Below, piece by piece: positions 1 to 64,000 of a DNA stretch of 64,000 nucleotides. The stretch is from the NCBI RefSeq assembly GCF_005049105.1, contig NZ_SUKA01000008.1, positions 1 through 64,000 on the forward strand, given 5' to 3'. A model generated the notes under the pieces. That model saw only the letters and a program-made list of their open reading frames with translations, was not told the origin of the DNA and made no database searches. A program made the position numbers and the translations under genes. The stretch is from Sphingobacterium alkalisoli. GTDB taxonomy: Bacteria > Bacteroidota > Bacteroidia > Sphingobacteriales > Sphingobacteriaceae. Every line of letters begins with the position of its first letter. Within the stretch, counting starts at the first letter, position 1.

Positions 1-24
1 GTCTTGTTTTTATATCTATTCCGG

Positions 25-43
25 ACTGACCTGGCTGGTCAGT
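25..43. terminator. Short GC-rich hairpin, possible terminator
   Basis: Arms ACTGACC (25-31) and GGTCAGT (37-43) enclose loop TGGCT. It has only a weak T run after it. It could end a transcript entering from the left of the window. Confidence 0.4.
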
Positions 44-215
44 TATTGCTAACTTATCGTTCTTAACTTTCGCCAAAAACTTCAGCTACTCGTTACGTTA
101 CATGATCATTTCCTTAAAGAACTTTCTTCGCATCCGCTTCGCGCTTCTGCTGCTATTTCAAAGCCTTTCGGCCCTTTTTATCTTTTTTAAAATCCCCCTT
201 CGTTTCCGACGGGAC

Positions 216-234
216 TGCAAAGGTAGAAATCTTT
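216..234 (+). repeat. TGCAAAGGTAG element, copy A
   Basis: TGCAAAGGTAGAAATCTTT. The core recurs 148 bases downstream as TGCAAAGATAGGAACTTT (364-381). Both copies are followed by pyrimidine- or A/T-rich DNA. Likely a lineage-specific intergenic repeat rather than part of a gene. Confidence 0.45.
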
Positions 235-363
235 CCCGAACTTCCAAAATAAAAAAATTTATTTTTTCGTCCCCTCTCCGATTTCCGCGTTTAAATATTG
301 TTAAACCCTTCTTTTTTCAGGTGCCGGACCCTGCGGCCCGACCGTTCCTCCCTTGCGGAGTGG

Positions 364-381
364 TGCAAAGATAGGAACTTT
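364..381 (+). repeat. TGCAAAGATAG element, copy B
   Basis: Second copy of the element at 216-234. It shares TGCAAAGrTAGrAA and the following CTTT, and sits after a GCGGAGTGG stretch. Confidence 0.45.
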
Positions 382-1002
382 ACAACATTACCTCCAAGTA
401 AACTAAACGTTATTTTTATAACTTTATTGTAAACCACTGATGCAGATAAAGATAAATTTAGACCCCACAGCAAAAGACCTAGCGCATTCACGCCGCCCGA
501 CCGGCAATCCCCGGTTTTCTCCTGACTAACACCCCTTCTTTTCAGCCCGGTGTATTAACCCTGCCTCAGCCCTATCTTGCTCCTGCTTTAGGTCTGTCCG
601 CGAAAATGTAAATAAAGTCTCTTGAACTTTTAAAGACATCCACAACGGAAATTGAAACGCCGTCCAAAGATTTCATGATTAGCGTGACATCATTCTTTAG
701 AGACAAGGGAGTAGGGAGTAGGTATAAGCACGGACAGCTATACATGGTTATTCGACCGTTATTTTAGGGTAGGAAACAACAAAGCAAAGTTTGTTTTAGG
801 TTTTGGATTAGGGCTATCCATTCTGCTGAAATTATTAAAATATACTTTGTTAAGGTATGGGTAGAAAGTAAAATTAATCAAGTTCCTCATTTTTCTTTAG
901 TTTGTCTCTTCTTACACGCGAAGAGAACTCAAAACGATAAAACATCTATTCGTCAGATGTGTTATCTTACCATCAATTCATGATGATAAATTAAATACTG
1001 CA

Positions 1003-1632
1003 ATGTTCTCTACACGTTTTGCACGCTTCTGTTCTCCAAAAGCCAAATGTTTCCGATCCTTTGGCATCGGCACAATCTTGCTAAGCAGCTCATTTGTCTT
1101 AAGCTCTTGTATCAAACGCTTATATCAGCAAAGTGATTATCGGTTATATGAAAAAGATTTTACGTTATCATCCCAGTCACTGTTGCGTACCGATGGTGTA
1201 TATGTTTTGGACAGCATCTATTCTTCGGAAACATCACGAGCAGGAACAACGCATCAGTTTTTTACTTTTTTCAAAAGTGGACAAGCCAATTTGACGCTGG
1301 ATATCGACAATGATATCCATAGCCCAGAGGAATACGAAGAATCAGTGCGACGCCATCTGCAATCGACAAGTAGTTCAGATAGGAAAACGCTTTTTGAAGG
1401 ATATTTTCGAATTGATGGTAATCGGATCGTGATCGAACGAGCTTCCGTACCTCGCAATATGTTGGTTTACCAATATGGCCGGCTGAATCCAAATCGTCTG
1501 GAAATTGTTTCCCAAACAATTAAAGGCAAAGGAAGACTGCGTGATCGGTATTTCAAAAGCAACTACCGTGCGGTTTATAAATTTGTTCCGCTGGATGAAA
1601 ATCAGTGGAATGAATTGATTCCTGGGTGGTAA
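1003..1632 (+). CDS. Putative lipoprotein, function unknown
   Basis: 209 residues. The N-terminus has a basic stretch, a hydrophobic core and a lipobox (VLSSC, Cys36), so it should be a lipid-anchored envelope protein. The mature part is mixed alpha/beta, rich in Arg and Tyr, with no repeats or catalytic motif I recognise. It ends about 80 bases before the sigma-factor gene on the same strand, so it could be read with that locus, but the candidate sigma promoter at 1699-1706 argues for a separate unit. I do not recognise the family. Confidence 0.65.
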   Translation: MFSTRFARFCSPKAKCFRSFGIGTILLSSSFVLSSCIKRLYQQSDYRLYEKDFTLSSQSLLRTDGVYVLDSIYSSETSRAGTTHQFFTFFKSGQANLTLDIDNDIHSPEEYEESVRRHLQSTSSSDRKTLFEGYFRIDGNRIVIERASVPRNMLVYQYGRLNPNRLEIVSQTIKGKGRLRDRYFKSNYRAVYKFVPLDENQWNELIPGW

Positions 1633-1698
1633 AGACGGAAAAACAGAATATTCATATAACCATAACATTTTCTTAACAATCATATCCCGGTGTCACTT

Positions 1699-1706
1699 TA
1701 CCTTTG
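1699..1706 (+). promoter_or_regulatory. Candidate -7 box of the sigma gene
   Basis: TACCTTTG matches the Bacteroidota -7 consensus TAnnTTTG exactly. Transcription would start near 1713, directly at the ATG at 1714, so the mRNA would be leaderless or nearly so. A clear -33 TTTG at normal spacing was not seen. Confidence 0.4.
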
Positions 1707-1713
1707 TCTTGAA

Positions 1714-2238
1714 ATGGAACATATTAAAGCGATAAAGGCGGATAACCATCAAGTTTTTAGTTGGGTGTATGAGCAGTATCATCAGCAGATATATGGTTTC
1801 ATCATGCAACGCACCCGTTCCGAATACATTGCTGAAGAAGTCACTCAGCTCACCTTTATCAAATTCTGGAAACAACGAAACATACTAAACGAAGAGTTGG
1901 ACGTTAACGTTCAACTCTTCGGTATGGCGCGTCAGGTCATGATCGACCTTCTTCGCAAAGAAGCTACCCGTTTCAAATACGAGGGCGAATCGGCAACCAC
2001 CCCCTTTACAGATAGTTTGATCGATGCCATAGAAAGCAGAGATTTACTGCAGTTGATGGAGCAAGACATCCAAAATATGCCGAAGATGCGGCGTCTCGTG
2101 TTTGAACTAAGCCGTAAGCAGGGACTGTCCCACAAAGAAATTGCCCACCTGTACTCCATCTCTCCAAAAACTGTCGAACAGCATATTGGCAAAGCCTTAA
2201 TGCAGCTCAAGCAGCATCTGTATTCCATTATGCTCTAA
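1714..2238 (+). CDS. ECF-type RNA polymerase sigma factor
   Basis: Sigma-70 family protein with regions 2 and 4 only (about 174 residues). Region 2 includes the stretch around YIAEEVTQLTFIKFWKQR. Region 4 contains the helix-turn-helix LSHKEIAHLYSISPKTVEQH near the C-terminus. The frame is open back to a GTG at 1690, but that start would lie upstream of the -7 box at 1699-1706, so the ATG at 1714 is preferred. It is followed by a FecR anti-sigma gene and a SusC/SusD pair, the usual arrangement in which surface substrate binding releases the sigma factor to transcribe the transport operon. Identity is firm; the target promoter is inferred. Confidence 0.92.
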   Translation: MEHIKAIKADNHQVFSWVYEQYHQQIYGFIMQRTRSEYIAEEVTQLTFIKFWKQRNILNEELDVNVQLFGMARQVMIDLLRKEATRFKYEGESATTPFTDSLIDAIESRDLLQLMEQDIQNMPKMRRLVFELSRKQGLSHKEIAHLYSISPKTVEQHIGKALMQLKQHLYSIML

Positions 2239-2353
2239 ACTGCGTAAAGTTTCACTACCATATTTATTTCCTAATCAATAGTCGCCCACTCCCCCCTATA
2301 TTAAATAATTGTTAAGCAACTAGGGATACCGTTCTGAGCGCCGTAATGTTAGT

Positions 2354-3475
2354 ATGAAGTTCGGAAAGAAGAAGCCAAGCGATCAAGGTGATCGTCTTAA
2401 CAAACAGCAGCAGCTACGTCAGAAAATATGGAAAGATCCTTCTATTATTGAAGATATTTTTGCAGACAAGGAGTGGCATTCCTTTGAAGGAAATCCGTCG
2501 CAAAATATACCCTCTAACAAGATGGCAAAGCACATCAACGAGGAGATAAACCACGAAAAAGAAAAACAAGAATGCAACGAGCGCCGCAGCTATCGTCTAC
2601 GGCAATTTACACGTTATGCGGCAGCCGCCGCGGTGTTAGTATTGCTGTCGTTCAATCTGTGGCGTTGGGCTACACAACATCAAGATACAGCAGCACCATC
2701 TTTTGTCGAGCAGCACGAAAATTCACGCGTAGCGCAAGATAGTATTTGGATTTCAGTCACAAACAGCGAACAGCAGGTGCAGGTACTCACACTACCCGAT
2801 CAATCTACCGTCCGACTCTTTGCGCAAAGTAGGGTGCGCTATACGCGTGAATTTTCAAGCCACAGCCGCGATATTTATCTAGATGGTAAAGCCTATTTCT
2901 CCGTTGCCAAAGATGCGTCACGTCCTTTTAGCGTATATGCTGGCGAAACGAAGACGACTGCCTTAGGTACGTCATTCACCATTGATACACGTACTAAATC
3001 CAAGTATACAACTGTAGAGCTCCATACGGGGAAAGTCGTTGTCGCCTCTCGTGCACAAATTCCCGCTTTCGACAATATAGTCCTAAACAAGGCAGGCGAG
3101 TCCCTTTCCTTTGACACAAATATGCGTCTCGTAGCACATAAGCAAGGTATCCCTAAAAAACCAACAACTCTAGCAGCAACACCTGCCGCTGAAAAAAACA
3201 AAGCTTCCCTGCTTCAAATGGATAATATTCCATTGCCAGAGGTGTTTGCAGCACTTGCAGCTGCTTACGATACATCGATAAAAATAGGAGAACAAAATAT
3301 CGCAAAAATTCAATATACCGGCAGCATTAATCCACAACGCGAAACAATACAAGACGTGCTGACAGTGATTTGTCTAATCAATGACCTGCGTTATGTTACG
3401 GAAGCCGATGGCTCTTACACGATCTATCATCAAGACGAAAACACAAAAGAAGAAAAAATAAAAGAAAACCTATAA
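2354..3475 (+). CDS. FecR-family anti-sigma factor
   Basis: 373 residues. A charged cytoplasmic N-terminal part of about 85 residues is followed by one membrane segment (about 88-105), a periplasmic FecR beta domain (about 140-235; LPDQSTVRLFAQSRVRYTRE and LDGKAYFSVA) and a C-terminal DUF4974/STN-like domain (about 285-360). The protein should hold the upstream sigma factor at the inner membrane and receive a signal from the outer-membrane SusC partner through its periplasmic part. The 115-base gap after the sigma gene could hold a sigma-dependent promoter, but I could not define one. SusC follows after 12 bases, so fecR, susC and susD are probably co-transcribed. Confidence 0.93.
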   Translation: MKFGKKKPSDQGDRLNKQQQLRQKIWKDPSIIEDIFADKEWHSFEGNPSQNIPSNKMAKHINEEINHEKEKQECNERRSYRLRQFTRYAAAAAVLVLLSFNLWRWATQHQDTAAPSFVEQHENSRVAQDSIWISVTNSEQQVQVLTLPDQSTVRLFAQSRVRYTREFSSHSRDIYLDGKAYFSVAKDASRPFSVYAGETKTTALGTSFTIDTRTKSKYTTVELHTGKVVVASRAQIPAFDNIVLNKAGESLSFDTNMRLVAHKQGIPKKPTTLAATPAAEKNKASLLQMDNIPLPEVFAALAAAYDTSIKIGEQNIAKIQYTGSINPQRETIQDVLTVICLINDLRYVTEADGSYTIYHQDENTKEEKIKENL

Positions 3476-3487
3476 GTAAAAAAAATC

Positions 3488-6400
3488 ATGTTTAACAAAC
3501 CGTATCAATTTAAAAAAAGTGTGTGGTTTCTAGCGCTGTTGGCCGCAGGTCTTTCCCAGGCAAAGGCACAGCAAGAGCAAGTAAAAGGAGCAACACAAGA
3601 CGAATCCGGAAAATTCATTTCTGGTGTGAGCATCAAGGCCGTTCATGGTGGCTCGGGTAAAGCGTTCACGACAAGCTCTACCGACAAAGGACTGTTTTCT
3701 TTTCGCACTTTACCCGAAGGCGGCCCTTACCAATTTATCTTTACCTCGGTAGGCTTTCAGCCCGATACACTCTCAGGTTATACCATACAACAGGGAAAAC
3801 CATTAGCCTTAAGTGTGAAACTCTCTCCCATCACGACCGACCTAGAAGAGGTGGTGATCGGATATGGCCGGATTGCTAGAAAAGACGTTACCAGTTCCAT
3901 CACAACGGTTCAGGCAGAAGATATGAATGTAGGTGTTTTTACATCACCTGCACAAATGTTACAGGGTAAAGTACCGGGATTAACTATATCGACCAATAAT
4001 AGCAATCCCAATGCCACACCATCCGTTAGTTTACGCGGAGCTTCTACATTACGAAGTGGTGAAGCTATGGAGCCATACTATGTGATCGATGGTGTACCAG
4101 GTGCTTCCCTTGCACTTGTTGCTCCCGACGACGTTCAATCTATTGATGTCTTACGCGATGCATCAGCAACTGCCATCTATGGATCCAAAGCAGCTAACGG
4201 TGTTATAATTGTGACAACCAAACGAGGTAAGACTGGTCAAACCAGCATCAATTATAATGGTTATTTATCCCTAGATCGGGTAGCTAAGCGTTACGAAATG
4301 ATGAACGCGGAGCAACATCGAAATTTCGTACTTGAGAATGGATATTCGCTGGAACCAGCAGATGATCTCGGTGCCGATACCGACTGGCAACGTGAAGTAG
4401 AGCGTACTGGCGTATCTAACAATCACAATATATCCATCTTGGGAGGAGCAGAGAAAACGCAATATAGTGTGAGTCTCAACACGATCAAAAACAATGGAGT
4501 AATTAAGGGTACTGACATGGGGCGCCAGATAGGCCGAGGCTTTTTACAGACCAAAGCCTTAGATGATCGCCTAACTGCGTCATTCAATATAAATACCAGT
4601 ATCACCAAGCAAAATGATGTACTGGCGCTTGATCAAGGCTTGAGTGTCTATGATGCAATGTACTACTATCTGCCGGTATCTCCAGTACGCAGAGCAGACG
4701 GATCCTGGTTTGAAACTCCAGACCGATCGCAGTACGCCAATCCTGTTTCGTTGATTGAAGAGAACACCAATTTCTCGAAAACAAAAGTGATACAGGCGCA
4801 CGCCAAAGTCGGCTACGAAATTTTACCAAGTCTGACGTATAATATCGACCTCTCTATGCAGAACAGACAGTTTAACAATGCACAGTATTACTCAAGTCTA
4901 TCTATGGCGGCAAGAGGTCAAAATGGTAGATCTATACGTGCAGCCGTAGAAGATGAGCGTAAGGTCATGGAGATGAACCTAAGTTACGACAAAACTTTCA
5001 ACGACCTACATAAGATTTCGGCATTGGCTGGTTATTCCTGGGAAGAAAACAACAATAACGACGGTTTCCAGCTAACAACGTCTGATTACTATGATGACGA
5101 AGTAGGATACTACAACCCAGGAATGGCGAATGTAGTGGATATGTTGGGATTTGGTCCATATTATCTTTCCACCTTACGTATGATTTCGGTATACGGGCGC
5201 TTAAATTATTCGTATAACAGTAAATACCTTTTCCAAGCAACCGTACGACGCGATGGATCCTCTGCCTTCGGTGCCAACAACCGATGGGCGACTTTCCCCT
5301 CGGTATCGGCAGCTTGGCGTCTTTCCGAAGAAGACTTTATTCGGAAAGCGGGTATTTTCGACGATCTGAAATTACGAGCCGGCTATGGTGTAAGTGGAAA
5401 CTCACTCGGCTTTGATGCATTTACCGCGCAGCGGGTCTTTGGGGCGACTAGGAATTTCTTTGACTATGTTATCGATGAGGACAAAGTGACTCCACTTCGT
5501 ACGCTTGCTGCACTTCGCAATAGCAATCCGAATCTCAAATGGGAAACTACGAGTATGATTAACCTAGGATTAGATTTCGGCTTCTTACGTAACCGCTTGA
5601 CGGGTTCAGTAGAAGTTTATCAAAAGAAAACCAGTGATTTAATCTATGATTATCAGGTCAGCTTGTCCAAATATATTTTCCCAATACTAACAGCCAATGT
5701 GGGCGAGATTGAAAACCGTGGTATTGAACTTACCCTGAATGGAAAGGTAATAGACAAAGAAAACGTCAAATGGAATACAGGCGTGGTCTTATCCCATAAT
5801 ACCAACAAAGTGGTTAGCATTGCCAACGAAGAGTTCACGAGAGACTTTATTGAACTTTCCGATCTAGGAGGAGCAGGACAAACTGGTATATCCCAACAGC
5901 GGCTAACACCGGGTGCACCGATAGGCCAATTCTATACTTGGGAATGGGCGGGATACAACGAGGATGGTATATCGGTATTTAATGAACGTGATGAGCAGAC
6001 GGGAGAACTTACCGGAGGCACCACCGCTACACCGCAGCGCAAAGATCAAACAGTAACCGGAAGTCCACAACCAAAATTGGTCCTCGGTTGGAATAATACT
6101 TTTACTTATAAAAATCTGTCTCTGACAGGAATGTTCCAGGGGGCTTTTGAACAACAGATTATGAATGCAACACGTGCGCGCCATTCCAATGTTTTCGGAA
6201 ATGCAGGACAAAAGAACTTGTTAGCTAGTGTACTTGAAACGGAAAAACCAAGAGATATTAATTCGCACTACTTGTCCGATCGCTATTTGGAAAACGGCAG
6301 CTTTTTAAGACTAGCTTATCTAACGTTAGCTTATACCCTACCGATCAAAAACTTACCGATCAAAAATTTGAGAGTCTATACTACGATGAACAATGTTTTT

Positions 6401-6526
6401 GTATTGACGAAATACAAAGGTATTGATCCCGAAGTAGGACTCGGAGGATTAACACCAGGAATTGACAATCGCCAAACGTATCCACGCACACGTACGTTTA
6501 TGTTTGGGCTTAACTTTAACTTATAA
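3488..6526 (+). CDS. SusC/RagA-family TonB-linked outer-membrane receptor
   Basis: 1012 residues. A signal peptide ends near QAKA|Q (about residue 28). It is followed by a carboxypeptidase-D-like regulatory beta-sandwich (about 30-115), a TonB-box-like LEEVVIGYG and plug domain (about 118-245, with YYVIDGVPGAS and DASATAIYGSKAANGVI), then a 22-strand barrel ending in an aromatic/hydrophobic strand (FMFGLNFNL). It imports a substrate captured by the SusD lipoprotein encoded 18 bases downstream. There is no N-terminal STN signalling domain before the regulatory domain, although the gene follows a FecR/sigma pair. The substrate is not readable from the sequence; the downstream acid phosphatase suggests a phosphorylated compound. 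Confidence 0.95.
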   Translation: MFNKPYQFKKSVWFLALLAAGLSQAKAQQEQVKGATQDESGKFISGVSIKAVHGGSGKAFTTSSTDKGLFSFRTLPEGGPYQFIFTSVGFQPDTLSGYTIQQGKPLALSVKLSPITTDLEEVVIGYGRIARKDVTSSITTVQAEDMNVGVFTSPAQMLQGKVPGLTISTNNSNPNATPSVSLRGASTLRSGEAMEPYYVIDGVPGASLALVAPDDVQSIDVLRDASATAIYGSKAANGVIIVTTKRGKTGQTSINYNGYLSLDRVAKRYEMMNAEQHRNFVLENGYSLEPADDLGADTDWQREVERTGVSNNHNISILGGAEKTQYSVSLNTIKNNGVIKGTDMGRQIGRGFLQTKALDDRLTASFNINTSITKQNDVLALDQGLSVYDAMYYYLPVSPVRRADGSWFETPDRSQYANPVSLIEENTNFSKTKVIQAHAKVGYEILPSLTYNIDLSMQNRQFNNAQYYSSLSMAARGQNGRSIRAAVEDERKVMEMNLSYDKTFNDLHKISALAGYSWEENNNNDGFQLTTSDYYDDEVGYYNPGMANVVDMLGFGPYYLSTLRMISVYGRLNYSYNSKYLFQATVRRDGSSAFGANNRWATFPSVSAAWRLSEEDFIRKAGIFDDLKLRAGYGVSGNSLGFDAFTAQRVFGATRNFFDYVIDEDKVTPLRTLAALRNSNPNLKWETTSMINLGLDFGFLRNRLTGSVEVYQKKTSDLIYDYQVSLSKYIFPILTANVGEIENRGIELTLNGKVIDKENVKWNTGVVLSHNTNKVVSIANEEFTRDFIELSDLGGAGQTGISQQRLTPGAPIGQFYTWEWAGYNEDGISVFNERDEQTGELTGGTTATPQRKDQTVTGSPQPKLVLGWNNTFTYKNLSLTGMFQGAFEQQIMNATRARHSNVFGNAGQKNLLASVLETEKPRDINSHYLSDRYLENGSFLRLAYLTLAYTLPIKNLPIKNLRVYTTMNNVFVLTKYKGIDPEVGLGGLTPGIDNRQTYPRTRTFMFGLNFNL

Positions 6527-6544
6527 CTGAGGGGAAAATTACAG

Positions 6545-8197
6545 ATGAAATCAAAATTTCTTATTCGCTTGTTTTCAATGTCGGCATTGGCGCTCACAGT
6601 AGCTTCATGTACTGACCTAGAAATAGATATAAAATCACAAAACACCGTATTTCCGGACTCGGAACGGGCAGCAGAAGCTATATTAGCCGATGTTTACGCA
6701 GCCTATCGCGGCGCACTAGGTCGTGACCATTGGATGGCGCAGACACTATCAGCAGATGAAGCCGTTAGCGTAGCAATGGGTACAGATTATTATGATGGAG
6801 GTCGATACCGTGAGCTACATGTGCATAATTGGACTCCAGACAATAGCATAATACCTGGCATGTGGAATTCAGCGTCGGTCGGTATTACCTTAGCCAATAA
6901 TGCCATTGTTCTTTTCGGTGAAGAAAGACCGAACCTAACAGCGCCGGCGCGGGCTATTCGTGCCTACTATTATTTTATCCTTATGGATAATTTTGGAGCT
7001 GCCCCGCTAATCACTGCACCTGTAGATCAAGTTCCCAACCGAACAAGTCGTGCCGAGATCTGTCGTTTTATTGAATCAGAATTGTTAGACGTTATCGATT
7101 TGCTACCGACTGAAGTATCCATCGCAACGTATGGAAAATCAACAAAATATATGGCACAAGCACTGCTTGCCAAACTGTATCTCAACTGGGCAGTCTATAC
7201 CACGGAAGATGTGGCTAATTATAATCCCGCAGTACCAAACGAAAAATTAAATCAAGTGGTGGCAATGTGTGACGGCATCATTGAGTCCGGGAAATTTAAC
7301 CTGAGCAGCCATAAGTTCATGGAAAAATTCCGTCCCAACAATGGCTATCAAATCAAGGACTTTATTTTTGCAGTACCTTACGACCGGGAAAAACAGCAAG
7401 GTATGACTTACTCCCGTTTCTGGATCCACCGTAGCGCACAAAACCAGTTTGCTGCTTTGCCACAAAGTGTAGGAGGCACCTTCCGTGTATTACCGAGTTA
7501 TCTTGATAAGTTTAATCTGCCGGGAGACGAACGCAATCAATCTTACATTGGAGGTAAGCAGTACTATTGGTCGAACTACACCGAAGACACAAATCGTCCT
7601 TTCTTGATAAGGACCTCCAAACGTGGTATCGATCAAGATTACACCGCTGCAGACGCTGATGAACAATTCGACTGGCAATTGGAGACCACAAACGATATCG
7701 TGCTACGCCCCGATGGTGCGGCGACGTTGAATGTGGGTAACGATCAAAAAGGGCGATCCATGGGCTATCGTTCCATCAAGTTTTATATGGATGTCGCCGT
7801 TACTTCTGCCAATCAACGTAACCAGAGTAACGATGTACCTATCTTCCGATACGCCGATATACTGCTTATGAAAGCAGAGGCTATCCTGCGTGGCGCTGCA
7901 CCTACAAACGGCGAAACACCGCAATCGCTTATCAATCAGATCCGTGCCTATGTAAACGCACCGTTACTCGCTACCGCCCCAACCTTGGAGGACATACTTG
8001 ATGAACGTGCTCGCGAATTTGCTGATGAGTCCTGGCGTCGAAATGATTTGATCCGCTACGGAAAATTCGAGGATAGTTGGGGATTCCGATCTTTATATCC
8101 CGCTGGCGCAAACGAGAAATACCGCAGAATCTTCCCGGTACCCACTAGTGTACTGAATGTGAATACACACTGGGACCAGAACAACGGTTATCAATAG
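6545..8197 (+). CDS. SusD/RagB-family surface lipoprotein
   Basis: 550 residues. The signal peptide ends in a lipobox with Cys22 (TVASC), followed by the typical mature start TDLEID. The N-terminal TPR-like half carries the family pattern around DVYAAYRG and RAIRAYYYFILMDNFGAAPL. The C-terminal half has the usual segments RYADILLMKAEAILRG and ILDERAREFADESWRRNDLIR. It forms the lid of the SusC transporter and binds substrate at the cell surface. It lies 18 bases after susC and 9 bases before the phosphatase gene, so the three should be one transcript. Confidence 0.95.
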   Translation: MKSKFLIRLFSMSALALTVASCTDLEIDIKSQNTVFPDSERAAEAILADVYAAYRGALGRDHWMAQTLSADEAVSVAMGTDYYDGGRYRELHVHNWTPDNSIIPGMWNSASVGITLANNAIVLFGEERPNLTAPARAIRAYYYFILMDNFGAAPLITAPVDQVPNRTSRAEICRFIESELLDVIDLLPTEVSIATYGKSTKYMAQALLAKLYLNWAVYTTEDVANYNPAVPNEKLNQVVAMCDGIIESGKFNLSSHKFMEKFRPNNGYQIKDFIFAVPYDREKQQGMTYSRFWIHRSAQNQFAALPQSVGGTFRVLPSYLDKFNLPGDERNQSYIGGKQYYWSNYTEDTNRPFLIRTSKRGIDQDYTAADADEQFDWQLETTNDIVLRPDGAATLNVGNDQKGRSMGYRSIKFYMDVAVTSANQRNQSNDVPIFRYADILLMKAEAILRGAAPTNGETPQSLINQIRAYVNAPLLATAPTLEDILDERAREFADESWRRNDLIRYGKFEDSWGFRSLYPAGANEKYRRIFPVPTSVLNVNTHWDQNNGYQ

Positions 8198-8206
8198 CAG
8201 ATAGAC

Positions 8207-9214
8207 ATGAAAAGAAGAGACTTTATGAAAAGTACCTTGGGCACGGCCCTTGGTGCTAGTCTTTCCGGCGTATCGCTGGCTAGTATGGCAGCCAACGCTG
8301 CTACGAAAATAGAGAGTGAAGATATCAATAGCCGTGCTTTGTTAAAAGATGAGTACGATCTGCATTTCCTAGCCATTGGCGACTGGGGTCGTAATGGGGC
8401 TGACCATCAGATACAGGTCGCTAAGCAAATGGGAAAATGGGCTACAGAACATCCTAATGATTTTATAATCTCAACGGGCGACAACTTCTACCCTTCGGGC
8501 GTAGTGAGTGAGCACGACCCCTTATGGCATTATTCCTTTGAGAATGTCTACACCGATTTCTCCTTGCAATGGGATTGGTACCCTATTTTGGGCAACCATG
8601 ATTATAAGTCGGATCCAGATGCGCAGGTACGCTACACTGCTATCAGTCGCCGATGGAAGATGCCGTCGCGCTACTACAGTAAAACATTTAAAATTAAGGA
8701 AGAAGCGGAGGTATTGATTGCGTTTATCGATACCAACCCCCTGGTACCTGAATTCTACCAGAACAGTGAGTATGGCCCGCATGTAGCCGGACAGCAACCC
8801 GAAAAGCAACTAGCTTGGTTAAACGAGTTACTTCAAACTTCGGATGCAAAATGGAAAATTGTGGTGGGACACCATCCGATCTACACGGCAGGGCCACGGA
8901 CCGACAACTATGATACATTGGCAGTCAGGAAAGTTTTACAACCTCTTTTAGAGAAACATCGTATTCCCTTATATCTATCGGGTCACGAGCATTCCATGCA
9001 ACATTTAAAAGTGCAGGAAAAACACTTTCATCAGTTCATCTCTGGTAGTGGATCGGAAGTAACTCCTGTCAAAAAAGGCGTAAATTACAGCCGATTTGAA
9101 GCTTCTACCTATGGCTTTATGTACTTCGCCATCAATAAAGAGCAATTGCAAGTGCAGTGCATCGATCACGAAGGAAAAGCGATCTATAGCAGCATCATTC
9201 CTTGGAATGCCTAG
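8207..9214 (+). CDS. Tat-exported purple acid phosphatase-type metallophosphoesterase
   Basis: 335 residues. The N-terminus MKRRDFMKSTLG is a twin-arginine signal with a hydrophobic stretch ending near ANAA. The metal-binding blocks of tartrate-resistant (purple) acid phosphatase appear in order: GDWG, GDNFYPSG (its Tyr is the Fe(III) ligand in this family), GNHDY, GHHPIYTAG and GHEHSMQHL. It probably hydrolyses phosphate esters in the periplasm or at the surface. The gene follows susD by 9 bases and is followed by a terminator, so it is the last gene of the SusC/SusD operon. The coupling suggests the locus takes up or processes a phosphorylated nutrient. Confidence 0.9.
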   Translation: MKRRDFMKSTLGTALGASLSGVSLASMAANAATKIESEDINSRALLKDEYDLHFLAIGDWGRNGADHQIQVAKQMGKWATEHPNDFIISTGDNFYPSGVVSEHDPLWHYSFENVYTDFSLQWDWYPILGNHDYKSDPDAQVRYTAISRRWKMPSRYYSKTFKIKEEAEVLIAFIDTNPLVPEFYQNSEYGPHVAGQQPEKQLAWLNELLQTSDAKWKIVVGHHPIYTAGPRTDNYDTLAVRKVLQPLLEKHRIPLYLSGHEHSMQHLKVQEKHFHQFISGSGSEVTPVKKGVNYSRFEASTYGFMYFAINKEQLQVQCIDHEGKAIYSSIIPWNA

Positions 9215-9234
9215 CTTCGCCGCGTGATACATTA

Positions 9235-9267
9235 AGCTCTCGAGGCGTAACACCTCGAGAGCTTTTC
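9235..9267 (+). terminator. Rho-independent terminator of the SusCD/phosphatase operon
   Basis: Perfect 11-base arms AGCTCTCGAGG (9235-9245) and CCTCGAGAGCT (9253-9263) enclose a 7-base loop and are followed by a short T run. Confidence 0.85.
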
Positions 9268-9454
9268 GATTAAAGATCTCCGATCTTCCCATTCAATTTG
9301 ATTACCCTTTTCTGTCTTGCCATGATACTGTATCCTGAATGACACCACAAAAATGAATCACGCAAAAACGGGTTGTGTCCCAGATGCTCCCTTTCGGACA
9401 TCGATGGAGCAGAATAGAACACGAACATCTTTTAAATTGAGCAGCCATTGTCTT

Positions 9455-10699
9455 CTATTCCATATATTTCTTAAAAATTGTGGTTGCAATGTGTCCGCCA
9501 AAACCAAAAGTGTTGCTCATAGCATAATTTACTTCTCTTGTTTGAGCTTTTCCCAATGTTAGGTTAAAAATATCTTTAAATTCTGGCTCAATGTCTACAG
9601 CGTTAATCGTAGGCGGAACTATATTATGTTGAATTGCCTTGATGCAGGCAATCGCCTCCACTGCACCGGCTGCGCCCAATAAATGTCCGGTCATTGATTT
9701 TGTTGCACTAATATTTAATTTGCTGTTTCGGCCAAAAACACGTTCTACGGCCTTCAGTTCACTATTATCACCTTGTGGTGTAGAAGTTGCATGCGTATTT
9801 AGGTAATCTATTGCAGTGGCACTTATATTCGCATCTTCCAATGCTGCAAGCATACCTAAATACGCACCCTCACCCTCGGGATGTGTACCCGTCATGTGGT
9901 AAGCATCTGCTGCCATACCACCACCGACAATTTCAGCAATAATTATGGCCCCGCGTTTTTTCGCATGTTCCAACTCTTCTAAAATGATAGTTCCCGCACC
10001 TTCGGCCATCACAAACCCATCTCTGTTAACGTCAAAAGGTCTTGAAGCATTTTCAGGGTTTTCATTATGCGTTGATAGTGCTTTAGATGCATTAAATCCA
10101 CCAACACTACTTTCTGTTATAGGTGCTTCAGATCCACCGGTTATAATCATATCTGCTTTACCCCATTTGATATAATTAAAAGCATCTATAATGGCAGTGT
10201 TGGAAGTGGCGCAGGCTGATACGGTTGTAAAATTGACGCCACGTAATCCGTATTTGATTGAAATAAGACCTGAAGCAATATCGACAATCATTTTTGGTAT
10301 AAAAAAAGGATTAAATCTCGGCGTTCCATCTCCTTGTGCAAATTCGGCTACTTGTTGCTGGAAAGTGCCAATTCCGCCGTTGCCAGATCCCCAAATAACA
10401 CCAATTCTGTTCTTATTCAAGTTGTCGAAAGTGATATTTCCGTTTTTTATGGCCTCTTCCGTAGCAATTAAAGCATACTGTGAAAACAAATCGAACTTCC
10501 GAGCTTCAGATTTCGGAATGAAATCTAAAGGGTCAAAATTTTTAAGTTCGCATGCAAATTTCGTTTTGAATTTAGTTGTATCAAATTTAGTGATGCCTGC
10601 AGCGCCACTTATTCCATTGACAAGCGATTGCCAAAAATCTTCAACATTATTTCCAATAGGAGTTAAAGCTCCCATTCCTGTTATCACTACTCTTCTCAT
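9455..10699 (-). CDS. Beta-ketoacyl-ACP synthase II-like (FabF family)
   Basis: 414 residues, the usual KAS II length. The thiolase-fold catalytic set is intact: Cys163 in VSACATSNTA, His in NTHATSTPQGD, and His in KSMTGHLLGAAG. The C-terminal loop reads NTFGFGGH where most FabF proteins have GFGGTN. It would condense malonyl-ACP with an acyl-ACP. No acyl carrier protein, reductase or other fab gene lies nearby. Instead a TetR regulator lies 106 bases upstream on the same strand, so this is probably a specialised paralogue with its own control rather than the housekeeping fabF. Confidence 0.88.
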   Translation of the reverse strand: MRRVVITGMGALTPIGNNVEDFWQSLVNGISGAAGITKFDTTKFKTKFACELKNFDPLDFIPKSEARKFDLFSQYALIATEEAIKNGNITFDNLNKNRIGVIWGSGNGGIGTFQQQVAEFAQGDGTPRFNPFFIPKMIVDIASGLISIKYGLRGVNFTTVSACATSNTAIIDAFNYIKWGKADMIITGGSEAPITESSVGGFNASKALSTHNENPENASRPFDVNRDGFVMAEGAGTIILEELEHAKKRGAIIIAEIVGGGMAADAYHMTGTHPEGEGAYLGMLAALEDANISATAIDYLNTHATSTPQGDNSELKAVERVFGRNSKLNISATKSMTGHLLGAAGAVEAIACIKAIQHNIVPPTINAVDIEPEFKDIFNLTLGKAQTREVNYAMSNTFGFGGHIATTIFKKYME

Positions 10700-10805
10700 T
10701 GCTAAATAATTTTGTTAATTAATATTTCGACTAATGGTGCTATGATTGTTACCTTTTTTTGATAATACTGGTTTCAGCAATATTTTTTTCACCATTCTTT
10801 CATAG

Positions 10806-11360
10806 CTATTTTTTAATCAATTCGTTTTTTATTGATTCTTTTAGAACTTCAAAATCATTGTTATTGGTGAGTCGTGAAAGTTGCACAATGGCAAGCATAT
10901 TAGTTATAATCATTAACGCTTTTGTTCTCGATAAACCTTCGTATTGAAAGACATTTTCAGTTTTTCCCTCTTCCAAAAAATTGCTTACCCACGCCAGCAT
11001 CAAATCCGAAAATTCCTTCAGTTTATGTTGTACTTTTTCTTCTAATGTATTAAAGTCGCTTGCCAGAGAGCCAACCAAACACACGTTCTTTTCCTTTTGG
11101 ATGTTGGAATAGATGGAAAAGAACATATCCAATTGCTCAATTGGAGATCTCCCTCCTAGTTTCTCGATAGATACCTTGAGATTATTAAAGTGGTACGCTA
11201 TAACAGCCACAGCCAAATCGGATTTTTTTGGAAAATGATAATGTATAGAAGCCGTTTTTATACCCACCTTCTCAGAAATTTCATAGAAACTAAAGGCATT
11301 GAAACCAATTTGCCTAATCAAAGTATCTGCAAGCTGTATAATTTCTTCTCGCTTTGACAT
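10806..11360 (-). CDS. TetR/AcrR-family transcriptional regulator
   Basis: About 184 residues. The N-terminal helix-turn-helix (SEKVGIKTASIHYHFPKKSD, about residues 25-50) is typical of TetR. The C-terminal part is a variable helical ligand domain. The frame is open to a GTG at 11384, but that codon abuts a palindrome at 11386-11401, so the ATG at 11360 is the better start. It lies upstream of the FabF-like gene on the same strand and probably controls it and itself. Homologues often have LmrA/YxaF-like C-domains; I could not assign the ligand. Confidence 0.87.
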   Translation of the reverse strand: MSKREEIIQLADTLIRQIGFNAFSFYEISEKVGIKTASIHYHFPKKSDLAVAVIAYHFNNLKVSIEKLGGRSPIEQLDMFFSIYSNIQKEKNVCLVGSLASDFNTLEEKVQHKLKEFSDLMLAWVSNFLEEGKTENVFQYEGLSRTKALMIITNMLAIVQLSRLTNNNDFEVLKESIKNELIKK

Positions 11361-11385
11361 TGTTAATTCTTTCAGTAAAGACACA

Positions 11386-11401
11386 TACCTATTAGTTGGT
11401 A
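11386..11401. promoter_or_regulatory. Candidate TetR operator
   Basis: TACCTATTAGTTGGTA is an imperfect 16-base palindrome (outer TACC/GGTA perfect, 12 of 16 positions symmetric). It resembles classic TetR-family operators built on TACC-N-ACTAGT-N-GGTA and sits 25 bases ahead of the preferred tetR start. Confidence 0.5.
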
Positions 11402-11456
11402 GGCAAATATTTTTTATACAATTTATTCAGTTAAAGTTACATGTAAAGCGATCTGG

Positions 11457-11834
11457 CTACGACGAGCATTCTTTACATGTTCCTGTAAGTACGCAGTTGA
11501 CACTATCGACATGGTATCCTTGTGGAACAGAAAAATGAACATTTTCGGGTAAACATTCTATCGTTTGACAACGGATGCAACGAAAATGAAAATGATGATT
11601 TCTAACACTATTCTCATCGCATTTCATACATACTGCAAAATACTGCTTTCCGTCTTCGGCTACAATCTTGTGAACCAAACCGTCTTCGCAAAAGCGATTC
11701 AAAACCCGATAAATAGTTGCGCGATCTATTTCTATGTCTATATTTTGTTCAATCGCATCGTGACTCATTGCCTTTCTTGCATTTGTCAACAAATTTAAAA
11801 CAGCTTCTTTTGAGGGTGTATTCCTACGTTTCAT
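11457..11834 (-). CDS. Fur-family metalloregulator
   Basis: 125 residues, short for the family. The winged-helix part includes IDRATIYRVLNRFCEDGLVHKI. The C-terminal dimerisation and metal part has HHFHFRCIRCQTIECL and a final CKEC, giving the paired CxxC motifs of a structural zinc site (C..C and CxxC). An extra CMKC precedes the His cluster. Fur, Zur and PerR cannot be separated by motif alone; the cysteine-rich, short form fits Zur-like members. It is divergent from the flavoprotein gene at 12064, with two palindromes in between. Confidence 0.88.
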   Translation of the reverse strand: MKRRNTPSKEAVLNLLTNARKAMSHDAIEQNIDIEIDRATIYRVLNRFCEDGLVHKIVAEDGKQYFAVCMKCDENSVRNHHFHFRCIRCQTIECLPENVHFSVPQGYHVDSVNCVLTGTCKECSS

Positions 11835-11841
11835 GTTTAAT

Positions 11842-11857
11842 ATTTTCGTCCGAAAAT
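11842..11857. promoter_or_regulatory. Palindrome ahead of the Fur-family gene
   Basis: Arms ATTTTCG (11842-11848) and CGAAAAT (11851-11857), spacer TC, lie 8 bases upstream of the start codon. This is a possible autoregulatory site, or chance in A/T-rich DNA. Confidence 0.3.
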
Positions 11858-11953
11858 CTGTCTGTCTAAATTAGCTTGCACGAGCAAATTATTGCTATCC
11901 TTTTTGGAATAGAAATGCGTACAAGATTTCTCTGTAAATTTAATGTAAAATAG

Positions 11954-11984
11954 TCGCATTAACATATTGCGATATAATCGCAAT
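11954..11984. promoter_or_regulatory. Nested TCGCA/TGCGA operator-like repeats
   Basis: A perfect palindrome ATTGCGAT-ATA-ATCGCAAT spans 11966-11984. A third half-site TCGCA at 11954-11958 forms a second inverted pair with TGCGA at 11968-11972. A weak -7-like box TATCTTTA lies at 11999-12006, so the palindrome would cover the -33 region of the flavoprotein gene. The neighbouring Fur-family protein is the natural candidate to bind it. Confidence 0.5.
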
Positions 11985-12063
11985 AATAAAACATTACTTA
12001 TCTTTATCAAGATATTTAAATTTAACAACAAAATAGATTATACTATTCAAAAAATTAAACAGT

Positions 12064-12972
12064 ATGGCAGATAATAAAAATTTTGATATAATAATCATCG
12101 GCGGGAGTTACTCGGGGCTTTCTTCCGCAATGGCGTTAGGGCGTTCTATGCGAAGCGTTTTGATAATTGACAGCGGATTGCCCTGCAATAGGCAAACTCC
12201 TCATTCTCATAATTTCATTACGCAAGACGGCCAGAAACCAAGCATCATTGCAGAAAATGCTAAAGCTCAGGTATTAAAATACAACACGGTACAATTTTAC
12301 GATGGACTAGCTATTAGTGGGGTAAAAACTGCAAATGGCTTCACGATTACGACACAAACTGGTGAAGAGTTTAATGCAAAGAAACTTATTGTTGCCACAG
12401 GTGTAAAAGATATCATGCCCGACATACAAGGCTTTTCTGAATGTTGGGGAATTTCTGTCATTCACTGTCCTTATTGCCACGGTTATGAGTTTCGCAACCA
12501 GAAGACAGGGATTATGGCAAACGGAGAAAGAGCTTTTCACCTGGCCTCGCTAGTCAATAACCTGACAGATAAAATTACTATTCTGACTTCCGGAACAGCG
12601 GAATTCAATACCGAGCAAATGGCAAAACTGAACAAGCACAATATACAGGTTATCGATCAAAAAATTAGGGTGATAGAACACAAAGACGGGATCATTCAAA
12701 ATGTAATTTTAAAAGATGGCAGCAAAATTAGCTTGGATGCTATGTATGCGTCGGTTGCATTTCAGCAACATTCGGATATTCCGATGAATTTAGGTTGCGA
12801 GCTGACAGAACAGGGTTATATCAAAGTAGACAACTTCCAGAAGACAACTATTGAAGGGATTTTTGCATGTGGAGATAGTACGAGTATGATGCGTTCTGTT
12901 GCTAATGCGGTTGCTACAGGCAACTTTGCGGGGGCCATGGCAAATGCAACCCTTACAGAAAAGGAATTTTGA
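12064..12972 (+). CDS. Thioredoxin-reductase-like FAD/NAD(P) oxidoreductase
   Basis: 302 residues. The FAD-binding motif is at the N-terminus (IIIIGGSYSGLSSAMALGRS), followed by the family block CNRQTPHSHNF. A CPYC redox pair occurs in HCPYCHGYEFR (about residues 137-146), where true thioredoxin reductases usually have CATC. The C-terminal FAD motif is GIFACGDST. It probably transfers electrons from NAD(P)H to a disulfide or small substrate in the cytoplasm; the physiological substrate is unknown. It is divergent from the Fur-family regulator and convergent with the MFS gene, with operator-like repeats upstream. Confidence 0.88.
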   Translation: MADNKNFDIIIIGGSYSGLSSAMALGRSMRSVLIIDSGLPCNRQTPHSHNFITQDGQKPSIIAENAKAQVLKYNTVQFYDGLAISGVKTANGFTITTQTGEEFNAKKLIVATGVKDIMPDIQGFSECWGISVIHCPYCHGYEFRNQKTGIMANGERAFHLASLVNNLTDKITILTSGTAEFNTEQMAKLNKHNIQVIDQKIRVIEHKDGIIQNVILKDGSKISLDAMYASVAFQQHSDIPMNLGCELTEQGYIKVDNFQKTTIEGIFACGDSTSMMRSVANAVATGNFAGAMANATLTEKEF

Positions 12973-12973
12973 T

Positions 12974-13010
12974 GGTAAGTGACTAGCCCAAATAGGGCTA
13001 ATCATTTACC
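12974..13010. terminator. Hairpin between convergent genes
   Basis: Arms at 12974-12989 and 12995-13010 pair with two mismatches (GGTAA, TGA and TAGCCC blocks) around loop AAATA. It starts one base after the flavoprotein stop codon. No strong T run; it could serve either strand. Confidence 0.55.
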
Positions 13011-13031
13011 GTCAAGAAGTTATGCTTTTAA

Positions 13032-14270
13032 CTACATATTTTGCTGCTCGACCGTTTTGCTTCTTCCTAACTTCATCAACGATGGCGTTAAGAACGAAAG
13101 AATTCCTATCAAAATCACCAACCCGCCACAAATTAAAAAGGCATTCGCAACACCAATTCGCTCCGCGATCAAACCTGTAAATAGTAAACCAATCACACTC
13201 GGTAAAACGGCCACACTGAAGTACAAAGAAAATACACGCCCCAACATACCCGGAGCGACTTCCAACTGCAAAATAGTGGTAAAAGATGCCGAAAATACAG
13301 ACAACGCAATTCCACTAAGAATAGTCGCAGCTGCAAAACCAACGAACCATCCTGATGGCAGCCAACCGCATAATATAAAAGACAAGCCTAATACCAGATG
13401 CATCGCGTTTATTAGAATAACCTTGGAGGCTTTCACCTTGAAAACGCCTAAAACTGTACCACCAATGAGCATCCCGATTCCCCAGACAATCTCGATAATA
13501 CTCATTTCCCATTTTCCACCGCCATAATGTCCCGTTGTTAATAATGGAAACATTATCGCTGCCGGCATAATGAAAAATGTGACCATCATGGCATAAAAAA
13601 ACAGAAAACTCAGCCCTTTATTTTTCAATACGGCATTAAATCCTTCTTTTAACTCAATGACGACTGCGTTGATCGACAATCTTGCTTCCGTTTTAATATG
13701 AGGTATGGTCACGAACAAAAGCGAGATGATCGCTGCTGCTGCTCCAATTACATCAAGGTATAACACATTTGAAATCGATAGGTAGGTAATTGCTAACGTT
13801 CCGACTGCGGGTCCGGCAATGCTACTCCCCGACTGCAACATTTGATTAATTCCAGAAACACGAAGCAAATCCTTTTCGGGAACAATAAGAGGCGCTATAG
13901 CCTGCATTGCAGGTGAATGGAAAGCATTTCCGACTGAACGGAAAGCCAACATTAGGTAGACCCAGTTGAGATTTACCGTTTCGTTTTGTAGCAAAAAGAC
14001 CATGATTAAGGCACAGAGCGCTAAAAATGCATCTGAAAAGATCATCACTTTCTTACGATTCCATCGATCAATAAATACACCCACAAAAGGTCCTATGATG
14101 GCCTGTGGAAGCATGGCAGCAATGCCGGCATACGCTAAAATTTCGGCAGATTTGTGCTCCAGACTTAACCATATAATTACTGCAAAATGCACCGCATAGC
14201 TGGTCAACATCGATATAAATTGTCCCGACCATATAAACAGATAGGTGCGCAACCATTTTTTATTTTCCAT
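13032..14270 (-). CDS. MFS transporter (DHA3/macrolide-efflux-like)
   Basis: 412 residues with about 12 hydrophobic segments. The loop 2-3 MFS signature appears as GVFIDRWNRKKVMIFSDA. The N-terminus (LFIWSGQFISMLTSYAVHFAVIIW) is typical of the DHA3/MefA-like branch, which exports drugs or small metabolites by proton antiport. It is convergent with the flavoprotein gene and has a short palindrome 37 bases upstream (14307-14323). Substrate cannot be predicted. Confidence 0.88.
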   Translation of the reverse strand: MENKKWLRTYLFIWSGQFISMLTSYAVHFAVIIWLSLEHKSAEILAYAGIAAMLPQAIIGPFVGVFIDRWNRKKVMIFSDAFLALCALIMVFLLQNETVNLNWVYLMLAFRSVGNAFHSPAMQAIAPLIVPEKDLLRVSGINQMLQSGSSIAGPAVGTLAITYLSISNVLYLDVIGAAAAIISLLFVTIPHIKTEARLSINAVVIELKEGFNAVLKNKGLSFLFFYAMMVTFFIMPAAIMFPLLTTGHYGGGKWEMSIIEIVWGIGMLIGGTVLGVFKVKASKVILINAMHLVLGLSFILCGWLPSGWFVGFAAATILSGIALSVFSASFTTILQLEVAPGMLGRVFSLYFSVAVLPSVIGLLFTGLIAERIGVANAFLICGGLVILIGILSFLTPSLMKLGRSKTVEQQNM

Positions 14271-14574
14271 AAAATTTAATAGTAATAAGTATACAACAAT
14301 ATATGTTAGCCTAAGCTAGGCTATAAGTAAACTGGGTGGTAAATTCAGCACCCTTAGACTAAGCGGTCCAAGGTTTTCCGATGAATGTTGTATAGTTTGC
14401 GAACTTCATGATGGCACAAAAATAGAAAATATCTGTAATATTGAAAATAAAAATTATTTTTTTGAATCACGACCATAGCTAGCTTCATATTTTCTGTTCT
14501 TTACTCCCTGACGAAAATAAATTGGTATTTTTAGCGAAAATAGTTAAATCGTAGTAGAAAACTTCCTTTTTCAA
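14271..14574. other. Intergenic region between divergent mfs and phrB genes
   Basis: 304 bases without a gene. It holds the palindrome at 14307-14323 ahead of the MFS gene, and must contain the photolyase promoter, but no clear TAnnTTTG box was seen. Confidence 0.6.
14307..14323. promoter_or_regulatory. Palindrome ahead of the MFS gene
   Basis: Perfect arms TAGCCTA (14307-14313) and TAGGCTA (14317-14323) around AGC. Candidate regulator-binding site. Confidence 0.35.
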
Positions 14575-15882
14575 ATGAAGAGTAAACTTGTTATATTTTG
14601 GTTCAGACGTGACCTTCGCCTCGAGGACAATACGGGTTTGCAGCAGGCCTTGGCTTCTGGCTACCCTGTGCTGCCTATGTTTATATTTGACACAGAAATT
14701 CTAGATAGATTGGTCAATAAGTACGACCGAAGAGTGGATTACATACAGCAAGCGTTGACCTCTGTGAATAGCGCATTACAAGACGCACATACCGCACTAC
14801 AGACGTATCATGGCAAGCCTATAGAAATATTCGAACAAGTAACAGCAGCTTATGATGTACAAGCGGTATATTGCAACAAGGATTATGAGCCTGATGCAAT
14901 TAAACGAGACGATACCGTACGAAATTATCTGCTACACAAAAATATTCCATTTCATACATACAAAGACCACGTTATCTTCGAACAATCGGAGATAACGAAA
15001 ATAGATGGCACGCCCTATACAGTGTATACGCCGTACGCAAAAAAATGGCTATCTGAATTAAAACCGGAGCATTATGCAGCTAAATCAGTTGATTTAACGC
15101 CCTGGCAAAAAGTAGATCACTCATCTATCATAACGCTGGCCGATTTAGGATTCAAAAAAACAGACCTAACTTTCCAGGCACCAGAGATAGATCTAAATAT
15201 CATCATGGACTACGATAAGTACAGAAATTTCCCAGCATTAAACCGTACCACACATTTAGGTATTGCTCTACGATTTGGCACGATAAGCATCAGAAAATGT
15301 GTGGCCTTTGCTTTGCAGTATAACGCGACATGGCTTTCTGAACTAATTTGGCGGGAATTCTTCACGCAGATTTTGCATCATTTCCCAAAAGTGGTGGACA
15401 CCTGCTTCAAAGCAAAGTACGAGCAAATAAATTGGCGGAACAACGAACATGAATTTGAATTATGGTGTAAAGGGGAAACGGGCTATCCCATTGTTGATGC
15501 AGGAATGCGACAATTGAACCTAACTGGCTTTATGCATAACCGGGTGCGGATGGTGGTAGCAAGTTTTTTATGCAAACACCTGCTTATCGATTGGCGCTGG
15601 GGCGAGGCTTATTTTGCCGAAAAACTAGATGACTATGACCTATCGGCCAACAATGGCAACTGGCAGTGGGCCGCTGGATGTGGATGTGACGCCGCACCCT
15701 ACTTCCGTATTTTCAACCCTACAGCGCAGACTCAAAAATTTGACAAGGATCTTGCTTACGTGAAAACTTGGTACCCGGAGTACGACCTGCAATTGACACC
15801 TCCTATAGTGGACCATACTTTTGCGAGAGAAAGAGCTTTAAGGGCATATAAACAGGCGCTGCAAGACACAGAGATCCAATGA
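14575..15882 (+). CDS. phrB: Deoxyribodipyrimidine photo-lyase (class I CPD)
   Basis: 435 residues, normal length. The N-terminal antenna domain opens with VIFWFRRDLRLEDN. The C-terminal FAD domain has the full catalytic set: ELIWREFF, TGYPIVDAGMRQLNLTGFMH, the HNRVRM block, LLIDWRWGEAYF, and the flavin-pocket segment DDYDLSANNGNWQWAAG followed by YFRIFNPTAQ. It repairs UV-induced cyclobutane pyrimidine dimers using blue light. The E. coli tunnel tryptophan in STGW is Phe here (LTGF). It stands alone, with neighbours on both sides unrelated to repair. A second, eroded family member lies at 58297. Confidence 0.95.
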   Translation: MKSKLVIFWFRRDLRLEDNTGLQQALASGYPVLPMFIFDTEILDRLVNKYDRRVDYIQQALTSVNSALQDAHTALQTYHGKPIEIFEQVTAAYDVQAVYCNKDYEPDAIKRDDTVRNYLLHKNIPFHTYKDHVIFEQSEITKIDGTPYTVYTPYAKKWLSELKPEHYAAKSVDLTPWQKVDHSSIITLADLGFKKTDLTFQAPEIDLNIIMDYDKYRNFPALNRTTHLGIALRFGTISIRKCVAFALQYNATWLSELIWREFFTQILHHFPKVVDTCFKAKYEQINWRNNEHEFELWCKGETGYPIVDAGMRQLNLTGFMHNRVRMVVASFLCKHLLIDWRWGEAYFAEKLDDYDLSANNGNWQWAAGCGCDAAPYFRIFNPTAQTQKFDKDLAYVKTWYPEYDLQLTPPIVDHTFARERALRAYKQALQDTEIQ

Positions 15883-15919
15883 TTGTTTAGCAGCAGAAAT
15901 TGCGAATAAATGGTGCTTG

Positions 15920-15951
15920 TTTGCATATAAAATCAAATTTGTCTAAGTTTA
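15920..15951 (+). promoter_or_regulatory. Candidate promoter of the YaiO-like gene
   Basis: A -33 TTTG (15920-15923) and a -7-like TAAGTTTA (15944-15951, one mismatch to TAnnTTTG) are 20 bases apart, a normal Bacteroidota spacing. Transcription would begin near 15958, 18 bases before the start codon. Confidence 0.5.
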
Positions 15952-15975
15952 AGTAATATTACAATACGATCATAA

Positions 15976-17229
15976 ATGACATCTGGAATGAAGAACCTTT
16001 TTTATCTTTTTCTCTGTACATTCTTATCTCCGTTTACATCGATGAGCCAAGAAGATGATCTTTCTGCTGATGAGATCTTTCTGCGGGCACGCCATCACGC
16101 ATTCGAACAGAAAGATTATTCAGAAGCCATAAAATTAAGTAAACAAGCATTACAGAAGGCCCCCGAATACATAGATATCAGCATCTTTCTTGGACGCTTA
16201 TATACGTGGTCCGATTATATTGACTCCGCCCGAATGGTTTTTACAGATCTGGTTAACAGAAAGGTGGAGGATGAGGATTTCTTCCTCGCTTACGCCTCCC
16301 TTGAGTTCTGGAACGACCAGCCTGCTAATGCTAATGCGATTGTAGATAAAGGAATTGCGTTGCATTACGATTCGCAGGATCTGTTGTTGTTGAAAACTAA
16401 AATAAATTACAGTAATAATAACTATGAAATAGCGGAGCGTTCGGTAAACCGCTTGTTGGAATTAAACCCAAAGCATACAGAAGCAAGAGCATTGATTAAA
16501 AATATTCAAGAATTTACCGCTAAAAATGCGCTTGGAATCACCTATAACTTCACCCATTTTGACAAGCAATTCGAAGATGACTGGCATATCGTCGGCTTGA
16601 GCTATCGAAGAGCGACACCGATCGGATCTGTTATTTTTAGAACAAACTACGCTAATAAATTTGCAGATAACGGAGTGCAGTTTGAATTAGAAGCTTACCC
16701 ACGACTTTCTAAAATATTTTATCTCTATGTCGGAGCTGGTTATTCGGACAACGTGGGAATATTTCCAAATTACCGAACTGGTGTATCGCTTTACGCAAAT
16801 CTCCCGCAAAGTTTTGAAGGAGAAGTGGGCTACCGTCAGTTGTATTTCAATGATCACATTTGGATGTACACGGCTTCGATAGGCAAGTACTACCAAAATT
16901 ACTGGTTCAACTTTCGCACCTATCTTACGCCAAGTCAAGAAAATATTTCCCAATCTTATGCAGGTACTGTCCGTTACTATACCAAAGGTGCAAATGACTA
17001 CCTTGGATTCATTATCGGTACCGGTTTAAGCCCTGAGGAGAATCGCAACAACTTACTAGACAATGCTTCTTATAAATTAAAAACATTTAAAGTAGGTGCT
17101 GAGTATAATTTCTCTGTAAATCGCACAAACCTTTTCTCCATTTCTTCCACTTATTATAACCAAGAGTATAGACCTAACGAAAAGGGAAACCAAATAGATA
17201 TTACCGTTGGTTATATCAAAACATTCTAA
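15976..17229 (+). CDS. YaiO-type outer-membrane beta-barrel protein with TPR domain
   Basis: 417 residues. A signal peptide ends near TSMSQ (about residue 25). Helical TPR-like repeats follow (about 30-175; ARHHAFEQKDYSEAIKLSKQ and the later ERSVNRLLELNPKHTEA). From about 180 the sequence becomes alternating beta strands with many aromatic residues and ends in TVGYIKTF, as an outer-membrane barrel should. TPR plus barrel is also the architecture of PgaA and BcsC-like polysaccharide export porins. The 3' end overlaps by 4 bases the 3' end of the glycosyltransferase fusion gene on the other strand. I infer a role in export of the polymer made there. Confidence 0.85.
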   Translation: MTSGMKNLFYLFLCTFLSPFTSMSQEDDLSADEIFLRARHHAFEQKDYSEAIKLSKQALQKAPEYIDISIFLGRLYTWSDYIDSARMVFTDLVNRKVEDEDFFLAYASLEFWNDQPANANAIVDKGIALHYDSQDLLLLKTKINYSNNNYEIAERSVNRLLELNPKHTEARALIKNIQEFTAKNALGITYNFTHFDKQFEDDWHIVGLSYRRATPIGSVIFRTNYANKFADNGVQFELEAYPRLSKIFYLYVGAGYSDNVGIFPNYRTGVSLYANLPQSFEGEVGYRQLYFNDHIWMYTASIGKYYQNYWFNFRTYLTPSQENISQSYAGTVRYYTKGANDYLGFIIGTGLSPEENRNNLLDNASYKLKTFKVGAEYNFSVNRTNLFSISSTYYNQEYRPNEKGNQIDITVGYIKTF

Positions 17230-20200
17230 GGCTTGCGTCCTTCGAAATAGCCTCGGTAAACGCTATCGGGGAGAAGCTTCTTTTTGGTATGGAAAAATTT
17301 ATTTTTATGCTTAAATGTTTCAAAACGGTGCAACAACAGCTCACGTGCAGAGACATCCGAGATAAGATCTCCATTCAGTCGTTTATCCAATTTGTAAAGT
17401 TTTCCGTCCGAGAGGTGATAATTACGATAGACAAAATCACTCAACTGATTTTTACTTTGCATGAGCGCAATCCCGTTACTTTTTTCGGATATCCCTTCTG
17501 CCAATCCCCGGCCAACCCAAGTGACGTGACTGGGTGTATACAATCCAAAGTTCTCCCGGTAATATGCCAAAAGAGAGGGGGCTATATCAAAATGACTGAC
17601 TGTATTCAAGAAAGTATGAGGTTCTTTCAACAAAGGCGAGTAGATGATAAGCGGAACATGGTAGCGATCCATTTTACTTTGCAAAGGAATCTCTGGCATA
17701 GCATGGTCTCCTGTTATTAAGAACAAGGTATTACCGAAGTCAGCTCTTTTTTGATACGCGGCAAAAAATTGGCGTAACGCATCATCTAAGTTCAAGACGG
17801 ACACCAACTGTTTCTTATTCTCAAGCGCCCATTTTCTATTATCAGCGGCTAATGATAGGCTCGCCACTCTTTGATCAAAAAGTTTATCGTAATAAGCTTC
17901 ATTATTAATTAAAAAAGGATTATGTGTAGACAAGGTTAGCAAGACATGAAAATAGGGGCTTTGCTGTAAGCCCTGCAATTCGATAAATTTATTAAATACA
18001 GCTTGATCCTCGTATCCCCAACTTTCCCCCCCTTGCTCAGGAAGCTTTTTATAAGGAGGTGAAAACGCATTCTGATCGATAAGTTTATCCACTCCACTGT
18101 AGTTGATAAACTTACTCATCTGATCAAAACTGGCGTCTCCACCATAAAAAAAACCAGTGGAAAATCCATTTTTTTTCAACACATTAAACAGATTGAAATG
18201 CGGAGGCAAGCTGTCTTGTTCTAAAAAACCATGCGGTCCGAAAGGTAATGAACCAGTTAATGTAGGCAATACGGCAAAAGTTCTTCCCGAGGAACTCAGG
18301 TTATTCTCCCAATGGAGAGACTGCTTAGCCAAAGAATCAATAAATGGTGTAAAGTTGCCAACGTAACCTAAAGGCGAACTATAGGCGTGCCCCAAACCTT
18401 CCACGATAATAATCACTAAGTTGGGTACGGTATCTGTGTTTTTGAAGTATCCACCTAAAATATCTTTTGTATCCTCTTTTCTAAGAAAGGGAAATCCATC
18501 GTTCGGATTCGTCGAATCCACTTCATTATCCAACCATCCAGTAAACATACCTGAATGTTCTTCTATATAGATAGTGAGATTAGAATCAAAAAAATATCGC
18601 CACTTGCTTCGTCCTGCATTTTGTACAAATAAATCATTTTTGGTGGATGAGAAGAAAATATCTAGGGGCAAAAAGCTCGTTACGATTCCAAGTACTAGCA
18701 TACCTAAACCTACGTAAACTGTATTTAAAGACCGCTTGCTAAATATCCAAAATGGCAGGTAGCACGCCACTAAAAGAACCACGAGCAACGCAATATTGGT
18801 GAAACTTAACATACCGCTCGTATCTAGTATCTGTTTCATCTCCGCGATATTGTAATAGAAAAGGTCCGCCCCAAGTAAATTACGTGATTCTGCAAAATAC
18901 AGAAACAGGATGTAATGCATTACGACGATGAATGAAAATGAAACTACCAGCACCGTATTTGCCCACCATCGACTGATAAACTGTAATACGAGGTAAATTA
19001 TTCCGCCTCCTAGAAGCGCTTGAAATGCGAAGTAGAGATTATCTAAAAGAAGTTGTCCTCCGGTATTTACAGCAGCAAGATGTGTAAAACGATGACCATA
19101 CCACCACCATTCTACGCCCACCGAAATCATATAGAGTATAAGGAATACTAGTGCTATAACGCCAAAGTTTCTCAAGGCAAACGCTAACTGTCGACCTAAG
19201 CGTTTCGTAAATGGTTCTTCGATTGCGGCTTGTTGAAAGCCTTGCCGGGTCATTTCTCCCCAGCCATGCTTCTTTCGGAAATAGTCGACTACCCCTCGCA
19301 CGCCAGCACCTACCACGATCGGGTGAAAATAGAAGGGTTCTAGAATAGCCGTAGCGATTAGCTTGGAAAGATCTTGCTTTTTACTATATACCTGATGACT
19401 TACGAGGTCGACCAGGATAGCATAAATAGAATACAAAATCCCAGACGAAATGACCAGCGCAAATAAGGCGAAGAAAAAAGGCCAGTTAATGATCCCGAAG
19501 AATAAAAAGAGCAAAAAGATGAAGTATCCTGCAAATTCAACCAGTGGCCCTAAGAATTCAAAGAAAAACCAATAAGGAACACTTATTAGTCCGAGCCGAC
19601 CATATCTCGGATTAAACATCAACTTGCGGTGCTTCCATAGCGTTTCTATGGTACCACGCATCCAGCGGTTACGTTGTTTCTTTAGTACTTCTTTGGATTC
19701 AGGAACTTCTGTCCAACATAACGGATCTGGAATATTCACGACTTCATAAGGTCTTCCCCGCTCTTCCATATAGCGCCGCATCCGAACTACCAGCTCCATA
19801 TCTTCTCCAACGGTGGTCGTATCGTATCCACCACAGGCTAACACGATCTGCTTATCAAAAGCACCAAAGGCTCCGGATATTAGAATTAAACCCGAAGCCC
19901 TGGACCAAGCCATACGTCCTAAAACAAAAGCGCGAATATATTCTAATGCTTGCATTCTGCCTAGCCATGATTTCGGCAAATTTACCTCAACAACCTTTCC
20001 GTTCTCAATTTTACAGTTATTGGCCAAACGAATAACACCCCCACAGGCAATGACCTGCTTATCGGTCTGCTCTAAAAAGGGCTTTGCCAATTTCAAAATT
20101 GCATCCTGCTCCAGAATACAGTCCACATCTATACAAACGATATAGTCGCCAGAAGATATGTTTACGCCTACATTAAGTGCATCGGCCTTACCCCCATTTT

Positions 20201-20645
20201 CCTTATCGACGACTATCAACTTCTTGAATGCTGGATTTTTACTCTTGTATACACCTCGTATTTGCTTGGTTTTTATATTCCCCTGCACAAAAAAAGATAT
20301 CGATTCCAGGTTATACGCTTCAATTAGTTTTTGCATGGAATCGTCCCGACTACCATCATTCACGATAATAATTTCTAGGTTATGGTAGTAAATCGAGAGT
20401 AGTGAACGCACATTGTCTATAATGGTCATGCCTTCATTAAATGCTGGAGCGATCAAACTGAGGGTGGGCGCGTCAGTATTTGTGGCAATAAAGTTATAAT
20501 CGGTAAACGTATTGTCATGCTTGTAGCGTGATACGGCACCATATGCATAGAGCCCGACCCAGATATAAATGAGAAATATTGCTGCTGAATACAAGAGAAA
20601 TAGCCAGATCACAATTTCGTAAACAATATGTGCGAATTCTATCAT
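17226..20645 (-). CDS. Fusion of GT2 polysaccharide synthase and LTA-synthase-like phosphotransferase
   Basis: 1139 residues. Two N-terminal membrane segments (about 8-32) precede a processive GT2 domain (about 58-335) with IIVNDGSRDDS, DVDCILE, GEDMELVVRMRR and QRNRW (Gln324-Trp328), the D, DxD, ED, QxxRW set of PgaC/BcsA-like synthases. Several membrane segments follow (about 340-430 and 500-720). The C-terminal part (about 755-1090) is an alkaline-phosphatase-superfamily domain like LtaS/OpgB: candidate nucleophile Thr789 in SSSGRTFAVLPT, THNPF, and TGDHAMPEIP. I infer a synthase that makes a glycan and decorates it with a phosphate-linked group. Its start overlaps the end of the HEAT gene by 4 bases. 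Confidence 0.88.
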   Translation of the reverse strand: MIEFAHIVYEIVIWLFLLYSAAIFLIYIWVGLYAYGAVSRYKHDNTFTDYNFIATNTDAPTLSLIAPAFNEGMTIIDNVRSLLSIYYHNLEIIIVNDGSRDDSMQKLIEAYNLESISFFVQGNIKTKQIRGVYKSKNPAFKKLIVVDKENGGKADALNVGVNISSGDYIVCIDVDCILEQDAILKLAKPFLEQTDKQVIACGGVIRLANNCKIENGKVVEVNLPKSWLGRMQALEYIRAFVLGRMAWSRASGLILISGAFGAFDKQIVLACGGYDTTTVGEDMELVVRMRRYMEERGRPYEVVNIPDPLCWTEVPESKEVLKKQRNRWMRGTIETLWKHRKLMFNPRYGRLGLISVPYWFFFEFLGPLVEFAGYFIFLLFLFFGIINWPFFFALFALVISSGILYSIYAILVDLVSHQVYSKKQDLSKLIATAILEPFYFHPIVVGAGVRGVVDYFRKKHGWGEMTRQGFQQAAIEEPFTKRLGRQLAFALRNFGVIALVFLILYMISVGVEWWWYGHRFTHLAAVNTGGQLLLDNLYFAFQALLGGGIIYLVLQFISRWWANTVLVVSFSFIVVMHYILFLYFAESRNLLGADLFYYNIAEMKQILDTSGMLSFTNIALLVVLLVACYLPFWIFSKRSLNTVYVGLGMLVLGIVTSFLPLDIFFSSTKNDLFVQNAGRSKWRYFFDSNLTIYIEEHSGMFTGWLDNEVDSTNPNDGFPFLRKEDTKDILGGYFKNTDTVPNLVIIIVEGLGHAYSSPLGYVGNFTPFIDSLAKQSLHWENNLSSSGRTFAVLPTLTGSLPFGPHGFLEQDSLPPHFNLFNVLKKNGFSTGFFYGGDASFDQMSKFINYSGVDKLIDQNAFSPPYKKLPEQGGESWGYEDQAVFNKFIELQGLQQSPYFHVLLTLSTHNPFLINNEAYYDKLFDQRVASLSLAADNRKWALENKKQLVSVLNLDDALRQFFAAYQKRADFGNTLFLITGDHAMPEIPLQSKMDRYHVPLIIYSPLLKEPHTFLNTVSHFDIAPSLLAYYRENFGLYTPSHVTWVGRGLAEGISEKSNGIALMQSKNQLSDFVYRNYHLSDGKLYKLDKRLNGDLISDVSARELLLHRFETFKHKNKFFHTKKKLLPDSVYRGYFEGRKP

Positions 20646-21715
20646 ACTTTTTCTTGCAACGCGTGTTTAATAACTTGTTTAATTTCTAGGGGTACTATTT
20701 CGGTTGCAGCAATATTCTTTAAGTAACTATGCTGTCCTAAAGCAATCAGTGCCTCGGCTGCTGCAATCTTGACCGAAATCGCTGGATTATACCATAGCTG
20801 CTCTTGGAGGAACGGTTCACTTTGCGGGCTTCGCGATTTCTTAAGAGTTCGTAAAATCTCGATTTGTGACTCGTGGGGCTGTGTAGCAAAAATTGCTATT
20901 AGTTGATAAACGGTATCGACATTTTCTAAGGCCGCTAGGGTACGTATAGCTTGTACGCTAACAGTTACAGACGCATGGTCCAATAAATTAACGACGTCAT
21001 TGTAAAATGGTAATAACTGAAACTTTCGTATCAAACGGAGGGTAAAAATGATAACCGATTCATTTGGACTGATTAACCAATTTTTCATCCATTTTTCATA
21101 TGCATCGGGCAATTTTGCTACGGAACGGAGCAAACGCAATTGTTGCCAGTCTGACAAAGGAACTACAAGTGTATTTAGAAAATCTAGACCGTCAAATCCC
21201 TTAAAGCCAACTATAGCGTATTGTGCTTCTTGGTAAACCTGTCGCTTTGGGTGGTCCAGTAGGGAGATAATGTCTGGAATAGCATCCTCAACCCGCATGA
21301 CTGCTAATTCGAGTATTCCGCCAGCGATGAGATACGACTTCTTTTGTTGAAGTTTTTGCCAGGCTGCATCTTCCATTTTATATATTTTAAAGAGATTATT
21401 CACTTCATTCCGGGCTACACCCGAGAATTTGCGATCAGAAGCGACCAAAACACCTAAAAACACGTTGCGAAAAGACGGCTCTCGGAGTTGCATCAAGAAT
21501 GTCTCGTCCAGACTAGCCCCATCTTCACCACGCACAATAGCTTCCATAACCTTTTGCTCGCTCGTTTGTACCCAAGCTTGTCTTCGATAAAGAATCCGGT
21601 ATTTGTAAAAACTGTAAGACAATACCGTTATAGTCAATAGCAACACCAGGATCAACACCACGACGATGGCGATAACAAGTTCGTGAATGGTAACCCGATG
21701 CAACATAGAATTCAT
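20642..21715 (-). CDS. Membrane-anchored HEAT-repeat protein
   Basis: 357 residues. One N-terminal membrane helix (about 12-36; VIAIVVVLILVLLLTITVL) is followed by a soluble, all-helical part with HEAT-like repeats (for example IPDIISLLDHPKRQVYQEAQ, VVNLLDHASVTVSVQAIRTL, and AISVKIAAAEALIALGQ). Such repeats bind proteins. The gene overlaps the response-regulator stop by one base and the glycosyltransferase start by four, so synthesis is coupled to both. A reasonable guess is a scaffold linking the phosphorylated regulator to the membrane synthase. No enzymatic motif is present. Confidence 0.82.
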   Translation of the reverse strand: MNSMLHRVTIHELVIAIVVVLILVLLLTITVLSYSFYKYRILYRRQAWVQTSEQKVMEAIVRGEDGASLDETFLMQLREPSFRNVFLGVLVASDRKFSGVARNEVNNLFKIYKMEDAAWQKLQQKKSYLIAGGILELAVMRVEDAIPDIISLLDHPKRQVYQEAQYAIVGFKGFDGLDFLNTLVVPLSDWQQLRLLRSVAKLPDAYEKWMKNWLISPNESVIIFTLRLIRKFQLLPFYNDVVNLLDHASVTVSVQAIRTLAALENVDTVYQLIAIFATQPHESQIEILRTLKKSRSPQSEPFLQEQLWYNPAISVKIAAAEALIALGQHSYLKNIAATEIVPLEIKQVIKHALQEKV

Positions 21716-22071
21716 TACTTATTGGTTAAACGCTTGATCCTTAAGACTAGTTCATTCGGACTAAAAGGTTTGACCATAAAATCTGCTGCGCCTAGATCGA
21801 ATGCATCGGCAACGACTTCTTCTTGTCCCAGACTTGACAACACGATAACAGGTAGCTCTTTCTGAAATGACCTTATCGCGGCTAAAATCTCGATCCCAGA
21901 AGCGAATGGCATCATAATATCAGTGACCACAAGATCCACATTCAGCTCTTTAATCTTTTCAATTGCGTCTTTGCCGTTACGGGTCAAAATTATTTGATAC
22001 CCCTCTTTCAGTAGTTTATGCTCTATTGTTCGTAATATTAACTCGTCATCTTCAGCTATTAAAATCAACAT
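21715..22071 (-). CDS. Single-domain (CheY-like) response regulator
   Basis: 118 residues, a receiver domain only. Acidic pocket residues are in ILIAEDDE, the phospho-acceptor is Asp51 (LVVTDIMMP), the switch Ser/Thr lies in IVLSSLG, and the conserved Lys in MVKPFSP. There is no DNA-binding or enzymatic output, so it should act by protein contact. It begins two bases after the stop of the hybrid kinase and its stop overlaps the HEAT gene start (TAATG). It is the natural final receiver for the kinase's Hpt domain. Confidence 0.93.
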   Translation of the reverse strand: MLILIAEDDELILRTIEHKLLKEGYQIILTRNGKDAIEKIKELNVDLVVTDIMMPFASGIEILAAIRSFQKELPVIVLSSLGQEEVVADAFDLGAADFMVKPFSPNELVLRIKRLTNK

Positions 22072-22072
22072 G

Positions 22073-25000
22073 CTATTGCTCCTTTAAAAGTTTCGTAATT
22101 AAATTTATTCCTGTTTCAATTTCGTGTTCAATACCCGTTAGCACCACGCTCAGATCGTTGTACGATGACAGGTTGTTTTCCAGTTCAGATGTAGACTTAG
22201 CCAATTTGACGAGTCCGGCTGTGGAAGAAGTTCCTCTCAGTTTATGCAGTATTTGCTTTATTCGATCAAAATCTTGCCCCTCTTTCGCTTCTCTGACGTT
22301 AAGAGCAGCGTTATTTAGCTCCTTCACCACCAGATCCAAGAAGAACGTCATAAATCCGGCATCATCGCCAACCTGTTGTTTCAATGCCTGCATATCCAAA
22401 TGGTCGTCTGGTGTCGCAGTAACCATCGTCTCAGAGGGCTCCGGTTTTACAAATTTTTGCAATATGGAATACAGATCTTGTTGTCGTATGGGTTTTGGAA
22501 GAAAATCCGACATTCCAGCTGTTAAACATTTCTCCCGCTCTCCAATTACATTTCCTGCTGTAACTCCGATTATTGGTGTAAATTGGTAACCGGGAAGCTG
22601 ACGGATTTGCTTCGTCGCTTCTATACCGTCTACCTGTGGCATTTGGACATCCATCAATATTAAATCAAAAGACTGATGCAAACATTTACTTACCGCTTCG
22701 ACACCATTTGACACTTCCACTAGCTCTGCATTGGGCATAATCGACGCCATCATGCGTAAGTTCAAAGCCATATTTACGGCATTATCATCAGCTATTAATA
22801 CAAGTGCTTGTTGCTTATAAACATGGGATATAGAACCTGACACTTTCAATTTAGCTTGCTCATCATCTTGCTTATTTTGCTGAATAACCCTGCGAAGTGC
22901 ATGGTACAACTCATTAGATTTAATAGGTTTTAACAGACAGAACGAGTTGGTTTCTTGACGAAAGGTAGATAAAACCTCATGTTCCTCTGATGAGGTATGC
23001 AAAACTATCAATGGAACGACCTCACCTTGCTTGTGAAACAGTTCTTTAATCTTATCTATCGTCTCTAGTCCGGAAAGGATGGGCATATGGTAATCCATCA
23101 GGATAACATCGAAGCGTTCTCCTTTAACCAGTAGTTGCAACGCTTCCATTCCGTTTGCGGCCAGAACAGACTCTACATTTTTATAGCCCAACATATGTTG
23201 AAGGATAACCCGATTGTTCGCATTGTCATCTACGACAAGTACCCTACTTACAGGAAGTTCTCCGTTATTGTCCTCGCCTCCTTGCTCGTAAGCCACGTCG
23301 ATATCAAAATAGAACACCGACCCTTCTCCCAAAACACTTTCGAGACTAAGCTTACTTCCCATATACTTGAGTAAATTATTCGATATCGTAAGCCCTAATC
23401 CCGTGCCTCCGTATCGTTTGCTCACTGAGCTATCTTCTTGCGTGAACGCATCAAAAATCCGCTGCTGCTTGCTGAGCGGGATACCAATACCGGTATCCCG
23501 AACCGAAAATCGTAAGGTGAGCGTGCTGCTGTCACAATGAATTTTCTCAATTTTTAGCTCTATTTCTCCCTGTTCGGTAAATTTAACAGCATTTCCTAAG
23601 AGATTGATCAAAATCTGTTTGATACGAGGTTCGTCGATCCAGATAAAGGCGGGTAATCCCTGCTCTATGTTGAGTAAAAGCTCTACCTCTTTCCGCTGTG
23701 CTTGATAAAGTATTACATTAATTACTTGATGTGCCAGATCGTAAACATTAAATTTGTCGATAAACAGTTCCAGTTTACCAGATTCAATCTTCGAAAAATC
23801 TAGAATATCATTAATAATATTTAGCAGGCTATTTCCAGACTCGTTGATATAATTTAGGTATTGTACCTGAACGTCATTCAGCGGTGTTTTCAACAGCAGG
23901 TCTGAAAATCCAATAACACCGTTTAGCGGTGTCCTTATTTCGTGACTCATATTTGCCAAAAATTCTGATTTGGCTTCGCTCGCTAACACGGCGAGCTCCT
24001 TTGCTTTTTTCAATTCTTGATTTACCTGAACCGATTCGCTAATGTTCTGTGTAAAAATAATAATACCACCGATAAGACCATCAGCCATATGCCAGGGTCG
24101 TACTTCCCAATTGAAATGCTGGGCTTCTGAAGTACCCCCCACTTCGATTAGTTCATCGACATTTTTATAAGGCTTACCGTCTAGTGCGTCACGATAGATC
24201 TGCTTTCGCTTTTCGGGAATATGCGGAAATAAGTTAAACAGATTTTGATTTAGCAAGTCAGCCTTTCCTTGATGAAAGTCATCGATCCACTGATGACTAA
24301 CCGAAACATAATTGAAGTCCCGATCAAACATCGCGACGGAGGCTGGAACATAATCTACAAAGGCTTGCAGCATCGCTTCTTTTCGTTCTAGCTCCAAAAA
24401 CAGTGATTTACTTCGATCTATATCTTGAATAATGCCAAAAACCCGTTTACACGAGCCATTTTCGAGCTCGGGTATTCCTTTTACACGCACCCAAATGACT
24501 TCGCCCTGCTCCCTACGAAGTCTCAATTCCGTATCATAAGGTATGCCTTTTGTTATTGCACGTTCAAAAATCTCCTTCAGTTTCGTTTGGCTTTCTGGTT
24601 CAAAAAAACTAATCGCATGATCAATAGTTGGAACAAAGTCTTTTTGTACACCATGGATCAGCTTCGTAGAATCAGACCAATAGACCTGGTCTTGAGCAAG
24701 ATCAACCTCCCATCCACCTACCTGCGCGACGGCATTCGTTTGCTCCAAGATCTGCTTAGTATGTAAGAGATCTCGCTCTAACTGTATTCGTTCGGTCATA
24801 TTCAGCGCCGTACTCACCACATACGATCTGCCTTCGGTGTCGGTTTCAAGCATATTATGATACAGCCAATAGATCTTTTCTCCGTCCTTGGTTTGCAAAA
24901 TCATCATATCGGAGTCTTCTCCAACCCGAGCAATCCGCTCCAGATATGCTTCCATATTTTCTAAATGACGAGAGGGGATCAACTGCCGGAGATTTAATTT

Positions 25001-25987
25001 TTTTACCTGATCTTCCGAATACTTTAATAGTTCACGACCTTTTTGATTGACAGCGAGAATATTGCCATCCAAATCGTGCATACTCATGAGCCCAATGGCA
25101 TTTTCAAAAAATTTTCGAAACCGTCGCTCAGAACTCTCCAGTTTCTGCTGTTCCTCTCTTTCTTTGGTGATATTTCTACCAAAGGCAAAGATCTCGCGAT
25201 GGACAGGGTCATATTTGAAACGCCACTCAATGGTAATACCATTATCGTCCATTTTCTTCGTAATGGTAGTCAGTTGAAGTCCCGGATCACTTTCAGACAC
25301 TTTCTCTAAGGTTGTTAATAAAGTATCGTCTTCATTACCAATAATATCGTAAAAAAAATCATCAATGACAGAGGATCTAGAAACCTCTAATCCTTCTGTG
25401 AAAGCAGGATTGGCTTCCTTGACACGAAATACTTCATCTAAGACGCAGATCATGTTTTCTGTGAGGTGAAATATCTCTCCGAAATATCCAGCCTGTATTT
25501 TTCTTTTTTTTCCAAGAAGAATTTTGGTCACCGCTTTCCCCAATTGCTCCAAAGACGCAATCTGCTTCGTAGTAATGGATTTAGGAACGAAATCTATGAC
25601 ACAAATGGTACCTAAAACAATACCGTCTTCGTCGGCTAAAGGTACACCGGCATAGAATCTAATGTTACCTTCCCTAATTAAGGAGTTGGAAGACGATCTT
25701 ACATCCTCAAACGTATCTTCGATGACAAGTACCTCTCTCGTCATAATGGTATATTGGCATAAGGTACTACGTCTGTCGACGGATTCGAAATCGAGGCCTA
25801 CGCAGCTCTGAATACGTTGCGTATCCTCTTCCATCATCGCTATAAGTGACGCCGGACAATCTGTTATCAGGCAAGCAGCGTGCGCGAAAACATCAAGATC
25901 AGGATCTTTTCCAAGCCCCAGAAGTTCATAGGATTTCAACCTTTGAATACGATCCAATTCATTTTCTGGGATAGGGAAATTTTTCAT
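22073..25987 (-). CDS. Hybrid sensor histidine kinase (GAF-PAS-HisKA-HATPase-REC-REC-Hpt)
   Basis: 1304 residues with no membrane helix, so a cytoplasmic sensor. Order: GAF (about 25-160), at least four PAS/PAC modules (about 170-640), HisKA with His682 in MSHEIRTPLNG, HATPase (N box ILINLLGNAVKFTE, G boxes DTGIGIP and GGTGLGLTIS), receiver 1 with Asp965 (DVILMDYHMP), receiver 2 with Asp1113 (DLILMDVQMP), and Hpt with His1248 (HKLRG). This is a full phosphorelay in one chain. It is the first gene of a tightly packed operon with the CheY-like regulator, HEAT protein and synthase fusion. The ligand for GAF and PAS modules is unknown. Confidence 0.94.
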   Translation of the reverse strand: MKNFPIPENELDRIQRLKSYELLGLGKDPDLDVFAHAACLITDCPASLIAMMEEDTQRIQSCVGLDFESVDRRSTLCQYTIMTREVLVIEDTFEDVRSSSNSLIREGNIRFYAGVPLADEDGIVLGTICVIDFVPKSITTKQIASLEQLGKAVTKILLGKKRKIQAGYFGEIFHLTENMICVLDEVFRVKEANPAFTEGLEVSRSSVIDDFFYDIIGNEDDTLLTTLEKVSESDPGLQLTTITKKMDDNGITIEWRFKYDPVHREIFAFGRNITKEREEQQKLESSERRFRKFFENAIGLMSMHDLDGNILAVNQKGRELLKYSEDQVKKLNLRQLIPSRHLENMEAYLERIARVGEDSDMMILQTKDGEKIYWLYHNMLETDTEGRSYVVSTALNMTERIQLERDLLHTKQILEQTNAVAQVGGWEVDLAQDQVYWSDSTKLIHGVQKDFVPTIDHAISFFEPESQTKLKEIFERAITKGIPYDTELRLRREQGEVIWVRVKGIPELENGSCKRVFGIIQDIDRSKSLFLELERKEAMLQAFVDYVPASVAMFDRDFNYVSVSHQWIDDFHQGKADLLNQNLFNLFPHIPEKRKQIYRDALDGKPYKNVDELIEVGGTSEAQHFNWEVRPWHMADGLIGGIIIFTQNISESVQVNQELKKAKELAVLASEAKSEFLANMSHEIRTPLNGVIGFSDLLLKTPLNDVQVQYLNYINESGNSLLNIINDILDFSKIESGKLELFIDKFNVYDLAHQVINVILYQAQRKEVELLLNIEQGLPAFIWIDEPRIKQILINLLGNAVKFTEQGEIELKIEKIHCDSSTLTLRFSVRDTGIGIPLSKQQRIFDAFTQEDSSVSKRYGGTGLGLTISNNLLKYMGSKLSLESVLGEGSVFYFDIDVAYEQGGEDNNGELPVSRVLVVDDNANNRVILQHMLGYKNVESVLAANGMEALQLLVKGERFDVILMDYHMPILSGLETIDKIKELFHKQGEVVPLIVLHTSSEEHEVLSTFRQETNSFCLLKPIKSNELYHALRRVIQQNKQDDEQAKLKVSGSISHVYKQQALVLIADDNAVNMALNLRMMASIMPNAELVEVSNGVEAVSKCLHQSFDLILMDVQMPQVDGIEATKQIRQLPGYQFTPIIGVTAGNVIGEREKCLTAGMSDFLPKPIRQQDLYSILQKFVKPEPSETMVTATPDDHLDMQALKQQVGDDAGFMTFFLDLVVKELNNAALNVREAKEGQDFDRIKQILHKLRGTSSTAGLVKLAKSTSELENNLSSYNDLSVVLTGIEHEIETGINLITKLLKEQ

Positions 25988-26221
25988 GCACGTGCCTTAA
26001 GTAGATTTATTTTATTGCTTCTGAAATTAATAAAACTTTTACGAATGCTTAGCAGATTCAGCATATAAAGTTCACTTTTTTTTAGCTACTATTAAAATAA
26101 ACAGTTTTAATGCAAAATGGTTCAGAAAAGTTCAAAGAACGCAATTTGCGGGTACGGCACGATAGCTTGAACGGTTATCGTTTAATTACGTGAAAAGGAA
26201 ATGGTAAATAAGAAAACCGAA

Positions 26222-26389
26222 CTATTTGGAAGAAGAGTCATCCTCAGTGACTTCATCTTCAAATAAAATGCGAATGGAAGGTGTGAAGGTATCTTCGTGC
26301 TGTCCGCTTTTATTGGCCCAGAAAAAAGCACACAAGAACAATAGTGCGATCAGTACACTGCATCCGATTAACATAAAAATGATGTTCAT
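26222..26389 (-). CDS. ccoS: cbb3 oxidase assembly protein CcoS/FixS
   Basis: 55 residues, easily missed by length filters. One N-terminal membrane helix (IIFMLIGCSVLIALLFLCAF) is followed by the family signature FWANKSGQHEDTFTPSIRIL and an acidic tail. CcoS is needed to insert heme and copper cofactors into cytochrome cbb3 oxidase. It lies 42 bases after the ccoI stop on the same strand, the usual order. The structural genes ccoNOP that often follow are not present; the next gene on this strand is the hybrid kinase. Confidence 0.88.
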   Translation of the reverse strand: MNIIFMLIGCSVLIALLFLCAFFWANKSGQHEDTFTPSIRILFEDEVTEDDSSSK

Positions 26390-26431
26390 TTTTTAAACGT
26401 AAAAATTAAATAGTTAAAAATCAAGCCCAAC

Positions 26432-28828
26432 CTAAATCAATTTTCTGCGATTTGCATACCAACGGGTCATGAGACTGGTAAAGGAAATGATCGTAACGGT
26501 ACTGATAGGCATTAATATAGCGGCAAAGAGTGGGGACATCGTACCTTGCACTGCAAAGCTCAAACCTACAACATTATACAGCATGGAGATCACAAAACTT
26601 ATTTTGATGACTTTTACCGCATCCCCAGCAAATGCAAAGAATCGAGGTAATTTATCAAAACTCACTCCATCTAAAATAGCATCGCAACCCGGTGAAAAAT
26701 TATTGATATCATCGGACACAGCGATGCCAAGATTGGCTGTTCGGAGTGCGCCCGCATCATTGAGGCCGTCTCCTAACATGCAAACACGCTTGCCCTCGTG
26801 CTGCCAAGCTTCAATACGAGTCATCTTATCACTGGGAGTCTGATTGAACAATAATTTTGTCTGCTCTGGGAAGATCAACCGAAGGGTATCTGCCCGTCGC
26901 TCATTATCACCTGATATTAAATGTAGATGGTAACTATTTTTCTTTAATTCGTTGATCACATCTGACAAGCCGGTACGCCAGGACTGCTCTAAGGTAAAAA
27001 AGCCTTTAATATTATCATTCACACTGACGTAAACTACAGACCCGCCGACTGTCATTCGAGATTGATTCACAAAGCCGGCACTACCGATACGGACAACATA
27101 ATCCTGATAGATACCTTCCTGCCCCATACCCACTGTTTCGGCATACCGTTCAATGGGAACAATAAAATCTTCAGCAAGCCATTTTACAATCTCCCGACTT
27201 AACGGATGACTGGAATTTCGGCAGATCGAAGAAACAATCTGTCTTTCCATCTTCGTAAGTTCTCCTTCAAAATACATAGCAGATGATGTAGGTGAAGAAA
27301 TCGTTCCAGTTTTATCAAACACAATCGTATCTATTGCCGCCATTTGTTCAATAGCGGATGTATTTTTTATATAGAGTTTGTTCTTATCAAATATACTCAG
27401 GGCTGCGGACAAGGTAAAAGGAGAACTCAGAGCTAGTGCACATGGGCAGGCAATAATCAACACTGCCGTGAATGCCCCCCAGGCCCTATCAGCGTTGCCA
27501 CCGAAAGCCCATAACAAAGCGGCCAGCATTGCAATTGAAATCAATGCGACCGTGAAATATTTGCTTATAAGACCGACAAAGGTATCAAAGTTCTTGTCAT
27601 AGCTTTTGAAGCTTTCATTATTCCAAAGACGCGTAAGATAGCTTTGGGAAACGGGTTTCACGACCTCAAGCTCTATCGCTCCGCCTATTTGACGCCCACC
27701 TGCATATACTAGTTCGCCCAACGTTTTTTCAATAGGTTTGCTCTCGCCTGTGACAAAACTAAAATCTACTGCTGCGTAACCATTTAATAAGATCGCATCT
27801 GCTGGAATAATTTCATTATTTCGCACCAATATCCGATCGCCTACTTGCAGTTCCGCAATTTGTATGGGTCTTTCGTCGTGATCTTGTATCACGGTAACCG
27901 CTACGGGAAAATAGGAACGGTAATCGCGTTCGAATGAAATATGATAATATGTACGTTGTTGCACCCACTTGCCGATGAGGATAAAAAAAACCAAACTACA
28001 GAGGGTATCTATAAACCCCGCTCCCGACTGATTTAAAATATCAAAGGCTGATCGGAGAAATAAAACTAGTATGCCTAGCGCAAGTGGTACATCCAAATTT
28101 AACCGCCGTTGCTTCAAACTATACCACGCGGAGGTAAAATAATCGGAAGCACTATAAAGTAAGACGGGTATACCGAATGCTAAATTCATATACCCGAAAA
28201 AACTCGCATACTCGCGCTCGAAAACACCCATTCCGAAATAATCAGGAAAACTAATCATCATTGAATTTCCAAAACAGAAACCAGCAACCGTAATTTTACG
28301 TACCAATGCCCCTTGATTGATTTTCTTACCCTCTTTAACAACATCCTGCAAAGTGATCTTGGGTTCGTATCCAATGTTAACAAGAAGCTGCACGAGCTCT
28401 CGCAAAGAGATTTCTTGATTTTTAAAGGTAATGCTAGTTTGCTTTTTCATAAAATCCACTTGCGAGCTCGCTATAGCAGGATTTAATTTATACAGATGCT
28501 CTAACAGCCAAACACACGAACTGCAATGAATAACGGGAATATAAAAAGTGATAACGCCAATCTCTGTGTCTTGATAATCAACAAGCTTTGCAATTATATT
28601 GGGTTCGTCGAGGTAGCTTAGATCTGCCTGAGATGATTTTTGCGCCTTGCCCGGGTGCACATTATAGGTATAGTAGCTTTGTAGATTATTTTCGTTTAAA
28701 ATCTGATAAACAGTCTGACAGCCTAAGCAGCAGAATGTATGATCCTCCATAACATAAGGTGTATCGGTTACTTCATCTCCACAATGATAACACGATGCCA
28801 CTATCTCTACATTCCTGCGCATTGCCAT
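26432..28828 (-). CDS. ccoI: Copper-translocating P-type ATPase for cbb3 oxidase (CcoI/FixI)
   Basis: About 798 residues. The N-terminus has a Cys-rich metal domain (CYHCGDE, FCCLGCQ) and an HMA-like domain with HCSSCVWLLEHL. Transmembrane helices follow, with the TGES-type actuator (VTGESKPIEKT), the ion-binding CPCALALSSPF, phosphorylation site DKTGT, and hinge GDGLNDAGAL. It moves copper across the inner membrane for cbb3 oxidase assembly. The frame is open to 28891, but that start would lie inside hemN; the ATG at 28828, 5 bases after the hemN stop, is preferred (28822 also possible). ccoS follows. Confidence 0.92.
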   Translation of the reverse strand: MAMRRNVEIVASCYHCGDEVTDTPYVMEDHTFCCLGCQTVYQILNENNLQSYYTYNVHPGKAQKSSQADLSYLDEPNIIAKLVDYQDTEIGVITFYIPVIHCSSCVWLLEHLYKLNPAIASSQVDFMKKQTSITFKNQEISLRELVQLLVNIGYEPKITLQDVVKEGKKINQGALVRKITVAGFCFGNSMMISFPDYFGMGVFEREYASFFGYMNLAFGIPVLLYSASDYFTSAWYSLKQRRLNLDVPLALGILVLFLRSAFDILNQSGAGFIDTLCSLVFFILIGKWVQQRTYYHISFERDYRSYFPVAVTVIQDHDERPIQIAELQVGDRILVRNNEIIPADAILLNGYAAVDFSFVTGESKPIEKTLGELVYAGGRQIGGAIELEVVKPVSQSYLTRLWNNESFKSYDKNFDTFVGLISKYFTVALISIAMLAALLWAFGGNADRAWGAFTAVLIIACPCALALSSPFTLSAALSIFDKNKLYIKNTSAIEQMAAIDTIVFDKTGTISSPTSSAMYFEGELTKMERQIVSSICRNSSHPLSREIVKWLAEDFIVPIERYAETVGMGQEGIYQDYVVRIGSAGFVNQSRMTVGGSVVYVSVNDNIKGFFTLEQSWRTGLSDVINELKKNSYHLHLISGDNERRADTLRLIFPEQTKLLFNQTPSDKMTRIEAWQHEGKRVCMLGDGLNDAGALRTANLGIAVSDDINNFSPGCDAILDGVSFDKLPRFFAFAGDAVKVIKISFVISMLYNVVGLSFAVQGTMSPLFAAILMPISTVTIISFTSLMTRWYANRRKLI

Positions 28829-28832
28829 ACTT

Positions 28833-30197
28833 TTAAATTGCTTGACTAAATAAATTTTCGCGTTCCTTGCTTCTCTGTAATCTTTCGTCAAACGCCATAC
28901 ATATATTCCTTAAAAACGATTTACCTATCTCCGTAGCAGTGACAGTGTATTGATCGATTTCTACTAATCCGTCTACTATCAACGCTTGTAAACGCGCTAT
29001 AATTGCTGTATTCAACTGGAATCCAACTATTAGATTCACCTTACTTCGACACATCATATCTAAAATATATTGACGAATAACAACATCTTCTTCATTTAAC
29101 AAATGTCCTTTGACTACCGGCAGCCTCCCTTCACTAATGAATGTATGATATTCCTCCACTGTCTTGACATTCTGTGCAAAAGCGGTCCAAACATCACTAA
29201 TAGACGACACACCTAGTCCAATCATAAGGGGCGTATAACGATCTGCATAGCCCATAAAATTACGATGTAGCTTTTTCTCTCGCGAAGCGATAAATAACTT
29301 ATCCGTTGTTTTGGAAAAATGGTCCATACCAACGTCTTTATACCCCACTTCCTCAATCATCCTCTTTCCTATTTTATACAGATTTAACTTATCTTCTCCC
29401 ACAGGAAGATCTTGCTCCGTAAACCGTCTCTGACCTGGTTTAATCCAAGGCACATGCGCATAACTGTAAAAGGAGATGCGATCGGGCGACATCAACAGTG
29501 ACTGCTGCACCGTCATCTCGACCGATAAGGGGGATTGTAAAGGTAAGCCGTAAATAAGATCGAAATTTATAGATTCATATCCGATAGCGCGTGCTTGGTC
29601 CATCACCCGCGATACATCTTCTACTGGTTGATGGCGATTTATAACAAACTGCACCCGTTCATCAAAATCTTGTATCCCTAGACTCAATCGTTTAAAACCC
29701 AAATCGTACAAGGTTCTCAAGTGTTGTTCTGACGTATTGGCGGGGTGTGCTTCGAAAGAGAACACGGCATCACTGGCTTTTTTATTTCCGGCTAAAATAC
29801 CATTGATTAGTAAAGCTAAACTTTCAGGCTGAAAAAAAGTAGGTGTTCCTCCTCCCAAATGAATTTCACTAATGTTAACAGCTTCACTTCCTAAAATCAC
29901 TTTGTACATCTCCCATTCTTTGAGTACCGATTGTATATAAGGATCTTCTACTTGATGGTTTTTAGTAATACGCGTATTACAGCCACAATACGTACATAAG
30001 CTTTCGCAATAGGGCAAATGGATATATATGCTGATTCCTCTTTCTTTTGATAGCGTATAATTTTCATGTACCTGCACACTCCAATCACCACTGTTAAAAG
30101 AGCTATTTTCCCAAAAAGGTACAGTTGGATAACTCGTGTATCGGGGAGCGGCAACGTTATATTTTGTAATTATCGCGTTTAAACCTATTTCTTTCAT
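28833..30197 (-). CDS. hemN: Oxygen-independent coproporphyrinogen III oxidase
   Basis: About 454 residues. A radical-SAM CxxxCxxC cluster is in CESLCTYCGCN near residue 55. The N-terminus KYNVAAPRYTSYPTVPFW and the HLGGGTPTF motif are typical of HemN. It decarboxylates coproporphyrinogen III without oxygen in heme synthesis, which fits the low-oxygen oxidase maturation genes downstream. The start chosen is the ATG at 30197; a GTG at 30224 would extend it by nine residues. The start overlaps the preceding gene by about 41 bases. Confidence 0.93.
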   Translation of the reverse strand: MKEIGLNAIITKYNVAAPRYTSYPTVPFWENSSFNSGDWSVQVHENYTLSKERGISIYIHLPYCESLCTYCGCNTRITKNHQVEDPYIQSVLKEWEMYKVILGSEAVNISEIHLGGGTPTFFQPESLALLINGILAGNKKASDAVFSFEAHPANTSEQHLRTLYDLGFKRLSLGIQDFDERVQFVINRHQPVEDVSRVMDQARAIGYESINFDLIYGLPLQSPLSVEMTVQQSLLMSPDRISFYSYAHVPWIKPGQRRFTEQDLPVGEDKLNLYKIGKRMIEEVGYKDVGMDHFSKTTDKLFIASREKKLHRNFMGYADRYTPLMIGLGVSSISDVWTAFAQNVKTVEEYHTFISEGRLPVVKGHLLNEEDVVIRQYILDMMCRSKVNLIVGFQLNTAIIARLQALIVDGLVEIDQYTVTATEIGKSFLRNICMAFDERLQRSKERENLFSQAI

Positions 30198-30621
30198 CTT
30201 CCAAAAATTTCTCTCTTTTCGCACATTTCATGGTACACTGACAAGCGGAGCCTGCACAACCATTATTGCTCCACTGATTTAAGTTTACCACCACTTGATC
30301 TGCGATTCCTTTAAGTGACTGATCATTAAAGGGTGTATTAGCTACGTGCAGTTCCAGGAGGCCGGCGTGCATTAGATCAATATGAGTTGTGGATATAGAA
30401 CGTGTAACAATATGTTTGATTCCAATATTATTTAATTCATCAAGCAATTGCGTATCCAGATTGTCCCGATCTGAAATGATGACCGCATCTTTCCCTCTTG
30501 CATAGTGAAGGGTACTAAAACTTAGTGGATTGGAAATCAGTGTTAAGTCATGAACTTTCGCATTTGCTTTGGCAAGCAACTCTTTTTCGTATTCTTGGAT
30601 ATTATATGCTACTACTTTCAT
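30157..30621 (-). CDS. Half-size D-2-hydroxyacid-dehydrogenase-like protein with Cys cluster
   Basis: 154 residues from the ATG at 30621. The first about 98 residues resemble the N-terminal catalytic-domain half of D-lactate dehydrogenases (MKVVAYNIQEYEKELL, IKHIVTRSISTTHID, ELHVANTPF). The chain then ends without the Rossmann NAD-binding domain or catalytic Arg/Glu/His set. Instead it carries four cysteines, C122-x4-C127-x-C129-x3-C133, and a basic tail. It cannot be a normal dehydrogenase. The Cys cluster could bind Fe-S or zinc. It leads the hemN-ccoI-ccoS operon, so a role in redox, iron or heme metabolism is plausible. An earlier start at 30633 overlaps the -7 box and is less likely. Confidence 0.72.
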   Translation of the reverse strand: MKVVAYNIQEYEKELLAKANAKVHDLTLISNPLSFSTLHYARGKDAVIISDRDNLDTQLLDELNNIGIKHIVTRSISTTHIDLMHAGLLELHVANTPFNDQSLKGIADQVVVNLNQWSNNGCAGSACQCTMKCAKREKFLEDERNRFKRDNYKI

Positions 30622-30630
30622 GATTAAGAT

Positions 30631-30638
30631 CAAAGCTA
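30631..30638 (-). promoter_or_regulatory. Candidate -7 box of the hemN-ccoIS operon
   Basis: TAGCTTTG on the minus strand matches TAnnTTTG. Predicted start near 30624, only a few bases before the ATG at 30621. No clear -33 TTTG, consistent with a need for an activator. Confidence 0.45.
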
Positions 30639-30683
30639 CAGGAGAATTGAGTAGTAGGGAGTGTAGTGCATCAACTTATTAAA

Positions 30684-30695
30684 TGACTTTCATCA
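30684..30695. promoter_or_regulatory. CRP/FNR-type half-site palindrome
   Basis: TGA-CTTTCA-TCA has the TGA-N6-TCA core of CRP/FNR-family sites and lies about 60-66 bases upstream of the predicted start of the hemN-ccoIS transcript, a usual class I activator distance. The gene for a receiver-CRP regulator is immediately adjacent. Confidence 0.4.
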
Positions 30696-30741
30696 CAGAT
30701 TATATCTATCACAATTCGATATCTAGTAGAAACCTGATAAA

Positions 30742-30783
30742 ACTAAAGGAGAGCGGTGCTCAATCGCACCGCTCTCCTTTAGT
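30742..30783 (-). terminator. Strong rho-independent terminator after the receiver-CRP gene
   Basis: Perfect 18-base arms at 30742-30759 and 30766-30783 (GGAGAGCGGTGC core) around a 6-base loop. On the minus strand the stem is followed by TTTTATC. Confidence 0.9.
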
Positions 30784-30803
30784 TCTCCAATAACAGGCTA
30801 CTT

Positions 30804-31865
30804 TTACTGCTTAATATTCCGGAGTTTGCTGATAGAAAAAATTCGAATTGCGTTTCCTTCTTTGATAATCAGCTTTTCGTCTTTAAAATCTGCCAGCATA
30901 CGACTGATGGTTTCATTCGCCGTGCCTGCTAGCGCAGCAAGATCATCTCTCGATATTCGAATTAAGACTTCGTCTCCATTTTCTCGTTTAGCAGTTTTAT
31001 CAGCAACGTTTACTAGCGCGTTGGCCACACGCTTACGAACCGAGTCATAAGCAAACCCCAACATCTGCTCCTCCTTTTCCTTCACATTGCCTGATAACAG
31101 TTTAATAAACTTTCCTGCAATGCCAGTTTTTTTGATCATAAGTTCATAAAAACGCTCTTTTGGAATTAATGCTAGCTCCGATTCTTCCAAAGCTGATGCA
31201 TTATCTGAGTACTTTTCATTCAGCAAAAGCGACTCGTATCCAAAAAATTGCTCATCGATATGTATACCTGTCGATAACTCCCTTCCATCCTGATAATAGA
31301 GATATGACCTAACTTTACCTGAGATAATAAAATAAAGGAAAATTGGATTGTCTCCGGCCTCAAAAATCGATTGCTTTTTTCGAAAGGTTTTGATCCGAGA
31401 ATCTTTAACCAAGTCCTGAAGGAGGTAATTTTGCTCCTCTTCACTCAACTCCAGATTCGATCTGCCTTCGGCGCTAACCAAGAGCTTATCTCTTTTTCTG
31501 AAACGGCTTTCGATGGCATTAAACAGTTCAACATCATCGAAGGGTTTTATTAAGTAATCGTCCGCCCCCATCTCCATCGCCTTACGCATATCTGCACGTT
31601 CTGATTTTGCTGTTAAAAAAATGAACGGAATTTTAGAGGTTGAATCATACTTATTGAGCATATATAATACACCATAACCATCTAACTCAGGCATCATGAT
31701 GTCGCATAGAATTAGATCAGGCAAATGTTTGGTCGCCATTTCTACGCCCAACTTACCATTTTCGGCTGTAAGAATATTATACCCCCCGGTTAGTTCTAAT
31801 ATCTCGGCTGTACCTTCTCTAATCTCAAAGTTATCTTCAATAATTAAGATCGTTTTCTTTTCCAT
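30804..31865 (-). CDS. Response regulator fused to CRP/FNR-type DNA-binding module
   Basis: 353 residues. Receiver domain (about 1-125) with phospho-acceptor Asp55 (LILCDIMMP), T in IFLTAKS and K in LIKPFD. A cyclic-nucleotide-binding-like beta-barrel follows (about 150-270; IFEAGDNPIFLYFIISGKVRSY), then a Crp helix-turn-helix (ISRDDLAALAGTANETISRM) near the C-terminus. There are no cysteines for an FNR Fe-S cluster, so input should come by phosphorylation. The partner kinase gene ends 3 bases upstream. The adjacent hemN-ccoIS operon with a TGA-N6-TCA site is a likely target. Confidence 0.93.
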   Translation of the reverse strand: MEKKTILIIEDNFEIREGTAEILELTGGYNILTAENGKLGVEMATKHLPDLILCDIMMPELDGYGVLYMLNKYDSTSKIPFIFLTAKSERADMRKAMEMGADDYLIKPFDDVELFNAIESRFRKRDKLLVSAEGRSNLELSEEEQNYLLQDLVKDSRIKTFRKKQSIFEAGDNPIFLYFIISGKVRSYLYYQDGRELSTGIHIDEQFFGYESLLLNEKYSDNASALEESELALIPKERFYELMIKKTGIAGKFIKLLSGNVKEKEEQMLGFAYDSVRKRVANALVNVADKTAKRENGDEVLIRISRDDLAALAGTANETISRMLADFKDEKLIIKEGNAIRIFSISKLRNIKQ

Positions 31866-31868
31866 ATA

Positions 31869-33062
31869 TTATGTATTTTGTAGAAAGGTCATTTTAAACA
31901 TCGCGCCCTGATTGATAGCGGACTGGTACTCCAGAATACCGCCCATCAATTTTACGTACCGTTTTACTATATTTAACCCCAATCCGGTACCCGGAATATT
32001 GCCGGTATTGTGCGCCCTAAAGAAGGGCTCGAACAGATTGACTTGGTCTTCCTGCGGGATACCGATACCATTATCTTTTACAATGATCGTACAGGCATCC
32101 TCATTAATCTCGGTCGAAAACTCGATAAACGTATCCTCTCCAGAATATTTCACTGCGTTAGATACTAAATTTATAATGCTGTTTTTTAGGAGATGTCGAT
32201 CTAGAGAAAACTCAGCTTTGGCACCGGTATGTTGATATACAATAAGCTGATTGGTTTTACAGATCATCTGCATTTCCTCCGTGATCTCTTCTCCCAAATG
32301 CACCAGGTTAATAAGGTTATTATTCACTGCTACGACACCCGCTTCGAGCTTTTCCAAAGACAAAAAATCATTTAGTATGTTGTTTAACAATTGAACAGCT
32401 CCCTTGATACGAGATGTATGTTTTTTCACAGCAGGGAAGTCAGGACGCTCAATATATTTCTCTATTAAGGAAGCGGAAAGCTGAACTGAGCTCAACGGTG
32501 TACGAAATTCGTGAGAGGCCATCGATACAAATCTTGATTTCAACTGGTTAAGCTCCTTTTCTTTTTCCAAAGAAGTACTCACATCAGCTTTCGCACGCTC
32601 CAATTCGGAAACCAAACTAATTAGGTTTTTGGTACGCTCACGAACAACTTCTTCTAGCTCCAAGGTGTGCTTCAATAATCGATCCTCTGCTTGCTTTTCT
32701 TTTGTTAGATCATGAATAAACCCTGTGAAAATACTTTTATCTTTATAAAAGACCTCGCTAACAGCCAAACGAAATGGGAATGTAGTCCCATCTTTCTTTT
32801 TTCCGCGCACTTCCCGACCAATACCTATGATCTTTCTGTGACCGGTTGCCTGGTAATTATGAATATAATTGTCATGATTACTTCGATCGGGCTCAGGCAT
32901 AAGTATAGAGATATTGTTACCGATCACTTCTGAAGCTCTATAGCCAAAAAGCTCTAAAGCAGCTGGATTAATAGACTCTACTATCCCCCTGCTATCAATT
33001 GTAATAATACCATCTATAGCGGTAGCAATGATTGCTTCTAATAATCTCGCGGTTTCTAACAC
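31869..33062 (-). CDS. PAS-domain sensor histidine kinase
   Basis: 397 residues, no membrane helix. An N-terminal PAS/PAC domain of FixL type (about 1-125; IIATAIDGIITIDSRGIVESIN and FTGFIHDLTKEKQAEDR) is followed by a coiled coil, HisKA with His184 (MASHEFRTPLSSVQ) and a HATPase (LVSNAVKYS, DNGIGIPQED, GTGLGLNIVK). The FixL-like PAS may sense oxygen or redox, but the heme-ligating His was not verified. Start is GTG at 33062, one base after the ettA stop; the regulator gene follows after 3 bases. Confidence 0.92.
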   Translation of the reverse strand: MLETARLLEAIIATAIDGIITIDSRGIVESINPAALELFGYRASEVIGNNISILMPEPDRSNHDNYIHNYQATGHRKIIGIGREVRGKKKDGTTFPFRLAVSEVFYKDKSIFTGFIHDLTKEKQAEDRLLKHTLELEEVVRERTKNLISLVSELERAKADVSTSLEKEKELNQLKSRFVSMASHEFRTPLSSVQLSASLIEKYIERPDFPAVKKHTSRIKGAVQLLNNILNDFLSLEKLEAGVVAVNNNLINLVHLGEEITEEMQMICKTNQLIVYQHTGAKAEFSLDRHLLKNSIINLVSNAVKYSGEDTFIEFSTEINEDACTIIVKDNGIGIPQEDQVNLFEPFFRAHNTGNIPGTGLGLNIVKRYVKLMGGILEYQSAINQGAMFKMTFLQNT

Positions 33063-33063
33063 G

Positions 33064-34746
33064 TTATTTTACTAATTTTCTATATTTAATACGTTTCGGA
33101 CCTATATCGCCCAAACGCTTCTTACGGTTTTCCTCATATTCTGAATAATTACCCTCAAAGAAGTAGACTTGTGAATCACCTTCAAAAGCAAGGATATGTG
33201 TACAAATACGATCTAAAAACCACCTATCGTGGGAAATGATTACGGCGCAACCACCAAAATTTTCAAGTCCTTCTTCTAAAGCGCGCAGTGTGTTAACGTC
33301 AATATCGTTGGTAGGTTCGTCTAAAAGCAATACATTAGAGGCATTTTTCAACGTAATAGCCAAATGTACACGATTTCGCTCCCCGCCTGAGAGTACGCCA
33401 ACTTTCTTTTGCTGATCTGCACCATTAAAGTTAAACTTGGAGACGTAAGCTCTGGAATTTGTAGGACGATTTCCTAATAAAATATTGTCATTGCCTTCTG
33501 TTATATTCTCCCAAACGGACTTATCCGGATCAAGATCATTATGCAATTGATCTACATACCCCAACACAACTGTTTCGCCAACCTTGAAAGTACCCGTATC
33601 AGGCACTTCCTGGCCAGTTATCAATCGGAAAAGTGTGGTCTTGCCAGCACCATTGGGGCCAATAATTCCTACAATCCCTGCTGGAGGTAACGAAAAGCTC
33701 AAATTTTCGAACAAAATACGATCTCCGTACGATTTAGAAATATCACTCGCTTCAATAACCACATTGCCCAATCGAGGTCCTGGTGGAATAAAAAGTTCTA
33801 ATTTCTCTTCGCGTTCTTTGGTTTCCTCGGAGGCTAGTTTTTCATAATTATTAAGTCGTGCTTTAGATTTTGCGTGCCTTGCTTTAGGAGCCATTTTCAC
33901 CCACTCAAGCTCGCGTTCTAACGTCTTCTGCCGTTTGGTTTCTTGCTTTTCCTCTTGTGCTAAACGCTTTGATTTTTGATCTAACCAAGACGAATAATTC
34001 CCTTTCCAAGGAATGCCCTCGCCTCGATCCAGTTCAAGGATCCAGCCTGCAACGTTATCTAAGAAGTATCTATCGTGCGTCACGGCAATTACGGTTCCTT
34101 TGTATTGTTTGAGATGCTGTTCTAACCAATCAATAGATTCGGCATCCAAGTGATTGGTAGGTTCGTCTAACAATAATACATCGGGTTCTTGAAGTAACAA
34201 ACGACATAATGCCACCCTTCTGCGCTCCCCCCCTGACAGATTGGCAATTTTAGCATCGGGCTCTGGACAACGGAGGGCATCCATGGCACGCTCCAGTTTA
34301 CTGTCCAACTCCCAAGCATTTGTGGCGTCAATTTTATCTTGCAATTCGCCTTGCCTGATCAAGAGTTTATCCATTTCATCTGGATTTTCGTAGACTTCAG
34401 GAAGCCCAAATTTCTCATTGATCTCTTCGTATTCTTTTAGGGTATCTGTTATTTCCGCGACCCCTTCTTCCACAATCTCCCGCACCGTCTTTTCGGTATC
34501 TAATTCAGGTTCCTGCGCTAAATAGCCCACAGAATATCCAGGAGAAAACACGACTTCACCCTGATAGGATTTATCAAGCCCAGCAATAATCTTCAACACA
34601 GAAGATTTACCGGAACCATTTAAACCGATGACGCCAATTTTTGCACCATAGAAGAATGATAAATATATATTTTTTAAAACTTGTTTTTGCGGAGGATAAA
34701 TTTTATTTACCCCAGCCATCGAAAAGATTATTTTTTCGTCAGACAT
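33064..34746 (-). CDS. ettA: Energy-dependent translational throttle protein EttA (ABC-F ATPase)
   Basis: 560 residues. Two ABC domains in one chain without membrane segments: Walker A GLNGSGKSS and GPNGAGKTT, signatures LSGGERRR and LSGGERNR, Walker B LLLDEPTNHLD and LLLDEPTNDID. The linker has the basic arm EWVKMAPKARHAKSKARLNN, typical of EttA. EttA binds the ribosomal E site and gates entry into elongation according to ATP/ADP ratio. The gene is read into the PAS kinase with one base between, so the throttle and the two-component system probably share a transcript. Confidence 0.95.
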   Translation of the reverse strand: MSDEKIIFSMAGVNKIYPPQKQVLKNIYLSFFYGAKIGVIGLNGSGKSSVLKIIAGLDKSYQGEVVFSPGYSVGYLAQEPELDTEKTVREIVEEGVAEITDTLKEYEEINEKFGLPEVYENPDEMDKLLIRQGELQDKIDATNAWELDSKLERAMDALRCPEPDAKIANLSGGERRRVALCRLLLQEPDVLLLDEPTNHLDAESIDWLEQHLKQYKGTVIAVTHDRYFLDNVAGWILELDRGEGIPWKGNYSSWLDQKSKRLAQEEKQETKRQKTLERELEWVKMAPKARHAKSKARLNNYEKLASEETKEREEKLELFIPPGPRLGNVVIEASDISKSYGDRILFENLSFSLPPAGIVGIIGPNGAGKTTLFRLITGQEVPDTGTFKVGETVVLGYVDQLHNDLDPDKSVWENITEGNDNILLGNRPTNSRAYVSKFNFNGADQQKKVGVLSGGERNRVHLAITLKNASNVLLLDEPTNDIDVNTLRALEEGLENFGGCAVIISHDRWFLDRICTHILAFEGDSQVYFFEGNYSEYEENRKKRLGDIGPKRIKYRKLVK

Positions 34747-34785
34747 AGATTCAAGCCAATATTTTTAATAAAATCACTTACCTTT

Positions 34786-34793
34786 CAAAGGTA
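34786..34793 (-). promoter_or_regulatory. Candidate -7 box of ettA
   Basis: TACCTTTG on the minus strand matches TAnnTTTG; predicted start near 34779, giving a leader of about 33 bases before the ATG at 34746. Confidence 0.5.
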
Positions 34794-34996
34794 TTAAATT
34801 TACTCGCTAAATAAAATACCCTGTCGCTTTAATTCCAGTAGATTCGTTTACTGCACATGGCTTCAGCTGACAATTTGACGATAATCACCTGTGGCGTGAT
34901 TGTTGATAAAATATAGAAAATAATAGGAACGGGTTTTATAATTAATTACTACATTTATATCATCCTTAACATATTTTACACAGAAAGGTAATATCC

Positions 34997-37549
34997 ATGG
35001 AAGCAAAATTCTCACCAAGAGTAAAAGATGTAATCTCATATAGCCGCGAAGAAGCTTTACGCCTTCGGCACGACTATATTGGAACTGAGCATCTTTTATT
35101 AGGGCTGATCCGAGAAGGTGATGGTGTAGCGATTAAAATACTAAAAAATCTTACTATAGACACCGGAGCAATACGCCAATCAATAGAAGATGCTGTAAGA
35201 GGTTCTTCTATTTCAAGAGCACCGATCGGAAATATGCCGTTAACAAAACAAGCCGAAAAAGTTCTCAAAATAACATATTTGGAAGCGAAGATTTTCAAAA
35301 GTGACGTTATCGGAACCGAGCATCTATTGCTGGCGATCCTGCGTGATGAAGATAACATCGCGTCTCAGATACTGCAACAATATAATGTGTCGTACGATTT
35401 GTTTAAAAATGAAGTGGAGCAAAACAAGACAACAATAACAGATGAAGCCCCGGGCTCTCCTGCGAACGATGATGATTATGCGGAAGAAGAAAATTTCGCT
35501 GCTCCTAAGAAAGTATCGGATATTAAATCTAAAACACCAGTTTTAGATAATTTCGGTCGTGATTTGACCAGGGCAGCAGAAGATGGCAAGCTAGATCCTA
35601 TTGTTGGTCGTGAAAAAGAGATTGAGCGTGTTTCCCAGATTCTTTCACGCCGTAAAAAGAATAATCCTATTCTAATCGGTGAACCAGGAGTGGGTAAATC
35701 GGCTATAGCCGAAGGACTTGCCTTGCGCATCGTACAACGTAAAGTTTCACGAGTTCTTTTCAACAAGCGTGTAGTCACGTTAGATCTTGCTTCTTTAGTA
35801 GCAGGCACTAAATATAGAGGACAATTTGAAGAACGTATGAAAGCGGTGATGAATGAATTGGAAAAATCTCCGGATGTAATCCTCTTCATTGATGAGATTC
35901 ACACTATTGTAGGTGCAGGTGGAGCGTCAGGCTCTTTAGATGCATCTAATATGTTCAAACCTGCGTTAGCAAGAGGTGAAATTCAATGTATAGGAGCAAC
36001 GACACTGGATGAATATCGTCAGTTTATTGAGAAAGATGGTGCATTAGATCGTCGTTTTCAAAAAGTAATGATTGAACCAGCTAGTCATGACGAAACGATT
36101 GAAATCTTAAACCGTATCAAAGACAAATACGAAGAACATCACAATGTTAACTATACTCCAGAGGCAATTAACGCTTGTGTCACATTGACAACGCGTTACA
36201 TCTCAGATCGCTTTTTACCAGACAAAGCTATCGATGCGTTGGACGAAGCTGGGTCGCGGGTACATTTGACAAATATTCACGTACCACAGTCTATTTTAGA
36301 TATTGAAGAAAAAATCGAGGAAGTAAAAGTTGAAAAGAACAAGGTAGTTCGCTCACAAAAGTACGAGGAAGCTGCTAAGCTTCGTGATACCGAGAAAAAA
36401 CTTCTTGAAGAGCTGGAACGTGAAAAAACAGCTTGGGAAGCAGAAACAAAAACGAAGCGCTTTGATGTTACAGAAGATAACGTAGCAGAAGTTGTATCCA
36501 TGATGACAGGTATTCCTGTACAACGGGTTAGCCAATCTGATAGTCAAAAGCTATTGAACATGGGCGATGCCATGAAAGATAGAATAATTGGACAAGACGA
36601 TGCTGTACAGAAATTAGTAAAAGCTATTCAGCGTACACGTGCAGGACTAAAAGACCCTAAAAAACCTATCGGTTCGTTTATCTTTTTAGGGCCAACAGGA
36701 GTTGGTAAAACGGAATTAGCAAAAGAACTTGCGCGATTCATGTTTGATTCGGAAGATTCATTAATCCAAGTAGACATGAGTGAGTATATGGAGAAATTTG
36801 CAGTTTCTCGTTTAGTTGGAGCGCCTCCAGGATATGTTGGCTACGAAGAAGGTGGGCAATTAACCGAAAAAGTACGCCGTAAGCCTTATTCAGTTGTACT
36901 ATTAGATGAGATCGAAAAAGCGCATCCTGATGTATTCAACTTATTACTGCAAGTATTGGATGAAGGTCAGTTGACAGATAGCTTGGGTCGTAAAGTGGAT
37001 TTCCGTAATACGATAATCATCATGACTTCCAACATTGGTGTACGTCAATTAAAGGAATTTGGTCAAGGTGTAGGCTTCACTACTGCGGCAAAAGAGAACC
37101 AAGCTGATTCGCATTCACGTGGCGTGATTGAAACGGCGTTGAAACGTGCCTTTGCTCCAGAATTTTTGAATCGTATTGATGATGTAATTGTTTTCAATTC
37201 ATTAACAAAAGAGAATATATTCAAAATTATTGATATCGAACTCAAATCGCTATTTGGTAGAATCGAAGCTTTGGGTCATACGATCGAATTGACACCTAAG
37301 GCAAAAGAATATATCGCTGAAAAAGGATATGATACAAATTTCGGAGCCCGTCCATTAAAACGTGCTATTCAGAAATATTTAGAAGACCCGATTGCCGAGG
37401 AAATCTTGAAAGGAGAATTAAAAACCAACGCCGTTCTACATATTGACTATGATGACAAAAAAAATGAAATCATAGTAAAGGGGCATGCCGCTAACGACGA
37501 TGACAACTCTGTTTCGTCCGATGATCTAAAAGGTAAAAACAATAAATAG
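34997..37549 (+). CDS. clpC: ATP-dependent Clp protease ATP-binding subunit ClpC
   Basis: 850 residues. Two Clp N-repeats (about 1-145), AAA+ module 1 (Walker A GEPGVGKSA; Walker B VILFIDEIHTI), a middle region with a UVR-like segment (KYEEAAKLRDTEKKLLEEL), AAA+ module 2 (GPTGVGKTELAKE, GAPPGYVGYEEGGQLTE) and the C-terminal D2-small domain. ClpC unfolds substrates and feeds them to ClpP in protein quality control. It stands as a single gene: it is divergent from ettA and followed at once by a strong terminator. A -7-like TACATTTA lies at 34950-34957. Confidence 0.96.
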   Translation: MEAKFSPRVKDVISYSREEALRLRHDYIGTEHLLLGLIREGDGVAIKILKNLTIDTGAIRQSIEDAVRGSSISRAPIGNMPLTKQAEKVLKITYLEAKIFKSDVIGTEHLLLAILRDEDNIASQILQQYNVSYDLFKNEVEQNKTTITDEAPGSPANDDDYAEEENFAAPKKVSDIKSKTPVLDNFGRDLTRAAEDGKLDPIVGREKEIERVSQILSRRKKNNPILIGEPGVGKSAIAEGLALRIVQRKVSRVLFNKRVVTLDLASLVAGTKYRGQFEERMKAVMNELEKSPDVILFIDEIHTIVGAGGASGSLDASNMFKPALARGEIQCIGATTLDEYRQFIEKDGALDRRFQKVMIEPASHDETIEILNRIKDKYEEHHNVNYTPEAINACVTLTTRYISDRFLPDKAIDALDEAGSRVHLTNIHVPQSILDIEEKIEEVKVEKNKVVRSQKYEEAAKLRDTEKKLLEELEREKTAWEAETKTKRFDVTEDNVAEVVSMMTGIPVQRVSQSDSQKLLNMGDAMKDRIIGQDDAVQKLVKAIQRTRAGLKDPKKPIGSFIFLGPTGVGKTELAKELARFMFDSEDSLIQVDMSEYMEKFAVSRLVGAPPGYVGYEEGGQLTEKVRRKPYSVVLLDEIEKAHPDVFNLLLQVLDEGQLTDSLGRKVDFRNTIIIMTSNIGVRQLKEFGQGVGFTTAAKENQADSHSRGVIETALKRAFAPEFLNRIDDVIVFNSLTKENIFKIIDIELKSLFGRIEALGHTIELTPKAKEYIAEKGYDTNFGARPLKRAIQKYLEDPIAEEILKGELKTNAVLHIDYDDKKNEIIVKGHAANDDDNSVSSDDLKGKNNK

Positions 37550-37587
37550 AAGAAACGCCGCTCAAAACTAAATGAGCGGCGTTTCTT
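37550..37587 (+). terminator. Rho-independent terminator of clpC
   Basis: Perfect 15-base arms (AAGAAACGCCGCTCA at 37550-37564 and its complement at 37573-37587) directly after the stop codon. It may also serve the convergent minus-strand gene. Confidence 0.9.
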
Positions 37588-37604
37588 ATTCGACATATTG
37601 ACGT

Positions 37605-38165
37605 TTAAAACAAGGACAGCTGCCCTTCCTCTCTATTTTTATTCTCAAATGGAAAGGTTTGAATTATTTCATATTGCCCCTTATCTGCGTTAAATTTTCG
37701 CAAGGAAAAGCCATCACAAAAAAAACTTTTGTCTATATGGGTAAATAATTTCTTAGCTATAATCATTTTATCTTCATCCAGTTTACGCGCTATTGTAACA
37801 TGCGGATCAGCGCCTTTTTCATTTAACTCTGGAATATACAGCTTGAGTTGGTGAATTACTCGGCGAAATATATCTTTTAAATAAGCTTTGGAATATAGTG
37901 AAGGTTGTATGTAAAATGTGTGCTGCCGATAATTATTAAAGTCACTCAGATATATATACTGGGCTTTTTCGAATCCTGCTAGGTGAGCCAACTTTTCTTT
38001 AATTTTTTCGACATTGATTTCATCTGATTCAAATTCACACACACTAATATGTGCTAAAGAATTGACACTAGCATACCAACCAATCTTCTCCTCCAATTGC
38101 TTTTTCAGATCCTTTACATAATCTATAAAGTCTACACTTGGATGTATAACTAATGAGTATTTCAT
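37605..38165 (-). CDS. 2'-5' RNA ligase / LigT-like phosphoesterase family protein
   Basis: 186 residues. The two-His fold of the 2H phosphoesterase superfamily is visible: HISV (about residue 41) and HVTI in ADPHVTIARKL (about residue 122). The first motif has Ser and the second Thr, both accepted in the family. Members act on 2',5'- or cyclic phosphodiesters of RNA or nucleotides; the substrate here is unknown. It is downstream of the EEP-nuclease gene on the same strand with a 75-base gap containing a palindrome at 38182-38201. Confidence 0.82.
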   Translation of the reverse strand: MKYSLVIHPSVDFIDYVKDLKKQLEEKIGWYASVNSLAHISVCEFESDEINVEKIKEKLAHLAGFEKAQYIYLSDFNNYRQHTFYIQPSLYSKAYLKDIFRRVIHQLKLYIPELNEKGADPHVTIARKLDEDKMIIAKKLFTHIDKSFFCDGFSLRKFNADKGQYEIIQTFPFENKNREEGQLSLF

Positions 38166-38181
38166 GCTAAAATTTACTTTC

Positions 38182-38201
38182 TACAATATACTAATATTGT
38201 A
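38182..38201. repeat. A/T-rich palindrome ahead of the LigT-like gene
   Basis: Perfect arms TACAATAT and ATATTGTA around ACTA, 17 bases upstream of the start codon. Possible operator, or a weak processing hairpin. Confidence 0.3.
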
Positions 38202-38240
38202 CCAAAAATCGCCTTCTCACCAAGTATTAAAACTCAGCTC

Positions 38241-39239
38241 TTATTTCAAGTCAGTTAATTCCCATTTTAAAGTTAATGCAACGGGACAATGATCTGATAG
38301 CGGCTGTCCGTCGATTGTAGAAAAAACACCTTTATCCATCTTATATTGAAGGGGGTAAAACTTTAAATTAGGACTACTTCGGAAATATATTTTATCAATA
38401 CTTTCACAGCTATCCGTAATTGACAATTTTTCCGCAGGCATAAACGAATACCTAATAGACGGAAACTTTCCGTTATTTTGCAACAGCACCCAACAGTCAT
38501 CCAAACGTGTATGCTTTAGGAATTCATGCAACCTATCTCCCGAAAACGCATAACTGGCATTAAAATCACCCATTACCAGTAAAGGCTCATCCTTGGAATA
38601 CTCATTGATAAAAGCCGCCAATTGTTCTAAATTTTGTCGGCGCGCCTTGACGGCTGCAGCCGTATTTTGAGCGGTAGCATGTAAATTATACACATGTACA
38701 TAACTATCTTTAGCTAACTGTATCCGTGTAAAGGAAAATCCTTTGGGAGCAAGACAGTCTGTACCACTGCATGCTTCCCAGGCAATACGTTCGTGGAAAA
38801 TAATCGGGTATTTTGAAAGAGTATTTAACCCATCTCCAAAAGGGAGCCCTTTCATCGGCTCAGTACGATATATATGAGAATTCCCCGTTTGATAAAGCTC
38901 GTTATTATAACTGAAATCTTCCTGGACATTCACGATGTCATATCGATTCAGCTTTTGCCCGATCACTGAAATACTTGAAGCCCTTGATGTCGGAGCACTC
39001 GATAAAGGCTCAGGCAAACCGGCGATATTATACGTGATTATAGACAACTCTCCAATAGTATCCGTAGAAAGATCTACTGGAATTACACCGTGAAAAACCT
39101 GCTTTCTACTTGCTTCCTTGAAACCAAATCCGGCCCAGATACAAATACCGAAAACGAAAAAGACGACAAGATGTATATTCCATTTCTTTCGATTTGGATT
39201 ATAGTTTAAAATATAAAAATAAATAGACCTCGTATTCAT
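38241..39239 (-). CDS. Endonuclease/exonuclease/phosphatase-superfamily protein, exported or membrane-anchored
   Basis: 332 residues. One hydrophobic segment near the N-terminus (about 24-40; HLVVFFVFGICIWAGFGF). The EEP fold blocks are present: TYNIAGLP, NVQEDFSYN (catalytic Glu), YNLHATAQN, MGDFNAS and LSDHCPV (catalytic His). The family includes sphingomyelinases, inositol phosphatases and DNases; the form with N-terminal anchor and QED motif resembles secreted sphingomyelinase-like members. Sphingolipids are typical of these bacteria, so a lipid substrate is possible but unproved. It is divergent from the GT4 gene across a region with strong inverted repeats. Confidence 0.82.
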   Translation of the reverse strand: MNTRSIYFYILNYNPNRKKWNIHLVVFFVFGICIWAGFGFKEASRKQVFHGVIPVDLSTDTIGELSIITYNIAGLPEPLSSAPTSRASSISVIGQKLNRYDIVNVQEDFSYNNELYQTGNSHIYRTEPMKGLPFGDGLNTLSKYPIIFHERIAWEACSGTDCLAPKGFSFTRIQLAKDSYVHVYNLHATAQNTAAAVKARRQNLEQLAAFINEYSKDEPLLVMGDFNASYAFSGDRLHEFLKHTRLDDCWVLLQNNGKFPSIRYSFMPAEKLSITDSCESIDKIYFRSSPNLKFYPLQYKMDKGVFSTIDGQPLSDHCPVALTLKWELTDLK

Positions 39240-39284
39240 CGAATTAAAATTAGATTTCAGATATTAAACCTAGCTCTTTAGTAG

Positions 39285-39330
39285 ATTAAGATTTTATGTA
39301 GCAAACATATTTTCTACATAAAATCTTAAT
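39285..39330. repeat. 17-bp perfect inverted repeat between divergent genes
   Basis: Arms ATTAAGATTTTATGTAG (39285-39301) and its exact complement (39314-39330) around a 12-base loop. The loop holds TATGTTTG on the minus strand (39302-39309), a match to the -7 consensus, which would place the EEP-gene promoter inside the repeat. A third copy of CATAAAATCTTAATAT follows at 39350-39365. Confidence 0.7.
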
Positions 39331-39349
39331 ATTAAACTTATATCATATT

Positions 39350-39365
39350 CATAAAATCTTAATAT
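39350..39365 (+). repeat. Third copy of the CATAAAATCTTAATAT element
   Basis: Identical over 16 bases to 39317-39332, with a 33-base period. Together with the inverted repeat this makes three binding-site-like copies ahead of the GT4 operon. Confidence 0.6.
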
Positions 39366-39423
39366 ATCATTAGCAATAAAAAAACATCGGAATTTTACCT
39401 TTATGAAATGAAAGCTTTTAAAG

Positions 39424-40599
39424 ATGAAAAGAGTTGCTTTTTTTGCCGAAATTTTAATTAAAGATTTTGACGGAGCGTCCCGTACCATGTTTCAATTAAT
39501 CGATAGATTAGACGCCAGTGCCATGGAGTACTTTTTCATCTACGGAAAAGGTCCCGAGACTTTTCGTCATTACCTCTCCTATCGTGTACCGTCCATTAAC
39601 ATACCCGTTAATGCAGATTATAGCTTAGCCCTACCCTTTATGGTAAAAAAGAACCTAGAACAAGTTTTAGACAATTTTGCGCCAGATGCAATCCACATTT
39701 CTACACCATCTCCTCTGGGATATTATGCCCTGAAATATGCTAAAAGGAGAAATATTCCGGTACTGACCATCTATCACACTCACTTTATCTCCTACATCCC
39801 TTATTATCTCCGGCATGCACCATTGTTCATTAAGATGGTAGAAAACTGGATTCAACACACGATGCGAAAGTTTTACAATTCGTGTAACCAGCTATATGTC
39901 CCTTCAATTGCTATGATACATGAACTTGAAAATCTTGGAATAGCACGGGAACAGATGACGCTTTGGCAACGAGGCATAGACTTAGAGCTCTTTTCGACAA
40001 AAAAAAGGGACATCACCTATATTCAACATATTACAAAAAATAAAAAACCGAATATCTTATTCGCAAGTAGACTTGTTTGGGAAAAAAATATCCAAACTTT
40101 AATCGATATCTATACGTACATGGAATCCCAGAATATGGATTATAATTTTATTGTAGCCGGCGATGGTACAGCAAAAAAAGAAGCGATGGCCCAAATGCCA
40201 AATGCGCTATTTTTAGGCAAACTAAATCATGAGGAACTTTCTAAAGTATATGCTTCTTCGGATGTCTTTCTATTCACTTCGGTTTCCGAAACTTATGGCA
40301 ATGTCGTTATTGAAGCGATGGCCTCAGGTCTTCCCTGCGTGATTGCAAATGGCGGAGGAAGCGGGGACCTGATCAACCATGGGCAAAACGGATTCAAATG
40401 TACACCGAATTGCCCTAAAGAATATGCGTATTTCATTCAGCGTCTAATGGAGCAACCTATTATTTATAAGGATATACAACTTGCTGGATTTAACTATGTG
40501 CAACAATTGGATTGGGATAATCTCGCACATCGCTATTTTTCCGATATGCATTTACTCGCGAATCTACCACAAGCACAACTAGCATGGGTTACAAGTTGA
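39424..40599 (+). CDS. Glycosyltransferase family 4
   Basis: 391 residues, GT-B fold. The N-terminal half has ILIKDFDGASRTMFQLID; the C-terminal nucleotide-sugar half has ILFASRLVWEKN and the EX7E motif SETYGNVVIEAMASGLP. It resembles the MgtA/SQD2-like branch that transfers a sugar to a lipid or lipid-linked acceptor in the cytoplasm. Its end overlaps the start of the flippase-like gene by 16 bases, so these genes are translationally coupled. Confidence 0.88.
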   Translation: MKRVAFFAEILIKDFDGASRTMFQLIDRLDASAMEYFFIYGKGPETFRHYLSYRVPSINIPVNADYSLALPFMVKKNLEQVLDNFAPDAIHISTPSPLGYYALKYAKRRNIPVLTIYHTHFISYIPYYLRHAPLFIKMVENWIQHTMRKFYNSCNQLYVPSIAMIHELENLGIAREQMTLWQRGIDLELFSTKKRDITYIQHITKNKKPNILFASRLVWEKNIQTLIDIYTYMESQNMDYNFIVAGDGTAKKEAMAQMPNALFLGKLNHEELSKVYASSDVFLFTSVSETYGNVVIEAMASGLPCVIANGGGSGDLINHGQNGFKCTPNCPKEYAYFIQRLMEQPIIYKDIQLAGFNYVQQLDWDNLAHRYFSDMHLLANLPQAQLAWVTS

Positions 40600-41594
40600 G
40601 AATTCAGAAAAAACATTTGAAATTAATCCTTCTTTTTAGTGTGCTGGCTTTCATTGGTGTTTTCATTTGGAAAACTGATCTCACAGCTGTCGCCAAGGAA
40701 ATCAACAACATAGGCTTCCGTGTTATATATATTTTCGCGTGTACTTTTTGTGCCTACCTCTTGGGAACTTGGGGCTGGCGGGCATGTTTAGGAGCTGATA
40801 AAAAGAAAATCAGCATATCGCAACTTTTTATTGTGCGTCAAATCGGTGAAACGGTAGGATTGTATAATCCTACAAGTGTGGTAGCAGGTGATTTATTCAA
40901 AGTGGAGCTGCTTAAACGATATGGCATTAACACTCAAATCGGACTCAATTCCGTTCTAATTTCGCGCATTACAGCTGTGCTTTCACAAATTCTGTTATTT
41001 TTATCGACGATGTTATGGCTACTTCTATCGCCCCTTAATACTAGAATCTCAAATCTATTTGGTATTTGGTTCTATATACTCATTGGTGTATTGATTGTTG
41101 CCAAAATAGCGCTATTTGTGTGGCTAGGGACGAGTAAACGTTTCAAAAGGCCCCTTGTGAACAACAACGGATCTGCATGGAAACGAATAAGTGACCACAT
41201 CAATAGTTCATTATTTGATATCAAATTTTTTTTTCAAAATGATAAGAGGGCGTTCTGGTGTTCATATTTTTTATTCCTTCTACATTGGATCGTTGGGAGT
41301 TTCGAGTTTTATCTCATTCTACGTTTTCTCGGATACCATGTCACCGCATTACATGGGCTATTCTTAGATATGTACAGCATCACATTTAAAAGTCTTGGAG
41401 CTTTCATTCCTGGTCAATTAGGGATAGAAGAATTGGGAAACAAGCTTGCATTATCAACCATAGGTATAGCAAGCGTAAGCCTATGGATTACAGTTTCTCT
41501 CCTACGGCGCACACGTCAATTATTTTGGATCTCGATCGGATTCATTTTATATTTTCTGATCAAAAAAGATGTTGCTAATGTTACCACAGCCTGA
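40584..41594 (+). CDS. Lysylphosphatidylglycerol-synthase TM-region/UPF0104 family membrane protein
   Basis: 336 residues with about eight hydrophobic segments. The family pattern of the MprF/AglD membrane domain is seen, including GETVGLYNPTSVVAGDLFK and the late PGQLGIEELGNKLA. MprF-type domains move modified lipids across the inner membrane. Lying between two glycosyltransferases and overlapping both (16 and 26 bases), it is probably a flippase for the glycolipid they make. Confidence 0.85.
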   Translation: MGYKLRIQKKHLKLILLFSVLAFIGVFIWKTDLTAVAKEINNIGFRVIYIFACTFCAYLLGTWGWRACLGADKKKISISQLFIVRQIGETVGLYNPTSVVAGDLFKVELLKRYGINTQIGLNSVLISRITAVLSQILLFLSTMLWLLLSPLNTRISNLFGIWFYILIGVLIVAKIALFVWLGTSKRFKRPLVNNNGSAWKRISDHINSSLFDIKFFFQNDKRAFWCSYFLFLLHWIVGSFEFYLILRFLGYHVTALHGLFLDMYSITFKSLGAFIPGQLGIEELGNKLALSTIGIASVSLWITVSLLRRTRQLFWISIGFILYFLIKKDVANVTTA

Positions 41595-42780
41595 TTACGA
41601 AATCTTATTCGTCAGCCATAAGTACCCTCCCGCCACAGGTGGCATGGAAAAACAAAGCTTTGAACTCGTAGAAGGAATACGTAAACTTACTAAAACACAC
41701 CATATTCTATTCCAAAAAGAAGAATCAATTTTTTCATTTTTCTGGAAGCTCAATAAACGAATTCTAACAAAAATTAAAGCTCATCCCAATATCCGTCTGA
41801 TTCATTTTAATGATGGTCTGGTTGCGTCACTCTCTTTATATCATAAAGGTTATACACAACTAAAAAAAGTCGTTACCTTGCATGGTCTGGATGTGGTGTT
41901 CCCATTTCCTTACTTCCAGCATAAAATAGTTCCTCAATTCGAAAAATTCGACTTAATCATTGCGGTAAGCCATGCGACTGCTGATGCTGCTATCCGAAGA
42001 GGAATCTCTGCTGAAAAAGTAATTGTAATCCCTAATGGAGTAGATCATCGAATAACACAAGCAAATCACATTCTCAGCGATAAGGAAAAGTTGATGCAAA
42101 GATTTCCACAATTAAACTTAGATAAACCTTATCTACTTACATTAGGTCGCCCCGTGAAACGGAAAGGATTTTCCTGGTTTATAAAAAATGTACTTCCCTT
42201 GATACAACAAGACGTACAATTAATCCTGGTGGGTCCATTTAAAAAAAAAACACCCTTCTTTGAACGAATTCTTACAATTCTACCTAAAAAATATTATCAG
42301 CTGGTTACGCTATTTTTAGGCTACCCTTCAGATGCGAAGAACATTCGACATCTCATAAAACAACCTGACATTAACCCTCATGTAAAACATCTTGGAAAGG
42401 TGGCCTTCGAAGATCTTCAGCTCCTATTAGCAAATGCTACTGCATTCTTAATGCCTAATATCTATGTAGATGGCGATATGGAAGGCTTTGGTCTTGTCTG
42501 CTTAGAAGCTTCGCTTTCGGGCACGTTGGTACTCGCATCAGAAATCGAAGGCATCACCGATGCGATCAAGCATCATAAAAATGGAATTCTACTTACGAGC
42601 AAAGATCCAGTAGCATGGAGAAATCAAATTCAACAAATACTGTCTAATCCAGCCGATTACCAACAACTCGCCAATGAGTATAGAGAATACACTCTTCAAA
42701 ACTATAGCTGGGAAAAGATGGTGGCTGCCTATTTCGAAGTATTTGGGCGTATTACGACACCGAATGAATCTACCTCTTGA
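41569..42780 (+). CDS. Glycosyltransferase family 4
   Basis: 403 residues, GT-B fold. The N-terminal region SHKYPPATGGMEKQSFELVE is the typical acceptor-side loop. The C-terminal region has TLGRPVKRKGFSW and the EX7E-type DGDMEGFGLVCLEASLSGTL. The ATG at 41569 overlaps the flippase-like gene; an in-frame ATG at 41578 is also possible. It should add the second sugar of a glycolipid or oligosaccharide begun by the GT4 encoded at 39424. Confidence 0.88.
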   Translation: MLLMLPQPDYEILFVSHKYPPATGGMEKQSFELVEGIRKLTKTHHILFQKEESIFSFFWKLNKRILTKIKAHPNIRLIHFNDGLVASLSLYHKGYTQLKKVVTLHGLDVVFPFPYFQHKIVPQFEKFDLIIAVSHATADAAIRRGISAEKVIVIPNGVDHRITQANHILSDKEKLMQRFPQLNLDKPYLLTLGRPVKRKGFSWFIKNVLPLIQQDVQLILVGPFKKKTPFFERILTILPKKYYQLVTLFLGYPSDAKNIRHLIKQPDINPHVKHLGKVAFEDLQLLLANATAFLMPNIYVDGDMEGFGLVCLEASLSGTLVLASEIEGITDAIKHHKNGILLTSKDPVAWRNQIQQILSNPADYQQLANEYREYTLQNYSWEKMVAAYFEVFGRITTPNESTS

Positions 42781-42800
42781 TGAAATCGCACAACAGTATA

Positions 42801-43439
42801 TTACAATTCTTTTTTTGATTTTCTAGAAAATCCAGAACCGAAAATTAGATCCCATACATACGAACTCACTCCGAATCCCTTTTCTGGGTCGGAATAATGG
42901 TGCAACATATGATGATCTTTTATTTTCTTAAATAGTCCAGATTTGAAATTTGCATGATGCATCGCATAATGGCATTCATCATAGATAAGATATCCTGTTA
43001 AAAAGCCAGAAAAAAAAGCGGACAATGTATACTCTGCGAAAAACAGACTAAACAAGGCATAAATAATAGTTGCCATAGGTATACTAGCAGAAAGTGGCAT
43101 CACAAGACGCAATCTATCTTTAGGATAATCGTGGTGCACTCCGTGAAAAATAAAATGGATTCGCTGTCCCCACGCACTTTTAGGTTCAAAATGAAAAACC
43201 CATCGATGCAACACATATTCCGCTAATGTCCAAAACGCCAGACCTAACAAAAAAAAAGTTGCTACTAACCCACCAGACATTTCACCTTGCAAGTAAGCTT
43301 TTCTGACAAAGTATAGGATCACCGGAACCCAGAATATAATGGGTACACTGTAATGAATTTTTGTTAATGATTCTAAAAATCTATTCTTGAACATCCTGAC
43401 GGATTCGGTAGAATTTGAAACGTAATTCTTCTTAGCCAT
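42801..43439 (-). CDS. Fatty-acid hydroxylase/sterol-desaturase family membrane protein
   Basis: 212 residues with about four membrane segments. The di-iron His motifs are complete: HRWVFH, HFIFHGVHH, HYAMHH and HHMLHH. The arrangement resembles fatty-acid 2-hydroxylase (Scs7/FA2H-like), which hydroxylates acyl chains of sphingolipids. Sphingobacteriaceae make sphingolipids with hydroxylated fatty acids, so this is a plausible role. It is on the opposite strand to the GT operon, convergent with it. Confidence 0.85.
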   Translation of the reverse strand: MAKKNYVSNSTESVRMFKNRFLESLTKIHYSVPIIFWVPVILYFVRKAYLQGEMSGGLVATFFLLGLAFWTLAEYVLHRWVFHFEPKSAWGQRIHFIFHGVHHDYPKDRLRLVMPLSASIPMATIIYALFSLFFAEYTLSAFFSGFLTGYLIYDECHYAMHHANFKSGLFKKIKDHHMLHHYSDPEKGFGVSSYVWDLIFGSGFSRKSKKEL

Positions 43440-43488
43440 ACGAACACTGTATTAATAGTACTGACAGGGTAGACAGTAATTTGTATTA

Positions 43489-43496
43489 CAAAATTA
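43489..43496 (-). promoter_or_regulatory. Candidate -7 box of the fatty-acid hydroxylase gene
   Basis: TAATTTTG on the minus strand matches TAnnTTTG; the implied leader is about 43 bases. Confidence 0.4.
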
Positions 43497-43529
43497 GAAT
43501 TCTGTAGGAACAAGAAAACCTATTAACTG

Positions 43530-44333
43530 TCATTTTTTTGTCCAATTTTCCAACTCTTTAAGTAGTAAAGGATAAGCTGGATAAGTCATTCCATGATCGT
43601 ACCCATCTAGTTCAAGATGTTTAACATCGACATGCCCCACTAACCCAAGCATCCTTTTCAAATAGGCATTTTCTTCATATCGGCCTACCATTTCCAACTC
43701 CCGATCGCCCGTAATCAGTAAGATACGGGGAGCGTCTTTACGCACCCAAAACAAAGGAGCCAGCTCATCAATAATAGGTTGAAATTCGGTCAACCCTTTT
43801 TCTTTACGAGCAGTGAAATGTGTAATAGCCTGCCCGCTAAAAGAAATGATTCCTAACAACGCATCCGTTGAGATATCTCTATTAGCGAGATAGTTCTTGT
43901 TCAGCCCTAACATTAAGGATAAATAGGCCCCCGCCGAATATCCTCCTATTACAATCTTCTGTGTGCTTCCACCATATTCAGTAATATGTCCAAAAGTCCA
44001 TTTGACTGCATCAGCCGCGTCTTGAATAATATCAGCAACTTTTACTTGAGGAGATAAACGATATTCAACTCCTAAAACCGCGATGCCTTTTTTCTTCAAA
44101 AAATCAGGTACCTCTTTGTTTCCCCCCGTCAGGCCTCCACCATGAAACCAGATTAATGTCGTAAAATCCTTCTTGTTTGTAGGATAATAAATATCTACTT
44201 TACAGCGTTCCTGACTATAATTATCGGTACGCAGAGTATACGTAATATTTTTCTTCTCCTTATAAATTACTTCTTGAGAAAAAAGGGAAAGAGAGATAAA
44301 TAGAATGCAAAAGGTCGTAATAAGATTTTTCAT
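43530..44333 (-). CDS. Secreted alpha/beta-hydrolase (HSL-type esterase)
   Basis: 267 residues with an N-terminal signal peptide (cleavage near SLFSQ). The oxyanion-hole motif is WFHGGGLTGG, the nucleophile Ser lies in GGYSAGAYLS, the acidic residue probably in ILLITGDRELE, and the His in DGYDHGMTYP. It is a carboxylesterase acting outside the cytoplasm; the substrate is unknown. It lies 90 bases upstream of the hydroxylase gene on the same strand and may share its transcript, though a separate promoter box is seen for the latter. Confidence 0.87.
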   Translation of the reverse strand: MKNLITTFCILFISLSLFSQEVIYKEKKNITYTLRTDNYSQERCKVDIYYPTNKKDFTTLIWFHGGGLTGGNKEVPDFLKKKGIAVLGVEYRLSPQVKVADIIQDAADAVKWTFGHITEYGGSTQKIVIGGYSAGAYLSLMLGLNKNYLANRDISTDALLGIISFSGQAITHFTARKEKGLTEFQPIIDELAPLFWVRKDAPRILLITGDRELEMVGRYEENAYLKRMLGLVGHVDVKHLELDGYDHGMTYPAYPLLLKELENWTKK

Positions 44334-44613
44334 ACAATATATATTTAAAGGTCGTCCGAACCTGCTTCACCTGCATGCAGATTTTCCGTTTTTAAACTTA
44401 GAGAAATTTGCTTTTATAAACAATTTCTTCCAATTAAAAATTGAAATAGTAATTTTCTCTCCAAAATATCTATATTATAATTTAAAATAAATATCCCTAA
44501 AATACCTTATCAATCGAATTCGGATTTGTACCTGAACTTAGCAAAGATTTTCTTAATTTTACCCCGTTGAAACAAACAATTTTTAATTGGAAACAATTAG
44601 TTAAGCAGCTTAA

Positions 44614-47280
44614 ATGAGTGACGAAACGAATTATCCTGACGAGAACGGCTCAGAAGGTTTAATGCCACAAGAAAACGAACCGACTTCAAATACAATACCA
44701 TTATCGGGACTCTATGAAAATTGGTTCTTGGATTACGCATCGTATGTAATTCTAGATCGAGCCGTACCACATATAAATGATGGGTTCAAACCCGTACAAC
44801 GGCGGATTCTACATTCATTAAAAGAAATGGACGATGGCCGCTTCAATAAAGCTGCTAACGTTATCGGTAATACCATGAAATATCATCCTCATGGTGACGC
44901 TTCTATTGGTGACGCGATGGTACAGTTAGGGCAAAAAGATTTGTTAATCGAATGTCAAGGTAACTGGGGGGATCCTGTAACTGGGGATTCCGCTGCTGCA
45001 CCTCGCTATATTGAAGGGAGATTATCAAAATTCGCTACCGAGGTTGTATTTAATGCCGATACTACAGAATGGCAACTTAGTTATGATGGACGAAACAAGG
45101 AACCCGTAACACTGCCTGTAAAATTTCCATTATTACTTACTCAAGGAGCTGAAGGTATAGCGGTGGGGCTTGCTACCAAAATTATGCCTCACAATTTCAT
45201 CGAACTGATCGAGGGATCCATCCAGGTGCTAAAGGGAGAAAGGCCCAATATTTTTCCAGATTTTCCGACAGGAGGTCTTGCGGATGTTTCCAATTATAAC
45301 GAAGGGCAGCGCGGCGGAAAAATTCGTGTAAGAGCGAAAATTGAAGAACGGGATAAAAAAACGCTGGCTATTACTGAAATCCCTTTCGGTACAACGACTG
45401 GTGCATTGATTGAAAGCATCGTTTCTGCAAATGATAAAGGAAAAATTAAAATAAAAAAAATAGAAGATAATACGGCAGAGTTTGTAGAAATAATGATTCA
45501 TCTCGCACCAGGTATCTCACCCGATGTAACGATAGATGCATTGTACGCATTTACTTCCTGTGAATCGTCTATATCTCCAAATACCTGCGTTATCCGAGAT
45601 AATAAACCTCATTTTCTAAGTGTTAATGATATCTTAATTGAAAATACAAAACAGACTAAATCGCTTTTAAAGCAAGAATTAGAAATACGCTTAAAGGAAT
45701 TACTCGAGAAAATTTTCTTCAGCAATCTGTTAAAGATTTTTATTCAAGAAGGAATGTACAAAAATCCAGATTATGAAAATTCGGGCGATTTCGATACTGT
45801 CGCACAAGTTTTAAACAATTTGTTTACACCGTTCTTTGATCAGTTTTATCGTACAATCACGCCGGAAGACTATAAAAAACTGATCGACAAACCAATGAGT
45901 AGTATCACACGCTTTGATGTTAAGAAGGCGGATGAGCAAATGAAATCCTTAGAAGAAGAAATTAAAGAAATAAAGAAGAACTTAAGGCATCTGACTGAAT
46001 ACGCAATTGATTGGTTTGAACATTTAAGATCTAAATATAGCAAAGGTCGCGGTCGTAAAACTGAATTGCGAATATTTGACAGAGTAGAAGCGGCACAGGT
46101 TGCACTAGCAAATGCTAAACTATATGTAAACCGTACAGAAGGATTCATTGGTACACATTTAAAGAAAGATGAATTTGTAAGTGACTGTTCCGATATCGAC
46201 GAGGTTATCGTTTTCCGTGAAGACGGAAAATATCTGGTCACAAAAGTACAGGATAAAGTTTTTGTCGGAAAAGATATTATTTATGTTGCTGTGTTTAAAC
46301 GTGGTGACGAGCGTACTATCTACAACGCCATATATAAAGACGGCTCTACTGGCACAAGCTATATTAAGCGTTTTGCGGTCACTGCGGTCACACGGGACAA
46401 AGAATATGATATCTCAAAAGGGACTAAAGGGTCTAAATTATTGTATTTTACGGCTAATTCCAATGGAGAAGCAGAGGTGGTACATGTTCAACTTAAACCA
46501 CATACAAAATTAAGGAAACTTACATTTGATCTTGACTTTGCGGAAGTAGCTATCAAAGGTAGAAGTTCACAAGGTAATATCGTCTCTAAATATCCGGTTA
46601 AGAAGATAAATTTCAAAAGTGCGGGTATCTCCACGCTATCAGGGCGCAAAATTTGGTATGATCCGATTCTTAAACGATTAAATGTAGATGAAAGAGGAAC
46701 ATTTTTGGGTGAGTTTGACGGCGACGACAAAATCTTAATGATCATGAATGACGGCTCATATGAATTGTTAAATTTTGACCTCAATAATCACTTTGAAGAA
46801 AAGATGATCAGGATTGAGAAATATTTAGCGGATCATATATATACAGCTATTCATCAAGATGGTAAATCAGGCACGTATTATGTAAAACGGTTTAAATTTG
46901 ATGACATCCCTTTAGGAAAACGTACCTTATTTATCAATGACGATCCGAAATCCAAGCTTGTTCTTTTAACCAACAATACATCTGCGGTAGTCCAATTGGA
47001 TATTCTTAAAGGGAAAACCCAAACACCTGAAACCTTAGAACAACCGTTAAACGAAGTCATAGACCTAAAAGGGATGAAGGCTCAAGGAAATAGACTTTCT
47101 TTCCATACCGTAAAAGAAATTAAGATTTTAACAACGGAGATAGATTTATCTTTGAGTTCCGCTTCTGTAAACAAAGAAGCTAAGCCCGAAGAGCTTAATT
47201 CAAATAACGAAATCTCTTTGGAGATCACTAATCCTGATGATGTCCAGATAGATGACGATGGACAAATCGAATTATTTTAA
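44614..47280 (+). CDS. parC: DNA topoisomerase IV subunit A
   Basis: 888 residues. The breakage-reunion domain starts with LYENWFLDYASYVILDRAVP and contains the catalytic Tyr in AAPRYIEGRLS (about residue 132). The C-terminal beta-pinwheel repeats follow from about residue 500 (for example GRSSQGNIVSKYPVKKI). A true GyrA box was not found, and the length fits the Bacteroidota ParC-like paralogue rather than GyrA. It decatenates daughter chromosomes with ParE; no parE gene is adjacent. Confidence 0.9.
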   Translation: MSDETNYPDENGSEGLMPQENEPTSNTIPLSGLYENWFLDYASYVILDRAVPHINDGFKPVQRRILHSLKEMDDGRFNKAANVIGNTMKYHPHGDASIGDAMVQLGQKDLLIECQGNWGDPVTGDSAAAPRYIEGRLSKFATEVVFNADTTEWQLSYDGRNKEPVTLPVKFPLLLTQGAEGIAVGLATKIMPHNFIELIEGSIQVLKGERPNIFPDFPTGGLADVSNYNEGQRGGKIRVRAKIEERDKKTLAITEIPFGTTTGALIESIVSANDKGKIKIKKIEDNTAEFVEIMIHLAPGISPDVTIDALYAFTSCESSISPNTCVIRDNKPHFLSVNDILIENTKQTKSLLKQELEIRLKELLEKIFFSNLLKIFIQEGMYKNPDYENSGDFDTVAQVLNNLFTPFFDQFYRTITPEDYKKLIDKPMSSITRFDVKKADEQMKSLEEEIKEIKKNLRHLTEYAIDWFEHLRSKYSKGRGRKTELRIFDRVEAAQVALANAKLYVNRTEGFIGTHLKKDEFVSDCSDIDEVIVFREDGKYLVTKVQDKVFVGKDIIYVAVFKRGDERTIYNAIYKDGSTGTSYIKRFAVTAVTRDKEYDISKGTKGSKLLYFTANSNGEAEVVHVQLKPHTKLRKLTFDLDFAEVAIKGRSSQGNIVSKYPVKKINFKSAGISTLSGRKIWYDPILKRLNVDERGTFLGEFDGDDKILMIMNDGSYELLNFDLNNHFEEKMIRIEKYLADHIYTAIHQDGKSGTYYVKRFKFDDIPLGKRTLFINDDPKSKLVLLTNNTSAVVQLDILKGKTQTPETLEQPLNEVIDLKGMKAQGNRLSFHTVKEIKILTTEIDLSLSSASVNKEAKPEELNSNNEISLEITNPDDVQIDDDGQIELF

Positions 47281-47285
47281 CCATA

Positions 47286-47328
47286 TAGGTTTAGGGGCGT
47301 AGCTGCAATGTTGCACGCCCTAAACCTA
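47286..47328 (+). terminator. Hairpin after parC
   Basis: Arms TAGGTTTAGGGGCGT (47286-47300) and ACGCCCTAAACCTA (47315-47328) pair with one bulged G. No marked T run. Confidence 0.65.
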
Positions 47329-47450
47329 ATCAACTAGAAACAAGAAACTTATATATTCAACAACTGTTCACATAAATTAAAGCGTATGTTGGCCTTATTT
47401 TTGGAATAGGAAATTGTAGCACTAACACCCCTCTAATCGTTCTATTGTAG

Positions 47451-48206
47451 ATGAATTTTTTTAGTAAATTTTTTGGTAGCAAAAGTCTTAATAACAAAAA
47501 AGTAGCCGATTTAAGTTGGATGGAAATAGACATCCACAACCATATTCTCCCTTCTATTGATGATGGCAGTAAAAGTATTGAACAATCCCTCCATTTAATA
47601 CGGAAATTAAACAAGATGGGATTGAAAAATTTTGTATGTACTCCTCACGTGATGGAAGACGTACACCCTAATACACCTGAAACAATTAGGGAGGCGTATC
47701 ACAAGCTTAGCCTAGCCTTGAAAGAAGCAGATAATGACACTACAATTAAATTTAGTGCCGAGTACATGATTGATTCCGGTATAGAAAAATGGATAAATTC
47801 GAATCAACTATGTCCATTACCCAACAATTACATGCTTATAGAAATGTCTTACTTAAACGAGTCTCAGGGACTTTTTAAAACTATTCAAGATATTCAAAAT
47901 TTAGGATTAAAGCCCATTTTAGCGCATCCTGAAAGGTATAATTATTATCACATGAGTTTTAATACTTATAAACAGATTAAAGATGCAGGGTGTGCACTTC
48001 AATTAAACCTGCTTTCCATTAGCAGATACTATGGTGAACATGTAAAATCTACAGCACTTACCTTAATAAAATCGGGTATGTACGATTTTGTAGGAACCGA
48101 TTTGCATCACGAGAAGCATTTAAATGCATTAAACCAGGTTGCTTTGAAATACGATATTCCTGATTTGTTAACGCCATGCACTATACGAAATAAAGAACTC
48201 CTTTAA
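47451..48206 (+). CDS. CpsB/YwqE-type tyrosine-protein phosphatase (PHP fold)
   Basis: 251 residues. The PHP metal-binding pattern is DIHNHILPSIDDGS (about residues 27-40), CTPHV, a later LAHPERY and GTDLHHEKH. These match Mn-dependent polymerase-and-histidinol-phosphatase-like tyrosine phosphatases that dephosphorylate BY-kinases of capsule synthesis. No BY-kinase or capsule gene is next to it, so its partner lies elsewhere. Confidence 0.88.
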   Translation: MNFFSKFFGSKSLNNKKVADLSWMEIDIHNHILPSIDDGSKSIEQSLHLIRKLNKMGLKNFVCTPHVMEDVHPNTPETIREAYHKLSLALKEADNDTTIKFSAEYMIDSGIEKWINSNQLCPLPNNYMLIEMSYLNESQGLFKTIQDIQNLGLKPILAHPERYNYYHMSFNTYKQIKDAGCALQLNLLSISRYYGEHVKSTALTLIKSGMYDFVGTDLHHEKHLNALNQVALKYDIPDLLTPCTIRNKELL

Positions 48207-48231
48207 CCAATAAACTCGAAGAATCTCAAGT

Positions 48232-48747
48232 TTATTGGTTGTTTGATCTTAAATATTTTTGCAGTTTGGGAGCTATGACAGCTTCACAAAACGGATTCTC
48301 TGGATTTCGATTAAAATAGTTGTGATGATAATCTTCCGCAACCCAAAATTGCTGCGCCTGCTCCACAGCTGTGACAATAGGATCATCGAAGACTTTCGCT
48401 TCCGATAATTCTTCGATCATCTTTTCAGATTGAAGTTTCTGATCATCTGTATGATAGAATATAACGGATCTGTACTGAGTCCCTACATCTTCTCCTTGTC
48501 GGTTTAATGTGGTCGGATTATGTGTTTTAAAGAAAATAGCCAATAGATCCGGGAAACTGAGTAACGTTTCATCAAATTCTACATGAACGACTTCGACATG
48601 TCCCGTTGCTCCAGAACAAACTTGTTCATAGGTTGGATTCTCCCGCTTTCCCCCCATATACCCAGGTAAAACGGAAAGGATACCTTTTGTATTTAGAAAG
48701 ATGATTTCAGTACACCAAAAACAGCCTCCGCCAAATGTTGCTTTCAT
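48232..48747 (-). CDS. msrA: Peptide methionine sulfoxide reductase MsrA
   Basis: About 171 residues. Catalytic Cys in ATFGGGCFWCTE near the N-terminus; further family blocks CSGATGHVEVVHVEFDE, TLNRQGEDVGTQYRSVIF and EDYHHNYFNRNP. It reduces methionine-S-sulfoxide. The frame is open to 48813, but a TACATTTG box at 48789-48796 lies inside that extension, so the ATG at 48747 is preferred; 48786 is a second choice. Confidence 0.93.
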   Translation of the reverse strand: MKATFGGGCFWCTEIIFLNTKGILSVLPGYMGGKRENPTYEQVCSGATGHVEVVHVEFDETLLSFPDLLAIFFKTHNPTTLNRQGEDVGTQYRSVIFYHTDDQKLQSEKMIEELSEAKVFDDPIVTAVEQAQQFWVAEDYHHNYFNRNPENPFCEAVIAPKLQKYLRSNNQ

Positions 48748-48788
48748 CGAAAAATATTTATTTTGTATTCCGTCTCTCACGGACATTA

Positions 48789-48796
48789 CAAATGTA
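48789..48796 (-). promoter_or_regulatory. Candidate -7 box of msrA
   Basis: TACATTTG on the minus strand matches TAnnTTTG; the predicted start near 48782 gives a leader of about 35 bases to the ATG at 48747. Confidence 0.4.
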
Positions 48797-48936
48797 GAAA
48801 TTATCTTACTCATTTATATAACTTCTCCGACAAATGCATTTTAATAGTTTATTTTAAAACAAATATGCAACAACAAATAACTTTTTTAAGTTTATTCGCA
48901 TTTTATTGCGTTTTTGTTTAACTTTAGTTTAATATT

Positions 48937-50166
48937 ATGACAATGAAAAATCCAAAAATTGTATTAACACTTATTTTTATTCTTTTCTTAGGATTAATTT
49001 CCGAGACTAGAGCTCAAATTGATTCGACGCAATATCGTCGCATTGTACAAATACTAAAAGACAACAGCGAAACGGTGGCTCCTGACAAACGAATCAAAAT
49101 CCTGGAAATCGCTGGAGCAAATATTCCAAACAACGAGTATATTATCCAAACTACAGAGAGAGAATTAGTTACTCAATTGCAACAAAAATTATCTAATGTC
49201 GAAGCAAAAATTATATTCAGCACACTCCCCGATAGTAGCGTCGGCGAAAAAATACATGGAATAGCAAATTTATCTGTGGCTAATCTACGCACCCGACCTA
49301 GCCATGCGGCCGAAATGGCCACACAGGTGTTGTTGGGAACCCAAGTAGATATTTTGCAGAAAATTGCCGGTGATTTCCGTATCCGTACACCAGAGGGCTA
49401 TATTGCCTGGGTTCCAACTTCTTCTGTAACTGCTATGACAAATATGGAATTGAACCTCTGGAGGAAAAAAACTAAATTGATTTATATAGAAGAGTTTGGA
49501 AGGTCGTACTCTGCAGCAAACAAAACTAGTCTACGTGTTTCAGACCTCGTGTACGGAAACATTCTCTCATTGGTAAAGGAGGAAAAGGGATATTATAAAG
49601 TGGAATATCCAGACAAACGAGTCGCCTATATTTTGAAGGATGAAGCTATTCGACTCGACGAATGGATTAATTCAAGACAAGCGACACCGGAAAATATTAT
49701 TTCAAGTGCCAAGAGCATGCTCGGTCTACCTTATCTATGGGGAGGCACATCGGTAAAAGGCGTGGATTGTAGCGGTTTTACAAAAACGTCTTTTTACATG
49801 AATGGATTTGTCATTCCACGTGACGCATCGCAACAGGTGTTGGCCGGAGAGAGAATTGAAATTTTAGATGAAGAGGGAAATTTCAGTCCAGAATTGGCCT
49901 TAAAAAACTTAAATCCTGCTGATCTACTATTTTTTGCCGGTGGTAAAAACAGAAACTCCAATGCGCGCATAACACATGTTGCGCTATATCTCGGGAATGG
50001 AGAGTTTATTCACGCTGCCGGCACAGTGCGTATCAATTCCATGTTAAAGGATGCCGAAAACTTTGATGATTTTCAAACACGCACCGTCGTAGCAGCCAGA
50101 AGATATATCGGAACAAAAGATGAGCAAATAAAAAATATTAAAGAGCATTCATATTATACAAACTAA
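48937..50166 (+). CDS. NlpC/P60-family cell-wall hydrolase with SH3-like domains
   Basis: 409 residues. A signal peptide ends near TRAQ (about residue 27). Two SH3-like regions follow (about 105-165 and 180-245; VANLRTRPSHAAEMATQVLLG and KTSLRVSDLVYGNIL). The C-terminal NlpC/P60 domain (about 255-385) has the catalytic Cys in LWGGTSVKGVDCSGFTK and His in ITHVALYLGNGEFIHAAG. This matches gamma-D-glutamyl-diaminopimelate endopeptidases. The dipeptide epimerase gene follows within 6 bases, so both probably act on peptidoglycan peptides. An alternative start is the ATG at 48943. Confidence 0.92.
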   Translation: MTMKNPKIVLTLIFILFLGLISETRAQIDSTQYRRIVQILKDNSETVAPDKRIKILEIAGANIPNNEYIIQTTERELVTQLQQKLSNVEAKIIFSTLPDSSVGEKIHGIANLSVANLRTRPSHAAEMATQVLLGTQVDILQKIAGDFRIRTPEGYIAWVPTSSVTAMTNMELNLWRKKTKLIYIEEFGRSYSAANKTSLRVSDLVYGNILSLVKEEKGYYKVEYPDKRVAYILKDEAIRLDEWINSRQATPENIISSAKSMLGLPYLWGGTSVKGVDCSGFTKTSFYMNGFVIPRDASQQVLAGERIEILDEEGNFSPELALKNLNPADLLFFAGGKNRNSNARITHVALYLGNGEFIHAAGTVRINSMLKDAENFDDFQTRTVVAARRYIGTKDEQIKNIKEHSYYTN

Positions 50167-50172
50167 TATACC

Positions 50173-51225
50173 ATGAGTTTATCTAATTGGGAAACTAAAA
50201 AAATGGGGAAGTTTACCCTGAGATACCAACCATACACGTTGGAAATGAAACACGTATTTACTGTTGCATCCTTCAGTCGCAACACTACGCCTGTTGTATT
50301 AACGGAATTAGAATACGATGGAATAATTGGGTATGGTGAAGCCAGTATGCCGCCTTACTTAGGTGAGTCTCAAGAAAGTGTTGTCTCTTTTCTAAAACAA
50401 GTGGATTTGGGCTCTTTCAACTCACCTTTTCAAACTGAAGAAATTTTAAGCTATGTAGACGCTCTCGCAAAAAAAAATACCGCAGCAAAAGCAGCAGTAG
50501 ATATCGCATTACATGATTTGTTAGGCAAAATCATGAATCAACCATTTTATAAAATCTGGGGGTTAAATCCAGACTCTATACCTCCTACTTCTTATACAAT
50601 AGGTATTGATACCGAAGAGATGATTCGTAAAAAAGTTTCAGAAGCAGGTCAATTTAAAATCCTGAAGATAAAATTAGGACTGGCAACAGACAAGATGATC
50701 ATAAATACGATTCGTTCGGTTACTGACGTTCCGCTGTGTGCTGATGTAAATCAAGGTTGGAAAAATAAAGAAGAGGCGTTAGAAATGGCGTATTGGCTTG
50801 CTGAACAGAATGTGGCATTCTTGGAACAACCGATGCCAAAAGAGCAAATAGATGATAATGCCTGGCTCACCGCCCATTCTCCGATTCCAACTATTGCAGA
50901 CGAAGGTTGTCAACGTTTGTCAGATGTAACCAAACTTCAAGGTGTGTATACGGGGATCAATATCAAACTGATGAAGTGCACTGGTATGCGTGAAGCAAAA
51001 CGAATGGCAGAATTAGCGCGATCATTAGATATGAAGGTGATGTTGGGCTGTATGACAGAGACATCATGCGCCATATCAGCGGCATCTCAATTGGCTCCCT
51101 TGGTGGATTGGGCAGATCTTGATGGAGCGCTGTTAATCGGGAACGACATTTATAGTGGTATGATTGTTACTGATGGGATTTGTAAATTACCCAATCGACC
51201 GGGCATTGGCATTATTAAAAATTAA
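50173..51225 (+). CDS. L-Ala-D/L-Glu (dipeptide) epimerase
   Basis: 350 residues, enolase superfamily, muconate-lactonizing group. The catalytic Lys pair region is ILKIKLG; metal ligands are in CADVNQGW, FLEQPMP and TIADEGC; the second-Lys segment is INIKLMKCTG. It epimerises L-Ala-D-Glu from murein to L-Ala-L-Glu for degradation. It lies 6 bases after the NlpC/P60 gene. The ATG at 50203 is an alternative start closer to typical family N-termini. Confidence 0.9.
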   Translation: MSLSNWETKKMGKFTLRYQPYTLEMKHVFTVASFSRNTTPVVLTELEYDGIIGYGEASMPPYLGESQESVVSFLKQVDLGSFNSPFQTEEILSYVDALAKKNTAAKAAVDIALHDLLGKIMNQPFYKIWGLNPDSIPPTSYTIGIDTEEMIRKKVSEAGQFKILKIKLGLATDKMIINTIRSVTDVPLCADVNQGWKNKEEALEMAYWLAEQNVAFLEQPMPKEQIDDNAWLTAHSPIPTIADEGCQRLSDVTKLQGVYTGINIKLMKCTGMREAKRMAELARSLDMKVMLGCMTETSCAISAASQLAPLVDWADLDGALLIGNDIYSGMIVTDGICKLPNRPGIGIIKN

Positions 51226-51236
51226 CTATTCCCAAT

Positions 51237-51288
51237 ATTAAAAGAGCGAAAGGCCTTGAAAATTAGCAAGGCCTTTCGCTCTTTTAAT
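51237..51288. terminator. Bidirectional terminator, 22-bp perfect stem
   Basis: Arms at 51237-51258 and 51267-51288 are exact complements around an 8-base loop, with A runs on one side and T runs on the other. It separates the convergent epimerase and carboxypeptidase genes; the latter's stop codon (51284-51286) lies inside the stem. Confidence 0.92.
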
Positions 51289-52792
51289 GAATCCTATTTT
51301 TAAATGTCAAATCGTTAATACCCTTCGACAAATCGATGAGATAACCATTAAAAACCGCATATTTCAAATTACCGGATGAATCACCTAAATAAAAATTGGT
51401 GGTTCCGCCCAAATCAATCGAAGATGTCGTAAAAAATTGCTTTTGTGTAAATAAATGAACAGGTAAACCATGAAGTTTACTTTCTCTTGTGGTTCCAACT
51501 GTTTTGACAGGAATAGCCATAAATCCTTTTTTCAACAAAGCGTAAGCTTGTTCCATAGTTAAAGACGAAATATCATTAACCACATTGGTAGCTAACTTTG
51601 CTGCAACAAAATGGAGTCCATCTGCGTCTATCTCATCATAGCCGATAGATTCAGGTAAATCACCTATATCTTCCACTCGTCCTCTCACGAAATAATCTCT
51701 TCCTACCGTTGTTTCGCCTCTTCGGATAGCAATATCCGTTTTTAACGGAATACTGTCATTCCCAAGGGATAAATTTCGAATAACTACATCATGCAAAAGA
51801 GAAGCATTGAACGGAATATCTTCATAATGCGTTGCTTCGTATTTTTTGTAGCTTCCTTCGGCAATTTGAATCAGTGCATTTAAGATGATAATAAAATTCA
51901 ATCTACGGATTTCCTGTTTCTCTGGATCTCCCTTAAGTCCACCGGATTCTATAAGTACAGTACTTGCACCCCACGATTGAAAATTGTCACCAAATCCTCT
52001 AGGCGTATAGGTATCATCATACTTTGCTACCGCATCGGGAATATACTGTTGTAAAATTTCATTCATACCGACGATCAATTGCATCGCACCTTCACGTACT
52101 TCATTTATTTCCCGTCCTTCATTGTAAGCTGGTGCCAACAACGAAATGGTCACAGGATTTTTAGTACCGGGCACATTGTAATATATACTTTGATCGTGTA
52201 GATTAAACCCGTACTGTGGAACTATTGCTTTCGCTCGGGTTTTAAGCAACGCACCTTCTACAGTCTGTCCCGCCCGGGCATCTCGATTCAGATCGATACT
52301 TTGTGCATTCCTTCTATTATAAATTTCCGCTCCATCTGGATTAAGCATAGGAATAAAATGGATGCGTAATTTATTCTTAAGCAGGCCTCTTATTTCAGAC
52401 GCACCGTCATCTTTTCCTTCTAAATAATTAAACAGGTCAAACAAAGCCATGGTTGCCGTCGGTTCGTCTCCATGCATCTGCGACCACAGCATCACGTTAA
52501 TATCTCCCTCACCATACGTTAATTCATAGATCGATCGTCCCTGTACGGATTTCCCTATTTGATCAACGAGGAGCACTTTATTTTGTGCATGCACTTTTAT
52601 CAACGAATCAACGTCGCTATGTTTAAAACGTCGATAAAACAAAGCCGGTTCTTTATATTTTTCATGTAGGGTATTAAACTGTGTTGTATCTAATTTCATT
52701 GCTTTTGAAAAATCTGAATCAGAGGTTGACGAAGGTGGGTTACCGCAGGAGGCGAAGACCGTAATTGCTAATAGGACAAGAAGTGATTTCAT
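51284..52792 (-). CDS. M14-family zinc carboxypeptidase, lipoprotein
   Basis: 502 residues. A lipobox with Cys16 (VFASC) ends the signal. Zinc ligands are in QMHGDEPTATMALF (HxxE) and FNLHDQS; the substrate-binding NPDGAEIYNRRNAQ and DLNRDAR are present, as is the catalytic Glu in TVLIESGGL. M14 members trim C-terminal residues from peptides, some from murein stem peptides. With the convergent NlpC/P60 and epimerase genes, a role in cell-wall peptide turnover is plausible. The C-terminal part (about 330-502) is an accessory region. Confidence 0.9.
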   Translation of the reverse strand: MKSLLVLLAITVFASCGNPPSSTSDSDFSKAMKLDTTQFNTLHEKYKEPALFYRRFKHSDVDSLIKVHAQNKVLLVDQIGKSVQGRSIYELTYGEGDINVMLWSQMHGDEPTATMALFDLFNYLEGKDDGASEIRGLLKNKLRIHFIPMLNPDGAEIYNRRNAQSIDLNRDARAGQTVEGALLKTRAKAIVPQYGFNLHDQSIYYNVPGTKNPVTISLLAPAYNEGREINEVREGAMQLIVGMNEILQQYIPDAVAKYDDTYTPRGFGDNFQSWGASTVLIESGGLKGDPEKQEIRRLNFIIILNALIQIAEGSYKKYEATHYEDIPFNASLLHDVVIRNLSLGNDSIPLKTDIAIRRGETTVGRDYFVRGRVEDIGDLPESIGYDEIDADGLHFVAAKLATNVVNDISSLTMEQAYALLKKGFMAIPVKTVGTTRESKLHGLPVHLFTQKQFFTTSSIDLGGTTNFYLGDSSGNLKYAVFNGYLIDLSKGINDLTFKNRIH

Positions 52793-52996
52793 CTATTTAT
52801 TTTTTTCAATGGTTGATGAGAGAGCTCGATGTAAATAATCATTGCCTTGTGTGTCAATATTATTTATATCTCGGTTTCATATGTATATAACCTATTTTCT
52901 AATGATTTGTTCAATCACCGCGCCAGAAAATTCGCTTCCCCGACGGAAATTGCTCCTATCCTAATCCTAATGTGTTTAGGAATGTTCTTTTATCCA

Positions 52997-54331
52997 TTAG
53001 CGATTAAATAATAAACGATGACCTGTCCCCACTTCAATGATTTCGCCTCTGGAATAAGCCAGATTCCCAGAGACAATGGTATGCTCAACAGTTGATGAAA
53101 ATGAGTGATTTTCAAAAGGAGACCAACCACATTTGGACAAAATATTTTCCTTTTGTACGGTATATGGTTTATTCAAATCCACCAAAACTAAATCGGCCCA
53201 ATAACCTTCACGGATGAATCCGCGTTGTTCGATTTGGAAACAAATAGCGGTATTATGTGCTGTTTTCTGAACAACCTGTTCTAACGTCATCTTACCTTGC
53301 TTAACCATGTCCAAAAGAGCGAGTAAAGCGTGCTGTACTAAAGGTCCTCCAGATGGAGCCTGCAAATAAGATTGTTGTTTTTCTTCTAATGTATGAGGAG
53401 CATGATCCGTAGCTATAACGTCAATATGACCATCCAAGACTGCTTTCAAAATTTGATCCCTATCTTCTATTGTTTTAACAGCTGGATTCCACTTAATAAA
53501 ATTCCCTTTAGTGCTATAATCTTTATCTGAAAACCATAAATGATGTACGCATGCCTCCGAAGTAATTCTTTTTTCAGCAAGCGGTATAGCATTATCAAAT
53601 AAAGAAGTCTCCCGACCGGTTGAAATATGTAAAATATGTAACCGAGCATTATTCTTCTTTGCAAGCTCCACCGCTTTAGCGGACGACAGGTAACAAGCCT
53701 CGGCCGAGCGAATTTGCGGATGCATTTCTATCGTTATCGCCTCTCTAAATCGTTCTTTATAACTGGCTAAATTCGCTTTTATAGTAGCTTCGTCTTCACA
53801 ATGTGTTGCGATCAATGTCGGTGAGTTTCTAAAAATATTTGCCAGCGCCGTTTCATCGTCGACCAACATATTTCCAGTGGAAGACCCCATAAAGACCTTT
53901 ACTCCACATACATCGCGCGGGTTCGTTTTTAAAACTTCATCCAAATTATCATTACCCGCCCCCATAAAGAAGGAGAAATTCGCTAATGAGGAATCTTGTG
54001 CGATATCGTATTTATCTTGAAGAAGTTTCTGTGTCAATGTATTGGGAACCGTATTGGGCATTTCCATAAAGGAAGTCGTCCCTCCGGCTACTGCAGCACG
54101 GCTCTCGGTAAAAATACTGGCTTTGTAAGTCAATCCAGGTTCGCGAAAATGCACCTGATCATCTATTAATCCAGGCAAAAGATGTAATCCCTCGGCATTT
54201 ATCTCCTTATCTGACAGTTTATCGATCTGATTTCCAATAATTTCTATACGCCCATTTTTGATATATATATCCTGAACTTGTATAGTTCCTTCATTTACAA
54301 TTTGGGCATTTTTTATAAGTAAGGTCGACAT
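52997..54331 (-). CDS. pyrC: Dihydroorotase
   Basis: About 444 residues, amidohydrolase fold, multidomain-type (class I) dihydroorotase. The family blocks are IDDQVHFREPG, MEMPNT, GVKVFMGSSTG, ATHCEDE, LHILHIST and ATDHAPH. It closes N-carbamoyl-aspartate to dihydroorotate in pyrimidine synthesis. The first His of the usual HxH metal motif is Gln here (QVH). The frame is open upstream to 54421, but that part is low-quality and overlaps the ABC gene, so the ATG at 54331 is chosen. Confidence 0.9.
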   Translation of the reverse strand: MSTLLIKNAQIVNEGTIQVQDIYIKNGRIEIIGNQIDKLSDKEINAEGLHLLPGLIDDQVHFREPGLTYKASIFTESRAAVAGGTTSFMEMPNTVPNTLTQKLLQDKYDIAQDSSLANFSFFMGAGNDNLDEVLKTNPRDVCGVKVFMGSSTGNMLVDDETALANIFRNSPTLIATHCEDEATIKANLASYKERFREAITIEMHPQIRSAEACYLSSAKAVELAKKNNARLHILHISTGRETSLFDNAIPLAEKRITSEACVHHLWFSDKDYSTKGNFIKWNPAVKTIEDRDQILKAVLDGHIDVIATDHAPHTLEEKQQSYLQAPSGGPLVQHALLALLDMVKQGKMTLEQVVQKTAHNTAICFQIEQRGFIREGYWADLVLVDLNKPYTVQKENILSKCGWSPFENHSFSSTVEHTIVSGNLAYSRGEIIEVGTGHRLLFNR

Positions 54332-54392
54332 GAAGTTTGCGTATTTAATCCGTATTACAAACTTAATAAAAGTATTTAGAGTTCCCCTTAAA

Positions 54393-55079
54393 TTAGGTAT
54401 CAAAAGTACCTTCAGGCACATAAAATAATTCCAGTTCCTTTTTGTCTTTTAATATACGGCAACCTCCATTCTGTAATAACAAGATCTTATTACTAATTGC
54501 CAATACGTTGGTATAATCGTGGTCTGAAATCAAAAATCCTTTTTTAGCACACTGATTTACAATCAGATTTTGTATTTTTTCTTTATATACGGGGGATACG
54601 CCAGAGAATGGTTCATCCAACAGAAAGAATGTCGCCTTTTGATTTAGCAATAACAAGATCTCTAAATAACGTAATTCTCCTCCCGAAAGATCGGCAATTT
54701 TTGTTTGCCAAATAGGTTTTAAAACTCCATCCTCTTGAAACTTCGCCCTACTATTCTTGTCACGCACCATGAAATGGACAACCTTATCAACAGTTTTTGC
54801 TGTAGGCAGAAAATTTTGTTGCGGTAGATAACATACTTCATTAGTCAGAAAGGCTTTTTTATGTATACGTTTACCATGGAGTCGAATATAAGCAAACTTT
54901 GGCTTTAGCGTTCCAAAAATGATCTTCATTAACGTAGACTTTCCACTCCCATTACGTCCGAGCAATCCGACAATTTCGCCAATTTTTATATGTAAGTATA
55001 CGCCACTCAATAATTGCCGCTTACTCGAATAACTAAATTCAATCGAGTCTACATATAGCTCCTTCTGATCTATATCCAT
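54393..55079 (-). CDS. ABC transporter ATP-binding protein
   Basis: 228 residues, one ABC domain: Walker A GLLGRNGSGKSTL, Q-loop YLPQQNFLP, signature LSGGELRYLE, Walker B FFLLDEPFSGVSP, and H-loop SDHDY. It overlaps by 10 bases the end of an 88-residue membrane-protein gene. No full permease is encoded nearby, so its membrane partner is either that small protein or lies elsewhere. Confidence 0.9.
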   Translation of the reverse strand: MDIDQKELYVDSIEFSYSSKRQLLSGVYLHIKIGEIVGLLGRNGSGKSTLMKIIFGTLKPKFAYIRLHGKRIHKKAFLTNEVCYLPQQNFLPTAKTVDKVVHFMVRDKNSRAKFQEDGVLKPIWQTKIADLSGGELRYLEILLLLNQKATFFLLDEPFSGVSPVYKEKIQNLIVNQCAKKGFLISDHDYTNVLAISNKILLLQNGGCRILKDKKELELFYVPEGTFDT

Positions 55080-55336
55080 ATGATCGCTAACAAAAATAAC
55101 GTGATAATAGTATTAAACAACAGTGATCCCAATAACAGCTTTGTTCTCGAAAAGCCTAAGTTATAATATAAGTACATCGCATTATTTTCGAAGAACCGGA
55201 CAAGAAAGCAGGATAAAACAAAGCCGATAGTTGCAAAGATATATGGCAGCATACGCGGGTATCCTAATCCAAAAGCTACAGAAAGGCTAATATTAACAAT
55301 AAGTATTGTTTTATAATAATTCCAATAAATGTACAT
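55070..55336 (-). CDS. Small membrane protein, possible mini-permease
   Basis: 88 residues with three hydrophobic stretches (about 8-27, 29-48 and 66-88). Between the second and third is YLYYNLGFSRTKLLLGS, which resembles the coupling-helix region of ABC-2 type permeases (xGxSRxxLL). It overlaps the ABC ATPase gene by 10 bases. I do not recognise a named family. It could oligomerise into a very small permease, or be an accessory subunit. Confidence 0.65.
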   Translation of the reverse strand: MYIYWNYYKTILIVNISLSVAFGLGYPRMLPYIFATIGFVLSCFLVRFFENNAMYLYYNLGFSRTKLLLGSLLFNTIITLFLLAIIWI

Positions 55337-55347
55337 TTTTAGCGGTA

Positions 55348-57186
55348 TTAAATAATCCCGTGTAAAGATCCGCCTTTTGCGCCCAGTTGATCTACCTTTC
55401 GTTCAATCATCTCGTCTTTAATCAAGTCAGGTGCATGATGCGGTTTACGACGCGCGTCTATAATTACGGGGCCACGACAACCCCAATGCTTATATTTTGT
55501 AAAACTATTTACACCATATATATCATAAGCCGGATTTGAACGTGTAAAAGTCACCCAAACGAAATTGTTGATATTCTCGGCGGTATACGCAGCATCGTCG
55601 GCCAGTACAATCAATTGAATGCCGTCAAAATTGATGTCACGCATCGCATCACACCAATTACCCAAGATTATTTCTTCTTGCTCATATGAACTAAAATTAG
55701 CTCCATCTACAACAAGTATTCCAGGTAAAGCCATCTTCGCTTGATTAAAGGGACGAGGAATATCCAACCCATTCGGAATTTCAGTAGCAAGCGTCCTTTT
55801 TTTGGAACCTGCTGCGGCAAAAATGACCTTAGATCCCGCATTCAATCCGTCTCCAGAATAATCCAATGTATCTATTGTCGTATTCGTATGAAAGTGCAGA
55901 TCACGGGATAAATCGATACGTTCTAATATATGGGTAAAAAATCCCTTCACATCGTAAATATCTAGTTTTGGATTATCTTCTATCGCTCCTATGAATAAGT
56001 ATTTAGCCAGACTTAATTGGTTCTTACCTAAAGCCTGACTTGCAATGGTCAAAATTTCTTGCGGTCGATCCACTTTATGATACGGAGTGTAGCTCTCTCT
56101 ACCTATCGCAAACAACAGCGGATGCACCCCTGCGGCATCTACAGCGTGTACAGCCTGCAGGCCGTTAATCTCTTTAGGAATGGCCGCTCCTGTTATTTCA
56201 TGTATCAGATTGCCGAAGCTGGTATCTTCTTGAGGAGGTCGTCCGACCACCGTGAAAGACCAAATAGGGTCTTTTTTATGATAGACATTGTGTACTTTCA
56301 TCAATGGAAAGGGATGCGTCAATGAATAATAACCAATATGATCTCCGAAGGGACCTTCGGGTTTAGTTTTATTAGGATAAACAGTTCCAGTAATTACAAA
56401 ATCAGCATCCGCAGAAATGCAAAACCCTTCTTCGTCGTAAAAATACCGGAAACGTCTATTTCCTAATGCACCTGCAAAGATCATTTCGGACAGTCCTTCT
56501 GGCAGCGGCATCACGGCAGACAACGGATGTGAAGGCGGTCCCCCAACAAAAATACTCACTTTCAACGGTCTGCCTAATTCATTTGCTTTCATTTGATGGA
56601 TTCCAATCCCCCTGTGTAATTGGTAATGCAAGCCAATCTCCTTATCTTTAATATACTCGTTTCCAGAAATCTGAATACGATACATCCCTAGATTAGCTTT
56701 CATGATACCCGGGCTGCTGACATCTTCCGTATATACTTGTGGCATAGTGACAAATGCACCACCATCCATCGGCCAATTGACTATTTGGGGCAACTTACTG
56801 ATCTGGGTCTTACCGTACAAGATCGGAGCATTTGATTTTTTCCGCCAAGGTAATGCACCTAATGCCACCGCCGAAGATCCGATATATTTGAATGGATTTT
56901 TTAACACTGCTGTAGGATCCATCTTCACATCGACTAATTTTTTGATATGATCTAATGTATCGCGGAACATAAATTTAGACCGATCCAATGTACCGAACAA
57001 ATTGGAAACAGCTGGAAATTCGGATCCCTTAACATTTTCAAAAAACAAAGCGGGACCTTCTACATCAAAAACACGCATGTGGATAGCCGCCATTTCCAAG
57101 TATGGATCCACCTTTTCTTTGATACGTATCAGATGACCATTTTTCTCTAAATCAGCGACACAGGCTGTCAAACTTGAATATCCCAT
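55348..57186 (-). CDS. UbiD-family decarboxylase
   Basis: 612 residues, long form of the family. The prFMN-dependent catalytic region contains KPEGPFGDHIGYYS with the conserved Glu and the later PRPFNQAKMALPG. UbiD enzymes decarboxylate aromatic or unsaturated acids using prenylated FMN made by UbiX. Long-form members in Bacteroidota are annotated as menaquinone-pathway decarboxylases, but the actual substrate is not shown. No ubiX or men/mqn gene is close by. Confidence 0.88.
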   Translation of the reverse strand: MGYSSLTACVADLEKNGHLIRIKEKVDPYLEMAAIHMRVFDVEGPALFFENVKGSEFPAVSNLFGTLDRSKFMFRDTLDHIKKLVDVKMDPTAVLKNPFKYIGSSAVALGALPWRKKSNAPILYGKTQISKLPQIVNWPMDGGAFVTMPQVYTEDVSSPGIMKANLGMYRIQISGNEYIKDKEIGLHYQLHRGIGIHQMKANELGRPLKVSIFVGGPPSHPLSAVMPLPEGLSEMIFAGALGNRRFRYFYDEEGFCISADADFVITGTVYPNKTKPEGPFGDHIGYYSLTHPFPLMKVHNVYHKKDPIWSFTVVGRPPQEDTSFGNLIHEITGAAIPKEINGLQAVHAVDAAGVHPLLFAIGRESYTPYHKVDRPQEILTIASQALGKNQLSLAKYLFIGAIEDNPKLDIYDVKGFFTHILERIDLSRDLHFHTNTTIDTLDYSGDGLNAGSKVIFAAAGSKKRTLATEIPNGLDIPRPFNQAKMALPGILVVDGANFSSYEQEEIILGNWCDAMRDINFDGIQLIVLADDAAYTAENINNFVWVTFTRSNPAYDIYGVNSFTKYKHWGCRGPVIIDARRKPHHAPDLIKDEMIERKVDQLGAKGGSLHGII

Positions 57187-57207
57187 TTTCTATAAAATAG
57201 TTGAATC

Positions 57208-57215
57208 ACAAAAAT
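57208..57215 (-). promoter_or_regulatory. Candidate -7 box of the UbiD-family gene
   Basis: TATTTTTG on the minus strand matches TAnnTTTG, about 15 bases of leader before the start at 57186. Confidence 0.35.
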
Positions 57216-57262
57216 AGCAGAATATTAGCTTAGTCCATAACAAGTGGGAAGATAAATCAGAG

Positions 57263-58123
57263 TTAAATCCCTTCGTCGATAGATGTATATTTAAAGTCGA
57301 ACTGCTTTCCCCAAATTGAATTGTCTACAGGTGGAGATTTGCTTAATTCAAGAATATAATCGCTATATAAGTCGTATTTGATACCATAGAAATACTTATT
57401 ACAAAGTTGGGGGAGCAGCTTATTTGTAAAAGGAAGTATTTTAAATTTCACATTAGGCTTTCTTTTTTCGGCATATTTTTTAAAGATATCATAAAAATCA
57501 ATCAATTTAGGACCTCCAAATTCCACATATTGATTGACGAACGAGGTCCGCCAATCGATATTTTTGATCCATCTAAACACATCTTTTAGTAACACGGGAT
57601 TAAACTTTATCGCCGAATTCGGTTTAAATAGAAAAACAACTCCGTGTTTTAGCATTTCATTCATAAAGCGATCGAAAGTCGTTCCGACACCTATGGCGAT
57701 GTCTTTTAATAAGATAGTAAATAGCACATTGAGCTCTCGAAAAAGCTGTTCCACTTCTTTCAGGTGCTTCCGATCATATAACCTTCCGACGTAAATAATT
57801 CTATTGCACGAGTTTTTCTGAGAGAGATGAATAAAGTTACGAAGCGATAGCAATTCATAATTCTTCGCTATTCTATCGTCCAAATCCGGTATTTGGGTAA
57901 AATATAAAGCCAGCCTAAGATCATGGGATTGAAAAGAGTCAAAATCCAAACCTTTTCGAATCAAATCCACAGAACTAATACGTGCCGTTAAGGGCAATTC
58001 CAAATTCTTTTTAAAAAGATCTTCATCCCGCACTAAACCGTGAATACGATAGGTCTCATCTTGCATATAACTCACACAAGCCTTACCTAAATATGAATTC
58101 AATCCACAAACCAAGATATTCAT
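57263..58123 (-). CDS. NAD(P)-binding Rossmann-fold protein (NmrA/epimerase-like)
   Basis: 286 residues. The N-terminal MNILVCGLNSYLGKACV has the beta-strand and glycine pattern of atypical SDR/NmrA proteins, with an altered GxxSxLG loop, so coenzyme binding may be weak. The rest, including YVEFGGPKLIDFYDIFK, matches the late part of NAD-dependent epimerase-like proteins. Substrate unknown. It is divergent from the cryptochrome gene. Confidence 0.72.
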   Translation of the reverse strand: MNILVCGLNSYLGKACVSYMQDETYRIHGLVRDEDLFKKNLELPLTARISSVDLIRKGLDFDSFQSHDLRLALYFTQIPDLDDRIAKNYELLSLRNFIHLSQKNSCNRIIYVGRLYDRKHLKEVEQLFRELNVLFTILLKDIAIGVGTTFDRFMNEMLKHGVVFLFKPNSAIKFNPVLLKDVFRWIKNIDWRTSFVNQYVEFGGPKLIDFYDIFKKYAEKRKPNVKFKILPFTNKLLPQLCNKYFYGIKYDLYSDYILELSKSPPVDNSIWGKQFDFKYTSIDEGI

Positions 58124-58255
58124 AATTCTCTACAATCGATATTTTGATATAACCCTCTGTAGTACCTATTTGTTTTAAACGGAGCGAAATTGATTCCAAA
58201 TGTTTAAATAGTGTCAATATTGGCTTTCTATACCTAAAACATGAATCAAATAATC

Positions 58256-58263
58256 TATATTTG
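58256..58263 (+). promoter_or_regulatory. Candidate -7 box of the cryptochrome gene
   Basis: TATATTTG matches TAnnTTTG; a start near 58270 gives a 27-base leader to the ATG at 58297 and rules out the in-frame TTG at 58261. Confidence 0.5.
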
Positions 58264-58296
58264 TTATTTTTCAAACATTATTCCAGTAAATCAGGC

Positions 58297-59466
58297 ATGA
58301 GCAAACGGGTTATCTTAGTATGGTTTAGAAACGATCTTCGCACTCACGATAACGAAGTTTTACACGCCGCAATTGATAAGGCAGATTTTGTCATTCCGGT
58401 ATATATATTTGATCCACGATATTATCAAATAAACAAATCTGGATATGCGAATACGGGCGAAATCAGATCATTATACATTTCAAATACAGTCAGCTCCCTG
58501 AAAGAGAAACTTCAATCCTTGGGAGGAGATCTAATGACTTTCGAGGGTTTACCTGAAGAAATTATCCCTCATCTTGTACAGAAATATGATGTTGATGAGG
58601 TATACCATCATCGTGAAGTTGCGCGAACCGAGACTTCTATTTCGGAAAAAGTCGAAGAAGAGCTGTGGAAAATACAGCGGAATCTAAAGCATTTTATAGG
58701 ACATACCTTATATCACAAAGAAGATCTTCCTTTTCCGATAAAGGATATTCCAAATAGTTTTAACGTATTCAAGAAAAAAATAGAACGTGAAAGCAGTGTT
58801 AGAAGTCCTTTGGCAGACATCGGCTCGATTACCATTCCTCCTCATCTAGAAAAAACCGAACTTCCCCGACATGAGGAAACCGTCTCCTACACGTACGGAG
58901 AAAAAGCAGCGATTGAACAATTAAACGCCATCTTCAGTCAACCCCTGGTGAATGAAGATCTTTATATTAAGCTTTCACCATTTCTTGCTATCGGATCGTT
59001 ATCTCCAGTATATACTTACCACTATATTAGTAAGCAAATCACTCCTTCCAACAAAAAACAAGTAGTTAAGATAATCGAGCGTCTGTTGTGGCGGGATTAT
59101 TACCGGTTTATGCTTAAAAAATACCCTAACAAATATTTTTTAAGTCAATCTAGTTTAAATCCAGACGCTATAAAAATAGAAAAATGGAGAACAGGCAATA
59201 CCGAATATCCAACGATCAATGTTTATATGCAAGAGTTGAACAATACAGGTATTATATCTTATGTTCAAAGAGAAATTCTAGCTTTATTTTTCACCTATGA
59301 ATACCAACAGCCTTGGCTGGAAGGTGCTGCCTGGTTTGAAGAAAAACTTATCGATTACGCTCCCGCAACAAACTATGGATTCTGGGCACATATCGCCGGA
59401 GAAGGAACAAGTGAAAAAGACAACAAGTCGATGAAAGAATGGGAAAAAGAAAAGACCAGTATTTAA
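58297..59466 (+). CDS. DASH-lineage cryptochrome/photolyase-family protein, eroded FAD domain
   Basis: 389 residues, about 70 fewer than typical DASH cryptochromes. The N-terminus VILVWFRNDLRTHDNEVLHA and YIFDPRYY, plus LLWRDYYRFMLKKYPNK, place it in the DASH branch. The FAD core is altered: the usual TGYPxVDAxMRELN reads TEYPTINVYMQELN, the SNRGRQN block reads SYVQREI, and DYDxxSNWGNW reads DYAPATNYGFW. The chain ends just after AGEGTSEKDN, without the RYFN segment and tail. Whether it still binds FAD is doubtful. No frame remnant of the missing tail is visible before the next gene, so it is a stable shortened form rather than a recent frameshift. Confidence 0.8.
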   Translation: MSKRVILVWFRNDLRTHDNEVLHAAIDKADFVIPVYIFDPRYYQINKSGYANTGEIRSLYISNTVSSLKEKLQSLGGDLMTFEGLPEEIIPHLVQKYDVDEVYHHREVARTETSISEKVEEELWKIQRNLKHFIGHTLYHKEDLPFPIKDIPNSFNVFKKKIERESSVRSPLADIGSITIPPHLEKTELPRHEETVSYTYGEKAAIEQLNAIFSQPLVNEDLYIKLSPFLAIGSLSPVYTYHYISKQITPSNKKQVVKIIERLLWRDYYRFMLKKYPNKYFLSQSSLNPDAIKIEKWRTGNTEYPTINVYMQELNNTGIISYVQREILALFFTYEYQQPWLEGAAWFEEKLIDYAPATNYGFWAHIAGEGTSEKDNKSMKEWEKEKTSI

Positions 59467-59469
59467 TTT

Positions 59470-61377
59470 TCACCCCAATACATTCCCGGTAAATCTCATT
59501 TTAATTCCCAGCTGAAAATTTTGAATGGTCTTAAAGATTTCCTTTAATGTTACTCTCTCAATTTTTGTCAAGCTCTCGATAGGAATGTAATTATCTGGCG
59601 CCATTTTATCTATAATAATTTGGTTAGCTTGACTTTTTAGGCGTAAACTCATGAGATAATAATAAGACTGCATGAGCTCATGAGACTGTTGCTGTGTGAA
59701 TACGTCCATTTGCGTCAAAATCTTAATACGTTCTCCGGTGTTTTCTTCGAAAACCCGATTTTGTAAGGCGTACACACGCACTAAATCTACAATGGGAGTC
59801 ATTGCATTTTTTATATTAAACACTTCTGATTTACCAATCATTTGCGTTCTAATACTATTGAAAAACGTCAATGGTGGTTCGTACTGTAGCGCATTTTTTC
59901 CGATGTGAGCAAAAAATCTCCCCATAGGCTTTCTCAGCTCGGTATCTAAAAAATCCTTCAACTGTTTTATTATAGTTTTATCTCCATACAAAAAGCGGCA
60001 ATCAAAAAAAGTAGAAAATTTAATAGCATTTTCTGGAACAGATTCTTCTATCCATTGTTTATAATTTCGCTGCCAATGCGAGAGAGAATGTGTCCATTGT
60101 GGATTGCTGGCCATATATCCGCCTTTGCAATAAACAAAACCGATGTCATTCAATTGGTCTGAAACCCGCTTAGCGAATTCCAAAAAATAGGTCCTAACCA
60201 ATTCACGTTGTTCATTTGCCTTATCCTCATAAATAATAGCATTATCTTGATCGGTTTTTAATGTCTGCTCTTTTCTTCCTTCGCTTCCTGTTACCATAAA
60301 AACAAATTTTGCAGGTGGCTCTCCCATCTCTGCAATTACTTTGTCTATGACTTTAATTGCTATGGAATCTGCAATAGTTGTAATAACCTGATTGACTATT
60401 TCAGCATGTACTCCCCTACCCAAAAGTTGTGTGACAATATGCGGTACGCGTTTCCATTTTTCTGTTAGTTCTTGTATTGTGAGAGCAGATTTCACTGATT
60501 GAATAAAAACCAACGGCGACTGCGCATGCTCACTCAGCAATCTGTTACGACTTAGAAAACCGACATACTTTCCATCTTGCTCTATCAAAAGATATTTTGT
60601 TTTTGTCCTGAACATCATCAGTACTGCATCGTACAAATAAGAAGTGTGCGCTATAGACACAATGGGGTTATCCATTATATCGGAAATTTTATTTTGAGCA
60701 TCCAAACACCGAGCTACTACATTATCCCGCAGTGTCATATCTGTGACATATCCTACTATTTGATTGTTCTCACCATTTACAAACAGACAACTCACTTTAT
60801 TTTCAGCCATTAGTCGAGCCGCTACAAAAATCGGTGTATCCATATCACAATAAACAATATCCTTATAAGCGATACCTTCTATTTTCCTAGAATAAAATTG
60901 CTCGGAAGCGATATAACTTTCCTCAAATGATGCAGGTTTTTTAAAAAAGTGAGCAAATTCCTCATCCAGCATGCGCTTCCCAAAATCAGTGGTATAGAAT
61001 TGGAAAAAATCATCATATCCATTACATAGATCAATAAAGTCTTTGCGGGGCAAGGTATAGATCTTAGTACCCTTTTTAGCTATAACAGACTTTAATGCTT
61101 TTGTGCGATTTAGCAATACCGATATTCCTCCAAAACAATAAGGAGAATGATGAATCTCTATTGACCGCTTATTTTCCGTAGCGTCAAAGAAAAATGTTTC
61201 ATATTCGCCTTCTATAAGAAGGTCTACCCCAGTCATTTCCGTTACCTCCTGTCGATATGCGAGTGTATCCTTTTTAAAAACGACTTCATTTAGCGCATCA
61301 GCAACACTTTCAAGCACTTCAATTGGAAGTGTATTAAATGGAACAGTGTTTTTTAAGAGTTCGATCTTGTTTGTCAT
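59470..61377 (-). CDS. cNMP-CBS-DUF294 putative nucleotidyltransferase
   Basis: 635 residues from the ATG at 61377. A cyclic-nucleotide-binding-like barrel (about 1-140) and a CBS pair (about 150-285) precede a DUF294 nucleotidyltransferase-like domain with GSEGRKEQTLKTDQDNAIIY (about 370) and its helical C-terminal partner. The GSxGRxEQ and DQDN motifs match GlnD-like PII-uridylyltransferase relatives. It shares a 4-base ATGA overlap with the end of the exonuclease gene, which fixes the start. In proteobacteria such pairs occur beside acetate/solute symporter genes (from memory); none is present here. Likely a nucleotide-responsive regulator. Confidence 0.88.
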   Translation of the reverse strand: MTNKIELLKNTVPFNTLPIEVLESVADALNEVVFKKDTLAYRQEVTEMTGVDLLIEGEYETFFFDATENKRSIEIHHSPYCFGGISVLLNRTKALKSVIAKKGTKIYTLPRKDFIDLCNGYDDFFQFYTTDFGKRMLDEEFAHFFKKPASFEESYIASEQFYSRKIEGIAYKDIVYCDMDTPIFVAARLMAENKVSCLFVNGENNQIVGYVTDMTLRDNVVARCLDAQNKISDIMDNPIVSIAHTSYLYDAVLMMFRTKTKYLLIEQDGKYVGFLSRNRLLSEHAQSPLVFIQSVKSALTIQELTEKWKRVPHIVTQLLGRGVHAEIVNQVITTIADSIAIKVIDKVIAEMGEPPAKFVFMVTGSEGRKEQTLKTDQDNAIIYEDKANEQRELVRTYFLEFAKRVSDQLNDIGFVYCKGGYMASNPQWTHSLSHWQRNYKQWIEESVPENAIKFSTFFDCRFLYGDKTIIKQLKDFLDTELRKPMGRFFAHIGKNALQYEPPLTFFNSIRTQMIGKSEVFNIKNAMTPIVDLVRVYALQNRVFEENTGERIKILTQMDVFTQQQSHELMQSYYYLMSLRLKSQANQIIIDKMAPDNYIPIESLTKIERVTLKEIFKTIQNFQLGIKMRFTGNVLG

Positions 61378-62087
61378 GCTATAATAAAAACCAATATTAA
61401 AAGTAGAAATAAAAAGAGCCATAGTACGCCCCATCTCTGTTTTATTTTGTCTCCTGGCTTTGGTGGAGCAAAATGGGATTGATTTGTTTTTAGTACGTAT
61501 TCGTTTATATCTCCTCGTTTCATTAATTCGAAAAAACTAGCTGCAGTAATTTCCACATCCACAATCGCATCGTGTATATTGGTTACTGATTGATCAAAAA
61601 GATAGCTATACAATTCTGATAGTCGTAGAAATTGAGCCCGGGGATTTGTGACATATTTTTTACTTATAAGCATAGTACAAAATAATGGATAGCGATATAA
61701 AGGAAAATTTATACCTGACCTATAAAAATCGGCACTGAGCATATGAAAATCTAATTCTATGAAATGGCCAACGAGCATAGGGTTGTACTTTTTGATGTCA
61801 TAAGCGAGTTTATTCATCACCTTTTTCCTACGCTCTCCATGCTCCTTCAGAAACTGATGGGTGATTCCATGTATTTTTAATGCAGACGGATCGATACTAA
61901 AATCAGGTTCATTGATGTACCGGTTTTCCCTTTTTATTTCTACGCCCATTTTATCAAAGATAATCCAGGCAATCTGTATGGAAAATGGCCAGTTTCCCTT
62001 CACTGCATAGGGTTGGTCCCAATGTTTGGGGAGACCCGATGTCTCTGTATCGACAAATAGAAAATAGTCATTTAATACTGGTATCAT
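61374..62087 (-). CDS. DnaQ-like 3'-5' exonuclease with C-terminal membrane anchor
   Basis: 237 residues. DEDDh exonuclease motifs: FVDTETSGLP (Exo I), GHFIELDFHMLS (Exo II), and HDAIVDVEIT (Exo III, HxAxxD). A hydrophobic helix closes the protein (about 217-236; GVLWLFLFLLLILVFIIA), so it should be tail-anchored in the inner membrane. Its stop overlaps the DUF294 start (ATGA), suggesting a joint complex. Substrate is unknown; the anchor argues against a role as polymerase III proofreading subunit. Confidence 0.87.
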   Translation of the reverse strand: MIPVLNDYFLFVDTETSGLPKHWDQPYAVKGNWPFSIQIAWIIFDKMGVEIKRENRYINEPDFSIDPSALKIHGITHQFLKEHGERRKKVMNKLAYDIKKYNPMLVGHFIELDFHMLSADFYRSGINFPLYRYPLFCTMLISKKYVTNPRAQFLRLSELYSYLFDQSVTNIHDAIVDVEITAASFFELMKRGDINEYVLKTNQSHFAPPKPGDKIKQRWGVLWLFLFLLLILVFIIA

Positions 62088-62398
62088 TTTAAACCCATAT
62101 CTATTCTATAAAGATATGGATACAGTTACATAAGAAGAAATAATGTCATACTAATTATGTAAATAATCCAAAAACATACATTCAACTTTGATTCCGTTTA
62201 TCTACCCGGAATCTAGCATTACAAATGACGTGAACGACATAGCTGTCAGTTTTACAATTATATTCCTGTATACTCAATTTTCGTTTTTTTTGAAGCAAAA
62301 AAACAGTTGTGCAAATAACAACATTTAGCAGATCTTGAGGGCCTCACTTTCAGTGGGAAATATTGATTTTTAATGACATTTCGGGCATACAAAATATT

Positions 62399-62419
62399 CA
62401 GTTTCACTAGCCGAAACTG
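62399..62419. promoter_or_regulatory. Inverted repeat over the sucA -33 region
   Basis: CAGTTTC-N7-GAAACTG, perfect 7-base arms. It lies 12 bases upstream of the -7 box at 62432-62439, so a bound protein would cover the -33 region. Confidence 0.4.
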
Positions 62420-62431
62420 TTTTATTATTTA

Positions 62432-62439
62432 TAACTTTG
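62432..62439 (+). promoter_or_regulatory. Candidate -7 box of sucA
   Basis: TAACTTTG matches TAnnTTTG; predicted start near 62446, a 20-base leader before the ATG at 62466. Confidence 0.5.
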
Positions 62440-62465
62440 GCAATTCTATAGATTACAACAAATAA

Positions 62466-64000
62466 ATGGATAAATTGACATATTTGAGTAATGCCGATTC
62501 AAGTTATATTGACGGATTATATCAAACATACAAAGCTGATCCAAACTCGGTAGACTTTGGTTGGCAAAAGTTCTTTGAAGGCTTTGACTTTGGTCAGAAA
62601 GCTGAGGGCAGTTCGGTGGATACAGAAAATGTTCCAGAACATGCTCTAAAGGAAATTGATGTATTAAATATGATTCACGGATACAGAGATCGTGGTCATT
62701 TATTCACGGACACCAACCCCGTGCGCGAACGGCGCAAATACTATCCAGGCAAGGAATTGGAAACTTTTGGCCTTTCCGAAGCCGATATGGACACCGTTTT
62801 TCATGCAGGAGTTGAAATCGGGTTGGGTCCCGCAAAACTACGTGACATTCGTCAATTAATTGAGGAGACCTATTGCCGTTCGATCGGAGCCGAATTTAAA
62901 TATATTCGTAACCCCGAAAAAATCAAATGGTTGCAGGATAGAATGGAGGCCGACCGTAACCGGCCAAATTATACAAAAGAACAAAAGAGCAGAATCCTAC
63001 AAAAAATAAATAGAGCAGTTGTTTTCGAAAGTTTCTTAGGTACTAAATTTTTAGGTCAGAAGAGATTTTCTTTAGAGGGAGCTGAAAGTTTAATAGCGGC
63101 CCTTGATTCCGTTATTGAACAAGGAGCGAATCTTGGAATTCAAGAGTTCATGATTGGTATGGCTCACCGGGGTCGTCTGAATGTATTGGCTAATATTATG
63201 GGCAAACCGTACAAGACGATTTTCTCTGAATTTGAAGGCAAAATGTATGCAGAAGAAGATCCTGAATTACAATTCGGGGGGGATGTAAAGTATCACCTTG
63301 GATATTCCTCTGATATCAAAACAGATTCGGGCAAAACAATTCATTTAAGTCTAGCCCCAAATCCGTCACATTTAGAGACTGTGGATCCGATCGTCGAAGG
63401 TATGGTTCGCTCCAAAATCGACATGAAATATGACGGTGACTCTTCAAAGATCGCTCCGATATTAATTCATGGTGATGCCGCCATCTCTGGCCAAGGCGTG
63501 GTATACGAAGTGACTCAAATGTCTAAATTGGAAGGCTACCGCACAGGCGGCACTATACACATCGTCATTAACAATCAAGTTGGTTTCACGACCAATTATA
63601 AAGATGCGCGTTCAGGGACATATTGCACGGATGTAGCAAAAATCACTTCTTCACCTGTTTTCCACGTGAATGGGGACGATCCAGAAGCTGTCGTTTATGC
63701 GATTAATCTTGCAGTAGAGTACCGTCAAAAATACCAAACTGACGTTTTCATCGATTTACTGTGCTACCGTCGCTATGGACACAACGAAGCGGATGAGCCT
63801 AAGTTTACGCAGCCTCTTTTATACAAAGCCATCGAGAAACATGCAAATCCAAAGGAAGTATATGCTAAAAAATTAATCGATGAAGGTACTATCGACTCTA
63901 CTTATGCGAAAGAGGTAGAAAAAGAATTCAAAGCTTATCTTCAGACTCAACTGGATGCCGCCAAGAAAGTCATTAATCTTGAAGAAGAGGTTCCGATGTT
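62466..64000 (+). CDS. sucA: 2-oxoglutarate dehydrogenase E1 component, 5' part
   Basis: Open from the ATG at 62466 to the window edge, about 511 residues of an expected 900 or more. The N-terminal SSYIDGLYQTYKADPNSVD and the thiamin-diphosphate-enzyme blocks FSLEGAESLIAALD, IGMAHRGRLNVLANIMGKP, GDVKYHLGY, LAPNPSHLETVDPIVEG and HGDAAISGQGVVYE identify E1 of the TCA-cycle complex. The E2 gene (sucB) would be expected downstream beyond the window. The upstream exonuclease/DUF294 pair is divergent. Confidence 0.95.
   Translation, partial: MDKLTYLSNADSSYIDGLYQTYKADPNSVDFGWQKFFEGFDFGQKAEGSSVDTENVPEHALKEIDVLNMIHGYRDRGHLFTDTNPVRERRKYYPGKELETFGLSEADMDTVFHAGVEIGLGPAKLRDIRQLIEETYCRSIGAEFKYIRNPEKIKWLQDRMEADRNRPNYTKEQKSRILQKINRAVVFESFLGTKFLGQKRFSLEGAESLIAALDSVIEQGANLGIQEFMIGMAHRGRLNVLANIMGKPYKTIFSEFEGKMYAEEDPELQFGGDVKYHLGYSSDIKTDSGKTIHLSLAPNPSHLETVDPIVEGMVRSKIDMKYDGDSSKIAPILIHGDAAISGQGVVYEVTQMSKLEGYRTGGTIHIVINNQVGFTTNYKDARSGTYCTDVAKITSSPVFHVNGDDPEAVVYAINLAVEYRQKYQTDVFIDLLCYRRYGHNEADEPKFTQPLLYKAIEKHANPKEVYAKKLIDEGTIDSTYAKEVEKEFKAYLQTQLDAAKKVINLEEEVPM

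Follow-up and report, generated by a model that had tools for sequence, protein, structure and literature searches.

The PUS loci of Flavobacterium johnsoniae, PUSI and PUSII, combine a SusCD-like pair with phosphoesterases and have been proposed to import organic phosphorus, and the phytase of the same bacterium and its TonB-dependent transporter (TBDT) are induced by Pi depletion (PMC8115612). Judged by predicted gene content, the PUS loci are the closest described systems to a five-gene locus of Sphingobacterium alkalisoli placed near the start of the window (the whole stretch of DNA analysed, 64,000 nucleotides), which appears akin to them but with a different enzyme. Inositol phosphates constitute a large, poorly available soil phosphorus pool and, to our knowledge, the passage of organic phosphorus across the outer membrane of Bacteroidota is still largely inferred. 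The locus, whose features are given below, offers a testable pair of importer and enzyme with a probable ligand class.

1651 to 1706, + strand: promoter of the sigma gene, with a probable Pho box TTCATATAACC ATAACATTTTC TTAACA (three units 11 bp apart), a 20-nt spacer and the −7 element TACCTTTG; same layout in 15 loci
1714 to 2238, + strand: ECF sigma factor of the Bacteroidetes Sig70_bacteroi1 type (Sigma70_r2/r4 by Pfam and NCBIfam)
2301 to 2345, + strand: second conserved promoter, TTAAATAATTG-TTAAGCAACTAGGGATA-N13-CGTA with an 11-bp TTAA repeat, by the fecR start; in 13 of 17 sigma-type loci
2354 to 3475, + strand: FecR-type anti-sigma factor with FecR_C domain (FecR and FecR_C by Pfam/NCBIfam)
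3488 to 6526, + strand: SusC-type TonB-dependent outer-membrane transporter without STN domain (OMP_RagA_SusC, 687 bits)
6545 to 8197, + strand: SusD-type surface lipoprotein (SusD_RagB; lipobox cysteine at residue 22)
8207 to 9214, + strand: purple acid phosphatase (PAP) of TRAP type with Tat leader KRRDFMK (Metallophos)
9234 to 9264, + strand: intrinsic terminator-like hairpin with a 12-bp perfect stem and a short T run

The initial annotation had described five genes in one direction and a single terminator, with fecR, susC, susD and the PAP gene separated by 12, 18 and 9 bases, and the open reading frames, the Pfam/NCBIfam matches and the hairpin bear this out. The hairpin (region −22.6 kcal/mol, z −2.7) closes the cluster. 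The start of the sigma gene was set at ATG 1714 because its orthologues begin MEHIKAIK, and the sole loose spacing is the 115-nt gap that follows this gene. Since that gap carries its own conserved promoter, the locus probably comprises two transcription units, the second one starting between sigma and fecR. Neither glycoside hydrolase nor polysaccharide lyase genes were found within the locus, either in the list of open reading frames or by Pfam/NCBIfam, in agreement with the previous claim that the PAP, with a complete active-site set, is its only enzyme.

The PAP matches the mammalian purple acid phosphatase (TRAP) in phmmer with an E value of 8e-40, the alignment covering residues 52-333 at about 1e-39. 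It contains the five conserved motifs of TRAP-type PAPs and retains the seven metal ligands, D59, D92, Y95, N130, H222, H260 and H262; all of them are common to the mammalian structures (1UTE, 7OV8), from which the window enzyme differs in being bacterial, in its Tat leader and in its setting. TRAP-type PAPs are broad phosphomonoesterases with many phosphomonoesters as substrates, and hence the PAP by itself does not fix the substrate. The leader carries the twin-arginine motif KRRDFMK, and TatC is encoded in the genome. The description of the locus as built around a Tat-exported PAP is consistent with this predicted leader, but Tat export does not define the system, because the PAPs of the Pedobacter loci with myo-inositol oxygenase (MIOX) have a Sec-type leader.

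A scan of reference genomes retrieved 48 loci. Among them the same five genes occur in the same order in 16 other genomes, from Sphingobacterium, Pedobacter, Chitinophaga, Filimonas and one [Flexibacter] strain, with apparent interruptions of susC in L010 and of the PAP gene in L052; this recurrence indicates that the five-gene set is not due to chance. The sigma orthologues of the Sphingobacterium loci are 71-84% identical and lie in the same place. A search of 93 genomes of the genus found PAP orthologues of 69-86% identity (one of them a partial match, 77%) in 27 genomes besides that of S. alkalisoli, and a susD of the same kind precedes every one of them (27/27), so that the gene set is accessory yet coherent. 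Strains with the locus include S. faecium DSM 11690 and S. griseoflavum CGMCC 1.12966. The window SusD gave 252-964 bits in blast against the PAP-linked SusDs of Sphingobacteriaceae and Chitinophagaceae, versus at most 107 bits against the 19 other SusDs of its own genome, the nearest of which belongs to a locus with GH53, GH2 and GH92 (families read by eye). In the tree the PAP-linked SusDs form a single clade (95/87), apart from the other SusDs of the genome, the branches outside that clade being long and the deeper order unsure. Inside the clade, the window SusD groups as sister (96/85) with those encoded by the Pedobacter MIOX loci. The identity between them is only about 39%, and hence the ligands of the two kinds of loci may differ.

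Upstream of the −7 element of the sigma gene lies an 11-bp direct repeat (1651-1678). The layout common to 15 loci is roughly TTYACATAANC ATAACATTNCC TTAAYA, with units 11 bp apart, followed after 20 or 21 nt by TAnnTTTG, which we take to be the −7 element of Bacteroidetes promoters. In other bacteria, PhoB sites are 11-bp direct repeats placed just upstream of the promoter. A matrix was built from the 15 sigma-gene promoters of these loci alone and then run on other promoters; its null windows include the training sites, so its p values are only indicative. High scores were obtained at the phytase-TBDT operons (L116 37.3, L177 27.7, L112 26.8, L113 25.7, L115 24.3 and, in S. alkalisoli itself, L111 20.4), where the boxes of the genus have the same spacing as in the sigma-gene promoters, and upstream of the genome's best PhoB homologue (27.4). 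In a set of 257 same-genus upstream regions, 22 reached a score of 17 or more: seven sigma genes (six of which had gone into the matrix), 13 phytase operons from related species, not wholly independent of one another, and two others, namely a glycosyltransferase operon within the window and one further gene. Because loci were sampled starting from PAP and from candidate Pho genes, these counts show at which places the box occurs and not how many boxes there are in all. Across the 5.8-Mb genome a strict box pattern gave six matches versus four for the reversed-pattern control, so that only the identity of the genes is informative, and three of the six lie at the window locus, at the phytase operon and at the phoB-like gene. 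A pattern that included the −7 element, with four matches versus two in the control, was too strict to be informative; its other matches were L053-L055. Because the box is common to phytase operons and to the PhoB homologue, and has a PhoB-like 11-bp layout, the repeat at 1651-1678 is a probable Pho box. It would constitute a candidate Pho box for Sphingobacteriaceae, of which no earlier description was found in the literature searched. The box is absent from the MIOX loci (best matrix score 9.3), which indicates that the regulation is not common to the whole family.

Other boxes were seen along with these. A search for PhoX in a few genomes yielded one box before a PhoX-like stretch (L076, score 23.2). 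In Pedobacter sp. N36a (L017:9891-10001) a PAP gene without SusCD nevertheless has a box-like repeat upstream (20.7), and a strict-pattern box that may be due to chance precedes a GH1 beta-glucosidase-like gene (L135, G000:C20:109394). Within the window, a Pho-type box at 39348-39403 (+), with a score of 23.6, lies before the genes 39424-42780, which encode two GT4 glycosyltransferases and an LPG_synthase_TM-type membrane protein; this could be a phosphate-starvation glycolipid operon for lipid remodelling. It is adjoined on the opposite strand by a gene of the endonuclease/exonuclease/phosphatase family (38241-39239).

The PhoB candidate of S. alkalisoli, located at G000 C12:180631, was picked out through the common promoter box. 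It scores 219 bits with TIGR02154 (equivalog cut-off 296) and 215 bits with NF053854, and its neighbourhood showed no PhoR. A search for phoBR that started from the neighbours of OprP-type porins or from the best PhoB matches gave no clear phosphate-linked pair. No member of the PhoU family was found in the genome, which suggests that it lacks a standard Pst system; this agrees with the reported absence of PstSABC from plant-associated Bacteroidetes (PMC8115612).

The gap between sigma and fecR has a pattern of its own, TTAA-N7-TTAA, a GGG-containing block and CGTA close to the fecR start, in 13 of the 17 loci, with no match elsewhere in the 1.94 Mb read. The promoter at 2301-2345 is therein the putative target of the ECF sigma factor. 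As in Fec-type signalling, an ECF sigma factor and FecR are encoded with a transporter. However, Pfam detects no STN signalling domain in SusC, where CarboxypepD_reg begins at residue 32. The usual relay from ligand to FecR is therefore unsupported, and canonical signalling from TBDT to FecR was rejected for this locus. Instead, the system may be controlled by how much sigma factor the cell makes when phosphate is short. The initial annotation had noted neither the probable Pho box nor the inner promoter, nor had it remarked on the missing STN domain.

Clues to the substrate come from the relatives of the PAP, the tree of which was midpoint-rooted only. In all 15 cases, the gene of the nearest other PAP subfamily in the genus (39-44% identical) is flanked by a TonB receptor gene on one side and a gene for a PF02333-type phytase on the other. 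A related gene encoding about 540 aa stands ahead of six of these 15 TonB receptor-PAP-phytase operons (L166-L180); Pfam finds TPR repeats in that of L114, and some of these genes have a weaker box upstream. In 21 genomes, nearly all of Pedobacter, a MIOX gene is directly followed by SusC, SusD and PAP (examples in L023-L051, from Pedobacter and relatives, as L024:1026-16746). After the PAP, these loci encode a NagX/HGSNAT-type acetyltransferase, a GH89 alpha-N-acetylglucosaminidase and often a GH92 alpha-mannosidase, and they have a divergent LacI regulator, often a sodium symporter and sometimes GH28. Finally, a PI-PLC-C1 gene (PF16670) separates SusD from PAP in three genomes, two of Mucilaginibacter and the third a Cytophagales MAG (L021:8861-9937, L022 and L043:8817-9911). 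In heparan breakdown, the pair of acetyltransferase and GH89 handles terminal alpha-glucosamine. Together with the mannosidase and MIOX, it would make up a set fitted to the GlcN-inositol-phosphate core found in GPI anchors or GIPC lipids, and the Pedobacter-type MIOX loci may be read as a pathway that handles glycosyl-inositol-phosphates (GPI or GIPC headgroups). Since they have no box, they seem wired to carbon supply, and the window type to phosphate. A MIOX search in the S. alkalisoli genome gave no match, nor did any control genome, so that this negative carries little weight.

The conserved linkage and the promoter box common to phytase and phoB-like genes thus support the proposal that the SusCD pair is dedicated to importing a phosphorylated ligand. 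Among the substrates previously suggested, inositol phosphates gain weight from the phytase, MIOX and PI-PLC neighbours of close PAP relatives, and phospholipid-derived phosphoinositol glycans are possible ligands; nothing was found in favour of teichoic fragments, which were dropped, or of ordinary sugar phosphates. Taking these data together, we consider that the locus is probably a phosphate-starvation system for import and dephosphorylation, with an inositol phosphate as its most likely ligand. Within this reading, the phosphate-scavenging role appears well supported by the sequence comparisons, while the substrate, for which inositol phosphate is favoured, is the weakest step. In the model, low phosphate would activate a PhoB-type regulator that binds the 11-bp repeat at 1651-1678 and turns on the ECF sigma gene. 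The sigma factor, restrained by FecR, would then transcribe fecR-susC-susD-PAP from the promoter at 2301-2345. From what is known of these families, SusD on the cell surface would capture the ligand for TonB-dependent import by SusC. The ligand would most likely be an inositol phosphate, either a lower breakdown product of phytate or a phosphoinositol headgroup, from which the PAP, exported folded via Tat to the periplasm, would release phosphate, the nutrient sought.

The readings that compete with this one differ mainly in the ligand. The breadth of TRAP-type PAPs, the lack of any inositol enzyme in the window locus itself, and the PUS loci of F. johnsoniae, which use other phosphatases and for which uptake of phosphodiesters and further kinds of organic phosphorus has been proposed (PMC8115612), would all fit a phosphate-starvation system for a general or different organophosphate, such as sugar phosphates, nucleotides or phosphorylated oligosaccharides, the link with inositol being confined to relatives. 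Against this stand the three separate contexts of close PAP relatives that indicate inositol, and the box present both at the window locus and at the phytase operon of S. alkalisoli; we regard this reading as rather unlikely. It is still more improbable that the imported compounds are phosphoinositol glycans of eukaryotic membranes (GPI anchors, glycosyl inositol phosphoryl ceramides) instead of free inositol phosphates: SusCD complexes typically carry oligosaccharides, the Pedobacter relatives add the acetyltransferase, GH89, often GH92 and MIOX, and Mucilaginibacter adds PI-PLC, but the window locus has none of these glycosidases and the phytase link favours free inositol phosphates. That the locus is an ordinary carbohydrate uptake system with an accidental phosphatase neighbour, as could be argued from the glycan systems among the closest solved SusC and SusD structures, is very hard to reconcile with the lack of glycoside hydrolases, the invariant PAP linkage, the separate SusD clade and the Pho-type box. 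A carbohydrate utilisation locus was rejected on the absence of CAZymes and the separation of that clade.

Returning to the favoured reading, import of inositol phosphates under phosphate hunger, we would tentatively extend it to the relatives, in which the same importer core is seemingly under phosphate or carbon control. The SusCD-PAP family might serve Sphingobacteriaceae and their relatives as a dedicated route by which inositol phosphates or phosphoinositol glycans cross the outer membrane. Its window branch would respond to phosphate hunger through the Pho box and the ECF relay, and its Pedobacter branch, under LacI and with MIOX, NagX/HGSNAT, GH89 and often GH92, would use the inositol and the sugars of GPI- or GIPC-type headgroups as carbon.

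Compared with known systems, the locus has the SusC/SusD core and the ECF/FecR regulators of a classical polysaccharide utilisation locus, from which it differs in having no CAZyme and in its phosphate-type promoter box. With the phytase-TBDT operons (Fjoh_1367/1368 type), it has in common the promoter box in this genus and, as predicted, the release of phosphate from inositol phosphates. Those operons, which include a related PAP in 15 genomes of the genus, differ in having a stand-alone TonB receptor without SusD and a PF02333 phytase. No description of SusC/SusD combined with a purple acid phosphatase was found in the literature searched, which was partially covered, and the words 'purple acid' do not appear in the PUS paper (PMC8115612). 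The likeness of the window SusCD to PusCD1/2 is drawn here from gene content. Like PUSI and PUSII, the locus has a SusCD-like outer-membrane pair, with an ECF sigma factor (PUSI) or FecR (PUSII) in the cluster and co-located phosphoesterases in place of glycoside hydrolases; whereas the PUS loci encode PhoA1 or PDEs (PMC8115612), its single enzyme is a TRAP-type PAP.
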